In this document: one piece after another, positions 1 through 36,899 of the stretch
Position numbering within the stretch: position 1 is the first letter of the stretch
Layout of the letters: the number at the start of each line of letters is the position of its first letter
Source: Cytophagaceae bacterium
GTDB lineage: Bacteria; Bacteroidota; Bacteroidia; Cytophagales; Spirosomataceae
DNA: 36,899 nucleotides
Reading direction: 5' to 3'
Assembly: GCA_947450865.1 (NCBI GenBank)
Contig: CANFWR010000010.1
Span: forward strand, 1-36,899
Translations under genes and position numbers: made by a program
The notes under the pieces: generated by a model
Databases searched by the model: none
Told to the model about the DNA's origin: nothing
What the model saw: only the letters and a program-made list of their open reading frames with translations

Positions 1-2
1 AT

Positions 3-80
3 GTATCCCCGTAGGGGATTCCATCTTTATTCTTTGTGCTTTATTCTTTGTGCTCTCTACTGCCCACTGTCCACTGTTAA
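3..80 (+). repeat. Dispersed palindrome-plus-heptamer repeat, copy 1
   Basis: Positions 3-40 match 34533-34570 at 37 of 38 bases. The element starts with a palindromic head (ATCCCC-GTA-GGGGAT). From position 25 it continues as eight consecutive 7-bp units that all begin with CT: CTTTATT, CTTTGTG, CTTTATT, CTTTGTG, CTCTCTA, CTGCCCA, CTGTCCA, CTGTTAA. The last unit contains the stop codon of the minus-strand PorP/SprF gene. The element may begin before the window. No transposase or known REP family is recognised; function unknown. Confidence 0.75.
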
Positions 81-1096
81 AACTTCGGACAAGCGAAGCT
101 TTGGCGGTAGCGTTGGAAGGATTTTCTTTGGCCAAAATCCCAGTTTAACACATAGGAGAAACTCAATTCGTGCGCACCGCCGGAACCTGCGCCTAAGCCT
201 GAAACCGTAAAATCATAGGAATAACCAAACGAGTACCGATTGTTTTGAATGCCGATGAGTCCGATGAGGGATTCTCGATTGGCTGTGGTAGATTCAGAGG
301 TGTTTTTATTCAAAGGTAATCCGCGGTACCAGAATCCGATGACTAAGGGGTTTAATTGTAGGTAGGTGCCTAGGTCTAATTGGCTAAAGGCGCCTTGGTT
401 TTTAACGTAAAGTGCTGGCTTGAGGCTTGTGCCCTCTGAAATCGGTAGGCTTACTCCTGCCATAAGGGCGTATTTGGGAGCGATTAAATCATCACTCGAT
501 CGAATAAGGGATTGATTAGGTCGATTCAAGTGATGTACTGATGCGCCCAGCCAATAATTTGAGTGATTCACCAATAAACCAGCTGAAATATCCACATAGC
601 TCACACGATTCACGAAGGAAACTGCGGTGGGATCAAACGTATTTCCTAGCGTACCATTTACTAAAAATGACCCCAGTTGATCGCCATAGGTTAAATGGCT
701 ATAATCTAAACTACGAAATACGCCTGAACCTTGTATTCCCATAGAAAGTAAGGTTTTCTCATTCAAATTTGCGTGGTAAGCATACTGTAGACTTAATGCG
801 GTCGTTTGAAGACTTGAAAATTGCTTATCTGAAGAGAATATTAGTCCTAGGCCACTGTTTATTTTTCCCAAACTAAGCTCTAGAGCCGCGGCTGAATATT
901 GATAATTGGCTGATTGGTTCGGCCATTGGTTGCGATGGGTGAAGTAGACTTTGTTTTGATCCTGTAAACCAGCGAAGGCGGGGGAATTAAGTAAGGGGTT
1001 GGCTAGGTTTTGGGATAATTGTGGATCTTGCGCTGAGAGCGAAAAAGCATTCAGTGACAAAATGAAATAGAAAAAAATGGATAAACGAGTCCACAT
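77..1096 (-). CDS. PorP/SprF family type IX secretion outer-membrane protein
   Basis: This 339-residue protein has a Sec signal peptide (about residues 1-23, ending in LSAQ). The N-terminal signature DPQLSQNLANPLLNSPAFAG follows directly; it is typical of the PorP/SprF family. The rest alternates short beta strands and turns, as expected for an outer-membrane beta-barrel. Family members such as Flavobacterium SprF help secrete or anchor particular T9SS type B cargo at the cell surface. The divergent neighbour carries exactly such a type B sorting domain, so the two are probably a cognate pair (inference). It is one of usually several paralogs per genome, so the porP or sprF name is not assigned. 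Its stop codon lies inside the heptamer tail of the repeat at 3-80. Confidence 0.9.
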   Translation of the reverse strand: MWTRLSIFFYFILSLNAFSLSAQDPQLSQNLANPLLNSPAFAGLQDQNKVYFTHRNQWPNQSANYQYSAAALELSLGKINSGLGLIFSSDKQFSSLQTTALSLQYAYHANLNEKTLLSMGIQGSGVFRSLDYSHLTYGDQLGSFLVNGTLGNTFDPTAVSFVNRVSYVDISAGLLVNHSNYWLGASVHHLNRPNQSLIRSSDDLIAPKYALMAGVSLPISEGTSLKPALYVKNQGAFSQLDLGTYLQLNPLVIGFWYRGLPLNKNTSESTTANRESLIGLIGIQNNRYSFGYSYDFTVSGLGAGSGGAHELSFSYVLNWDFGQRKSFQRYRQSFACPKF

Positions 1097-1167
1097 AGCT
1101 CAGCAATTTACATTCATGCAACGCAATAACCAATTTATTGACTTATTTTGTGGGTAATTCCAATACC

Positions 1168-3921
1168 ATGTACCGGATCTTGTTTTTTCTTTTTGTTTCT
1201 CTTTCAGCAGTCGCTCAAGTTCCCAAAACGATTGAGGTAAGAAACAATTGTATCAACCAGTGCAATAATTGTACGGATGCCCCTGCCGGGACGGTATTTG
1301 AGATTCGCGATGTTTTTCCGGCGAATGCGACCTATTTGTGGGATTTTGGAGAGGCGGGTGCGACCTCCAACGCAAGAACAGGGGTCTATCAATATTGCAA
1401 TCCTGGGGTGAAGAAAGTGTCTTTACAAGTGACCTCCGGTGGCGTGACCACGGTTTATGGCCCTCAGGATGTGAAAATAGGGGCATTGCCTGATTTTATT
1501 TTGGGTAAAGATGCGAAGGATACTACCTTGATGATTTGCAAGGGCGATCCGGTGGTGCTAAATGCCTTTGGTTCGGTTTCTAAACCGGCCTTTCCGGTGG
1601 GTGTTTCCTGGTTTCCGAAAGGTCAGACGACGGACACTATTAGAGTTTCTGAATCAGGATGTTATTCTGTGGTGGTAACTGATTTAGCATCTGGTTGTGC
1701 AGCAGAGGCTAAAATGGAGGTGAAGATTTGCGGGGAAAAGCCGAAGGCAGGAGGAGAGGATGGCTGGAATTTTGGCACAAACGTTTCCTTGAAATTTACG
1801 GGTGGATCTTCCACTCCTTCAGCAGCTAGAGGTCCCATGAGAACTCCGGAGGGTGTGGCTAAAATGACAGACGAGAATAATGATTTGATTTTTTATACCA
1901 ATGGTTCCAGGGTCTATGCGAAGGATAATTCCTTAGTCGCGCAAGGATTAAATGGGGATACAACCCAGATTCAAGGGGTCGCTATTCTACCCAAAACGAC
2001 TTGCAAGGGCTGCCAAGCAGAATATTACATTTTTACCATGCGCAAGAATGCCGCTGGACAAAATCAGGTGTATTACAGTATTTATGATCGGAAACTGAAT
2101 GGGGGAAAGGGCGGAGTCTCCATTAAAAATCAATTTCTGAGTCCAGCTCCTTCAGCAGAGCGATTGGGTATCGCGGTAGGTGGCGGGGATTATTATTGGC
2201 TACAAACCCAAGATGTCGATTCCACGATCTTGCGAACGTATAAAGTGTCCAAATCGGGCATTTCTGCCTCTATCGAATCGAGTGCAAAGACTCCTGTAAA
2301 GGGACCAACAGCATCCTCCCATTTTTCTCGGGATGGCAAAGTGTTAGCCATCGCCTACGTCAGTCCTCCATCGAATCAAGTAGATATCTATGATTTCGAT
2401 GTGGCAACTGGAAAAACCACCTTTAGGTATCGGATATCGCTTGCGAATAGTCCTTATGGGGTGGAGTTTTCGGCTGATGGAAAAATAGTATATGCCTCAA
2501 CGAATGTGGGTCCTAATGCCCAGATTTGGCAATATTCCATTGCTTCGAAAGATTCGAGTGCCATGCAAAAGTCGAAGAGTCTCTTGTGGTCTGGTCTAGG
2601 GAAAATAGGGGCTCTTCAGGGAGATCCTTCCAGTGGTTCGATTGTTTATGCGGCCTTTCAGGGGAGTTCGAGTTTAGGAAAAATTGTGAATCCGGACATT
2701 TCGCTAAAGGACTCAACGCGAACAGTTAGAGCGTCTTTTGTTCGAAATGGCTTGAATCTGGCAGCTGGAACTACGAGTGGTTTGGGATTACCATTATCCA
2801 TTGTATTGACACCAAAGCCTTCTTCTACGCCTAGTATTCAACAGAGTTGCGATGGGACGACCTATCATTTCAAAGTGAGTCAAGATCTGTGCGACCCGAT
2901 TAAGAATGACCGCTTGGATTGGAAAATTTACCGTAGCACCTTAGATCCTACGCGGAATGCAGATGGTTTATTGGTGCCTTTGAATCCTTCAGGAACGTTG
3001 TTGTATTCGTATACGGGAACTGAGATGACCTATGATTTTAAGCAAGCGGGGGATTATGTGGTTACGGTGGCTATTAGTAATTCGTGTTTGACGAATTATA
3101 TGTTGGACGCATCTGCTTACCATGTGGAGTTATTGGATCCTTTTGTTTTGCCTGCTTCGTATACCTTAATCTGCAAAGAAAATGCGTTGATAGGGCCTAC
3201 TTCGGTTCCTCCAGTGGCTTCTTTTACTTATACCTGGAGTACGGGAGAGTCGTCTCGTTTTATCACTGTGCCCAAGCCGAGCGGAAATTACACCTTAGAA
3301 ATTAAGGAGGATGCCTCTGGTTGCTCCATTAAAAAGGGAACTCAGGTGAATTTTACGACGAATCCTTTAGCAGTGAAAAAGGCCGATGGGATTATTTGTA
3401 ATGATAAACCACTACAGCCTTATTTAGTATCTTTAGTGCCTTCTCCTTCGAATTTGCAGGTTTCTTGGCAAGCTAATCCGGGAATTGTCTCGGGTTGGAA
3501 TTCGAAAGATCTACAGATTAATCGTAGTGGACTTTACTCGTTTACCTTGCGGGATAGCGATGGCTGTGAGCTAAAAGATAGTGTGAAAATTGAAGATAAG
3601 TGTGATGCGGTGTTGGTCGCTCCTACGGTATTTACCCCTAACGGGGATGGGCATAACGATGTATTTGAGCCGTCCTACAACTGGAATGAACTGAATTCGA
3701 CGTATCCAAAGTCGAGAACAAAAGTACTTTCCTTAGAGATTTACAACCGATGGGGGGAACAATTATATAGCACGAAAGGGCCTACATTTACCTGGGATGG
3801 ATCGTATAATGGGGCCAAAGTCCCTCAAGAAACCTATGCCTATATCATTCGTTACCAAGCGATCGATTATCCGGAAAAAGGAGTGCAAGAAAAACGGGGT
3901 GCGGTCGTGGTCGTGTATTAA
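1168..3921 (+). CDS. Large T9SS type B surface protein (gliding motility-associated C-terminal domain)
   Basis: The ORF track begins at a TTG; the ATG at 1168 (MYRILFFLFVSLSAVAQ) opens directly onto a signal peptide and is preferred, giving 917 residues. Order of parts: signal peptide; a PKD-like domain (YLWDFGEAGA, about 20-110); a second Ig-like segment with paired cysteines; a long central region (about 200-590) that reads like a beta-propeller with recurrent strand pairs; two more Ig/PKD-like segments; and a C-terminal domain starting APTVFTPNGDGHNDVFEP and containing LEIYNRWGEQLY. That last domain is the CHU_C / type B T9SS sorting signal. The protein is therefore exported across the outer membrane and held at the surface, perhaps in adhesion or gliding; its ligand is unknown. 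It diverges from the PorP/SprF gene, and its stop overlaps that of the purF-like gene by four bases. Confidence 0.88.
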   Translation: MYRILFFLFVSLSAVAQVPKTIEVRNNCINQCNNCTDAPAGTVFEIRDVFPANATYLWDFGEAGATSNARTGVYQYCNPGVKKVSLQVTSGGVTTVYGPQDVKIGALPDFILGKDAKDTTLMICKGDPVVLNAFGSVSKPAFPVGVSWFPKGQTTDTIRVSESGCYSVVVTDLASGCAAEAKMEVKICGEKPKAGGEDGWNFGTNVSLKFTGGSSTPSAARGPMRTPEGVAKMTDENNDLIFYTNGSRVYAKDNSLVAQGLNGDTTQIQGVAILPKTTCKGCQAEYYIFTMRKNAAGQNQVYYSIYDRKLNGGKGGVSIKNQFLSPAPSAERLGIAVGGGDYYWLQTQDVDSTILRTYKVSKSGISASIESSAKTPVKGPTASSHFSRDGKVLAIAYVSPPSNQVDIYDFDVATGKTTFRYRISLANSPYGVEFSADGKIVYASTNVGPNAQIWQYSIASKDSSAMQKSKSLLWSGLGKIGALQGDPSSGSIVYAAFQGSSSLGKIVNPDISLKDSTRTVRASFVRNGLNLAAGTTSGLGLPLSIVLTPKPSSTPSIQQSCDGTTYHFKVSQDLCDPIKNDRLDWKIYRSTLDPTRNADGLLVPLNPSGTLLYSYTGTEMTYDFKQAGDYVVTVAISNSCLTNYMLDASAYHVELLDPFVLPASYTLICKENALIGPTSVPPVASFTYTWSTGESSRFITVPKPSGNYTLEIKEDASGCSIKKGTQVNFTTNPLAVKKADGIICNDKPLQPYLVSLVPSPSNLQVSWQANPGIVSGWNSKDLQINRSGLYSFTLRDSDGCELKDSVKIEDKCDAVLVAPTVFTPNGDGHNDVFEPSYNWNELNSTYPKSRTKVLSLEIYNRWGEQLYSTKGPTFTWDGSYNGAKVPQETYAYIIRYQAIDYPEKGVQEKRGAVVVVY

Positions 3922-5834
3922 TACGCGCGAACCTCGATACCTTTCATAAAATTCACAAAGGCTTTATTCACTACTTGGTTACCGCCCGGTGTAGGGAAGT
4001 TTCCGGTGAAATACCAATCGCCTAAGTGATCCGGGCAGGCTTTATTCAAGTTTTCTACCGTTTGGTAAACGATCGAAAGTTCTGCTTTTAGGCCTTTTGG
4101 ACGCACAATTTCTGCGATTTTATTCGAGATTTCTTCGTCTGTGAACGGAGCATAAATCGCTTTGACGAAGTTTTCTTCCGCTGCAGTTCCATTTTCTAGG
4201 GCGTTCAAGCAACGTAAATTCACTTCGTCTAAGATGTTCTCTAAGCCGCGTTCTTGCAAAAGAGCTAAAGCAGCACGGAAAGCAACGAATTCCTTCATTT
4301 TCGACATATCGATACCGTAGCAATCTGGGTAGCGAATTTGTGGAGCAGAAGAAACGATAACGATTTTCTTAGGGGATAATTTATCCAATAATTTCAGGAT
4401 ACTTTTCTCTAGAGTGGTTCCGCGAACGATGGAATCATCGATAATCACGACAGAATCCACATCCTTATTAATTACCTCATAGGTTGTATCGTATACGTGT
4501 GCGACCATGTCGTCACGTTGATCATCTGAAGTGATGAATGTACGCACTTTCACGTCCTTGGAGATTAGTTTTTCGACGCGGGGACGGAATGTTAAGAGCT
4601 CTTCTAATTCTTCTTCGAAAAGGATGCCATCCATGATGGCTTTTTTTCTTTCTTTTGCCAAATGGTCTTCTAAACCATCAATCATTCCCAAGAAAGCCGT
4701 TTCAGCTGTGTTCGGAATATAGGAGAATACAGTATTTTTTAAGTCGTGATTGACTTCACTCAAAATTTGAGGAATCAATAACTGCCCTAATTTCTTGCGC
4801 TCGTGGTAAATATCTGGATCGGATCCGCGAGAGAAATAAATGCGTTCGAATGAACACGATTTTTGCTCCAAACGGTCGATGAATGGCACTTCTTTTACGT
4901 TTCCTTCGATATCGATGATCAGGGCGTGTCCCGGAGTAATCTCCTTGATTTGATCGTAGGCGCAGTTGAAGGATGTTTTAATCGCTTGTTTTTCCGAAGC
5001 CACCACCGCTACTTCCTCATCTACATAATAGTAGGCTGGTCGAATTCCCGCAGGGTCCCGCGCCACGAAGGAGGCTCCGTATCCGGTCATTCCTACCATC
5101 GCATATCCACCATCAAAATCTTTGCAAGAACGCTCTAAAACGCGTTTCAAGTCAATTTCTTGGGCAATTATGTCAGATAATTCTGGGTTCTCGTATTGGT
5201 CTTTGTATTTGCCAAATTGGCGTTGATTCTCTTCATCTAAAAAGTGACCGATCTTTTCCATCACGGTAACCGTATCCACTTTCTCTTTCGGGTGTTGACC
5301 TAGGGAAACTAATTTATCGAATAAATCGTCCACATTCGTCATATTGAAATTCCCCGCCATCACTAGGTTACGGCTTCTCCAGTTGTTTTGACGCAACATC
5401 GGGTGGCAGTTTTCGATCTCGTTTTGGCCATGTGTACCGTAGCGCAAGTGGCCTAAAAGTACTTCACCCGTGAAAGCGACATTTTCTTGCCACCAGTCTG
5501 CGTCGTGAACCGCATCAATGCCAGTTTCCTTTGAGACTTGTTTGGCTAACTTATTTGCTTTCGCGAATTTTTTATTGATTTTTCCAAAAATATCTGCCAC
5601 TGCTTGCGGCTCTACCGAACGGTATCTGGAAATGTAACGGTGCCCTGGTTTTACGTTGATTTTGATGTTTGCCACCCCGGCTCCATCTTGTCCTCTGTTG
5701 ACTTGTTTCTCCATCATCAGATAAAGTTTGCTCAGTCCGTAAGTAGGTGTTTTGTAGGTGTCTAAGTAGTACTGAAAAGGCTTTCGTAGGCGGATGAGGG
5801 CAATTCCGCATTCGTGCTTAATAGAATCAGACAT
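3918..5834 (-). CDS. purF: Amidophosphoribosyltransferase (PurF family, long form)
   Basis: PurF catalyses the first step of purine synthesis: glutamine-derived ammonia displaces pyrophosphate from PRPP to give phosphoribosylamine. At 638 residues this protein is well above the usual length of about 470-500. The catalytic N-terminal nucleophile is Cys9 (KHE-CGIAL), which implies removal of an eight-residue propeptide. HLRYGTHGQNEIENCHP and GNFNMTN correspond to the class II glutaminase substrate motifs. The C-terminal phosphoribosyltransferase half has the PRPP loop VVIIDDSIVRGTT and YGIDMSKMKEFVAF. The extra length includes a lysine-rich insertion around residues 75-110. Bacteroidota often carry such a long form, sometimes beside a canonical PurF elsewhere, so its exact role could differ. 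A likely promoter lies at 5865-5893. Confidence 0.8.
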   Translation of the reverse strand: MSDSIKHECGIALIRLRKPFQYYLDTYKTPTYGLSKLYLMMEKQVNRGQDGAGVANIKINVKPGHRYISRYRSVEPQAVADIFGKINKKFAKANKLAKQVSKETGIDAVHDADWWQENVAFTGEVLLGHLRYGTHGQNEIENCHPMLRQNNWRSRNLVMAGNFNMTNVDDLFDKLVSLGQHPKEKVDTVTVMEKIGHFLDEENQRQFGKYKDQYENPELSDIIAQEIDLKRVLERSCKDFDGGYAMVGMTGYGASFVARDPAGIRPAYYYVDEEVAVVASEKQAIKTSFNCAYDQIKEITPGHALIIDIEGNVKEVPFIDRLEQKSCSFERIYFSRGSDPDIYHERKKLGQLLIPQILSEVNHDLKNTVFSYIPNTAETAFLGMIDGLEDHLAKERKKAIMDGILFEEELEELLTFRPRVEKLISKDVKVRTFITSDDQRDDMVAHVYDTTYEVINKDVDSVVIIDDSIVRGTTLEKSILKLLDKLSPKKIVIVSSAPQIRYPDCYGIDMSKMKEFVAFRAALALLQERGLENILDEVNLRCLNALENGTAAEENFVKAIYAPFTDEEISNKIAEIVRPKGLKAELSIVYQTVENLNKACPDHLGDWYFTGNFPTPGGNQVVNKAFVNFMKGIEVRAY

Positions 5835-5864
5835 GGAAACGTGGGGCTATTTTTAAATCAAGCC

Positions 5865-5893
5865 CAAAATTAGCCAAAATAAATGACCAACAA
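5865..5893 (-). promoter_or_regulatory. Predicted Bacteroidota-type promoter of the purF-like gene
   Basis: On the minus strand, TTG (5891-5893), an 18-bp spacer and TAATTTTG (5865-5872) match the Bacteroidota -33/-7 pattern. The transcript would start roughly 25 nt before the ATG at 5834. Confidence 0.5.
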
Positions 5894-5918
5894 GCTGATT
5901 TTTTTATTTTTTTATCGA

Positions 5919-7379
5919 CTATTTCCAAAGGTTTGTCAAGACCGCTGGGAATAAGATAGATGCGATTAAAATCGCGGTTAAAAATCCGTAAGAGTAGATT
6001 TCAAGGGAAGTCAACTCTTTCCACAAATCCGATTTTTCGGTCGATTTTTTGAAATACAATTGGAACGGAATTTTCAAATAATAAAAGAGTGAAATGGCCG
6101 TCACTAAAATGGCTACAAGGAGTAAAACCAGCAGACCTATAGAGGTCGTCATTTCATAATTTGACCACAATAAACTGAAGTAGGTGATTTTTGCAATAAA
6201 GGTTCCGGCAGGAGGTAAACCTACTAAAGCGATAAGTCCAGTTAGTAAGAAAAAGGCAGGCAAGGGTTTCTCAGCCCCCAGCCCAGCAAAAGACTTCACA
6301 TCGCCCGCACCTACTTCGTCGATCAGATAAAAAACCAATAAGCTGGCGATGCTATACAAGAAACCGTAAAATAAAATCGCATCTAACGCTTGCATGGGTT
6401 GAAAGAACCAAGCCATCGCTAAGAAACCGCCATGCGCGATGCTGGAATAGGCGAGGAGACGTTTGGTTTTGTTTTGGCCTAAAGCGCCTAGATTCCCCAC
6501 CAATAAAGTCAAAATAGCTAACACGGCTAATTCATTCACAAAAGAAACTGGCAAAGAAGGTAATAAACGCACGCCCACAAAGGCTATCGCTACCTTAGGC
6601 GCGGTCGAAATCCAGGTCATCCAGGCAGCTGGTAAATTCTCCATGACGTCTGGATTCCAGGGATGAAAGGGCGCCCAAGACATCTTGAACAACAATCCCA
6701 CAGCAAAAAGGCCTAAAGCAAAACCACGTAAATAGGGATCCGCTACCGAAATACCTCGCGAGAAATCCACACTCGTAAAATCCAAGGTACCTGTTAGGCC
6801 ATATAAAAGTGAAATTCCGTAGATAAACAGCGCTGAAGACCCTAAACCGAATAAAACATAAGGTAAACTAGCCCGGGATGACTCTTTTCGAAGACTCACT
6901 AACACATAAGTCCCCATCGACATAAACTCTATTGACAAGAATAAACTGAGAGCATTTGAACTTAGGCTGCTCAATAAGGCACCCAATAAAATGGAAAGGA
7001 AACCGGTCAGTTCTTCGAAGGTGAGGGATTTTTTGTGGATTTGGTTCATTAAAATGAGCAAAAATCCGATCCCTAAAATCAACGTATTGATCGCATTTGA
7101 TCCTAAATTCGCTTCAAACAAGCCAGAGGCAAACGAGCCGGTTAAACCTAGTTCAGAACGTTGAAAACTGAGGGATAAGGCTAATAAAAGGGGTATTTGG
7201 CAAGTGAAATAGCGCCATGAAGTGCTAAATCTCTCCGTTTTGCCATGTAAAAATAATTCAATCAACAGACTAAATAAGATCGTTCCAGCGATAATCAACT
7301 CAGGGATCGCCAGGTGTAATCCTGCCGTGATGGACTGGATTCTTTCTGCGAGCTGAGTGATGTTTGCGAAGGAAGACAT
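5919..7379 (-). CDS. nuoN: NADH-quinone oxidoreductase subunit N
   Basis: This 486-residue, strongly hydrophobic protein has about 14 predicted membrane helices, as expected for NuoN, one of the three antiporter-like, proton-pumping subunits in the membrane arm of respiratory complex I. Supporting segments are the N-terminal LAIPELIIAGTILFSLLIEL, SLFLSIEFMSMGTYVLVSL, FKMSWAPFHPWNPDVMENLP (the conserved K-x-PFHxWxPD region of this family) and LIALVGLPPAGTFIAK. It starts 8 bp after the uvrA stop, so the two are probably cotranscribed. No other nuo gene is in the window, which is unusual because nuoN is normally last in a nuoA-N operon. NuoL, NuoM and Mrp subunits are related, but length and motifs favour NuoN. 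Confidence 0.92.
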   Translation of the reverse strand: MSSFANITQLAERIQSITAGLHLAIPELIIAGTILFSLLIELFLHGKTERFSTSWRYFTCQIPLLLALSLSFQRSELGLTGSFASGLFEANLGSNAINTLILGIGFLLILMNQIHKKSLTFEELTGFLSILLGALLSSLSSNALSLFLSIEFMSMGTYVLVSLRKESSRASLPYVLFGLGSSALFIYGISLLYGLTGTLDFTSVDFSRGISVADPYLRGFALGLFAVGLLFKMSWAPFHPWNPDVMENLPAAWMTWISTAPKVAIAFVGVRLLPSLPVSFVNELAVLAILTLLVGNLGALGQNKTKRLLAYSSIAHGGFLAMAWFFQPMQALDAILFYGFLYSIASLLVFYLIDEVGAGDVKSFAGLGAEKPLPAFFLLTGLIALVGLPPAGTFIAKITYFSLLWSNYEMTTSIGLLVLLLVAILVTAISLFYYLKIPFQLYFKKSTEKSDLWKELTSLEIYSYGFLTAILIASILFPAVLTNLWK

Positions 7380-7387
7380 GGCTAAAA

Positions 7388-10216
7388 TTACAGTTTTTGG
7401 CTTAAATAATGGGCAGTTGGGTTGTTTTTCAGGCCTTTCATCTCTTCGGGAGTACCTTGGAATATAATATAGCCCCCATTTTCGCCACCTTCGGGTCCTA
7501 AATCAATGATGTGGTCGGCACATTTGATGACTTCCATGTTATGCTCAATAATCACCACTGAATCCCCTTGTTCCACTAAATCATTCATGGCCTTGAGGAG
7601 CTTTTTGATATCGTGGAAGTGAAGACCCGTGGTAGGTTCGTCAAAAATAAATAAGGTCTTTCCTTTGTTCGGATTCCCTTTGCCTAAGAAACTAGCAAGC
7701 TTAACTCGCTGTGCCTCACCACCCGAAAGTGAATTAGAGGATTGCCCTAATTTGATATAGCCTAAACCTACTTGGAATAAAGGATCGATTTTATCTGCAA
7801 TTCGCGGCTGTTTTTCCCGGAAGAATTCTACCGCTTCTTCAACCGTCAAGTCTAAAATTTCGGAGATGTTTTTGTCTTGAAATTTCACATCCAAAATTTC
7901 TTGTTTGAAGCGAGATCCGCCACAAGATTCACACGGCAGCTTGATGTCTGCCATGAATTGCATTTCAATGGTGATTTCTCCCTCGCCTTGGCATACTTCG
8001 CATCGGCCGCCTTCTACGTTGAACGAGAAGTGAGCGGGTTTGTAACCGCGGGCTTTAGCCACGGGTAATTCGGAATACAAGGCTCTGATAGCATCGTATG
8101 CCTTAATATAGGTCACGGGATTCGAACGAGACGATTTTCCAATCGGCTGCTGATCCACCATTTCTATGCTTGCAATTTTGTTTGTGCTGCCTTTGATTTC
8201 GCGGAATCGCCCTGTTTCTTCGGTGCCTTGTTGCAATAAACGAAGCATCGCCGGATACAAAATTTTCCTTATTAACGTTGATTTTCCAGAGCCGCTGACA
8301 CCCGTTACTACCGTCATGATGCCTAAAGGAATCGCGACGTCTACATTCTTTAAATTATTTTCAGAAGCCCCCGTGATTTCGATGTGGGCCAAAGGCTTGC
8401 GTCTGAAATACGGAACTTCGATGCGGTCTTGCCCCGTTAGGAAGCGCAAGGTGTGGCTGTCGGTGGTTTTGTCCGCCAAAGCCTCCGTCAAATTCCCTTG
8501 GAAGATCAAATTACCTCCGTGGCGTCCAGCTTCCGGGCCTATGTCGATGATTTGGTCCGCGGCACGCATCACTTCTTCCTCATGCTCCACCACGATAACC
8601 GTGTTGCCCATGTTTTTCAACATTTCTAACACCGAAATCAAGCGTTCGGTATCCCGAGGATGCAAACCGATGCTCGGTTCATCTAAAATATACATCGAAC
8701 CTACCAAGGCGCTACCCAGCGAAGTCGCTAATTTAATCCGTTGAAATTCACCACCCGAAAGCGTGGAGCTCAAACGGTTTAAGGTTAAATAACCTAGACC
8801 CACCCGGTCCATATATTCGAGGCGGTTATTAATCTCGATCAAAATGCGTTTCGATACCTTTTGGTCGTGTTCGTTTAACGCTAGATTTTCGAAGAAGGCT
8901 TTTGATTTTGATAGGGGCCAAAGCACTAAATCGACTAAAGACGTCCCCGCAATCTTCACATAACTTGCATCCATCCGCAAGCGCGAACCCTGGCATTCCG
9001 GGCAATTTGTCTTGCCACGGTAACGCGAAAGCATCACTCGGTATTGAATTTTATAGGTCTCTTTCTCGAGGTGGTCGAAGAATTGAGTCAGACCCGCGAA
9101 ATACTTATTCCCAGTCCACAATACTTTCTTCTCCGCTGCAGTTAAATCCTTGTAAGGACGGTGAATAGGGAAATCGAATTGAACTCCGTTGCGAAGTAAT
9201 GGACTTAACCATTCACTCATTCGCTCACTTCGCCAAGGGGCAATCGCTCCCTCATAGATCGATAAATCGTGATCGGGAAAAACTAAATCCGGGTCTAAAC
9301 CCAGGACTTTTCCGTAACCCTCGCAATTACGGCAAGCACCGTAGGGATTATTAAAGGAGAAAAGATTTAAACTCGGCTCCTCAAAAACCATCCCATCTAA
9401 TTCGAATTTATTCGAAAATACATCCCGCTTGCGACCCTCGATTTCGATCCAACAAACACCTTCTCCTTCGAAATAAGCTGTTTGTACCGAATCACCTACG
9501 CGGAATTGCGTTTCTTCGTCCTCTTTTTTAGAGACCAAACGGTCAATCAAAATCGCTATCTCCCCCGGCTTTTTTGCCAGTTTTTGTAAATGAGCGGGAT
9601 CCTCCACTAATTCCTCTAAAGCGATTATTTCTTCTTGGAATTTTAGACGGGAATAACCTTTCTGGATCAGTAATTGACATTCGTTTTCTAAGCTTCTGTC
9701 TTCGTGGTGAACGAGCGGAGCTAGAATGAGGACTTTTTTGCCATCGTTTTTAGCAATAAAATCCACAATATGGGAAACCGAATCTTTACGCACTTCCTGT
9801 CCGGAAACCGGAGAAATGGTGCGTCCAATTCGGGCAAAAAGTAATTTTAAATAATCGTAAATCTCTGTCGTAGTACCCACAGTAGAACGGGGGTTCTTCG
9901 TATTCACCTTTTGTTCGATGGCAATCGCCGGCGAAACGCCTTTGATATAATCCACCGCGGGCTTTTCCATCCGCCCCAAGAATTGGCGTGCGTAGCTGTT
10001 TAGACTTTCCACGTACATTCTTTGGCCCTCTGCAAATAGCGTATCAAAGGCTAAAGAGGATTTCCCTGAACCAGACAATCCCGTGATAACTACGAGCTGA
10101 TTGCGCGGAATCGCCACATCCACTCCTTTCAAATTATGCACGCGCGCACCTTTAATGATGATGTGCGTTTTCGGATCACAATTTTCAATGTTATGCTTAG
10201 CCTGTGGGGAGTTCAT
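7388..10216 (-). CDS. uvrA: Excinuclease ABC subunit A (UvrA)
   Basis: UvrA is the dimeric DNA-damage sensor ATPase that loads UvrB in nucleotide excision repair. The track ORF (1022 aa) extends into the divergent gene; the start at 10216 (MNSPQAKHNI) gives 942 residues, the family length. Both ABC modules are complete: Walker A GLSGSGKSSLAFDT and GVSGSGKSTLIRK, signature motifs LSGGEFQRIKLA and LSGGEAQRVKLA, and Walker B segments YILDEPSIGLH and FIFDEPTTGLH. The second zinc module is intact (CEVCQGEG...CESCGGSRF). In the first, the second cysteine pair (GACRNCEGYG) is present, but the usual preceding CxxC is replaced by GMVFEEPSLNLF. A predicted promoter ends only four bases before the ATG. 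Confidence 0.97.
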   Translation of the reverse strand: MNSPQAKHNIENCDPKTHIIIKGARVHNLKGVDVAIPRNQLVVITGLSGSGKSSLAFDTLFAEGQRMYVESLNSYARQFLGRMEKPAVDYIKGVSPAIAIEQKVNTKNPRSTVGTTTEIYDYLKLLFARIGRTISPVSGQEVRKDSVSHIVDFIAKNDGKKVLILAPLVHHEDRSLENECQLLIQKGYSRLKFQEEIIALEELVEDPAHLQKLAKKPGEIAILIDRLVSKKEDEETQFRVGDSVQTAYFEGEGVCWIEIEGRKRDVFSNKFELDGMVFEEPSLNLFSFNNPYGACRNCEGYGKVLGLDPDLVFPDHDLSIYEGAIAPWRSERMSEWLSPLLRNGVQFDFPIHRPYKDLTAAEKKVLWTGNKYFAGLTQFFDHLEKETYKIQYRVMLSRYRGKTNCPECQGSRLRMDASYVKIAGTSLVDLVLWPLSKSKAFFENLALNEHDQKVSKRILIEINNRLEYMDRVGLGYLTLNRLSSTLSGGEFQRIKLATSLGSALVGSMYILDEPSIGLHPRDTERLISVLEMLKNMGNTVIVVEHEEEVMRAADQIIDIGPEAGRHGGNLIFQGNLTEALADKTTDSHTLRFLTGQDRIEVPYFRRKPLAHIEITGASENNLKNVDVAIPLGIMTVVTGVSGSGKSTLIRKILYPAMLRLLQQGTEETGRFREIKGSTNKIASIEMVDQQPIGKSSRSNPVTYIKAYDAIRALYSELPVAKARGYKPAHFSFNVEGGRCEVCQGEGEITIEMQFMADIKLPCESCGGSRFKQEILDVKFQDKNISEILDLTVEEAVEFFREKQPRIADKIDPLFQVGLGYIKLGQSSNSLSGGEAQRVKLASFLGKGNPNKGKTLFIFDEPTTGLHFHDIKKLLKAMNDLVEQGDSVVIIEHNMEVIKCADHIIDLGPEGGENGGYIIFQGTPEEMKGLKNNPTAHYLSQKL

Positions 10217-10220
10217 TTTA

Positions 10221-10249
10221 CAAAAATATCCTTTAATTTTGGTAATCAA
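10221..10249 (-). promoter_or_regulatory. Predicted uvrA promoter
   Basis: The minus strand reads TTG (10247-10249), an 18-bp spacer and TATTTTTG (10221-10228), a full match to the Bacteroidota -33/-7 consensus. The -7 box ends four bases before the uvrA ATG, so the transcript start would fall on or next to the start codon. Confidence 0.5.
10234..10241 (+). promoter_or_regulatory. Predicted -7 element of the small outer-membrane protein gene
   Basis: TAATTTTG fits TAnnTTTG and lies 18 bp before the ATG at 10260. No convincing -33 TTG is at the right distance. It sits inside the oppositely oriented uvrA promoter. Confidence 0.35.
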
Positions 10250-10259
10250 TTTAAGCCAA

Positions 10260-10829
10260 ATGAAAAAACTACTTTTATTCTTTTCACTCCTGACTTTTGT
10301 CGGAGTTTCTGAAGTATTTGCACAAGAACCGGTGGTCATTAAAGAGGAGGGAGCAGAAGGAGATCTGGATGTGGAAAAAGACGTGCGTGATTTGCCTTTT
10401 CGCCAACGCTTGAATTTTGGTGGAGGCATTAGCGGGTTGAGTTTTGGAAATCCCACAAGTATTGGGGTTTCACCGATGGTAGGTTATTCGTTGACGAATA
10501 ATGCGATTGTGGGGGTGGCTGTGACATACCAGTATTATTCAGATATGTTTAGAACATATAATCTGTTAGGGGAGCGCGTTTTTATACGTCAGCATGTGCC
10601 TGCCTTGAGTCAGTTGATTGGGCAGGGGTACTTAATAGGTCAGATTGAAAACTTCCATACTCCGGCAAATAGTGTAGGTCTAGATTATTCAACCCCAGTC
10701 TTGGTAGGCGTTGGGATTGGCTCTAAAATCGGGCTTAATTTCAACGTCATGTATGACCTAAATTACACCACAGGTCGCTCTCCCTATGGCTCAGCGCTTG
10801 TTGTCCAAATCGGCGGATTTTTCTTTTAA
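10260..10829 (+). CDS. Small secreted protein, probable outer-membrane beta-barrel
   Basis: I do not recognise a named family. The track start at 10101 is an upstream in-frame extension antisense to uvrA; the ATG at 10260 begins a clear signal peptide (MKKLLLFFSLLTFVGVSEVFAQ), giving 189 residues. After a short acidic linker, the mature part is rich in Gly, Tyr and alternating hydrophobic residues (LNFGGGISGLSFGNP, VGYSLTNNAIVGVAVTYQYY) and ends in GGFFF. A terminal aromatic residue after a beta strand is typical of outer-membrane barrels. With about eight possible strands it could be a small OmpW/OmpX-like barrel, but that is inference. It is divergent from uvrA and 79 bp upstream of nrdB, with its own likely -7 box. 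Confidence 0.75.
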   Translation: MKKLLLFFSLLTFVGVSEVFAQEPVVIKEEGAEGDLDVEKDVRDLPFRQRLNFGGGISGLSFGNPTSIGVSPMVGYSLTNNAIVGVAVTYQYYSDMFRTYNLLGERVFIRQHVPALSQLIGQGYLIGQIENFHTPANSVGLDYSTPVLVGVGIGSKIGLNFNVMYDLNYTTGRSPYGSALVVQIGGFFF

Positions 10830-10860
10830 AATTTAAAACAATTTTAGCCCTTTTGGAGTC

Positions 10861-10890
10861 TTGTATATCAGGTAGAATTTCTTAATTTCG
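10861..10890 (+). promoter_or_regulatory. Predicted nrdB promoter
   Basis: TTG (10861-10863), a 19-bp spacer and TAATTTCG (10883-10890) resemble the Bacteroidota promoter with one mismatch in the -7 box. The start codon follows 18 bp later. Confidence 0.4.
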
Positions 10891-10908
10891 AGTTCAATTT
10901 AAATTTTT

Positions 10909-11886
10909 ATGTCAACGATAGCAGTAGAACCCTTATTGGTTGAGGATCCCAACCGTTTTGTGCTTTTCCCGATTAAGCACGATGATATTTGGCAATTTTA
11001 TAAGAAGGCGGAAGCGTCTTTCTGGACAGCTGAAGAGATCGATTTATCTCAAGATTTAGCAGACTGGAAAAAGATGAACGATGGCGAGCGTCACTTCGTT
11101 TCACACGTTTTGGCATTCTTCGCTGCATCGGATGGTATCGTAAATGAAAATTTAGCGAATAACTTCTTAAAAGAAGTACAATATGCAGAGGCAAAATGTT
11201 TCTATGGGTTCCAAATCATGATGGAAAACATTCACTCAGAAACCTATTCCCTTTTAATCGACACTTACATTAATGATCCTAAAGAAAAGGACCATCTTTT
11301 ACGTGCCATCGAGACAATCGATTGCGTAAAGAAAAAGGCGGACTGGGCTTTGAAATGGATCGAGTCAGATAATTTTGTTGAGCGTTTAATTTCGTTCGCA
11401 GCGGTAGAAGGTATTTTCTTCTCTGGTTCATTCTGCTCTATTTTCTGGTTGAAGAAACGTGGTTTAATGCCAGGTCTTTCATTCTCGAATGAATTAATCT
11501 CACGTGACGAAGGTTTACACTGTGACTTCGCGTGTTTATTATATGCTGATCACATTAAGAATCAATTACCTCAAGAGCGTATCTACGAAATCATTTTAGA
11601 TGCGGTAGAGATTGAAAAAGAATTCGTAACAGTAGCTTTACCGGTTTCATTGATCGGTATGAATGCGGAAATGATGTGTCAATACATTGATTTCGTGGCT
11701 GACCGTTTATTGGTTTCTTTAGGATGCAAGAAGCATTACAATGCGACCAATCCATTCGACTTTATGGAGATGATCTCTTTACAAGGAAAAACTAACTTCT
11801 TCGAGAAGCGTGTGGCTGAATATCAAAAATCAGGCGTTATGTCTGACAAGGATTCAATGTCATTCTCGTTAGACGAAGATTTTTAG
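10909..11886 (+). CDS. nrdB: Class Ia ribonucleotide reductase, beta (R2) subunit
   Basis: NrdB holds the diiron-tyrosyl radical cofactor used by NrdA to reduce ribonucleoside diphosphates for DNA synthesis. The 325-residue length is normal. By comparison with mouse R2, the iron ligands are Asp75 (SDGIVNENL), Glu106 and His109 (MENIHSETY), Glu167 ([10 protein letters not shown]), and Glu201 and His204 ([10 protein letters not shown]). The radical tyrosine is Tyr113 (ENIHSETY). The sequence is of the eukaryote-like R2 type ([18 protein letters not shown]). The C-terminal tail [10 protein letters not shown] matches the R2 peptide that docks into the large subunit. No nrdA is in the window, so the large subunit must be encoded elsewhere. 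A hairpin terminator follows 16 bp after the stop. Confidence 0.97.
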
Positions 11887-11902
11887 TCCATTGAAATTTC
11901 AG

Positions 11903-11935
11903 AAAAAGGCCTCGATGAAAATCGGGGCTTTTTTT
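11903..11935. terminator. Bidirectional intrinsic terminator between nrdB and the HupE-like gene
   Basis: The inverted repeat AAGGCCTCGAT-GAAA-ATCGGGGCTTT (two G-T pairs) is flanked by A5 and T7. It can terminate nrdB on the plus strand and the convergent HupE-like gene on the minus strand. It reaches into the TAA of the HupE-like gene. Confidence 0.85.
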
Positions 11936-12494
11936 ATGGCCAGCGCTCAAGGATCATGGGCAAAACAAGGCCGATGGTAATGCCTGAAAGTACTTTAATG
12001 TATGATTTTTGCTTCCAGTGGAAAACATAATAAGAAATAAATGAAGTTAATATAACAAGAGCGACTACGCAGATTTGGCCTACTTCTAATCCGAGATTAA
12101 AGCCAAGCAACGGGGTAAACAGAGAACTTTCTGAGCCTAATAAACTTTGTAAATAATTCGAAAATCCTAGTCCATGGATCAGTCCAAAAAAGGCAACAAC
12201 CCCATATTTATAGCGTTTCTTCGTTTTTATCAAATTGTAGACAGCCGAAAAAAGAATGGTGCAAGGAATCAAAAATTCTACCCATTTCATGTTCACTTCA
12301 ATAATGTGTAGTGTCGCTAGAGCTAAGGTGACTGAATGACCTAAAGTGAAGGCTGTGATCAGCCAAAGCAGTTTTTTGTAATCAGTCGGTTGGTAAACGC
12401 AGGCAAGTGAAAGGATAAATAACAAATGATCTACAGCGGCCCAATTCAGGATGTGCTCTAAGCCTAGTAAGAAGTAAACAGAAAAATTACTCAC
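11934..12494 (-). CDS. HupE/UreJ-family membrane protein
   Basis: This 186-residue integral membrane protein starts with GTG and has about six or seven hydrophobic helices. Characteristic motifs are GLEHIL...VDHLLFILSL (His14, Asp22, His23), ITAFTLGHSVTLALA, GLIHGLGFSNYL and GFNLGLEVGQ. The conserved His and Asp residues inside membrane segments suggest metal binding. HupE and UreJ proteins are known or proposed nickel or cobalt permeases, and related proteins sit near many other metalloenzymes. No hydrogenase or urease gene is nearby, so the substrate cannot be told from context. It is transcribed alone, divergent from the GMC oxidoreductase. A TATTTTTG -7 box (12513-12520, minus strand) lies just upstream. 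Confidence 0.85.
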   Translation of the reverse strand: MSNFSVYFLLGLEHILNWAAVDHLLFILSLACVYQPTDYKKLLWLITAFTLGHSVTLALATLHIIEVNMKWVEFLIPCTILFSAVYNLIKTKKRYKYGVVAFFGLIHGLGFSNYLQSLLGSESSLFTPLLGFNLGLEVGQICVVALVILTSFISYYVFHWKQKSYIKVLSGITIGLVLPMILERWP

Positions 12495-12512
12495 GTTTTG
12501 TTATTTATTGGC

Positions 12513-12520
12513 CAAAAATA
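12513..12520 (-). promoter_or_regulatory. Predicted -7 element of the HupE-like gene
   Basis: TATTTTTG on the minus strand fits TAnnTTTG, 18 bp before the GTG start. No good -33 TTG is at the usual distance. Confidence 0.35.
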
Positions 12521-12552
12521 GGGATATTCAAAGAGAAAATTGTTACCAGAAT

Positions 12553-14139
12553 ATGAAATTTGATTACATCATCGTAGGTGCCGGTACGGCGGGCTGCGTT
12601 TTAGCACACCGATTATCCGAGAATCCGCTTAACCAAGTGCTTTTGATTGAGGCGGGAGGTGATTTTAGAGATCCCCGTATTTCAATGCCGTCTGCCTATT
12701 CTTTGTTGAATCACACGTATTTAAACTGGAATTTTTACACTGAGCCACAACCTCATTTAGGGGGTCGTCGACTGTACCAGCCTCGTGGTAAAACGGTGGG
12801 AGGAAGTTCGGCGATTAATTGCATGGCCTATATTCGGGGGAATAAAGCGGATTATGATCAGTGGGCGGCTTGGGGATGTGCAGGTTGGTCCTATCAAGAT
12901 GTGCTGCCTTATTTCAAAAAGTCAGAGGATAACGAAGATTTTCAAAATGAATACCACGGAAGCGGCGGCTTGCACCGTGTGGCGAAGAACCGGCATTTGA
13001 CGGTTTTTGGCGATGCTTTTATTGAAGGCTGCGGGACTGTAGGGATTCCTGCAAATCCTGATTTCAATGGGGCGAAGCAGGTGGGCGCTGGATTATTTCA
13101 ATTCAATATTCAGGATGGAGAAAGGGCTTCTGGGGCGAAGGCTTTCATTCAGCCAGCACTTTCTAGAAAGAATTTACATATACAGACCTCTTTTCAGGTA
13201 GCCTCATTGGTCATGCAGGGAGAAACGGTTACTGGCCTAAAAGGTTATAAAGCTGGTTCGAAGAAAGCTATCGAATTCGAGGCATCAGAAGTTATTTTAT
13301 CTGCCGGAGCATTTCAAAGTCCACAAATACTACAATTATCAGGCATTGGCGACGCTTCTGAATTGAAAGCCCATGGAATTGACTCCCGCCTAGACCTATC
13401 AGGCGTGGGCAAGAATTTGTCTGATCACTTGTTTGTGAATATGAACGCGCAGGCTAGTACGAAGGGGCAGTCCTATAATGTGGCTTTGGGGGTGAAAAAC
13501 TACCTAGATTATACCTTTAAAAAACAAGGACCTTTGTCTTCGAGTCCGCTGGAGGCGGCCGCTTTTTTTGATTCTGTGAATCAATCCGAAGTACCTGATT
13601 TGCAGTTTCATTTCTCGTCTGCTTGGGCCTATGATATGTACGATTATGGTAAAATGCCATTGAGCGATGGGTTTACGATTTTGCCTACGTTGTTGAAGCC
13701 CAAAAGCCGTGGCACCGTTACCCTTCGTTCTTCAGCTTACCACGAAGCACCTGTGATTGATCCTCGCTATCTTTCAGACAAAGAAGACCTCGAAACCTTG
13801 AAGCGCGGAGTGCGCATCGCACGAGATATCGTCTTGTCTACAGCGTTTGACGGATTAAGAAAAGGATCGGAATTGAATTATCCATCAGGACCTTGGAGCG
13901 AAGAACTTATCGAAAAACATATTGAGCAAGCCACAGAATGCGTGTACCATCCAGTGGGAACCTGCAAGATGGGAACAGATGCGGAGTCGGTTTGTGATCC
14001 TGTTACTTTGCGCGTCAGAGGTGTGAAAGGATTGCGTGTTGCAGATGCGTCGATTATGCCGGATGTGATTTCGGGGAATACGAATTCTGCGGTGGTGATG
14101 ATTGCGGAGAAGGCGGCTGATTTAATTTTGAGTAAATAA
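12553..14139 (+). CDS. GMC-family FAD-dependent oxidoreductase (choline dehydrogenase-like)
   Basis: The track start is a TTG; the ATG at 12553 puts the FAD-binding fold at the N-terminus (MKFDYIIVGAGTAGCVLAHRL), giving 528 residues. GMC enzymes oxidise primary alcohols, sugars or choline using FAD. Visible landmarks are the dinucleotide motif GAGTAG, ending in LIEAGG; GMC signature 1 (GKTVGGSSAINCMAYIRG, about 79-96); signature 2 (GAFQSPQILQLSGIGD); the catalytic histidine of HPVGTCKMG (about His466); and GNTNSAVVMIAEKA, with the second active-site polar residue. There is no signal peptide, so it is cytoplasmic. Bacterial members annotated as BetA or alkanol dehydrogenase look alike, and no betaine-pathway gene is nearby, so the substrate is not assigned. 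Confidence 0.9.
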   Translation: MKFDYIIVGAGTAGCVLAHRLSENPLNQVLLIEAGGDFRDPRISMPSAYSLLNHTYLNWNFYTEPQPHLGGRRLYQPRGKTVGGSSAINCMAYIRGNKADYDQWAAWGCAGWSYQDVLPYFKKSEDNEDFQNEYHGSGGLHRVAKNRHLTVFGDAFIEGCGTVGIPANPDFNGAKQVGAGLFQFNIQDGERASGAKAFIQPALSRKNLHIQTSFQVASLVMQGETVTGLKGYKAGSKKAIEFEASEVILSAGAFQSPQILQLSGIGDASELKAHGIDSRLDLSGVGKNLSDHLFVNMNAQASTKGQSYNVALGVKNYLDYTFKKQGPLSSSPLEAAAFFDSVNQSEVPDLQFHFSSAWAYDMYDYGKMPLSDGFTILPTLLKPKSRGTVTLRSSAYHEAPVIDPRYLSDKEDLETLKRGVRIARDIVLSTAFDGLRKGSELNYPSGPWSEELIEKHIEQATECVYHPVGTCKMGTDAESVCDPVTLRVRGVKGLRVADASIMPDVISGNTNSAVVMIAEKAADLILSK

Positions 14140-14172
14140 ACCGCGCGAAAGCGTTTTAAAAGAAAAAGAACT

Positions 14173-14610
14173 ATGAAAAAAGTATTGATTTTATTTTGTC
14201 TTTTGGCACCCATGATCAGCTTCGCTCAAAACGAAGAATCCCTGAAAGAAGCGGAATTAAACCGTTTTAAGGTGATGGTGGCGAAAGATATCCCTGGATT
14301 ACAAGCCGTGTTGCACAAAGACTTAGTGTATTTTCACTCGAGTGGAATGCAAGATTCGAAAGATACTTACATCGCTTCGATCGCTTCTGGAAAATCGAGT
14401 TATGTGACGATTACTCCGGAGGAAATGCAGCAGAGAGTTTATGGCAAGACGGGAATTAATACCGGGATTGTATCCATTTTGCAGCAAGCAGCTGATGGCG
14501 TTCAGACAACGATTCGCCTACGCTTTACAGACGTATTTGTTTACGCGGATAAGCGTTGGCAAATGGTTTCTTGGCAGTCGACTAAATTAGTCCCTGCGCA
14601 AAAGCCGTAA
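14173..14610 (+). CDS. Secreted DUF4440 / NTF2-like protein
   Basis: This 145-residue protein has a signal peptide (MKKVLILFCLLAPMISFAQ). A compact SnoaL/NTF2-like fold follows: helical start ESLKEAELNRFKVMVAKDIPGLQAVLHKDLVYFHSSG, then strands ending in the characteristic IRLRFTDVFVYADKRWQMVSWQSTKL. This pattern matches DUF4440, a family with cone-shaped ligand-binding or isomerase-like folds and mostly unknown substrates. It starts 33 bp after the GMC oxidoreductase gene on the same strand, so cotranscription is plausible, but a functional link is not shown. Its last 29 bases overlap the end of the convergent bioA, with no terminator between them. Confidence 0.82.
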   Translation: MKKVLILFCLLAPMISFAQNEESLKEAELNRFKVMVAKDIPGLQAVLHKDLVYFHSSGMQDSKDTYIASIASGKSSYVTITPEEMQQRVYGKTGINTGIVSILQQAADGVQTTIRLRFTDVFVYADKRWQMVSWQSTKLVPAQKP

Positions 14611-15859
14611 TTTTTCCGTAGATATATACTAGATCCTCGTCCTCGATACAATAGGGGGCGAGGATGTAGATCGTATTTCCTAAAGGACGCATCAAAATCC
14701 CTTGCTCCAAGAAGTAGCGGTAAATATCATCCCGGATGGAGTGTAAATAGCCATCCGTTTCTCCCGTTTCCACTTCCATGGCTAGAATCGTGCCGTGAAT
14801 TCGTACATTTTTTAGAATGGAATGATTTTCCAGCGTGGCAGCGAAAGCACGATGACGTGATTCCACACGCGCAATAGACGCCCAAGTTTCTTCTTTTTCC
14901 ATCAAATCCATACTCGCATTTGCCGCAGCGCAGGCTAATGGATTTGCTGTAAAGGAATGAGAATGGAACATCATCTTTCGGCGGTCATCCGATAGGAAGG
15001 ATTGGAAAATTTTCTCGCTGCAAAGGGTTAAGCCCATGGCCATCATGCCGCCTGTTAGACCTTTGGAGAAACAAACGATGTCTGGTTTTTCTGCCAAATA
15101 ATCCATGGCAAACCACTTTCCCGTACGACCAAATCCGGTCATGATTTCATCCGCGATGCAGAACATCCCTTTTTCATGTGCCATCCGAATCAATGCATCC
15201 AAGGTAGACGCCTCGTACATTTTCATTCCACCCGCACCTTGAATTAATGGCTCAAAGATGAAAGCCGCGTAGTCGTCTGCGTTTAAAGAAGACATAGCAG
15301 CAAGGCAAGCTTCTTTGTCTTGAGGACTTGGAAGGAATTCCACCTCGAAAAGCATATCCTGAAAGGGGTCATTGAAGGAGCTTGGTGCCCCTAAACTCAT
15401 CGCCCCAAAGGTATCTCCGTGGTAGGCATCTGCAAAAGCGATAATTTTTCTACGTTGCGAATTCCCCTGATTATGGGAGAATTGCAAGGCCATTTTGATG
15501 GCTACTTCCACGGCGGTCGAACCGTTATCTGAGAAGAAAACCCGTTCAAAATTAGACGGCAAATGGCTTAATAAACGTTCTGAAAGTCGAACGGCTGGTT
15601 CGTGGGTAAAGCCCGCGAAGATGACTTGTTCGAGCTGGAGCGCTTGTTCGTACACTTTTTGGGCTAAATACGGATGCCCATGACCGTGCGTATTCACCCA
15701 CCAAGACGAAATCGCATCTATGTATTTTTTACCCTCCGTATCAAATAAGTGCGCGCCTTTCCCGCTCGCAATCGGAATCGAAATAGGTTCGATCTGGTGT
15801 TGCGTGAAGGGGTGCCAAATGACCGCCGCATCCCGTGAAGACAAATTCGAATTAGACAT
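14582..15859 (-). CDS. bioA: Adenosylmethionine-8-amino-7-oxononanoate aminotransferase
   Basis: BioA is a PLP-dependent enzyme that transfers the amino group of S-adenosylmethionine to KAPA, giving DAPA in biotin synthesis. The start at 15859 (MSNSNLSSRDAAVIWHPFTQ) gives 425 residues and overlaps the bioD end by 8 bp (ATGTCTAA); two upstream in-frame starts would only add residues inside bioD. Family features are WHPFTQ near the N-terminus, SSWWVNTHGHGHP, the cofactor aspartate in FCIADEIMTGFGRTG, and the PLP lysine in VCFSKGLTGGMM. WHPFTQ and the paired Trp are specific to DAPA synthases rather than generic class III transaminases. It is the last gene of bioF-bioD-bioA. Confidence 0.96.
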   Translation of the reverse strand: MSNSNLSSRDAAVIWHPFTQHQIEPISIPIASGKGAHLFDTEGKKYIDAISSWWVNTHGHGHPYLAQKVYEQALQLEQVIFAGFTHEPAVRLSERLLSHLPSNFERVFFSDNGSTAVEVAIKMALQFSHNQGNSQRRKIIAFADAYHGDTFGAMSLGAPSSFNDPFQDMLFEVEFLPSPQDKEACLAAMSSLNADDYAAFIFEPLIQGAGGMKMYEASTLDALIRMAHEKGMFCIADEIMTGFGRTGKWFAMDYLAEKPDIVCFSKGLTGGMMAMGLTLCSEKIFQSFLSDDRRKMMFHSHSFTANPLACAAANASMDLMEKEETWASIARVESRHRAFAATLENHSILKNVRIHGTILAMEVETGETDGYLHSIRDDIYRYFLEQGILMRPLGNTIYILAPYCIEDEDLVYIYGKITAFAQGLI

Positions 15860-16451
15860 GGATTTTAGTTGCATACGAAGCGATGATTGCTTCATTGATT
15901 TCTGATTCCTGATTCACGCGCAAAATAAGGGGCAAACCGGTGTGATTCAAAATAAACTTTTCGCCTGAGGAATTTTCGGGTCCATTAAACACGATTCCGG
16001 CCATTGGAATTCCGTGTTGCTTTAAAATCTCGAAGCTTAAAAGCGTATGATTGATGCTTCCTAAATAGTTTTTACTCACTAAAATGACCGGTAAATTCAG
16101 GTGTTTGATTAAGTCTAGATTCGTCTGGTGATCATTCAAGGGCACCATAATTCCTCCGGCTAATTCTACGATCAAGGTTTTGTCAGTTGGAATTTTAAAA
16201 TTCTCCAGGGTGATCGTAATCCCATCAATTTCTGCTGCTGAATGCGGAGAAAGTGGTTGAGAAAGGGCATAGGTGGACGGATGAACGGTGGCCGATGGAA
16301 CCCAATTTCGGATCCAATAGGCATCTCCCGTATCGATATCCCCAGATTGAACGGGTTTCCAATAGTCTGCTTTTAAGCCAGCCGTTAAGATGGCTGATGC
16401 GACTGTTTTTCCGATTTCGGTGCCGATTCCGGCGACGATAAACTGTTTCAT
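15852..16451 (-). CDS. bioD: Dethiobiotin synthetase
   Basis: BioD uses ATP and CO2 to close the ureido ring of DAPA, forming dethiobiotin. The 199-residue protein has the expected P-loop near its start (AGIGTEIGKTVASAIL, Lys15), the WKPVQSGDIDTGD segment that contacts DAPA and Mg-ATP, and VELAGGIMVPLNDHQTNLDLI, equivalent to the VEGAGG loop of E. coli BioD with Leu in place of Gly. It overlaps bioF by 4 bp (ATGA) and bioA by 8 bp, so the three are almost certainly translated from one mRNA. Confidence 0.95.
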   Translation of the reverse strand: MKQFIVAGIGTEIGKTVASAILTAGLKADYWKPVQSGDIDTGDAYWIRNWVPSATVHPSTYALSQPLSPHSAAEIDGITITLENFKIPTDKTLIVELAGGIMVPLNDHQTNLDLIKHLNLPVILVSKNYLGSINHTLLSFEILKQHGIPMAGIVFNGPENSSGEKFILNHTGLPLILRVNQESEINEAIIASYATKIHV

Positions 16452-17566
16452 TCGAGTGTTTTTATTAGTGATTTTAGTTGTTCTACTGTGTGTTTTGCGC
16501 TGATCGTGATGCGAATGCGTTCTTTGCCTTTTGCTACTGTGGGGAAAACGATGGGCTTGATGGCGAATTCACTAGCGGAGGCTGCTTTGGCTCGCACGGC
16601 TTCGTTTCCGGTCACAAAGAAGGTTTGGATGGCTGTTTGGCTATCTCCCCAGGCATCAGAATGGCAGTTTGCACGGAAGAAAGCGATGTTTTTTTGCAGT
16701 TTTTGTCTGGCTTCGTTTTGAGAAGGCAAATAGTGCAAGGTGCTTAAAAGCGCTGAAACGTGTGCCGGTGTTGGTGCTGTAGAATAAATGAACGGTCTGG
16801 CGAAGTTCACGAGGTATTCTTTGAGGGTCAAAGACCCCAAGACCACCGCTCCCGCATTTCCCCAAGCTTTCCCGAACGTGAATACCCGAGCAAAAATGTC
16901 CTCGCATAGTCCCAATTCGTAGACTAATCCTTGTCCTTCAGGACCGTAAACGCCTCCAGAATGTGCCTCATCCACGATGAGTTCGGCCTGGTATTTATTT
17001 TTTAATTCGACCAATGCGCGCAACGGTGCCACATCGCCATCCATCGAATAAACCGATTCCACGACGATCCACTTGCGTGTTTCCGCAGGGTATTGATCTA
17101 AAAGATGAACTAGGTCATTTAGGTTATTGTGCTTGAAGATTCGTCGTTCGGCTTTCGAGAGACGTAAACCATCGATCAAACTCGCGTGTAATAGTTTATC
17201 GCAGAAAATGACGTCGCCTTCTTGTGGTAAGGAAGAGATCAAACCGATGTTTGCATCGTAGCCTGAACTAAACAGCAAAGCGGCTTCTGATCCGTGAAAG
17301 GCAGCGCATTCTTTTTCGAATTGTTCGATTAAGGCAGAGTGTCCTGAAATAAGACGTGAACCGGTGGCCCCATTTTTGCGTGCCGCTACAGGTAAAGCCT
17401 CAAAATCGCGCGCAATAGACGCTGCGAGCACAGGATCCGATGCTAATCCGAGGTAATCGTTTGAGCAGAAATCTGTGCGGCCATCCAGCACGGATAATTG
17501 CCTGAATAAGCCCTCTTTACGACGGGATTCCAGAAGGTCAATAAGCTGCTGCTGAATGTTTTCCAT
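16448..17566 (-). CDS. bioF: 8-amino-7-oxononanoate synthase (KAPA synthase)
   Basis: BioF condenses pimeloyl-ACP or pimeloyl-CoA with L-alanine. The 372-residue protein belongs to the alpha-oxoamine synthase family: DFCSNDYLGLASDP, GSRLISGHSALIEQFEKECAAFHGSEAALLFSSGYDAN, the PLP aspartate in IVDEAHSGGVYGPEGQG, and the PLP lysine in VFTFGKAWGNAGAVV (the usual SKALG is FGKAW here). Related enzymes such as Kbl share the fold, but the bioD and bioA neighbours settle the assignment. It is the first gene of the operon. bioB and the pimeloyl-synthesis genes are not in the window. A TAGTTTTG -7 box lies 14 bp before the ATG. Confidence 0.93.
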   Translation of the reverse strand: MENIQQQLIDLLESRRKEGLFRQLSVLDGRTDFCSNDYLGLASDPVLAASIARDFEALPVAARKNGATGSRLISGHSALIEQFEKECAAFHGSEAALLFSSGYDANIGLISSLPQEGDVIFCDKLLHASLIDGLRLSKAERRIFKHNNLNDLVHLLDQYPAETRKWIVVESVYSMDGDVAPLRALVELKNKYQAELIVDEAHSGGVYGPEGQGLVYELGLCEDIFARVFTFGKAWGNAGAVVLGSLTLKEYLVNFARPFIYSTAPTPAHVSALLSTLHYLPSQNEARQKLQKNIAFFRANCHSDAWGDSQTAIQTFFVTGNEAVRAKAASASEFAIKPIVFPTVAKGKERIRITISAKHTVEQLKSLIKTLE

Positions 17567-17580
17567 AGATTCTTGTGCTG

Positions 17581-17588
17581 CAAAACTA
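17581..17588 (-). promoter_or_regulatory. Predicted -7 element of the bioFDA operon
   Basis: TAGTTTTG on the minus strand matches TAnnTTTG, 14 bp upstream of the bioF ATG. No good -33 TTG was found at 18-20 bp, so the call is tentative. Confidence 0.35.
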
Positions 17589-17658
17589 CGAAATAATCGC
17601 TGTGGACGTGTATTTTATCATTTAATTGATTTTCAAGCCCAAATTTTGGCCTAAAACC

Positions 17659-17773
17659 TTGACAATTCCCCGCGAATACCGTAGTATTGCATGTCGATTC
17701 TGACAATTCAACGAGTAAACGTCCCCTAATTTTCTCATTTGACACACATTCTGACAGAACTGTCTGTTGTCAA
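17659..17773. promoter_or_regulatory. Cluster of TGACA boxes and a dyad between bioF and rho
   Basis: The 230-bp bioF-rho gap holds TTGACAATTC (17659), CTGACAATTC (17700), TTGACA (17739) and CTGACA (17751), with two inverted copies, CTGTC (17760) and TGTCAA (17768). The segment 17739-17773 forms a nested dyad TTGACA..GACAG-AA-CTGTC..TGTCAA. Spacing of the direct boxes is 41, 39 and 12 bp. It could be an operator region or a structured rho leader; no specific factor is recognised. No confident rho promoter was found in this gap. Confidence 0.35.
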
Positions 17774-17796
17774 TCTTAATTAATCATTCCCCCTTT

Positions 17797-19272
17797 ATGG
17801 AAGATAAGCCTATCAAAAGAGTAAAAAAAGCACAAGAAGAAGATTCATCATCAAACGAACGACCTAAACGTCAACGAATTAAGAAGAGCGACGAAGAAGC
17901 TCCTTTGTTACCGATGGGAAACCAGGCTGAGGCGGAAGCGCCCACTGAAGCACCTATCGAATACAAAGAAGTGGCAGCTCCTGAAGAATTCTTAGTAGAT
18001 ACTTCCTTCATCACCAGCACAGAAAACACAAAAGACGAGGTTTCTCCTACGGATGCGCCAGTCGATGTAGATAAATTACCTAAGGAGGAGGCACCGGCAC
18101 CGGTCCACCACCACAATAAACACCGTTCGAATTATAACCAAGTCATCAAGGAATTAGATGGTTTGATCGAAAACGAGGGGGTGTTAGAGATTATGCAAGA
18201 GGGCGGTTACGGATTTATGCGTTCGTCTGATTACAATTATTTGGCTTCTCCAGATGATATTTATGTGTCCCCATCGCAGATCAAAATGTTTGGTTTGAAG
18301 ACAGGAGACACAATTTTAGGTAAGATTCGTCCACCGAAAGAAGGGGAGAAGTATTTCGCTTTATTAAAAGTGGAATCAGTGAATGGAAAGACGACGGATG
18401 AGATTCGCGACCGGATCAATTTTGAATATTTGACGCCTTTGTTCCCGGAGGAAAAGTTAAACTTGTCTTCGACGCCGGATAATTATTCGACGCGTATTTT
18501 GGACTTGTTTGCGCCTATCGGTAAGGGCCAAAGGGGTATGATCGTTGCCCAGCCTAAAACGGGTAAAACGGTTTTATTGAAAGACATCGCAAACGCGATT
18601 TCCCGTAACCACCCTGAGGTGTATTTGATCATTTTATTGATCGATGAGCGTCCAGAGGAGGTAACGGATATGCAGCGTTCCGTGCGTGCGGAAGTGATTT
18701 CATCTACCTTCGATGAGCAGGCAGAACGTCACGTAAAAGTGGCTAACCTGGTTTTAGAGAAGGCCAAAAGAATGGTGGAATGCGGCCACGATGTTGTTAT
18801 CCTATTAGATTCGATCACACGTCTTGCACGTGCCTACAATACAGTGGTTCCATCTTCTGGTAAGATTTTATCAGGTGGTGTGGATGCCAATGCGCTTCAC
18901 AAACCTAAGCGTTTCTTCGGAGCGGCTCGTAACGTCGAAAATGGCGGATCTTTAACCATCATCGCGACAGCCTTGATCGAGACAGGTTCTAAAATGGACG
19001 AAGTTATCTTTGAGGAATTCAAAGGAACGGGTAACATGGAATTACAATTAGATCGCAAGTTAGCGAACCGCCGAATCTATCCATCGATCGATGTGACGGC
19101 TTCGGGAACGCGTCGCGAGGATCTATTGATGGATCCAGCGGTGCTACAACGTGTTTGGATCTTGCGCAAGCACATGTCCGACATGAACTCGGTAGAGGCG
19201 ATGGAATTCTTGCAACAGCAAATGAAAGGTACGAGGAACAACGAAGAGTTCTTGGTGTCCATGAATCGCTAA
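17797..19272 (+). CDS. rho: Transcription termination factor Rho
   Basis: Rho is the hexameric RNA helicase/ATPase that ends transcription at rut-containing transcripts. The track TTG start is replaced by the ATG at 17797 ([11 protein letters not shown]), giving 491 residues. The first 110 or so residues are a charged, low-complexity extension rich in Lys, Glu, Pro and Ala, ending in HHHNKHR. The cold-shock-like RNA-binding domain follows ([22 protein letters not shown], about 128-195). The RecA-like core has Walker A AQPKTGKT (251-258), Walker [18 protein letters not shown] and the Q- and R-loop region [25 protein letters not shown]. All core motifs are intact. The gene is 17 bp upstream of ygiD on the same strand. 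Confidence 0.97.
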
Positions 19273-19289
19273 AAGGAATCGCTAATATT

Positions 19290-20072
19290 ATGTCAGACAT
19301 ACAGCCAGTTTGGTTCATTGGGCACGGAAGCCCAATGAACGCACTGGCGGACAATCCCTTCACTTCTTCATTAAATACGCTAGGGGCATCTATTGCGCCA
19401 CCTAAAGCTATTTTAGTCGTGTCTGCTCACTGGTTAACGCGCGGTATTACACAAGTACAAGCGTCGCCGATGCCAGAGACCATCCATGATTTTGGTGGAT
19501 TTCCCCGTGCCTTGCACGAATTTCAATACCCCGCACCGGGAAGCCCAGAAACCGCCAAAATGCTTGCCTCTGGCTCTCAAAAAATCCAAGAAACCACCGA
19601 ATGGGGTTTAGATCACGGCGCCTGGTCGGTCCTTTGCCATCTATTTCCGAATCATAACATTCCCTGTTTTGAGATGTCGATTGACTATTCTCAGCCATTG
19701 GCCTACCACGTCACACTCGCTCAGGAATTACAATTCTTGCGGGAAAGAGGTGTCTTGATCGTGGGAAGCGGGAATATTGTACACAATTTACAGGCGAGTA
19801 TCCCAAATCTCTCGACGGGTCAGGAACATTTCGCTTACGATTGGGCTCAAGAATTTGACGCCTGGACGATGCAGAAATTGCTGGATAAAGATATTTCGAG
19901 TTTAGTGGATTATACGCGCGCGCCGGGTGGATTAAAATCTGTTCCTACGCCGGATCACTACATTCCGATGTTGTATGCGTTGGCTTTGGCCCGAAAAGAC
20001 GAGACAGTTCGATTCACTTACGATGAACTCGTATATGGGGGAATCTCGATGCGCTGCTTCGAAATCGCTTAA
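19290..20072 (+). CDS. ygiD: DODA-type extradiol dioxygenase (4,5-DOPA dioxygenase family)
   Basis: The track ORF begins inside rho; the ATG at 19290 ([19 protein letters not shown]) gives 260 residues, normal for the YgiD/DODA class III extradiol dioxygenases. These are small non-heme metalloenzymes that cleave catechol rings such as that of DOPA; the bacterial physiological substrate is usually unknown. Metal and active-site residues are seen in GHGSPMNA (His12), [25 protein letters not shown] and [10 protein letters not shown]. It probably shares the rho transcript through a 17-bp gap. Its stop codon shares the palindrome TTAA with that of the convergent rocD. Confidence 0.88.
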
Positions 20073-21286
20073 TAGCCCAGAAAAACTTTGTCGATGATGC
20101 TGCAAGCTTGATCCATCTCCGCACCGGTGATGGTGAGGGGAGGAGCTAAACGGATTTTATTGCCGTGAGTAGGTTTCGCCAATAAGCCCTTTTTCATCAG
20201 ATCTAAACAGATTTCCCAAGCCACGTGGCTATCTTCGTCGGTGTCGATTTCGATGGCACACAATAGGCCTTTTCCTCTGACTGATTTAATTAAGGCGGTT
20301 TTATCGCGTAGACTTTCTAAAAACGTCAACAACTGCAAACCTCGAACGGTAGCATTTTCAACTAAATCCTCATCTTCGATGATATCGATGGCCACGTTTG
20401 TCACGGCGCAGGCTAATGGATTTCCACCATAGGTCGAACCATGTTCACCTGGCTTGATGGTGAGCATAATCTCGTCGTTGCAGAGAACCGCGGAGACCGG
20501 CATAAATCCGCCCGAAAGCGCCTTGCCTAACAACAAAATATCTGGATGAACTAATTCGTGGTGGCAGGCTAACCAAGCTCCTGTACGCCCTAATCCGGTT
20601 TGGATCTCATCTGCAATGAAAAGGACGCGGTGTTTTTTGCATAAAGCTGCCGCTTTTTTCAAATAACCCGGCGACGGAATAACGACTCCAGCTTCGCCCT
20701 GAATGGGTTCCACCATGAAAGCAGCGACATGCGGGTTTTGTAATTTCTCTTCTAGAGCGGCTAAATCATTGTAGGGGATCTTACTGAAACCCGGAACAAA
20801 AGGACCGAAGTTGTGATAAGACGATGGATCATTCGACGACGATACCGCCGCGATCGTTCTCCCCCAAAAATTTCCTTCCGCAAAAATAATTTCCGCTTGA
20901 TTCGCCGGAACGCCTTTCACCTCATAAGCCCATTTACGCGCTAATTTGATGGCAGATTCGCCAGCTTCCACGCCCGTATTCATTAAGAGAATTTTTTCGT
21001 AGCCGAATTTCTCCGCTAATTTCTTCTCCGTCGAACCTAATAGATTCGTGTGAAAAGCGCGGGAGCTAAGCGTTAACTTAGATGCCTGATCCGAAATCGC
21101 TTTGACTAAACGCGGATGGCAATGTCCCTGATTCACTGCGCTATAGGCAGATAAAAAATCCAGGTACTTTTTACCTGTTACATCATACACATGTACCCCC
21201 TCACCGCGTTCTAAAACGACCGGCAATGGATGGTAATTATGTGCCCCAAAATCAGATTCTAAATCAATGTACTCTTGTGGGGTCAT
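20069..21286 (-). CDS. rocD: Ornithine--oxo-acid aminotransferase
   Basis: RocD transfers the delta-amino group of ornithine to 2-oxoglutarate, giving glutamate-5-semialdehyde, which links arginine catabolism to proline and glutamate. The 405-residue PLP enzyme has the ornithine aminotransferase N-terminus ([46 protein letters not shown]), the motif [15 protein letters not shown], the cofactor aspartate in [14 protein letters not shown], and the PLP lysine in [27 protein letters not shown] also matches the family. Acetylornithine aminotransferase is related, but [14 protein letters not shown] and [13 protein letters not shown] favour RocD. The start overlaps the thiolase stop by 4 bp (ATGA), so it is translated from the beta-oxidation transcript. 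Confidence 0.94.
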
Positions 21287-22458
21287 AGCAATTCGTAAAT
21301 TCCCGCTACCCCTTGACCGCCACCTACGCAGGCTGTAACCATACCGTATTTTTGGTTGCGCAGACGCATTTCATTGAATAATTGGATGGATAATTTAGCG
21401 CCAGAGCATCCTAGTGGATGACCTAAAGCAATGGCTCCGCCGTTCACATTCACGATGTTTGGATCGATATCGAGGGTTTTCATAACGGCCAAAGACTGCG
21501 CCGCAAATGCCTCGTTCAATTCAATTTGTTGAATATCCTTCAGCGTTAAACCCGCTTTTTTCAAAGCGATTGGAATCGCCTCTACTGGTCCAATTCCCAT
21601 CAAGCTAGGTTCCACACCCGCTGTCGCGTAGGAAACCATCCGAGCGATAGGCTCTAAATGTAGTTCTTTGACTAATTTCTCCGAAACGACTAAAACGAAA
21701 GCCGCTCCATCGGAAGTTTGGGACGCATTACCCGCGGTAACCGTTCCGCCCATTGCGAATGCAGGTCTTAATTTACCTAAAGCTTCGATCGTAGTATCCG
21801 CACGTGGACCTTCGTCTTCAGACACGGTCCAGCTGCGGGATTGTTTCTTACCTGATTTGGCATCGAAATAATTCTCCGTTACTTCCACGGGAACGATTTG
21901 CGACGTGAATTTTCCGGCTTTTTGTGCCTCCAAAGCTTTCATATGAGAAGCAAAAGAGAACGCATCTTGCTCGTCGCGAGTCACGTTGTATTTCTTACTT
22001 ACTTCCTCTGCCGTCAGACCCATTCCGATATAGTAATCGGGATGTTCGTTCGCAATTCCATAGTTCAAGACCGTTTTATGGCCCATCATTGGTAACATCG
22101 TCATCGATTCGGTTCCACCTGCAATGACGCAATCGGCCATGCCGGAAGCCACTTTAGCGGAGGCTAAAGCAATCGCTTCTAAACCAGAACCGCAATAACG
22201 GTTGATGATGAAACCGGGAACGTTTTTAGGTAGTGATAAAAGGGAAATGTAGCGCGCCATTTGCATCCCTTGCTCTGCTTCGGGAATGGCGTTGCCCACG
22301 ATCAAATCGTCGACACGCGCCGGATCTAAATTAGGCACTTGCTTCATCAAATGTTTAATGACTTCCGCCGCTAAATCATCTGGACGCATCGTTCTGAAAC
22401 CTCCTCTTTTGGCTTTTGCAACTGCTGTGCGGTAACCTGCTATGATATATGCATTCAT
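21283..22458 (-). CDS. fadA: Acetyl-CoA acyltransferase (3-ketoacyl-CoA thiolase)
   Basis: The thiolase catalyses the last step of beta-oxidation, cleaving 3-ketoacyl-CoA with CoA to release acetyl-CoA. The 391 residues carry the full catalytic set: nucleophile Cys89 ([10 protein letters not shown]), His347 ([10 protein letters not shown]) and Cys377 (TACVGGGQG). [16 protein letters not shown] is also typical. Its position 11 bp after the FadN-like multifunctional gene points to the degradative FadA role rather than a biosynthetic acetoacetyl-CoA thiolase. It overlaps rocD downstream by 4 bp. Confidence 0.93.
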
Positions 22459-22469
22459 CTTCGTACGAT

Positions 22470-24875
22470 TTAATTTCTGAGTGGTTTACCGCCACCTAAT
22501 AAACTTTGGATTCTGTCCATGGTCTTTTTCTCGCCACATAAAGAAAGGAAAGCCTCTCTTTCTAGGTCGAGTAAATACGTTTCGCTCACGACTTGCGGAG
22601 CGTCTAAATCGCCACCGCAGATCGCGTAGGCTAATTTATTCGCAATTAAGGCATCGTGTTCTGAGATGTAACGTCCCATTAACATGCCTTGGATACCTGC
22701 TTTGAATAGGGCCAAACCTTGTTTTCCCTCCACCCAGACATCGTTGCGTCTCGCTTTTTGGACATATCCTGCGTCTGCTAAGGCCAAAGCCTCTCTTTTC
22801 GCTTCCGATATCACTTGGTTGCGATTCAACACGATGCGATCCTGAGCGCGTAAATAATTCATTTCTCTCGCCTCGTGCGCCGAAGTACTTACGCGCGCAG
22901 TCGCTATATTCATAAAGGCCTCTTGCAAACGGTTCAACTCCACATCGCCTGCACGACGTGCATCGCCCATCCGCAACGCCATCTCTTTCGTTCCACCACC
23001 GGCAGGAATCAAACCGACCCCCACTTCGACTAAACCCATATACAATTCCGCGTGAGCGACAATCTTGTCTGCGTGTAAGTTAATCTCGCAACCTCCGCCT
23101 AGCGCCAATGTATGAGGCGCCACCACTACCGGAATGCCCGAGTAGCGCACGCGCATCATCGTTTCTTGGAAGGTAGCGATCATCGTATTGATGTCGTCAA
23201 ATTTCTGCTCCATTGCGAACATGAACAACATCCCTAGATTCGCACCCGCAGAAAATGCCTCGTTCGACTCGTTTCCGATCACTAAACCTTGGAAATCTTT
23301 TTCCGCCGTTGCGATTGCCTCTTGAATGCCTTCCAGCACGCCTTGGCCCATCGTGTTCATCTTCGAGTGGAATTCTAAACCTAATATGCCATCGCCTAAA
23401 TCCACGATATGCATATCGTCATTTGACGAAACCGTCTTCGTAGGCTTTAAGATCTGCAAATTGATTTGCTTTTCTGCTCCTGCAATCGCTTGGTATTTCT
23501 TGGTTGCGATGTCGTAGAACAAACGCTTACCGCCCTCTACTTTGTAGAAAGTGATATTTCCTGCGGCCACCATCTCGGTTACCCAAGCTGCCGGCGCAAG
23601 ACCTTCTACTTTCATTAATTCGATACCGTTTACAACACCGATGGCATCCCAGGTTTCGAATACTCCCATCTCCCAGCCAAAACCCGCGCAAATCGCTTGG
23701 TCAATTTTGACCAAATCATCTGCAATCTCCGGAATTCGATTCGACGCATAACGGAAACCATCGAGGATGGTTTTGCGGTAGAATTCACCCGCTAAATCTT
23801 TTCCCGCTAATAAAAGCGCGAAGCGATCAGCTAGGTTATCGATCGCTTTCGAGCGATCTAATGTTTCAAAGTTGACTCTTTCCGCAGCGCGGTATTCAAA
23901 GGTGTGTAGATCCAGGCTCAGGATGACCGTCTTGCCTTTTTCGTCTTTGGTCTTCTTATAAAATCCTTGACCCGTTTTGTCGCCCAGCCATTTGTTTTCC
24001 ATCAAACGCTGTAACATCACCGGTAGGTTGAAAATCTCTTTGCTTTCGTCGTTTACTAAAGCTGCCTTTAAATTGTTCGCCACATGAACCGTGGTGTCTA
24101 AACCGACTACATCCGAAAGGCGGAACGTACCCGATTTAGGACGACCTACGACTTTGGACGTTAATTTATCGACTTGCTCTACCGTTAAGCCTAATTCCTC
24201 CACGACTTTCATCGTCTGCATCATCGAATAAACGCCAATGCGGTTGGCGATAAAGGCAGGAGTGTCTTTGCAAAGAACGGCTGTTTTGCCTAATTGCGTT
24301 TCGCCGTAGCCTAACAAGAATTCGATTATCGCTTTGTCCGTTTTAGGACCTGGAATCACTTCGAATAAACGTAGGTAACGAGGAGGGTTGAAGAAGTGGG
24401 TTCCGCAGAAATGTTTTTGAAAATCTTCACTTCTGCCTTCTGACATCAAATGAATCGGAATACCCGATGTATTTGAGGTGACTAGGGTGCCCGGTGTGCG
24501 GAACTTCTCTACCTTTTCGTAGAGCGATTGTTTGATGGCTAGGTTTTCTACGACTACCTCCATGATCCAGTCCGCTGAACTGATTTCCGAAAGGTTGTCA
24601 TCGAAGTTGCCTAGCTTGATGTTATTCGCAAAGCCAGCTGCGTAGAGCGATGCGGGCTTTGCTTTTATAGTTTGTTGAAATGCTGCGTTGACGATTCGGT
24701 TGCGTACCGAAGGGTGTTCTAAACGAAGACCTTTGGCCTCTTCCTCTGGGCTCAAAGTCTGTGGTGCAATGTCCAATAAAAGGACCTGAACCCCAATATT
24801 TGCGAAATGACAGGCTATTCTAGAGCCCATAATTCCTGAGCCTAAAATGGCTACTTTTTTAATGGCACGATTCAT
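22470..24875 (-). CDS. 3-hydroxyacyl-CoA dehydrogenase / enoyl-CoA hydratase (FadN-like)
   Basis: This two-domain beta-oxidation enzyme hydrates enoyl-CoA and oxidises the product with NAD. The start at 24875 (MNRAIKKVAILGSGIMGSRIACHF) gives 801 residues. Domain order is dehydrogenase first: NAD-binding fold with GSGIMGS (about 11-17) and HFFNPPRYLRLFEVIPGPKT, the C-terminal dehydrogenase helices with GQGFYKK, then a hydratase/crotonase domain from about residue 480 (ALGGGCEINLHADKIVAHAELYMGLVEVGVGLIPAGGGTKE). This order is the reverse of E. coli FadB and matches Bacillus FadN. Adjacency to fadA fits the fadN-fadA arrangement. A short palindrome upstream (24926-24937) may be a regulatory site. 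Confidence 0.92.
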   Translation of the reverse strand: MNRAIKKVAILGSGIMGSRIACHFANIGVQVLLLDIAPQTLSPEEEAKGLRLEHPSVRNRIVNAAFQQTIKAKPASLYAAGFANNIKLGNFDDNLSEISSADWIMEVVVENLAIKQSLYEKVEKFRTPGTLVTSNTSGIPIHLMSEGRSEDFQKHFCGTHFFNPPRYLRLFEVIPGPKTDKAIIEFLLGYGETQLGKTAVLCKDTPAFIANRIGVYSMMQTMKVVEELGLTVEQVDKLTSKVVGRPKSGTFRLSDVVGLDTTVHVANNLKAALVNDESKEIFNLPVMLQRLMENKWLGDKTGQGFYKKTKDEKGKTVILSLDLHTFEYRAAERVNFETLDRSKAIDNLADRFALLLAGKDLAGEFYRKTILDGFRYASNRIPEIADDLVKIDQAICAGFGWEMGVFETWDAIGVVNGIELMKVEGLAPAAWVTEMVAAGNITFYKVEGGKRLFYDIATKKYQAIAGAEKQINLQILKPTKTVSSNDDMHIVDLGDGILGLEFHSKMNTMGQGVLEGIQEAIATAEKDFQGLVIGNESNEAFSAGANLGMLFMFAMEQKFDDINTMIATFQETMMRVRYSGIPVVVAPHTLALGGGCEINLHADKIVAHAELYMGLVEVGVGLIPAGGGTKEMALRMGDARRAGDVELNRLQEAFMNIATARVSTSAHEAREMNYLRAQDRIVLNRNQVISEAKREALALADAGYVQKARRNDVWVEGKQGLALFKAGIQGMLMGRYISEHDALIANKLAYAICGGDLDAPQVVSETYLLDLEREAFLSLCGEKKTMDRIQSLLGGGKPLRN

Positions 24876-24925
24876 ATCTACGTTTTTAAATCTCGATGCG
24901 TAAATATAAATAAAAGGAATTATGT

Positions 24926-24937
24926 TATGCAAGCATA
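24926..24937. promoter_or_regulatory. Palindrome upstream of the FadN-like gene
   Basis: TATGCAAGCATA is a dyad of 5-bp arms around AA, about 50 bp upstream of the FadN-like ATG. A TATATTTA box (24901-24908, minus strand) between it and the gene resembles a -7 element with one mismatch, so the palindrome would lie near the -33 position. It could be an operator; no regulator is identified. Confidence 0.3.
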
Positions 24938-24954
24938 CTAAATTTTATTTATGT

Positions 24955-24987
24955 AAAAAGGCGACCGCGCAGCGGTCGCCTTTTTTG
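24955..24987. terminator. Strong bidirectional hairpin terminator between divergent genes
   Basis: The perfect inverted repeat GGCGACCGC-GCA-GCGGTCGCC is flanked by A5 and T6. Both neighbouring genes point away from it, so it has no obvious gene to terminate. The remaining part of the 344-bp gap (24988-25219) holds the left copy of the 62-bp repeat and AT-rich sequence in which I see no gene. Confidence 0.85.
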
Positions 24988-25009
24988 TAAAAGGTCAAGG
25001 CGATCCCAC

Positions 25010-25071
25010 AAGTTGTCTCGTTTCGGATACTACCGAACTTAAGTCGTATCAGAACCGAACCGGTTTAATCT
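25010..25071. repeat. 62-bp direct repeat, left copy
   Basis: It aligns without gaps to 29609-29670 at 45 of 62 positions, best at the right end (ACCGAACC.GTT.AATCT). The short motif TCTCGTGCT occurs about 50 bp further right here, and immediately after the right copy. The two copies bracket the AT-rich VCBS gene pair. Confidence 0.65.
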
Positions 25072-25219
25072 GTTTGATATTTTTAGATTTTCTGAACTCA
25101 TTAAAGTTAATTGAAATCAGTGTCTCGTGCTCTCTTATTTGCTGCCTGTTTACCGTTAAATAAGATTTTAAAATTGATAACTTTTTAGTTAGTAATTTCA
25201 AAATATAAATTAAATTGAA

Positions 25220-27640
25220 ATGAAGAAACTGTTGATATTATTCTTGTTGAGCCCTCTCTTTTCCATTGGGCAAATTCCAATTTTAAATTTCGCAAAGAAC
25301 GTTTTTGATTATGATAAGTCTTTTGACTCATTAGCTACTTCTAAAAACTATTGGAAATATGTAAATCAGTATTTCAATTTTTCTGATTTGAATAAGGATG
25401 GTAAGCTTGATATAGTTATGTCAACCTATACAGATAAAACTCAATCTGGAACACTAAATGTTTTTTATAATCAGAGCACTTCCAGCCAATATATTTTTAA
25501 CAATAAACATAATTTTTTCTACCGTGGCCAAGGTATAAATATTGAAGTTGATGATTTTAATAATGATGGTAAGTTAGATATCTTAGCACCTACACAAGGT
25601 TATCACGGATTAGAATCAAATAAACCACTTGAATATTATCCCACACCTTCAAACTCTGCGAATAACGGTCAAACTCCAGATAAGTTATTTATTCAAAATG
25701 AGAAAGGATTCACAGAATTTACTCAGCCTGATACCTTAGCTACTTTGTCCGGAAAATTTATTGATATTGATGGTGATGGAACACCTGAATGGATAAGTTC
25801 AAATCAAACAATTCCTGCACATTATTACAATGGTAATTTAAATCGATTATGGGTTTATAAACTAAAAAACAACATTTTAGAGCGGAGTTTAATGTTAGAA
25901 GCTGAAATTAGCGAGGATAGGCTTTATTTAGGTTCTTTGAATATTTTAGAAGATAATAAATATTTCTATCTGCCATATACCAAGTATTCGAATGCATTAA
26001 TAAATAATCGGCAAGTCCCCTTATTTCAATATGTATTTAAATATAAAAAAGGTCAATCAAAATATGTAGTAGGAGTAGATTGTGATACGGTTTCTCGAAT
26101 CCCCTTTACGATATTATCAAATAATGGTTTAAACTATTATTATTCTATAAATAATGAGGATGGAATCAAAATTATAGATATAGATAATGATGGAAATTTG
26201 GAAACTTTTGTGATGAGATATACCAATTATTTATCAGGCGATAAACAATGGGTAACCGGAGATCCACCAATCTCTATTTTGCAAGTTTTTGATAAACTGG
26301 GAAACGACGTTACAGATAAATTTATTGAAAAATCATTACAAAGTGATCCGCAAAATTATTTTTCTACCAATGGATTTGAATTAACTGATATCAATGGTGA
26401 TGGGCTTAAAGATATTTTAACAAAAGGTAATTGGGGGTGGTCATATGACTCTAGAAATCCAATTGCAAGAGACAAGAAGTACATTTTACTTAATACCGGC
26501 AAATTTTTCAAAGGGTATTATCTAGATTTAAAATCAGATGCAAATCTTAAAGAATATGAAGGATGGGGAATCCCTATTAATTTGAATCCAGGAAAGCCTA
26601 ATAGTATTTTAGTTGTCTCTTTAGCAAATGGGACTATTGGTCAATCAAATGTACATATTCTTGATCTTGATTTTTCACAATTTAAATTTCCTTGCGAAGC
26701 TAATAAGCCTAATTTGATGTTGGCTGATAATATTGATTTCTGTAGCACATCTGACTCGTTAGTGCTTAAAAGTGGGGCATTAAATGGTATGAGTGTAAAA
26801 TGGTATTCAGGAAGCACATTATTGGGATCGAATCCTGACTTTACTGTAAAATCGAGTGGAACATTTAAAGTTAATGTAACAAATTTAGGTGGGTGTGTGA
26901 ATGAGAAAAATATTGTAGTAACGAAAATAGCTACCCCATCCACTCCCGCCATAACCACTACTACACCCCTAACATTCTGCTCTGGCCAAAATGTAACATT
27001 AACTAGTAGCGGAACAAATAATCAATGGTATCTAAATGGGAATGCCATCGCAAACGCAACAACTACATCGTTTACTGTGAACGCTGCTGGAGCATATAAA
27101 GTGAAGGCTATTAATGGAGATTGCAGTAGTCCATTAAGTGCTGCATCTACTGTAGTAGTCACCCCTATTCCTCCTACACCCACGATTACATTGGAAACGA
27201 ACGGAGGATTAACCTCAAGTGCATCAGACGGGAATCAATGGTATTTCAATGATGTTAAAATTGATAATGCCACGCAGAAAACAATCAATCCTACTAAGAG
27301 TGGTAATTACACTGTTAAGGTTGTTACCCCTTGTGCCAGCGAGGTTAGTAAACCTTATAATCTAGTAGTGACTGCAACAGAGGAGACGATTTTAGGACAA
27401 GTTCAATTATCTCCAAATCCATTCTTGAGCCAATTTAAAGTTAGCTTCCCTGTAGAATTTGGTAAAACGGCTCAAGTCAAAATTGTGGATATGTCCGGAA
27501 ATGTTCAATTCAAAAAGGCATCCGTGATTGATGGAGAGAAAATTGATCTGGGTAATTTAAATGGGGGTAATTACGTCTTGCATTTGAATTCAAATGATAA
27601 TTCGAATTCTAAAGCGATCAAGATTAATAAGACTCATTAA
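25220..27640 (+). CDS. Secreted VCBS/FG-GAP-repeat protein with T9SS type A sorting domain
   Basis: This 806-residue protein has a signal peptide (MKKLLILFLLSPLFSIGQ). The first 480 residues contain calcium-binding, FG-GAP/VCBS-like loops: DLNKDGKLDIVM, DFNNDGKLDILAP, DIDGDGTPEWIS, DIDNDGNLETFV, DINGDGLKDILT, probably one beta-propeller. Three Ig-like segments follow (KSGTFKVNVTNLGGCV, NAAGAYKVKAINGDCS, SGNYTVKVVTPCAS). The C-terminus, from about residue 725 (LGQVQLSPNPFLSQFKVSF...GNYVLHLNSND), is a type A T9SS sorting domain, so it should be released or surface-anchored through the outer membrane. No enzymatic motif is seen; binding or adhesion is a guess. Codon use is more AT-rich than in flanking housekeeping genes, suggesting acquisition or rapid exchange. 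Confidence 0.87.
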   Translation: MKKLLILFLLSPLFSIGQIPILNFAKNVFDYDKSFDSLATSKNYWKYVNQYFNFSDLNKDGKLDIVMSTYTDKTQSGTLNVFYNQSTSSQYIFNNKHNFFYRGQGINIEVDDFNNDGKLDILAPTQGYHGLESNKPLEYYPTPSNSANNGQTPDKLFIQNEKGFTEFTQPDTLATLSGKFIDIDGDGTPEWISSNQTIPAHYYNGNLNRLWVYKLKNNILERSLMLEAEISEDRLYLGSLNILEDNKYFYLPYTKYSNALINNRQVPLFQYVFKYKKGQSKYVVGVDCDTVSRIPFTILSNNGLNYYYSINNEDGIKIIDIDNDGNLETFVMRYTNYLSGDKQWVTGDPPISILQVFDKLGNDVTDKFIEKSLQSDPQNYFSTNGFELTDINGDGLKDILTKGNWGWSYDSRNPIARDKKYILLNTGKFFKGYYLDLKSDANLKEYEGWGIPINLNPGKPNSILVVSLANGTIGQSNVHILDLDFSQFKFPCEANKPNLMLADNIDFCSTSDSLVLKSGALNGMSVKWYSGSTLLGSNPDFTVKSSGTFKVNVTNLGGCVNEKNIVVTKIATPSTPAITTTTPLTFCSGQNVTLTSSGTNNQWYLNGNAIANATTTSFTVNAAGAYKVKAINGDCSSPLSAASTVVVTPIPPTPTITLETNGGLTSSASDGNQWYFNDVKIDNATQKTINPTKSGNYTVKVVTPCASEVSKPYNLVVTATEETILGQVQLSPNPFLSQFKVSFPVEFGKTAQVKIVDMSGNVQFKKASVIDGEKIDLGNLNGGNYVLHLNSNDNSNSKAIKINKTH

Positions 27641-27657
27641 GGTTTGAATGGGTTGAT

Positions 27658-27677
27658 TTTGTTTTAAATAAAACAAA
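27658..27677. repeat. 20-bp palindrome between the two VCBS genes
   Basis: TTTGTTTTAAATAAAACAAA is a perfect inverted repeat (9-bp arms, AA centre), 18 bp after the first stop and 49 bp before the second gene. It is AT-only apart from one G-C pair per arm, so it is a weak terminator or a possible protein-binding site. Confidence 0.4.
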
Positions 27678-27726
27678 TGACCAACTGCAAATTACGTTTA
27701 ATTATAAATTACTTATTCTGAATAGT

Positions 27727-29550
27727 ATGCTAAAGCGAATCTCTGTTCTTGTTATTTCAATTGCTGTTTTCTCTTGTTCCAAGGAGATTATCCAACAAAA
27801 ACTTACGGTAGATTGGACCCCTTTAAACGGAGGCACTGTTTCGCCTCCAACAAATGCCTTTGAAAAAGGTACGGTGGTTTCAATGATTGCTACACCGGCA
27901 GGTGAATATACATTTAAACAATGGAGTGGTAGTTTATCTGGGACGAATAATCCTTCTCCACTTACAATCGATGCGGATAAACAAGTAACTGCTGTATTTG
28001 AAAAACGTCAGTATCCATTATCATTAACGATTGAAGGGAGTGGGATAGTAAAAGAAGAGGTAATTGCATTGGCTACACAATCTCAGTATCCAAGTGGAAC
28101 CAATGTTAAATTGACAGCAATTTCAAATATGGGTTGGGAATTTAAGGAGTGGAAGGGAGATTATATAGGTATTGATTCAAGTTTCATACTGCCTATTAAT
28201 TCAGCTAAAAACGTTACCGCAGTTTTTTCTGAAATCAAAAGCGTTTCATTAAAAATGAATAAAACAACTATAAACTCTAGTGTTTCTGCGCAGAATATTC
28301 AAACAAGCTTTTACAATGTAAGCGGACCTTTTCATTACGAGAGTGATGGAGAACATTATATGTTTTATCCAGGCGCCGTTGGCTACAATGCGAATGCTAA
28401 TATTTCTACGTTTAAAATTGATAATCCTGCTGTACCCTCTCAGGTTTTAAAAAGGATAAATGGTAAATGGGAGCATTTTAAAGATGATGAAACCATTAAG
28501 TTTTGGAATGCCAGAAATTTTGAAATCATAGATAAATATGTTGCTATTGGAGATGGTAATGAAATTGGTGTTAGACCTCAGGATTGGAAAGGAGATACCT
28601 ATTTTGGCGAAATACAATCTAAAGGAAATATTAAATGGACTAAAGTTAATGATTCTCAAAATCAAGGATATTTTCATGGAACTGCTCTAGGGGATATTAA
28701 TAACGACGGTTTAATGGACACTGGTGGAACTCCTGGTGTACAAGGAAATGGTCCAAGTGGTATGAGATTTTTTACTCAAAATCCCGCGGGAGGTTTTGAG
28801 GTAGAAAATGAAATATTTGATATCACTCAAGATATGACTTACCCTTTTACATTTAACTTTTCAAATGTTGTGGGAGATAAAAGAGCAGAAGTTATAATGG
28901 CAGATTATGGCGGAGGTGATCCATTGACTACTAAACATCTAAATGGAATTAGTGTTTATAAATTTGATGAAACCTTGAATAAATTTAAACTTTATTGGGA
29001 ATCCAAAAACCCAACTGCTTTTTTTAAAAAGGGGATGGGTGCCACATCCATCAAGGTAGATGATTTTGATAACGATGGAATTAAAGATATCAGCGTAGCA
29101 AGGGAGGATGGTGACGCCTTAAACCAATACAATGCATTTGAAATTTGGAAAGGGAAAGGGGATGGTTCTTATATTCCTTTATTTAGCTCCCCTGTTTGGA
29201 ACGATAAGCAATTACAATTTAGGGAATTTTGGGTTTTGGATGTTAACCAAGATGGGTATATGGATATTATATTAAGGCCCTTTCATTATGGTAATTTGTA
29301 TAGACTAAACGATGGTTGTACCAATCCTATGCAATGCAACGGAATAAGGTTTAATCATTTAATTTGGTTAAACAAGGGTGATGGAACGTTTGATTATTAT
29401 AAAAAGGAAGATTTGCGATATGAGGGGATATATATAGATAATGTACATCCTTACATGGATGGTAAAACCCTACACTTTGTTGGGACTTATACCTTAAATG
29501 GGAATATCAAAGAACTAACTACATATGATTTTAAAGTTTTATTAAAATAA
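27727..29550 (+). CDS. Lipoprotein with InlB-type B-repeats and VCBS repeats
   Basis: This 607-residue protein has a lipoprotein signal peptide ending AVFSC (Cys17), so it should be a lipid-anchored envelope protein. Two divergent InlB B-repeat domains follow (about 24-90 and 95-170): LTVDWTPLNGGTVSPP...FKQWSG...KQVTAVFE and LSLTIEGSGIVKEE...FKEWKGDY...KNVTAVFSE. The remainder has FG-GAP/VCBS-type loops, DINNDGLMDTGG, DDFDNDGIKDIS and DVNQDGYMDIIL, probably in a beta-propeller. No catalytic motif is recognised. The same propeller-like loops occur in the upstream T9SS-secreted protein 86 bp away, so the pair may bind related ligands or each other (inference). Like its neighbour it is markedly AT-rich. 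Confidence 0.85.
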   Translation: MLKRISVLVISIAVFSCSKEIIQQKLTVDWTPLNGGTVSPPTNAFEKGTVVSMIATPAGEYTFKQWSGSLSGTNNPSPLTIDADKQVTAVFEKRQYPLSLTIEGSGIVKEEVIALATQSQYPSGTNVKLTAISNMGWEFKEWKGDYIGIDSSFILPINSAKNVTAVFSEIKSVSLKMNKTTINSSVSAQNIQTSFYNVSGPFHYESDGEHYMFYPGAVGYNANANISTFKIDNPAVPSQVLKRINGKWEHFKDDETIKFWNARNFEIIDKYVAIGDGNEIGVRPQDWKGDTYFGEIQSKGNIKWTKVNDSQNQGYFHGTALGDINNDGLMDTGGTPGVQGNGPSGMRFFTQNPAGGFEVENEIFDITQDMTYPFTFNFSNVVGDKRAEVIMADYGGGDPLTTKHLNGISVYKFDETLNKFKLYWESKNPTAFFKKGMGATSIKVDDFDNDGIKDISVAREDGDALNQYNAFEIWKGKGDGSYIPLFSSPVWNDKQLQFREFWVLDVNQDGYMDIILRPFHYGNLYRLNDGCTNPMQCNGIRFNHLIWLNKGDGTFDYYKKEDLRYEGIYIDNVHPYMDGKTLHFVGTYTLNGNIKELTTYDFKVLLK

Positions 29551-29608
29551 ATTCCAAAAGTAAACCTAATCCCCCAAAATCAATAAATCTACTCATGTAA
29601 CGTTGCTG

Positions 29609-29670
29609 AAGTTGAATCATTTCATATACTAACGAATATTGATTGACTCAAAACCGAACCAGTTAAATCT
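29609..29670. repeat. 62-bp direct repeat, right copy
   Basis: Colinear partner of 25010-25071 (45 of 62 identical, no gaps). It starts 58 bp after the lipoprotein stop and lies 38 bp before the terminator at 29709. The 227-bp gap 29551-29777 holds only this repeat and that terminator. Confidence 0.65.
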
Positions 29671-29708
29671 CCCATCTCGTGCTACCCACTCTTCCAATCT
29701 ATCCCTAA

Positions 29709-29746
29709 ACTAAAGAAACCACCTCAATCGAGGTGGTTTCTTTAGT
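29709..29746. terminator. Perfect 17-bp-stem bidirectional terminator
   Basis: ACTAAAGAAACCACCTC, loop AATC, then its exact reverse complement. It lies between the convergent ends of the lipoprotein gene and gcvP. The lower stem supplies T-rich tracts in both directions, so it can serve both genes. Confidence 0.85.
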
Positions 29747-29777
29747 CCCAATAGGTTCCCCCTATAAGAATTAATAA

Positions 29778-32624
29778 TTACATATAACTCTCCATCGGCT
29801 CGCAAGCACAAACCAAGTTACGATCTCCATAAGCGGAGTCGATACGAGATACCGTAGGCCAAAACTTGTTCGCCTTCACATACGCCAGCGGGAATACCGC
29901 TTTCTCGCGTGAGTAAGGACGATCCCAATCACCTAGTAAAACGGCTGATTGTGTATGTGGAGCGTGCTTTAAAACGTTGTTTGCTTTGTCCGCTTTTCCT
30001 TCTTCGATCTCACGAATCTCTGCACGAATGCTCAAAAGCGCATCGCAGAAACGATCTAACTCGTCTTTATTCTCTGATTCTGTAGGCTCGATCATCAACG
30101 TTCCAGCTACAGGGAATGAAAGAGTAGGAGCGTGGAAACCATAATCCATTAAGCGTTTCGCGATATCTTCGGCCTCTACGCCAGCGGATAATTTGAACGG
30201 ACGGCAATCCACGATCATCTCGTGTGCGCAACGTCCTTGTGAACCGGTATATAGGATAGGGAATTCTTTTTCCAAACGCGCCTTGATGTAGTTCGCGTTT
30301 AAGATCGCCGTTTCTGTCGCAGTCGTTAAACCTTTGCCGCCCATCATCGCGATGTAAGCGTAAGAGATCGCCAAAATACTCGCAGACCCAACTGGAGCCG
30401 CAGAAACCGCACCCGAAGTTCCGTCATGTACGTGACCTGGTAAGAAAGGAACTAACTGTGGCGCTACGCCGATAGGTCCCATGCCTGGGCCACCACCTCC
30501 GTGAGGGATACAGAAAGTTTTGTGCAAGTTCAAGTGACAAACGTCCGCTCCGATGCGCGCAGGAGATGTTAAACCTACCTGTGCGTTCATGTTCGCGCCG
30601 TCCATATACACTTGACCTCCATTTTCGTGGATGATTTCACAAATTTCTTGGATGGTTTCTTCGAATACCCCGTGGGTACTTGGGTAGGTAACCATTAAGC
30701 AAGAGAGGTTGTCTTTGTGTTCCAAAGCTTTGGCCTTCAAATCAGCCACGTCAATATTTCCATTCGCATCGCAAGGGGAAACAATCACCTTCATTCCAGC
30801 CATAACAGCTGATGCCGGGTTCGTTCCGTGCGCAGAAGACGGAATGATGGCAATGTTACGGTGGTGATCGCCGCGTGAAGCATGATACGCACGAATGGTC
30901 ATCAAACCAGCGTATTCGCCTTGTGCTCCCGAGTTCGGTTGCATGGACATTTTTGCGAAACCAGTGATTTCACATAACCACTCATTCAAGTCCTCTACTA
31001 ATTGCTGGTAGCCTTTCGTTTGAGAAGCCGGAGCGAATGGGTGAATCTTGCCTAATTCTGGCCAAGTCACCGGAATCATTTCGGTTGTCGCATTCAATTT
31101 CATCGTACAAGAACCCAACGAAATCATCGAATGAACCATCGATAAATCTTTTGACTCTAATGATTTCAAATAACGCAACATTCCGTGCTCGGAATGGTAT
31201 TTATTGAAAACGCTGTGCGTTAAGAAAGTAGACGTTCGCGTTAATGCCGCTGGGATGGCCCAAGTAACATTTTTCTCTGAAGTTTTCGCGCCTTTCAATG
31301 TCTCGAAGAATGAGATGATTTCGATTACGTCTGCTTCTTGCGTCGTCTCATCCAAAGAGATGCTCGTCGTAGTTGCCGTGTAACGTAAGTTACGTTCTGC
31401 TTTTTCTGCCAAAACACGTAAGTCCGCCGTTTGCGCTCCCGTTTCGATTGTAAGCGTATCGAAGTGGTTCGTGTTTTCTAAGGTAAATCCTAGTTTGCGT
31501 AAGTTAACCGCTAGTAATTCCGTCAAGCCATATACTTTTTCGGCGATTTTCTTCAAGCCTGTTGGGCCATGGTAGATCGCGTATGAAGCCGCCATGATGG
31601 AAAGCAATACTTGCGCCGTACAGATGTTAGACGTGGCTTTTTCGCGGCGAATGTGTTGCTCACGTGTTTGAAGAGCCATACGTAAAGCACGGTTTCCTTC
31701 TGCATCCACCGAAACACCGATGATACGTCCTGGAATATTACGCTTGTATTTTTCTTTCGTTGCGAAGAAGCCGGCGTGTGGACCACCAAAACCCATCGGT
31801 ACCCCGAAGCGTTGGGAAACACCCACGACCGCATCAGCTCCCATTTCTCCTGGAGGCGTTAATAAAGTCAAGGCTAATAAATCCGCTGCGACTACGACTT
31901 GTAAGCCGTTTTCTTTCGCTGCTGCGATTAAAGCGCTATAATCAAATACCTCGCCGTTCGAAGCAGGGTATTGTAACATCATTCCGTAGAAACGCGCGTC
32001 CGTCACGTCGAAGGTGCGGTGATCGCCCACCACGATTTCGATGCCAATCGGTTCTGCACGCGTTTTTAATAAGTCAATGGTTTGCGGTAAGCATAATTCA
32101 GACACAAAATACGCTTCTGCGCTGTTGCGTTCTGCTGGTCTTTGGCCATATAACATCGTCATGGCTTCCGCTGCTGCTGTTCCTTCATCTAAAAGGGACG
32201 CGTTGGCTAATTCCATGCCGGTTAAGTCGATGATCATCGTTTGGTAGTTCAATAACATTTCCAAACGACCTTGTGCGATTTCCGCTTGGTAGGGCGTGTA
32301 AGCCGTGTACCAAGAAGGATTTTCTAAAATATTTCTCAAAATGACCGTCGGCACAATCGTGTCCGAGTAACCTAAACCGATGTGTGATTTGAAGATCTGG
32401 TTTTGGCCCATTACTGCTTTAAAATCACGTAAGAAAGCGAATTCTGATTTCGGTTCTGGCAAGCGAAGCCCTTGAGCTAAGCGAATTTTTTCAGGAACAG
32501 TTTGTTGAATTAGTGTCTCTAAGCTGTCTACTCCAATGGTTTTTAGCATAGCGGCTATATCAGCTGCTTCAGCATTGTTATGACGTAAAGAAAAGTCTTC
32601 CTGATAAGTGTAATTTGGGGTCAT
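29778..32624 (-). CDS. gcvP: Glycine dehydrogenase (decarboxylating), P-protein
   Basis: GcvP is the PLP-dependent P-protein of the glycine cleavage system. It decarboxylates glycine and passes the aminomethyl group to the lipoyl arm of the H-protein, feeding one-carbon metabolism. At 948 residues it is the fused single-chain form. Landmarks are [45 protein letters not shown] near the start, the [10 protein letters not shown] motif, [19 protein letters not shown], and the PLP lysine in [24 protein letters not shown] (near residue 695). gcvT and gcvH are not in the window, so the cleavage system genes are dispersed. A TAAATTTG -7 box is 32 bp upstream of the ATG; no glycine riboswitch is apparent in the short leader. 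Confidence 0.97.
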
Positions 32625-32656
32625 GAATGTTGAGAATTTGGATTATAAAATCGCCA

Positions 32657-32664
32657 CAAATTTA
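32657..32664 (-). promoter_or_regulatory. Predicted -7 element of gcvP
   Basis: TAAATTTG on the minus strand matches TAnnTTTG, 32 bp before the gcvP ATG. No TTG is at the expected -33 distance. Confidence 0.4.
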
Positions 32665-32727
32665 ATCTTTTTTTAGCGATTTATTTTTAGATTCTTAACT
32701 TCGCTTTCTTAAATTTTGTTTCAACAA

Positions 32728-34326
32728 ATGAAAAAAACTAACATCTATGTTTTAGGGCTATTTTTAGCTACTAAATTAATCCCGATGAGCGCGATCGCTC
32801 AGGGAGATCCAGTTCCTTACGCGTTGTCTATTCGCGCGGATGATCTGAAAAAACACTTGACTTTTATCGCTTCAGATAGCTTGAAAGGTCGTAATACAGG
32901 TTCGCCAGAACAGAAAGTGGCTGCGAACTACATTGCGGATCATTTCAAGAAATCAGGCATTGCGCCAGTGAACGGGTCTTATTTCCAAAAAGTGGACTTA
33001 GTGAACCGCGCTTGGTCTAACGTTTTTATTTCTGCCAAAGGAAAGAAATACGAATACCTAGGCGAAATGATGGCGAATGCCTTAGCGCCTGTTGCGGCTA
33101 ATTCAAAATTCCCAGTCGTATTTGCTGGCTTTGGAGTACAGCAAGGAGGCTACACGGATTTTGACAAATTAAATGCAAAAGGCAAATACGTTCTGGCTTT
33201 CGAAGGCGAAGCGAAAGATGCAGCGGGTCTTTATGTACTTTCTGGTTCAAAAGATCCATCCGTTTTCGGAAAAGGCGATGGCTGGAAAGAAAAATTAAAG
33301 CGCGCACAAGCGGCTGGAGCGAAAGGTTTGATCTTGATCGCGGATCGCGATACGAAAGCTTTTGGCAATCAAGTTCGTCAACGTCAAGTGATGATGAAGC
33401 GTTTTGGTAACGAGCGTATGGCCTTCGCTGACGCAGCCTCTGCGGCAAACGAGGCTCCCGTATTATTAATTTCTTCTGAAGCAGCTGCTGAAATCTTAGG
33501 CACGACCGAAGCAGAATTATTAGCTTACAAGGCATCTTTAGCATCTGAGAAAAAATCTCTTGCCTCGAAATTCAAAGCGGCTCCTATCGAAGTAACCATC
33601 GAAAGAACAGAAAAGCCAGTAGATACGTATAATGTAGTGGGCTATTTAGAAGGAACGGATAAGAAAGAAGAAGTAGTCGTTTTAACAGCACACTACGATC
33701 ACATCGGGGTTTCGGCAGACGGCCAAATCAACAACGGCGCAAACGATGATGGTTCTGGAACTGTAACGGTGATGGAATTAGCGGAGGCTTTCGGTAAAGC
33801 AGCGGCAGAAGGAAAACGTCCCCGTCGTAGCATCTTATTTATGACCGTGACGGGTGAAGAAAAAGGTCTGTTGGGTTCTGAATGGTACGCTAACCACCCT
33901 TTATTCCCATTAAAGAATACGGTTGTTGATTTAAATACAGATATGACTGGTCGTTATGATGACGAGCACAAAGGCAAGCCAGATTATATCTACGAAATCG
34001 GTTCTGATAAATTATCCTCTCAATTACGCGAGGTGTTAATCGAGCAAAACAAGAAGCACGTAGGTTTAGAATTAGACTACCGTTACAACGACGCGAATGA
34101 TCCGAACCGTTTCTATTACCGTTCAGATCACTATAACTTCGCTAAACACGGTATTCCAGTGGCCTTCTTCTTCAACGGAGTTCACGACGATTACCACCAA
34201 CCAGGTGATGAAGTAGATAAAATCGAATTTGATCAAGTGCAAAAAGTAGGCCGCCTTGTGTTCTACATGGCTTGGGAAATTGCGAATAGAGAGCAGCGAT
34301 TGGTTGTTGATTCGAATAAGCCATAA
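32728..34326 (+). CDS. Exported M28-family zinc metallopeptidase
   Basis: The TTG track start is replaced by the ATG at 32728, giving 532 residues with a signal peptide (MKKTNIYVLGLFLATKLIPMSAIAQ). The insertion at about 110-265 (FPVVFAGFGVQQGGYTDFDKLNAKGKYVLAF) resembles a PA domain. The dizinc aminopeptidase core follows: first ligand His322 in LTAHYDHIGV, bridging Asp340 in NNGANDDGSG, the Glu pair 377-378 in TGEEKGLLGSEWY, DLNTDMTG, and the final His in YRSDHYNFAKHGIPVAFFF. All metal ligands appear present, so it should be an active periplasmic or secreted aminopeptidase; the substrate is not known. It diverges from gcvP, and its stop is followed by a long near-palindrome and a terminator. 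Confidence 0.93.
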   Translation: MKKTNIYVLGLFLATKLIPMSAIAQGDPVPYALSIRADDLKKHLTFIASDSLKGRNTGSPEQKVAANYIADHFKKSGIAPVNGSYFQKVDLVNRAWSNVFISAKGKKYEYLGEMMANALAPVAANSKFPVVFAGFGVQQGGYTDFDKLNAKGKYVLAFEGEAKDAAGLYVLSGSKDPSVFGKGDGWKEKLKRAQAAGAKGLILIADRDTKAFGNQVRQRQVMMKRFGNERMAFADAASAANEAPVLLISSEAAAEILGTTEAELLAYKASLASEKKSLASKFKAAPIEVTIERTEKPVDTYNVVGYLEGTDKKEEVVVLTAHYDHIGVSADGQINNGANDDGSGTVTVMELAEAFGKAAAEGKRPRRSILFMTVTGEEKGLLGSEWYANHPLFPLKNTVVDLNTDMTGRYDDEHKGKPDYIYEIGSDKLSSQLREVLIEQNKKHVGLELDYRYNDANDPNRFYYRSDHYNFAKHGIPVAFFFNGVHDDYHQPGDEVDKIEFDQVQKVGRLVFYMAWEIANREQRLVVDSNKP

Positions 34327-34329
34327 TTG

Positions 34330-34443
34330 TTAGATCAATCACTTCTATAAATTATATGGTGAAATAAAATTCTGAAATTGTGCTTCGCAATAATTTCTTG
34401 AATTTCATTTCACCATACAATTTGAATCGAGCATTGAATCTAA
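34330..34443. repeat. 114-bp near-palindrome in the 3' UTR of the M28 peptidase
   Basis: The outer ends TTAGAT and ATCTAA are inverted. The inner part (34349-34423) has two imperfect 35-bp arms, AAATTATATGGTGAAAT... and ...ATTTCACCATACAATTT, closing on TGC-TTC-GCA. It begins 3 bp after the stop codon. It has no coding capacity and no obvious target-site duplication. It could be a MITE-like insertion or an mRNA-stabilising structure. Confidence 0.65.
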
Positions 34444-34458
34444 AAATGGCTTTTTCTC

Positions 34459-34474
34459 ACTAATTATAATTAGT
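34459..34474. repeat. 16-bp perfect palindrome
   Basis: ACTAATTATAATTAGT is fully self-complementary and sits between the long near-palindrome and the terminator. It may be a protein-binding site or only part of a compound terminator. Confidence 0.4.
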
Positions 34475-34480
34475 AGAATC

Positions 34481-34508
34481 AAAAAGGGGACCTCGGTCCC
34501 CTTTTTTA
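34481..34508 (+). terminator. Intrinsic terminator downstream of the M28 peptidase
   Basis: AAAAAGGGGAC-CTCG-GTCCCCTTTTTT is a strong GC stem with a six-T tail. It is about 155 bp after the peptidase stop and is T-rich on both strands, so it may also stop transcripts from the convergent DUF4954 gene. Confidence 0.85.
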
Positions 34509-34532
34509 TGTATTCAGAAATGTTTACTAAAC

Positions 34533-34619
34533 GTATCCCCGGAGGGGATTCCATCTTTATTCTTTGTGCTCTATGCTTTATTCTTTAATCCTTACTTTAT
34601 GCTCTATGCTTTAATCCTT
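34533..34619 (+). repeat. Dispersed palindrome-plus-heptamer repeat, copy 2
   Basis: The head TATCCCCGGAGGGGATTCCAT is followed by CTTTATT, CTTTGTG, CTCTATG, CTTTATT, CTTTAAT, a 5-base break, then CTTTATG, CTCTATG, CTTTAAT. The first 38 bases differ from copy 1 at one position. The tail overlaps the stop codon and last codons of the minus-strand DUF4954 gene, in the same orientation relative to its gene as copy 1. Confidence 0.75.
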
Positions 34620-36747
34620 CTAGCTTTTCTCTAAAGGATATCGCGCGCATTTTCGCCTCCTGAATAAACTCATTATCCTTCACATCACCGATCACCGCAT
34701 CGAGTTCTTCTGCGTTTCCGAACATAGCTAAGCGGAACGGATCCTCATAATCTTTCGAGCGGGAACGTTCGATACCTGTCGTTAAGAAATCTGCGGTGGC
34801 GATGGCGCGATCAATCCAAGCCGGGATGTCTGACATGGCATTCGGATTGATTTGCAATAAACCGTTCAACGCATTTTCGAATTTCTGATCCGGGTATAGG
34901 GCCGCTTGTTTTTCGTAGAATTCATGCACTTGCTTCCAGCGAGTGATTTTGCCTGATTTGACATTTTCTTTCATCTCGTGGATGACGCCTGAGGGAATTA
35001 ATTGTCCACCTAGATTTTCCCAAACTTGGATCGCAGTGGCGTTCTTTAATGTTGCTTGCAATAAATCGGAAGGAGAAGCTGATGGGTGACGCTCGGAAGT
35101 GGCTAACCATTCTTTGGCGGCATGGTAATACAATAGATCGTGGAAAATCTGATACGCCTTGTGGGCTTTAGCGATGCGCGTTCTGCGTTTCGTGTTTTCG
35201 ATGCCGGTTGCATATATGGCTAACGGATTCGAAGCATTTGCGGGGTCGTTTAACCAGGCTTTGCCATCTCCACCGCCTAGCGAGTCAGAAACCCATTTCT
35301 CCAATAATTTGATCCCTTGTAAGATTTCCGAAACCGTGTCTGGCGCTAAGAAATCAAATTCGAGCAACATGTCTTTGTCGGTTCTTTGGTCCCTGGCTGC
35401 GAATTTCCAGGCATTTCGGGCTAGGGCATACATATTGTATTGGAACCAATAGCCGGCGATGATCAATAATCCGCCTTCCGTGTCATCGTTTCCGATTAAG
35501 GAGAAGGGTAGTGGATTGTGGATTTCGCCGGGGTAATTTCCTTTCGAAATCAAGTTAAAGGAAGCGAACTTTGAGTTGTGTTTTAATGCTACAGATAAGC
35601 CAGGCCAAAATCCACGTCCCGCCTGCAATTCCCCATCCGCTCCACGCGAATTGTGGTTGGAACCGAGAGTCGCGCCTGCGGCCATATTGCTTTGGCCTTT
35701 CACAATCGCTGCGCACAAGAACGAGTTGTTGTGGTGTTGTTCGTGGGCCGGGAAAATGAGGGCATTTAAAACTTCACAACAAGAGATGGTCGAGTTACTT
35801 CCTAAGAAAGAGTTGATCAAACGGGCCCCGTATTTCAATTGCGAATGCGCCGCTAATATAAAACGAACCGCTTTTACGCCGTAGAAAATGCGGCAGCCTT
35901 CGTGGATGATACCATTTACGATTTCGCAGCCTTCGCCTATTTGGGTGGAGGCCTCTGCGTTCGAGATGATGGTTAAGTTCTTTAATTTATTTGCGCCTTT
36001 GATATAGGTGTCGGTACCCATATTGACGTCCTTGATGATCCCGGTGTTTTTGATGACGGTGCGATCCCCGATTTGGCCGTAGAAACCTCTTTTAGAAGAG
36101 AATTCCTGGATGGTCATCTCTTTGTATTTTGCTTGTAATAATTTGTCCTCCCGGTCTTGAGTCCATAAAAAGGCATCGGCTGGTTTCATTCCTACAAAAG
36201 GAATGACCTTGCGGCCGCCATTCTCGTTGCCTAATTCCATCCAAATTCGGATGCGCTCTTCTTCACCTTTCTTCACGATACCATTACCAAATTTCGCCGT
36301 CGCCGTGGTAGCTAATTCGTTCACTTGGAGGATCATGACTTCGTGACCGATTTGGTAATGAGACAATAAATTCACGCGATCGATGGCTACATTATCGCCA
36401 AAATCGCACGAAATCAAGGTGCTATTATAAAGCCCCACCGGCATGCGCAGGTTTTTGAATTCTAAGTAGCAGCTTTCCAAAATTCCGATGCGATTCACAC
36501 CGAAAAAACGGCAATTTTTCACCAAATACGGGTTGAAACCCTCTTTTACCCACAAATCTTTCCAGTTTTCCGCTTCGTTCAAATTCGCCTCCAGGATACT
36601 GATTTCACGTGGCGCAAGCGGACGATAAGACTCTAAGTCGATGTTGGAGTTGCGGTGGTCGAACTCGCTTTGGCCCTCTTCTAAAAAAGCAGGCGTTACG
36701 AAATCGAATCCAAGTTTTGAAAGTGGTTTTTTATCTATTCTATTCAT
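34597..36747 (-). CDS. DUF4954 family protein (left-handed beta-helix-like)
   Basis: This 716-residue cytoplasmic protein belongs to the Bacteroidota/Spirochaetota DUF4954 family, whose function is not established. The middle (about 70-370) has turns of the hexapeptide kind seen in left-handed beta-helix acyltransferases and sugar-nucleotide enzymes: YNSTLISCDFGDNVAID, GDRTVIKNTGIIKDVNMGTDTYIKG, SNMAAGATLGSNHNSRGADGE. A conserved His-rich segment PAHEQHHNNSF and GNYPGEIHNPLPFSLIGND may form a binding site. The C-terminal third is helical. No signal peptide is present. The start overlaps the VOC gene by 4 bp (ATGA), so they are translationally coupled. The last residues (EGLKHRA) are encoded by the heptamer tail of the adjoining repeat. 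Confidence 0.85.
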   Translation of the reverse strand: MNRIDKKPLSKLGFDFVTPAFLEEGQSEFDHRNSNIDLESYRPLAPREISILEANLNEAENWKDLWVKEGFNPYLVKNCRFFGVNRIGILESCYLEFKNLRMPVGLYNSTLISCDFGDNVAIDRVNLLSHYQIGHEVMILQVNELATTATAKFGNGIVKKGEEERIRIWMELGNENGGRKVIPFVGMKPADAFLWTQDREDKLLQAKYKEMTIQEFSSKRGFYGQIGDRTVIKNTGIIKDVNMGTDTYIKGANKLKNLTIISNAEASTQIGEGCEIVNGIIHEGCRIFYGVKAVRFILAAHSQLKYGARLINSFLGSNSTISCCEVLNALIFPAHEQHHNNSFLCAAIVKGQSNMAAGATLGSNHNSRGADGELQAGRGFWPGLSVALKHNSKFASFNLISKGNYPGEIHNPLPFSLIGNDDTEGGLLIIAGYWFQYNMYALARNAWKFAARDQRTDKDMLLEFDFLAPDTVSEILQGIKLLEKWVSDSLGGGDGKAWLNDPANASNPLAIYATGIENTKRRTRIAKAHKAYQIFHDLLYYHAAKEWLATSERHPSASPSDLLQATLKNATAIQVWENLGGQLIPSGVIHEMKENVKSGKITRWKQVHEFYEKQAALYPDQKFENALNGLLQINPNAMSDIPAWIDRAIATADFLTTGIERSRSKDYEDPFRLAMFGNAEELDAVIGDVKDNEFIQEAKMRAISFREKLEGLKHRA

Positions 36748-36899
36748 ATTTCATAAAATTCAAGGGGCAAATCATCCGGGTCCGCGATAAAGGTAAATCG
36801 CTTTCCAGTGAACTCATCGATGCGAATGGGCTCCGATTCGATGCCTTTTTTGGTTAATTCCTGCACAGTCAAGTCCAGGTTATTTACTTGAAATGCCAA
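36744..36899 (-). CDS. VOC (glyoxalase/bleomycin-resistance) family protein, 3' end only
   Basis: This reading frame is absent from the ORF track because its start lies beyond the window. Read from the right edge on the minus strand it gives 51 residues and a TGA, beginning LAFQVNNLDLTVQELTKKGIE and ending RFTFIADPDDLPLEFYEI. The pattern of a side-to-side strand, a helix, then F-x-DPD-x-LP-x-E-x-Y is the C-terminal half of a VOC-fold domain, with the Glu of LEFYE in the usual metal-ligand position. The substrate cannot be told from this fragment. The TGA overlaps the DUF4954 ATG by 4 bp, so the two form an operon. Confidence 0.75.
   Translation of the reverse strand: MAFQVNNLDLTVQELTKKGIESEPIRIDEFTGKRFTFIADPDDLPLEFYEI

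Follow-up and report, generated by a model that had tools for sequence, protein, structure and literature searches.

A probable integrase-less cassette in the gcvP-fadN spacer of an Aquirufa genome, with boundary elements whose core resembles the 3′ end of tRNA-Val(UAC)

Short pairs of direct repeats serve as the arm-type sites of bivalent tyrosine recombinases of the Tn916 and CTnDOT type, and the spacing in Tn916 DR2 is near 12 bp. A tyrosine recombinase also moves the tycheposons, which are tRNA-linked carriers of cargo. Tycheposons are described as 4-200 kb elements with a xerD-type recombinase, and freshwater Methylophilaceae have additive flexible islands of variable, small gene content in which the last 20 bp of a tRNA-Lys gene recur (PMC10872708). 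CIMEs keep attL and attR, are without integration genes of their own, accrete in tandem at one target gene and are moved by a related element; they are described as decayed ICEs or IMEs, usually with one or two per tandem (PMC5704250). The ssrA islands of Dehalococcoides lie in tandem downstream of a stable-RNA gene with copies of its 3′ end between them, and many have no integration module (PMC3146451). Integrons are reportedly very rare in Bacteroidota, with one complete case described in Salinibacter (PMC9024848).

The window considered here, a stretch of 36,899 nucleotides, is contig C10 of an Aquirufa genome in 177 contigs. Between its fadN and gcvP genes is a module of about 4.75 kb (Table 1) that is probably an integrase-less cassette, inserted in trans at a secondary site by a bivalent tyrosine recombinase that would normally target tRNA-Val(UAC). 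Like a CIME, the module is flanked by an attL (host, core, P′) and an attR (P, core, host) and has neither integrase nor transfer genes. In contrast to CIMEs as described, Aquirufa has up to a dozen short cassettes per genome with no visible ICE remains, some of them at secondary sites that are not tRNA genes. The Dehalococcoides islands involve a serine recombinase and tmRNA, in place of the tyrosine integrase and tRNA-Val that we infer for Aquirufa, where in addition paired arm motifs flank the core and a terminator is held in common. As in the tRNA-anchored additive islands, Aquirufa units are divided by tRNA-Val 3′ ends and their cargo varies between strains and species; the Methylophilaceae differ in phylum and in the tRNA, and in the available portion of their description neither an arm-type boundary element nor an integrase assignment is reported (PMC10872708). 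Unlike tycheposons, the Aquirufa cassettes are short and lack a recombinase, the window module included, and unlike Tn916 and CTnDOT the target is a tRNA 3′ end and the mobile units have no transfer genes. Site-specific accretion is known; what distinguishes the Aquirufa case, on a reading of the sequences, is its regularity, its genus-wide occurrence and a boundary element that would bring with it both arms and a tRNA terminator.

The original prediction for this locus was of a direct repeat bracketing two AT-rich genes for exported FG-GAP proteins, with neither an integrase nor a transposase, and each part of it is borne out. The segments 25010-25071 and 29609-29670 are identical at 45 of 62 positions without a gap, and the best ungapped score of flank against flank is 28, compared with 9.96 ± 1.34 and a maximum of 16 in 400 dinucleotide shuffles, so the alignment is clearly better than that of shuffled sequence. 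Only two open reading frames are present between the repeats, the Pfam matches of both include FG-GAP, and the GC content of the module is 0.28-0.40 against about 0.45 on both sides. No gene for an integrase, transposase, other recombinase or transfer function is inside. The C-terminal part of the gene A product is 56-68% identical to two proteins encoded to the left of a tRNA-Val island in another Aquirufa genome, G007. The N-terminus of the gene B product, judged by eye, is lipoprotein-like (CSK), and the first 390 bp of gene B are 90% identical to a gene behind the same arm in G007. The flanks are the fadN and gcvP sides of the host locus, and the window FadN shares 99% identity with its counterpart in A. 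antheringensis 30S-ANTBAC.

Table 1. Features of the module and its host flanks, in window coordinates
Feature	Position	Strand	Evidence
fadN-type 3-hydroxyacyl-CoA dehydrogenase, left host flank	22470..24872	-	Pfam 3HCDH_N, 3HCDH, ECH_1; neighbour of gcvP in ~28 Aquirufa loci
Terminator hairpin belonging to the host gcvP-fadN spacer, staying on the fadN side of the insert	24955..24985	.	Perfect inverted repeat; same in empty sites of G013 and G015
Putative attL core GGCGATCCCACAAG, host GGCGA plus core TCCCA	~24999..25012	+	Position-wise match to GTGGTCCCACTAG in homologous elements; joined flanks align to empty site
Cassette P′ arm, its first 62 bp being the left repeat	25010..25145	+	130.1 bits with model R1 (a training sequence of R1); homologues in G007, G025, G036 and arrays
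Candidate P′ arm-type site, TGCT at 25128 and 25140, 12 bp apart	25126..25145	+	Spacing as in the majority of boundary elements, for P and P′ alike
Cargo gene A (806 aa product), FG-GAP protein exported and bearing a T9SS sorting tail	25220..27640	+	FG-GAP_3, Por_Secre_tail
Cargo gene B, lipoprotein-like, InlB B-repeats and FG-GAP, 607 aa	27727..29550	+	Flg_new_2, FG-GAP_3
Truncated second P′ arm copy (model positions 12-73), the right repeat	29609..29670	+	Found genome-wide at 30.3 bits, E = 7.6e-7, by a model built without the right copy
P arm motif CTCGTGCTACCCACTC, in which a single TGCT of the two is intact	29676..29691	+	Same motif at tRNA-Val of G000:C109 and G007 and in cassettes
Cassette-borne terminator hairpin of tRNA-Val terminator type	29709..29746	.	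Perfect inverted repeat; matches tRNA-Val hairpin in related genomes
Putative attR core AGTCCCAATAG (compare GGTCCCACTAG); host from about 29755	29744..29754	+	Flanks joined at 25011/29755 align to empty site of G015
gcvP, glycine dehydrogenase, right host flank	29778..32624	-	Pfam GDC-P, GcvP2_C

Far from being conserved in place, the two genes are absent from this spacer in relatives: in about 25 of the Aquirufa loci compared, gcvP directly neighbours fadN, with no homologue of A or B between them. The empty spacer is about 135-235 bp long, with the window as the exception, and the window flanks, once joined, can be aligned through the insertion point with the empty site of G015. The left hairpin belongs to the host, because it is present in empty sites, and the right one arrived with the insert. 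Terminators had been predicted just outside each repeat, and the hairpins are indeed present, but as one is host sequence and the other is on the cargo side they are not symmetrical about the module. Empty sites with a single repeat had also been envisaged; such sites exist, but the 62-bp repeat is absent from them and they carry only a short core-like GATCCCA in the gcvP terminator. Two genomes of other species, G024 and G008, have different cassettes at the gcvP terminator with an identical right junction, GGGGTCCCACTAG followed directly by GACCGCC, where the empty site reads GGCGATCCCAAGGGACCGCC; at the left junction in G024 the recognisable P′ arm has been lost. This makes the gcvP terminator a recurrent secondary site. 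The window represents a third, independent-looking filling of the spacer, and three genomes have inserts in the gcvP-fadN spacer with a core at the junction. The suggestion of an exchangeable cassette is thereby upheld, by empty and alternately filled sites. That the repeat pair is instead an immobile, ordinary leftover, for instance of a duplicated regulatory region, would suit the truncation of the right copy and the degeneracy of both cores; with the module missing in relatives, the element recurring at unrelated loci and the gcvP site filled by other cassettes, it is a very improbable explanation.

Inserts of 1.7-1.8 kb with a Fic-like ORF of about 327 aa are present in the same spacer of two further Aquirufa genomes (L020:8302-10001 and L025:4486-6290). 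No arm or core was found in them, and for that reason they are not counted among the cassettes; insertions of several kinds may therefore favour this spacer.

An element of ~147 bp (24999-25145), common to G007, G036 and G025, opens with the left repeat, and when the genus was searched with the right repeat plus flanking sequence, homologues came up in the same three genomes, with the flank CTCGTGCTACCC recurring nearby. The 147-bp element starts with GTGGTCCCACTAG. This is the tRNA-Val(UAC) 3′ end, and the tRNA gene is on the minus strand in G000:C109 and G007. Repeats of this tRNA-Val 3′ end, the core GGTCCCA..AG (TGGTGGTCCCA..AG), separate units from each other. To the left of the core, cassettes have CTCGTGCTACC..TTTGCTACC and a hairpin, and the same sequence is found at the tRNA-Val 3′ end. 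The hairpin type is clade-specific, being common to the cassettes and the tRNA-Val of one clade, and this can be read as the cassette supplying the tRNA with a terminator. A full boundary element is ~250 bp and consists of a P arm, the core and a P′ arm. Both arms contain a pair of TGCT motifs with a spacing of 12 bp, and in the P arm the pair is followed by the terminator hairpin. Of the 21 aligned elements, 17 have the pair at exactly 12 bp in P and 14 have it in P′. In 0.55 Mb of loci chosen for their elements, where related sequences inflate the count, the pair pattern occurs 50 times and its reversal not at all. The TGCT pairs are candidate arm-type binding sites of the recombinase.

The resemblance to sedentary integrons of same-orientation arrays of promiscuous cassettes with toxin-antitoxin genes brings up the possibility of true integrons in which the boundary element would play the part of attC. 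An attC-type fold is not apparent, as folding of boundary elements is no better than that of shuffles (z 0.11 and -0.33), and the motif pairs are direct and not inverted. With the core being the end of a tRNA gene, cassettes containing up to several genes in either orientation, an integrase family of Phage_int_SAM_5 architecture and no IntI identified in a search with PF00589, there is very little chance that these are integrons. What the Aquirufa arrays have in common with integrons is same-orientation rows of exchangeable cassettes; they differ in having neither attC fold nor attI, in their multi-gene cassettes and in a double-stranded att anatomy with arms. Consensus RNA folding of the boundary element is weak and its Rfam matches are to tRNA only.

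Most copies of the boundary element have an AT palindrome, CGTTTAAATTTAAACAAA, just left of the P arm and a related one, TTTGTTTTATTTAAAATGAAAT, just right of the P′ arm; a promoter, an operator or a host-factor site is possible. The P′ arm was considered, by eye, as the C-terminus of a protein, and this was dropped as the frame is broken in G036. A P′ arm with a perfect core in the same genome (G036:C2, L131:10209-10354) is behind a hairpin that is not of the tRNA-Val type, and here too a terminator may have served as a secondary integration site; about 8 kb further right is a pair of IS3-like transposase genes.

Compared with the full element, the module in the window has host, core and P′ at its left end and P, terminator, core and host at its right. 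The boundary sequence originally predicted to be recurrent does recur, but recombination would not take place at the ends of the 62-bp repeats: the left one is an arm beside the core and the right one a truncated internal copy. There is a boundary, but its true ends are core-like sites outside the repeats, at about 24999-25012 and 29744-29754. The right repeat, a P′ fragment running straight into the P arm, looks like what is left of a cassette that lost its contents. Because the window cores are degenerate (GATCCCACAAG and AGTCCCAATAG) and the P arm retains one of its two TGCT motifs, the window copy may be dead at present, as far as activity can be judged from such features.

Matches elsewhere were sought with models of the P′ arm, R1 (sequence-only) and R2 (wider), and a 22-row alignment was used in model building. 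With R2 and a cut-off of 1e-4 there are about 84 matches in 19 of 38 Aquirufa genomes, the richest (G001, G004, G029 and G030) having 10-12 each, and many are in arrays of the same orientation, such as seven copies in G001:C9 and four or five in G030:C21. The genome of the window itself has further copies, on C38 and C30, which were seen because a genus-wide search and a profile were used; a plain DNA search of this genome with either repeat gave no convincing extra copy. Many copies flanking different exported-protein genes, as had been foreseen, are present in sister genomes. Outside the genus, no match was found at 1e-6 in an order sample of 195 genomes, own genome excepted, with filters of a stringency that can lose weak matches, and a viral collection had no match for the P arm pattern or the integrase. 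Several boundary copies are at contig ends, as expected since repeats break assemblies.

Some arrays are anchored at tRNA-Val, with insertion exact at the 3′ end of the tRNA. The order in G030:C105 is P-core-P′, one gene and P-core-tRNA-Val, with GGTGGTCCCACTAG at both ends, and in G025 an 8.9-kb island between two cores adjoins tRNA-Val. A protein of 429 aa with Phage_int_SAM_5 and Phage_integrase domains, and with a small HTH_17 neighbour, is encoded near tRNA-Val in G000:C109 and G033 and inside an arm-bounded island in G007. An integrase 46% identical, in G012, ends 6 bp before an arm pair, which is followed by terminator, core and tRNA-Val. The match of the integrase to the arm-binding domain PF17293 (E 0.077) is below cut-off. 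The recombinase acting on the cassettes would be of a family like the 429-aa protein of G000:C109. In G007 the arm-bounded island at tRNA-Val bears the integrase, whereas the gcvP site of the window is without an integrase-bearing tandem partner.

No recombinase was seen beside the arrays that were read, and the search with PF00589 gave mainly Xer-type proteins: above cut-off there are only two, both Xer-type, in G004, G029 and G030, and one in G009 and G027 (less complete). As several array-rich genomes show only Xer-type recombinases, the mover would be lost, missed or external. XerCD, the sole recombinases seen in some array-rich genomes, were considered for this role and are possible, but Xer proteins are not known to use arm-type sites. 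The several array-rich genomes without an obvious integrase, together with boundary elements long and similar enough for partial pairing and cassettes reshuffled between arrays, would also fit movement by homologous recombination between the dispersed ~250-bp boundary repeats with no site-specific enzyme now involved. This is unlikely: empty gcvP sites offer no boundary element for pairing, yet three genomes have inserts there with the core at the junction, and at tRNA-Val insertion is exact at the tRNA 3′ end. Of the two means of movement originally proposed, a factor in trans is thus the likely one, and homologous recombination at the repeats is not needed but may add shuffling.

Beside the same tRNA-Val core in G016:C2 (L177:3848-5216) there is a second integrase family, with other tandem motifs (TTGTACC) nearby; in G016 and G017 this family seems to use the core with other tandem arm motifs (TTGTACCTATGTTGTACC). 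A hybrid-looking case is G000:C38 (L143), where the core has a hairpin of the second type on its left and, on its right, the P′ arm known from the first type. A core that is kept while the arms differ with the enzyme is what the site-specific model expects.

In that model a bivalent tyrosine recombinase with the 3′ end of tRNA-Val(UAC) as its normal target would act in trans on a cassette. Joining of a cassette to tRNA-Val would leave P-core beside the tRNA and so provide the tRNA with a terminator, and further cassettes would add in tandem, each internal boundary then being P-core-P′. A cassette could also enter the gcvP-fadN spacer, using the gcvP terminator or its immediate surroundings as a secondary site. 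Insertion of a circular intermediate would give host, core and P′ on the left and P, terminator, core and host on the right, which is the arrangement in the window; both the circular form and the direction of movement are suggested by this arrangement of parts.

More tentatively, and with somewhat less than even confidence, Aquirufa may possess, across the genus, a cassette system with the function of an integron, in which a tRNA-Val-targeting bivalent integrase and a double-stranded boundary with arm sites and terminator allow toxin-antitoxin, defence and surface cassettes to be stacked, moved to terminators and exchanged between species. No description of a Bacteroidota version was found, the Aquirufa papers listed by one search being, by title, species descriptions and community surveys. 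If the model holds, common freshwater bacteria would stockpile and swap accessory genes by a tool that is not an integron. Short gene sets without a mobility gene behind housekeeping genes would also be explained, by use of a tRNA-end look-alike in a terminator. As the cassettes are short and regular and can be found automatically by a boundary model, a catalogue of the genus's flexible genes is within reach, and the existence of culturable Aquirufa strains makes the mechanism testable.

Counting ORFs of 100 aa or more, the segments between boundaries have between none and eight, which run in both orientations, and the cargo differs array by array. It includes HipA with an HTH partner, two Fic proteins, a zeta-toxin-like protein, a carbon-nitrogen hydrolase and T9SS exports, and one cassette, in G025, encodes a 1686-aa TmtA-like protein and a helicase with a PIN domain. 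Shared cassettes occur in changed order: those for HipBA, Fic370 and Fic366 are 95-98% identical between genomes and their neighbouring cassettes differ. An empty cassette is seen in G027:C106:4714-5311 (L146), where 308 bp without an ORF separate two boundaries. The tRNA-Val island of G007 (L128, L129; 697.8-726.7 kb) has genes for an SspA/DndA-type cysteine desulfurase, a WYL regulator and a helicase, along with restriction-like and other defence-like genes and, besides the integrase, a serine resolvase.

Follow-up and report, generated by a model that had tools for sequence, protein, structure and literature searches.

The intervening sequences (IVSs) of 23S rRNA in Leptospira, Coxiella and others hold an ORF for the protein IVP between complementary ends that form a long stem. 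They are presumed to be selfish and mobile, published examples replace rRNA tetraloops, and in Coxiella three tandem heptameric repeats, whose number varies between strains, lie at the ORF start, just upstream of the S23p ORF (PMC4990558). REP and REPIN repeats, with RAYT as their partner, are short palindromes that occur in inverted pairs with a bias towards gene ends, form lineage-specific families and also flank the partner gene (PMC3116915, PMC2817692). Tandem intergenic heptamers of the TAACTGA type are distributed patchily in Beggiatoaceae, cyanobacteria and some Bacteroidetes, with several families per genome; in Beggiatoaceae they stand mostly just upstream of start codons, without a known partner (PMC4679880).

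The heptad elements described here resemble the 23S rRNA IVSs in having an IVP gene between complementary ends, yet they are intergenic, end in multi-unit heptad arrays of many families and have dozens of dispersed copies without an ORF. They share the palindromes, inverted pairs, gene-end bias, lineage-specific families and repeat-flanked partner gene of the REP/RAYT system, but have no Y1 transposase, a four-helix-bundle partner and 7-bp array ends. With the TAACTGA heptamers they have in common tandem intergenic 7-bp units, a patchy distribution and several families per genome; unlike those of Beggiatoaceae, they form inverted pairs mostly after stop codons and have IVP as a partner. As in MITEs, terminal inverted repeats are present; families replace one another at the same sites, with no clean empty site among the junctions compared. 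The initial annotation knew of no named family of this design in Bacteroidota, a statement that needs changing in two respects: the partner protein, IVP/S23, is that of the 23S rRNA IVSs, and heptamers beside the S23 ORF had already been noted in Coxiella (PMC4990558). We found no earlier report of a general link between IVP and heptads in the open-access literature, outside which most subscription-journal papers lie.

The window copies and the F1 family

The window, the whole stretch of 36,899 nucleotides analysed, is contig C10 of genome G000 (2.38 Mb, 177 contigs). The two copies and their surroundings comprise the following features.

5 to 19, minus strand: head of copy 1, stem-loop ATCCCC-GTA-GGGGAT (from sequence, hairpin pattern and stem covariation across copies)
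25 to 59, minus strand: F1 heptads of copy 1, CTTTATT CTTTGTG CTTTATT CTTTGTG CTCTCTA, AAAG-type on the mRNA strand
60 to 80, minus strand: outer heptads of copy 1, family F6, CTGCCCA CTGTCCA CTGTTAA, containing the PorP/SprF stop codon (77–79)
77 to 1096, minus strand: PorP/SprF gene, with copy 1 at its 3′ end
34481 to 34508, no strand assigned: terminator-like hairpin (AAAAAGGGGACCTCGGTCCCCTTTTTT) on the inner side of copy 2, read directly; the layout recurs in other copies
34535 to 34549, minus strand: head of copy 2, stem-loop ATCCCC-GGA-GGGGAT (from sequence, hairpin pattern and covariation)
34555 to 34582, minus strand: F1 heptads of copy 2, four units
34595 to 34608, minus strand: two further F1 heptads of copy 2, overlapping the DUF4954 stop codon (34597–34599)
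34597 to 36747, minus strand: DUF4954 gene, with copy 2 at its 3′ end

Positions 3–40 and 34533–34570 differ at one of 38 bases, the 37/38 identity reported initially, and both copies do reach the stop codon of a minus-strand gene (TTA at 77–79 and at 34597–34599), which in each case falls within the heptads. The description of the tails stood only in part. The eight CT-starting heptamers of copy 1 (25–80) are present but belong to two families, F1 first and then F6, that abut in register, making this copy a composite. Its F1 part comprises four to five heptads by inspection, and at the place orthologous to its outer heptads G020 carries F5 heptads and G007 F2-type repeats. The units of copy 2, taken to be strictly 7 bp, are four F1 heptads, a short interruption (TTAATCCTTA) and two more F1 heptads. 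On the mRNA strand the head of copy 1 reads ATCCCC-TAC-GGGGAT, a C(UNCG)G-type loop, and TCC lies next to the head on the gene-facing side (GGA on the mRNA strand). In copy 2, AAACATTTCTGAATAC (mRNA strand) precedes the head on the inner side; read on the opposite strand, it is the recurrent GAAATNTTT-like motif. G022 and G024 have the stem CTCC/GGAG at the orthologous site, a compensatory change.

The assembly is broken at copy 1, whose left side could be read because the last 149 bases of contig C61 are the first 149 of the window contig. The end of C3 and the start of C151 likewise share a copy, so repeats break the assembly. Two further repeats were seen in the window: a long imperfect palindrome just left of copy 2 (34354–34417; TGGTGAAAT...GTGCTTCGCA...ATTTCACCA), and a short 7-bp tandem repeat at a gene boundary (15896–15915; TGATTCC, 2.9 copies), unrelated in sequence to F1–F6. 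Comparable palindromes, which share a TTGTGCTTCGCAATAA-like apex but differ in the rest of the stem, occur at further gene ends, for example in G007 between orthologues where G020 carries F2 heptads, so a second class of hairpin at gene ends may exist alongside the heptad elements.

The dispersed element recognized in the window proved larger than first described, with about 62 F1 heptad arrays in the genome. BLASTN of copy 2 against the whole genome gave 58 matches, not just the two copies of the window; the hairpin pattern gave 30 matches versus 1 for its reversed control, and the heptad pattern 200 overlapping matches versus 3 for its control. Because of the BLASTN count and the near-zero pattern controls, the F1 matches are not due to chance. 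Our array table covers stretches around the matches, not every base of the genome, and lists 64 arrays, two of them double-counted via contig overlap. With 58 matches and arrays at unrelated genes, the view that the copies are remnants of one duplicated segment was ruled out. On the mRNA strand F1 copies follow one order: the stop codon, (CAT/CAC/AAT)AAAG about four times, (A/T)NKGGAATC, then a hairpin or else a terminator straight away, and after that a motif near TGTGAAATNTTT. Stems found with the hairpin pattern included CCCC/GGGG, CGCC/GGCG, CCGC/GCGG, CTCC/GGAG and others. The exact F1 head pattern had no match in the named genome collection.

Inverted anatomy and placement at gene ends

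The initial annotation saw one arm only; as read from the sequences, complete F1 elements are inverted pairs, consisting of purine-rich (NNYAAAG)n, KGGAATC, a UNCG-type hairpin, usually a terminator, and complementary heptads. Eighteen array pairs ran from purine arm through centre to pyrimidine arm and none the other way round, with an inner distance of 42–106 bp; 28 of the 64 arrays were single and unpaired. In the predicted fold, the arms form an outer stem around the head hairpin and terminator (mean z = −8.3 versus dinucleotide shuffles), and two thirds of the purine arm pairs with the pyrimidine arm. Such long predicted stems would be candidate RNase III substrates. Among 45 distinct heads not running straight into an A-run, variable stem positions covaried: 33 were paired versus 11.7 with partners shuffled, and 35 versus 17.5, with all four pair types present. 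Head loops are mostly TNC with C-G closure, which reads C(UNCG)G as RNA and C(GNA)G on the opposite DNA strand.

The proposed preference for gene ends was supported, with 35 of 45 stop-nearest arrays within 40 bp of the stop codon; eight arrays lay nearest a start codon. Constant orientation held as a tendency, since the purine strand was in sense in 39 of the 45 stop-nearest arrays, and is not absolute. This polarity arises partly because complete elements are inverted pairs. Among 53 classified arrays, 27 were in convergent, 23 in co-directional and 3 in divergent settings, and 23 of 143 intergenic regions were convergent in an array-free sample. We also considered period 7 as a general property of gene ends and rejected it: almost none was found in a sample of contigs without F1 matches, although this sample was picked array-free and so gives no unbiased rate; unbiased rates come from the 400-kb scans and the flank measure in G007 and G020 (below).

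Heptad families and their IVP partners

Relatives hold at least five more heptad families, all with period 7: with F1 (NNYAAAG), these are F2 (AGAGTAK), F3 (GGTRAAT), F4 (AAAGNNC), F5 (TAGTCRN) and F6 (CAGTNNN). In 400-kb stretches we found 6 arrays of 7-bp units in G007 and 16 in G020, and none with any other unit length between 5 and 13. Of the longer lags, 14 and 21 are simply multiples of 7, and lag 15 gave 1 and 2.

Comparison of orthologous sites shows, at the level of sequence, that closely related species differ through turnover of heptad-type repeats at gene ends. At its 3′ end the DUF4954 gene carries F1 in G000, G020, G022, G024 and G013, F2 in G007, G002 and G015, and F3 in G042 and G008; the convergent neighbour ends in the same family, inverted, in G013 and in all alleles with F2 or F3. 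Between G007 and G020, with a median protein identity of 96% (279 orthologues), both arms were swapped together for another family at common intergenic sites. Heptads also lie in the reading frame of a TonB-receptor-like gene, close to its start and after a cobalamin-riboswitch-like leader (both identified by eye), and their family differs between G007 and G020. They lie near the N terminus of the orthologous gene at L215 (G020:C3, ~112950–113190) and L195 (G007:C1, ~1634510–1634600) and translate to 7-residue peptide repeats.

Genes matching PF05635 (23S_rRNA_IVP; NCBIfam TIGR02436, 'four helix bundle protein') have same-family inverted repeats on both sides, and each IVP subtype in the genus has its own repeat. 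The F1-IVP gene of G000 (G000:C130:1558-1908) has a complete F1 element, head included, on either side. With one measure used for all genes, lag-7 arrays occupied both 350-bp flanks of 27 of 40 genus IVP genes versus 3 of 335 genes in G007 and 3 of 327 in G020. The seven IVPs without heptads have other repeats, namely GTCCGGAG units or palindromic AGTC units. Twenty further IVPs, from species with and without F1–F6, all had heptads in at least one flank (20/20), many with new motifs (for example, TTAGGTA, ATGTAGA and CGTTGGA). The IVP ORF was found in master copies, and dispersed copies such as those in the window are without it. The IVP loci studied in detail (ysxC-hemE and others) lie in spacers between protein genes, not in an rRNA gene; the genomes are mostly drafts and gene calls are simple ORF calls. 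Master copies differ in architecture: F1 and F2 have a complete inverted element on each side, F5 and F6 one arm on each side (L130 3′-5′ flanks, L341, L343). One subtype (L239, L242, L246, L250, L254) is flanked by palindromic units such as TTAGTCGCTGCTTCGCAGCTTAGTC instead of heptads, and another by GTCCGGAG/GTCCGAAG units.

The Coxiella IVS ORF is described as decaying, whereas the IVPs here are under purifying selection (dN/dS 0.03–0.17, with dS near saturation in some pairs). The F1-IVP model (pLDDT 93) matches the S23 structures 2RLD and 2GSC and has a more distant match in Avd from the Bordetella phage retroelement (4DWL; TM 0.78); the DivGenRetAVD profile gave weak matches in 2 of 16 IVP members. 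To our knowledge, IVP (S23, 'four helix bundle protein') has no assigned function or catalytic activity, although structures were solved some twenty years ago. Its likeness to Avd of diversity-generating retroelements was compared at the level of fold only: Avd works with RNA and a reverse transcriptase, and no TR/VR pair or reverse transcriptase is known for the IVP elements. Avd is essential for retrohoming and is encoded by most known diversity-generating retroelements (PMC10053308).

The association extends across phyla in the genome sequences. In a scan of 84,980 species genomes, 80 IVP loci were found, from Bacteroidota, Patescibacteria, Omnitrophota, Acidobacteria, Alphaproteobacteria and others, and a lag-7 array lay within 350 bp of IVP in 41 of them versus 33 of 574 control windows of the same geometry elsewhere in the same loci (5.7%, P = 6 × 10−23). 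Other unit lengths from 4 to 13 reached 9% at most near IVP across phyla. Upstream and downstream arms of one locus matched inverted (score of at least 16) in 47 of 79 loci versus 3.5% for arms of different loci. IVP identity and flank k-mers were correlated across phyla (Mantel r = 0.48), which is not proof, as close relatives share the locus. Arrays of the IVP's own family 0.6–3 kb from the gene were found in only 3 of 10 loci in other phyla.

At the ysxC-hemE site, the IVP subtype agrees with the repeat type (F5, F6 or GTCCGGAG) in 15 of 15 IVP-bearing alleles, with at least eight changes on a three-gene tree and with sister species that differ. Because adjacent IVP and heptads are physically linked, this co-switching by itself shows a cassette, not action in trans. 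Action in trans was tested with genome-wide counts, which related to the resident IVP to different degrees; arrays flanking the IVP gene are part of these counts, and the P values ignore phylogeny. F5 pattern matches numbered 82–243 in five F5-IVP genomes versus 0–55 in nine others with an IVP at the ysxC-hemE site (P = 0.0005), and four of four F5 sister contrasts (G020/G007, G015/G002, G024/G008 and G023/G011) went in the predicted direction. F1 matches numbered 66–177 with F1-IVP versus 14–64 without (P = 0.012), F6 counts were weakly related (P = 0.03), and F2 counts did not track the resident IVP. In eight genus genomes without a PF05635 match, F1, F2, F5 and F6 arrays never went beyond a single match; six of the eight had solo TAGGTAA hairpins at the ysxC-hemE site. 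F1 arrays are also common in G020 (99% complete) and G007, where no F1-IVP was found. Given this, the untracked F2 and the weak F6 relation, dispersed arrays can therefore outlive or precede their partner.

The F1-IVP locus itself has IVP with F1 in G000, G013 and G024, a related IVP with F2 in G008 and G002, only a solo F3 pair in G007 and G020, and no element in G022, whose allele is possibly a deletion remnant (CTTTATTCTTTA). At the loci compared we saw no transposition event, target duplication or clean empty site.

Competing explanations and significance

We favour the reading, with a probability of roughly 0.55, that the heptads belong to a two-component mobile element akin to the IVSs, in which a master encodes IVP and dispersed copies, among them the two in the window, lack an ORF; the mobility of the heptad elements is inferred. 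The autonomous form would be an IVP gene (PF05635/TIGR02436) between inverted arrays of one heptad family, for F1 the locus G000:C130:1558-1908, and the non-autonomous form the inverted heptad pair alone, with purine arm, KGGAATC and UNCG-type hairpin, often a terminator, and pyrimidine arm. The preferred sites of settlement would be the ends of convergent genes, whose transcripts may tolerate a long folded 3′ UTR or use it as part of the terminator. IVP, with its Avd fold, may bind heptads of its own family as folded RNA or single-stranded DNA and promote the copying, insertion or spread of elements that carry them, perhaps with host enzymes. On this view, the 23S rRNA IVSs would have arisen, as a special case, by entry of such an element into a loop of rRNA. 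Insertion may plausibly be aimed at hairpin loops, given that IVSs replace tetraloops and that the ysxC-hemE site is itself an inverted repeat.

The chief competitor, which we consider unlikely, is a post-transcriptional regulon in which IVP is an RNA-binding protein, the 3′ UTR heptads are its sites and the arrays at its own gene serve autoregulation; protein and sites would co-evolve and mobility would be unnecessary. The sense purine strand after stop codons (39/45), the stable folds with a covarying head hairpin and purifying selection on IVP all fit such a regulon, as does the work of Avd relatives in an RNA-protein particle (PMC10053308). It is harder to reconcile with whole families, both arms included, being swapped at orthologous sites between species at 96% median protein identity, with heptads in frame within genes and in divergent promoter regions, or with array-bearing gene ends that appear functionally unrelated. 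Less probable again is that the elements are 3′-end structures only, terminators or mRNA stabilizers between convergent genes whose heptads keep the arms complementary, with a secondary IVP link: the convergent share (27/53 versus 23/143 in the array-free sample), the terminator hairpin inside many elements and the single family in both arms would follow, but the heptad flanks of IVP genes across phyla, the exclusive unit length of 7 and the unpaired arrays (28/64) would be left unexplained.

Neutral minisatellites, made and homogenized by slippage and template switching at hairpins and tolerated or attracted by IVP genes, seem improbable to us. By inspection of the array table, the two arms of an element have their units in different orders, as expected from slippage, and the mirrored order of template-switch correction is absent from most pairs. 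Local slippage, however, would yield site-private units, whereas a small unit set recurs at dozens of sites with the same head, and no other unit length appeared in the 400-kb scans. Together, these three alternatives each cover part of the observations, and none covers the period, the IVP link and the turnover at once. A REP/RAYT system, with palindromic repeats moved by a Y1 HUH transposase, was rejected as very improbable. The initial suggestion of a REP-like element holds in kind, since the elements are small, palindromic and dispersed and occur as inverted pairs at gene ends, with compensatory changes in the head stem-loop and a partner gene flanked by the same repeats. The RAYT-type transposase it pointed to was lacking: none of the nine genomes with F1 (G000, G002, G007, G008, G013, G015, G020, G022 and G024) had a PF01797 match, and the matches were confined to genomes without F1. 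When a REP foot of the GTAG/GGAG type was examined, heads were found to be preceded by KGGAATC, with GTAGG in some copies only.

The two-component mobile element thus remains our preferred account, and the pairing of IVP with heptads suggests that it has been overlooked. More tentatively, at somewhat below even odds, IVP/S23 proteins may be the trans-acting partners of widespread transposase-less mobile elements with subtype-recognized 7-bp array ends, of which the rRNA IVSs and many bacterial heptamer repeats would both be products. The subtype-matched link between IVP and 7-bp arrays across many phyla joins the puzzles of IVP function, the origin of 23S rRNA IVSs and bacterial heptamer repeats, and makes them testable by a simple binding assay. 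It may also explain why searches for genes that neighbour repeat arrays such as CRISPR pick up IVP (PMC3936711, PMC10910872).
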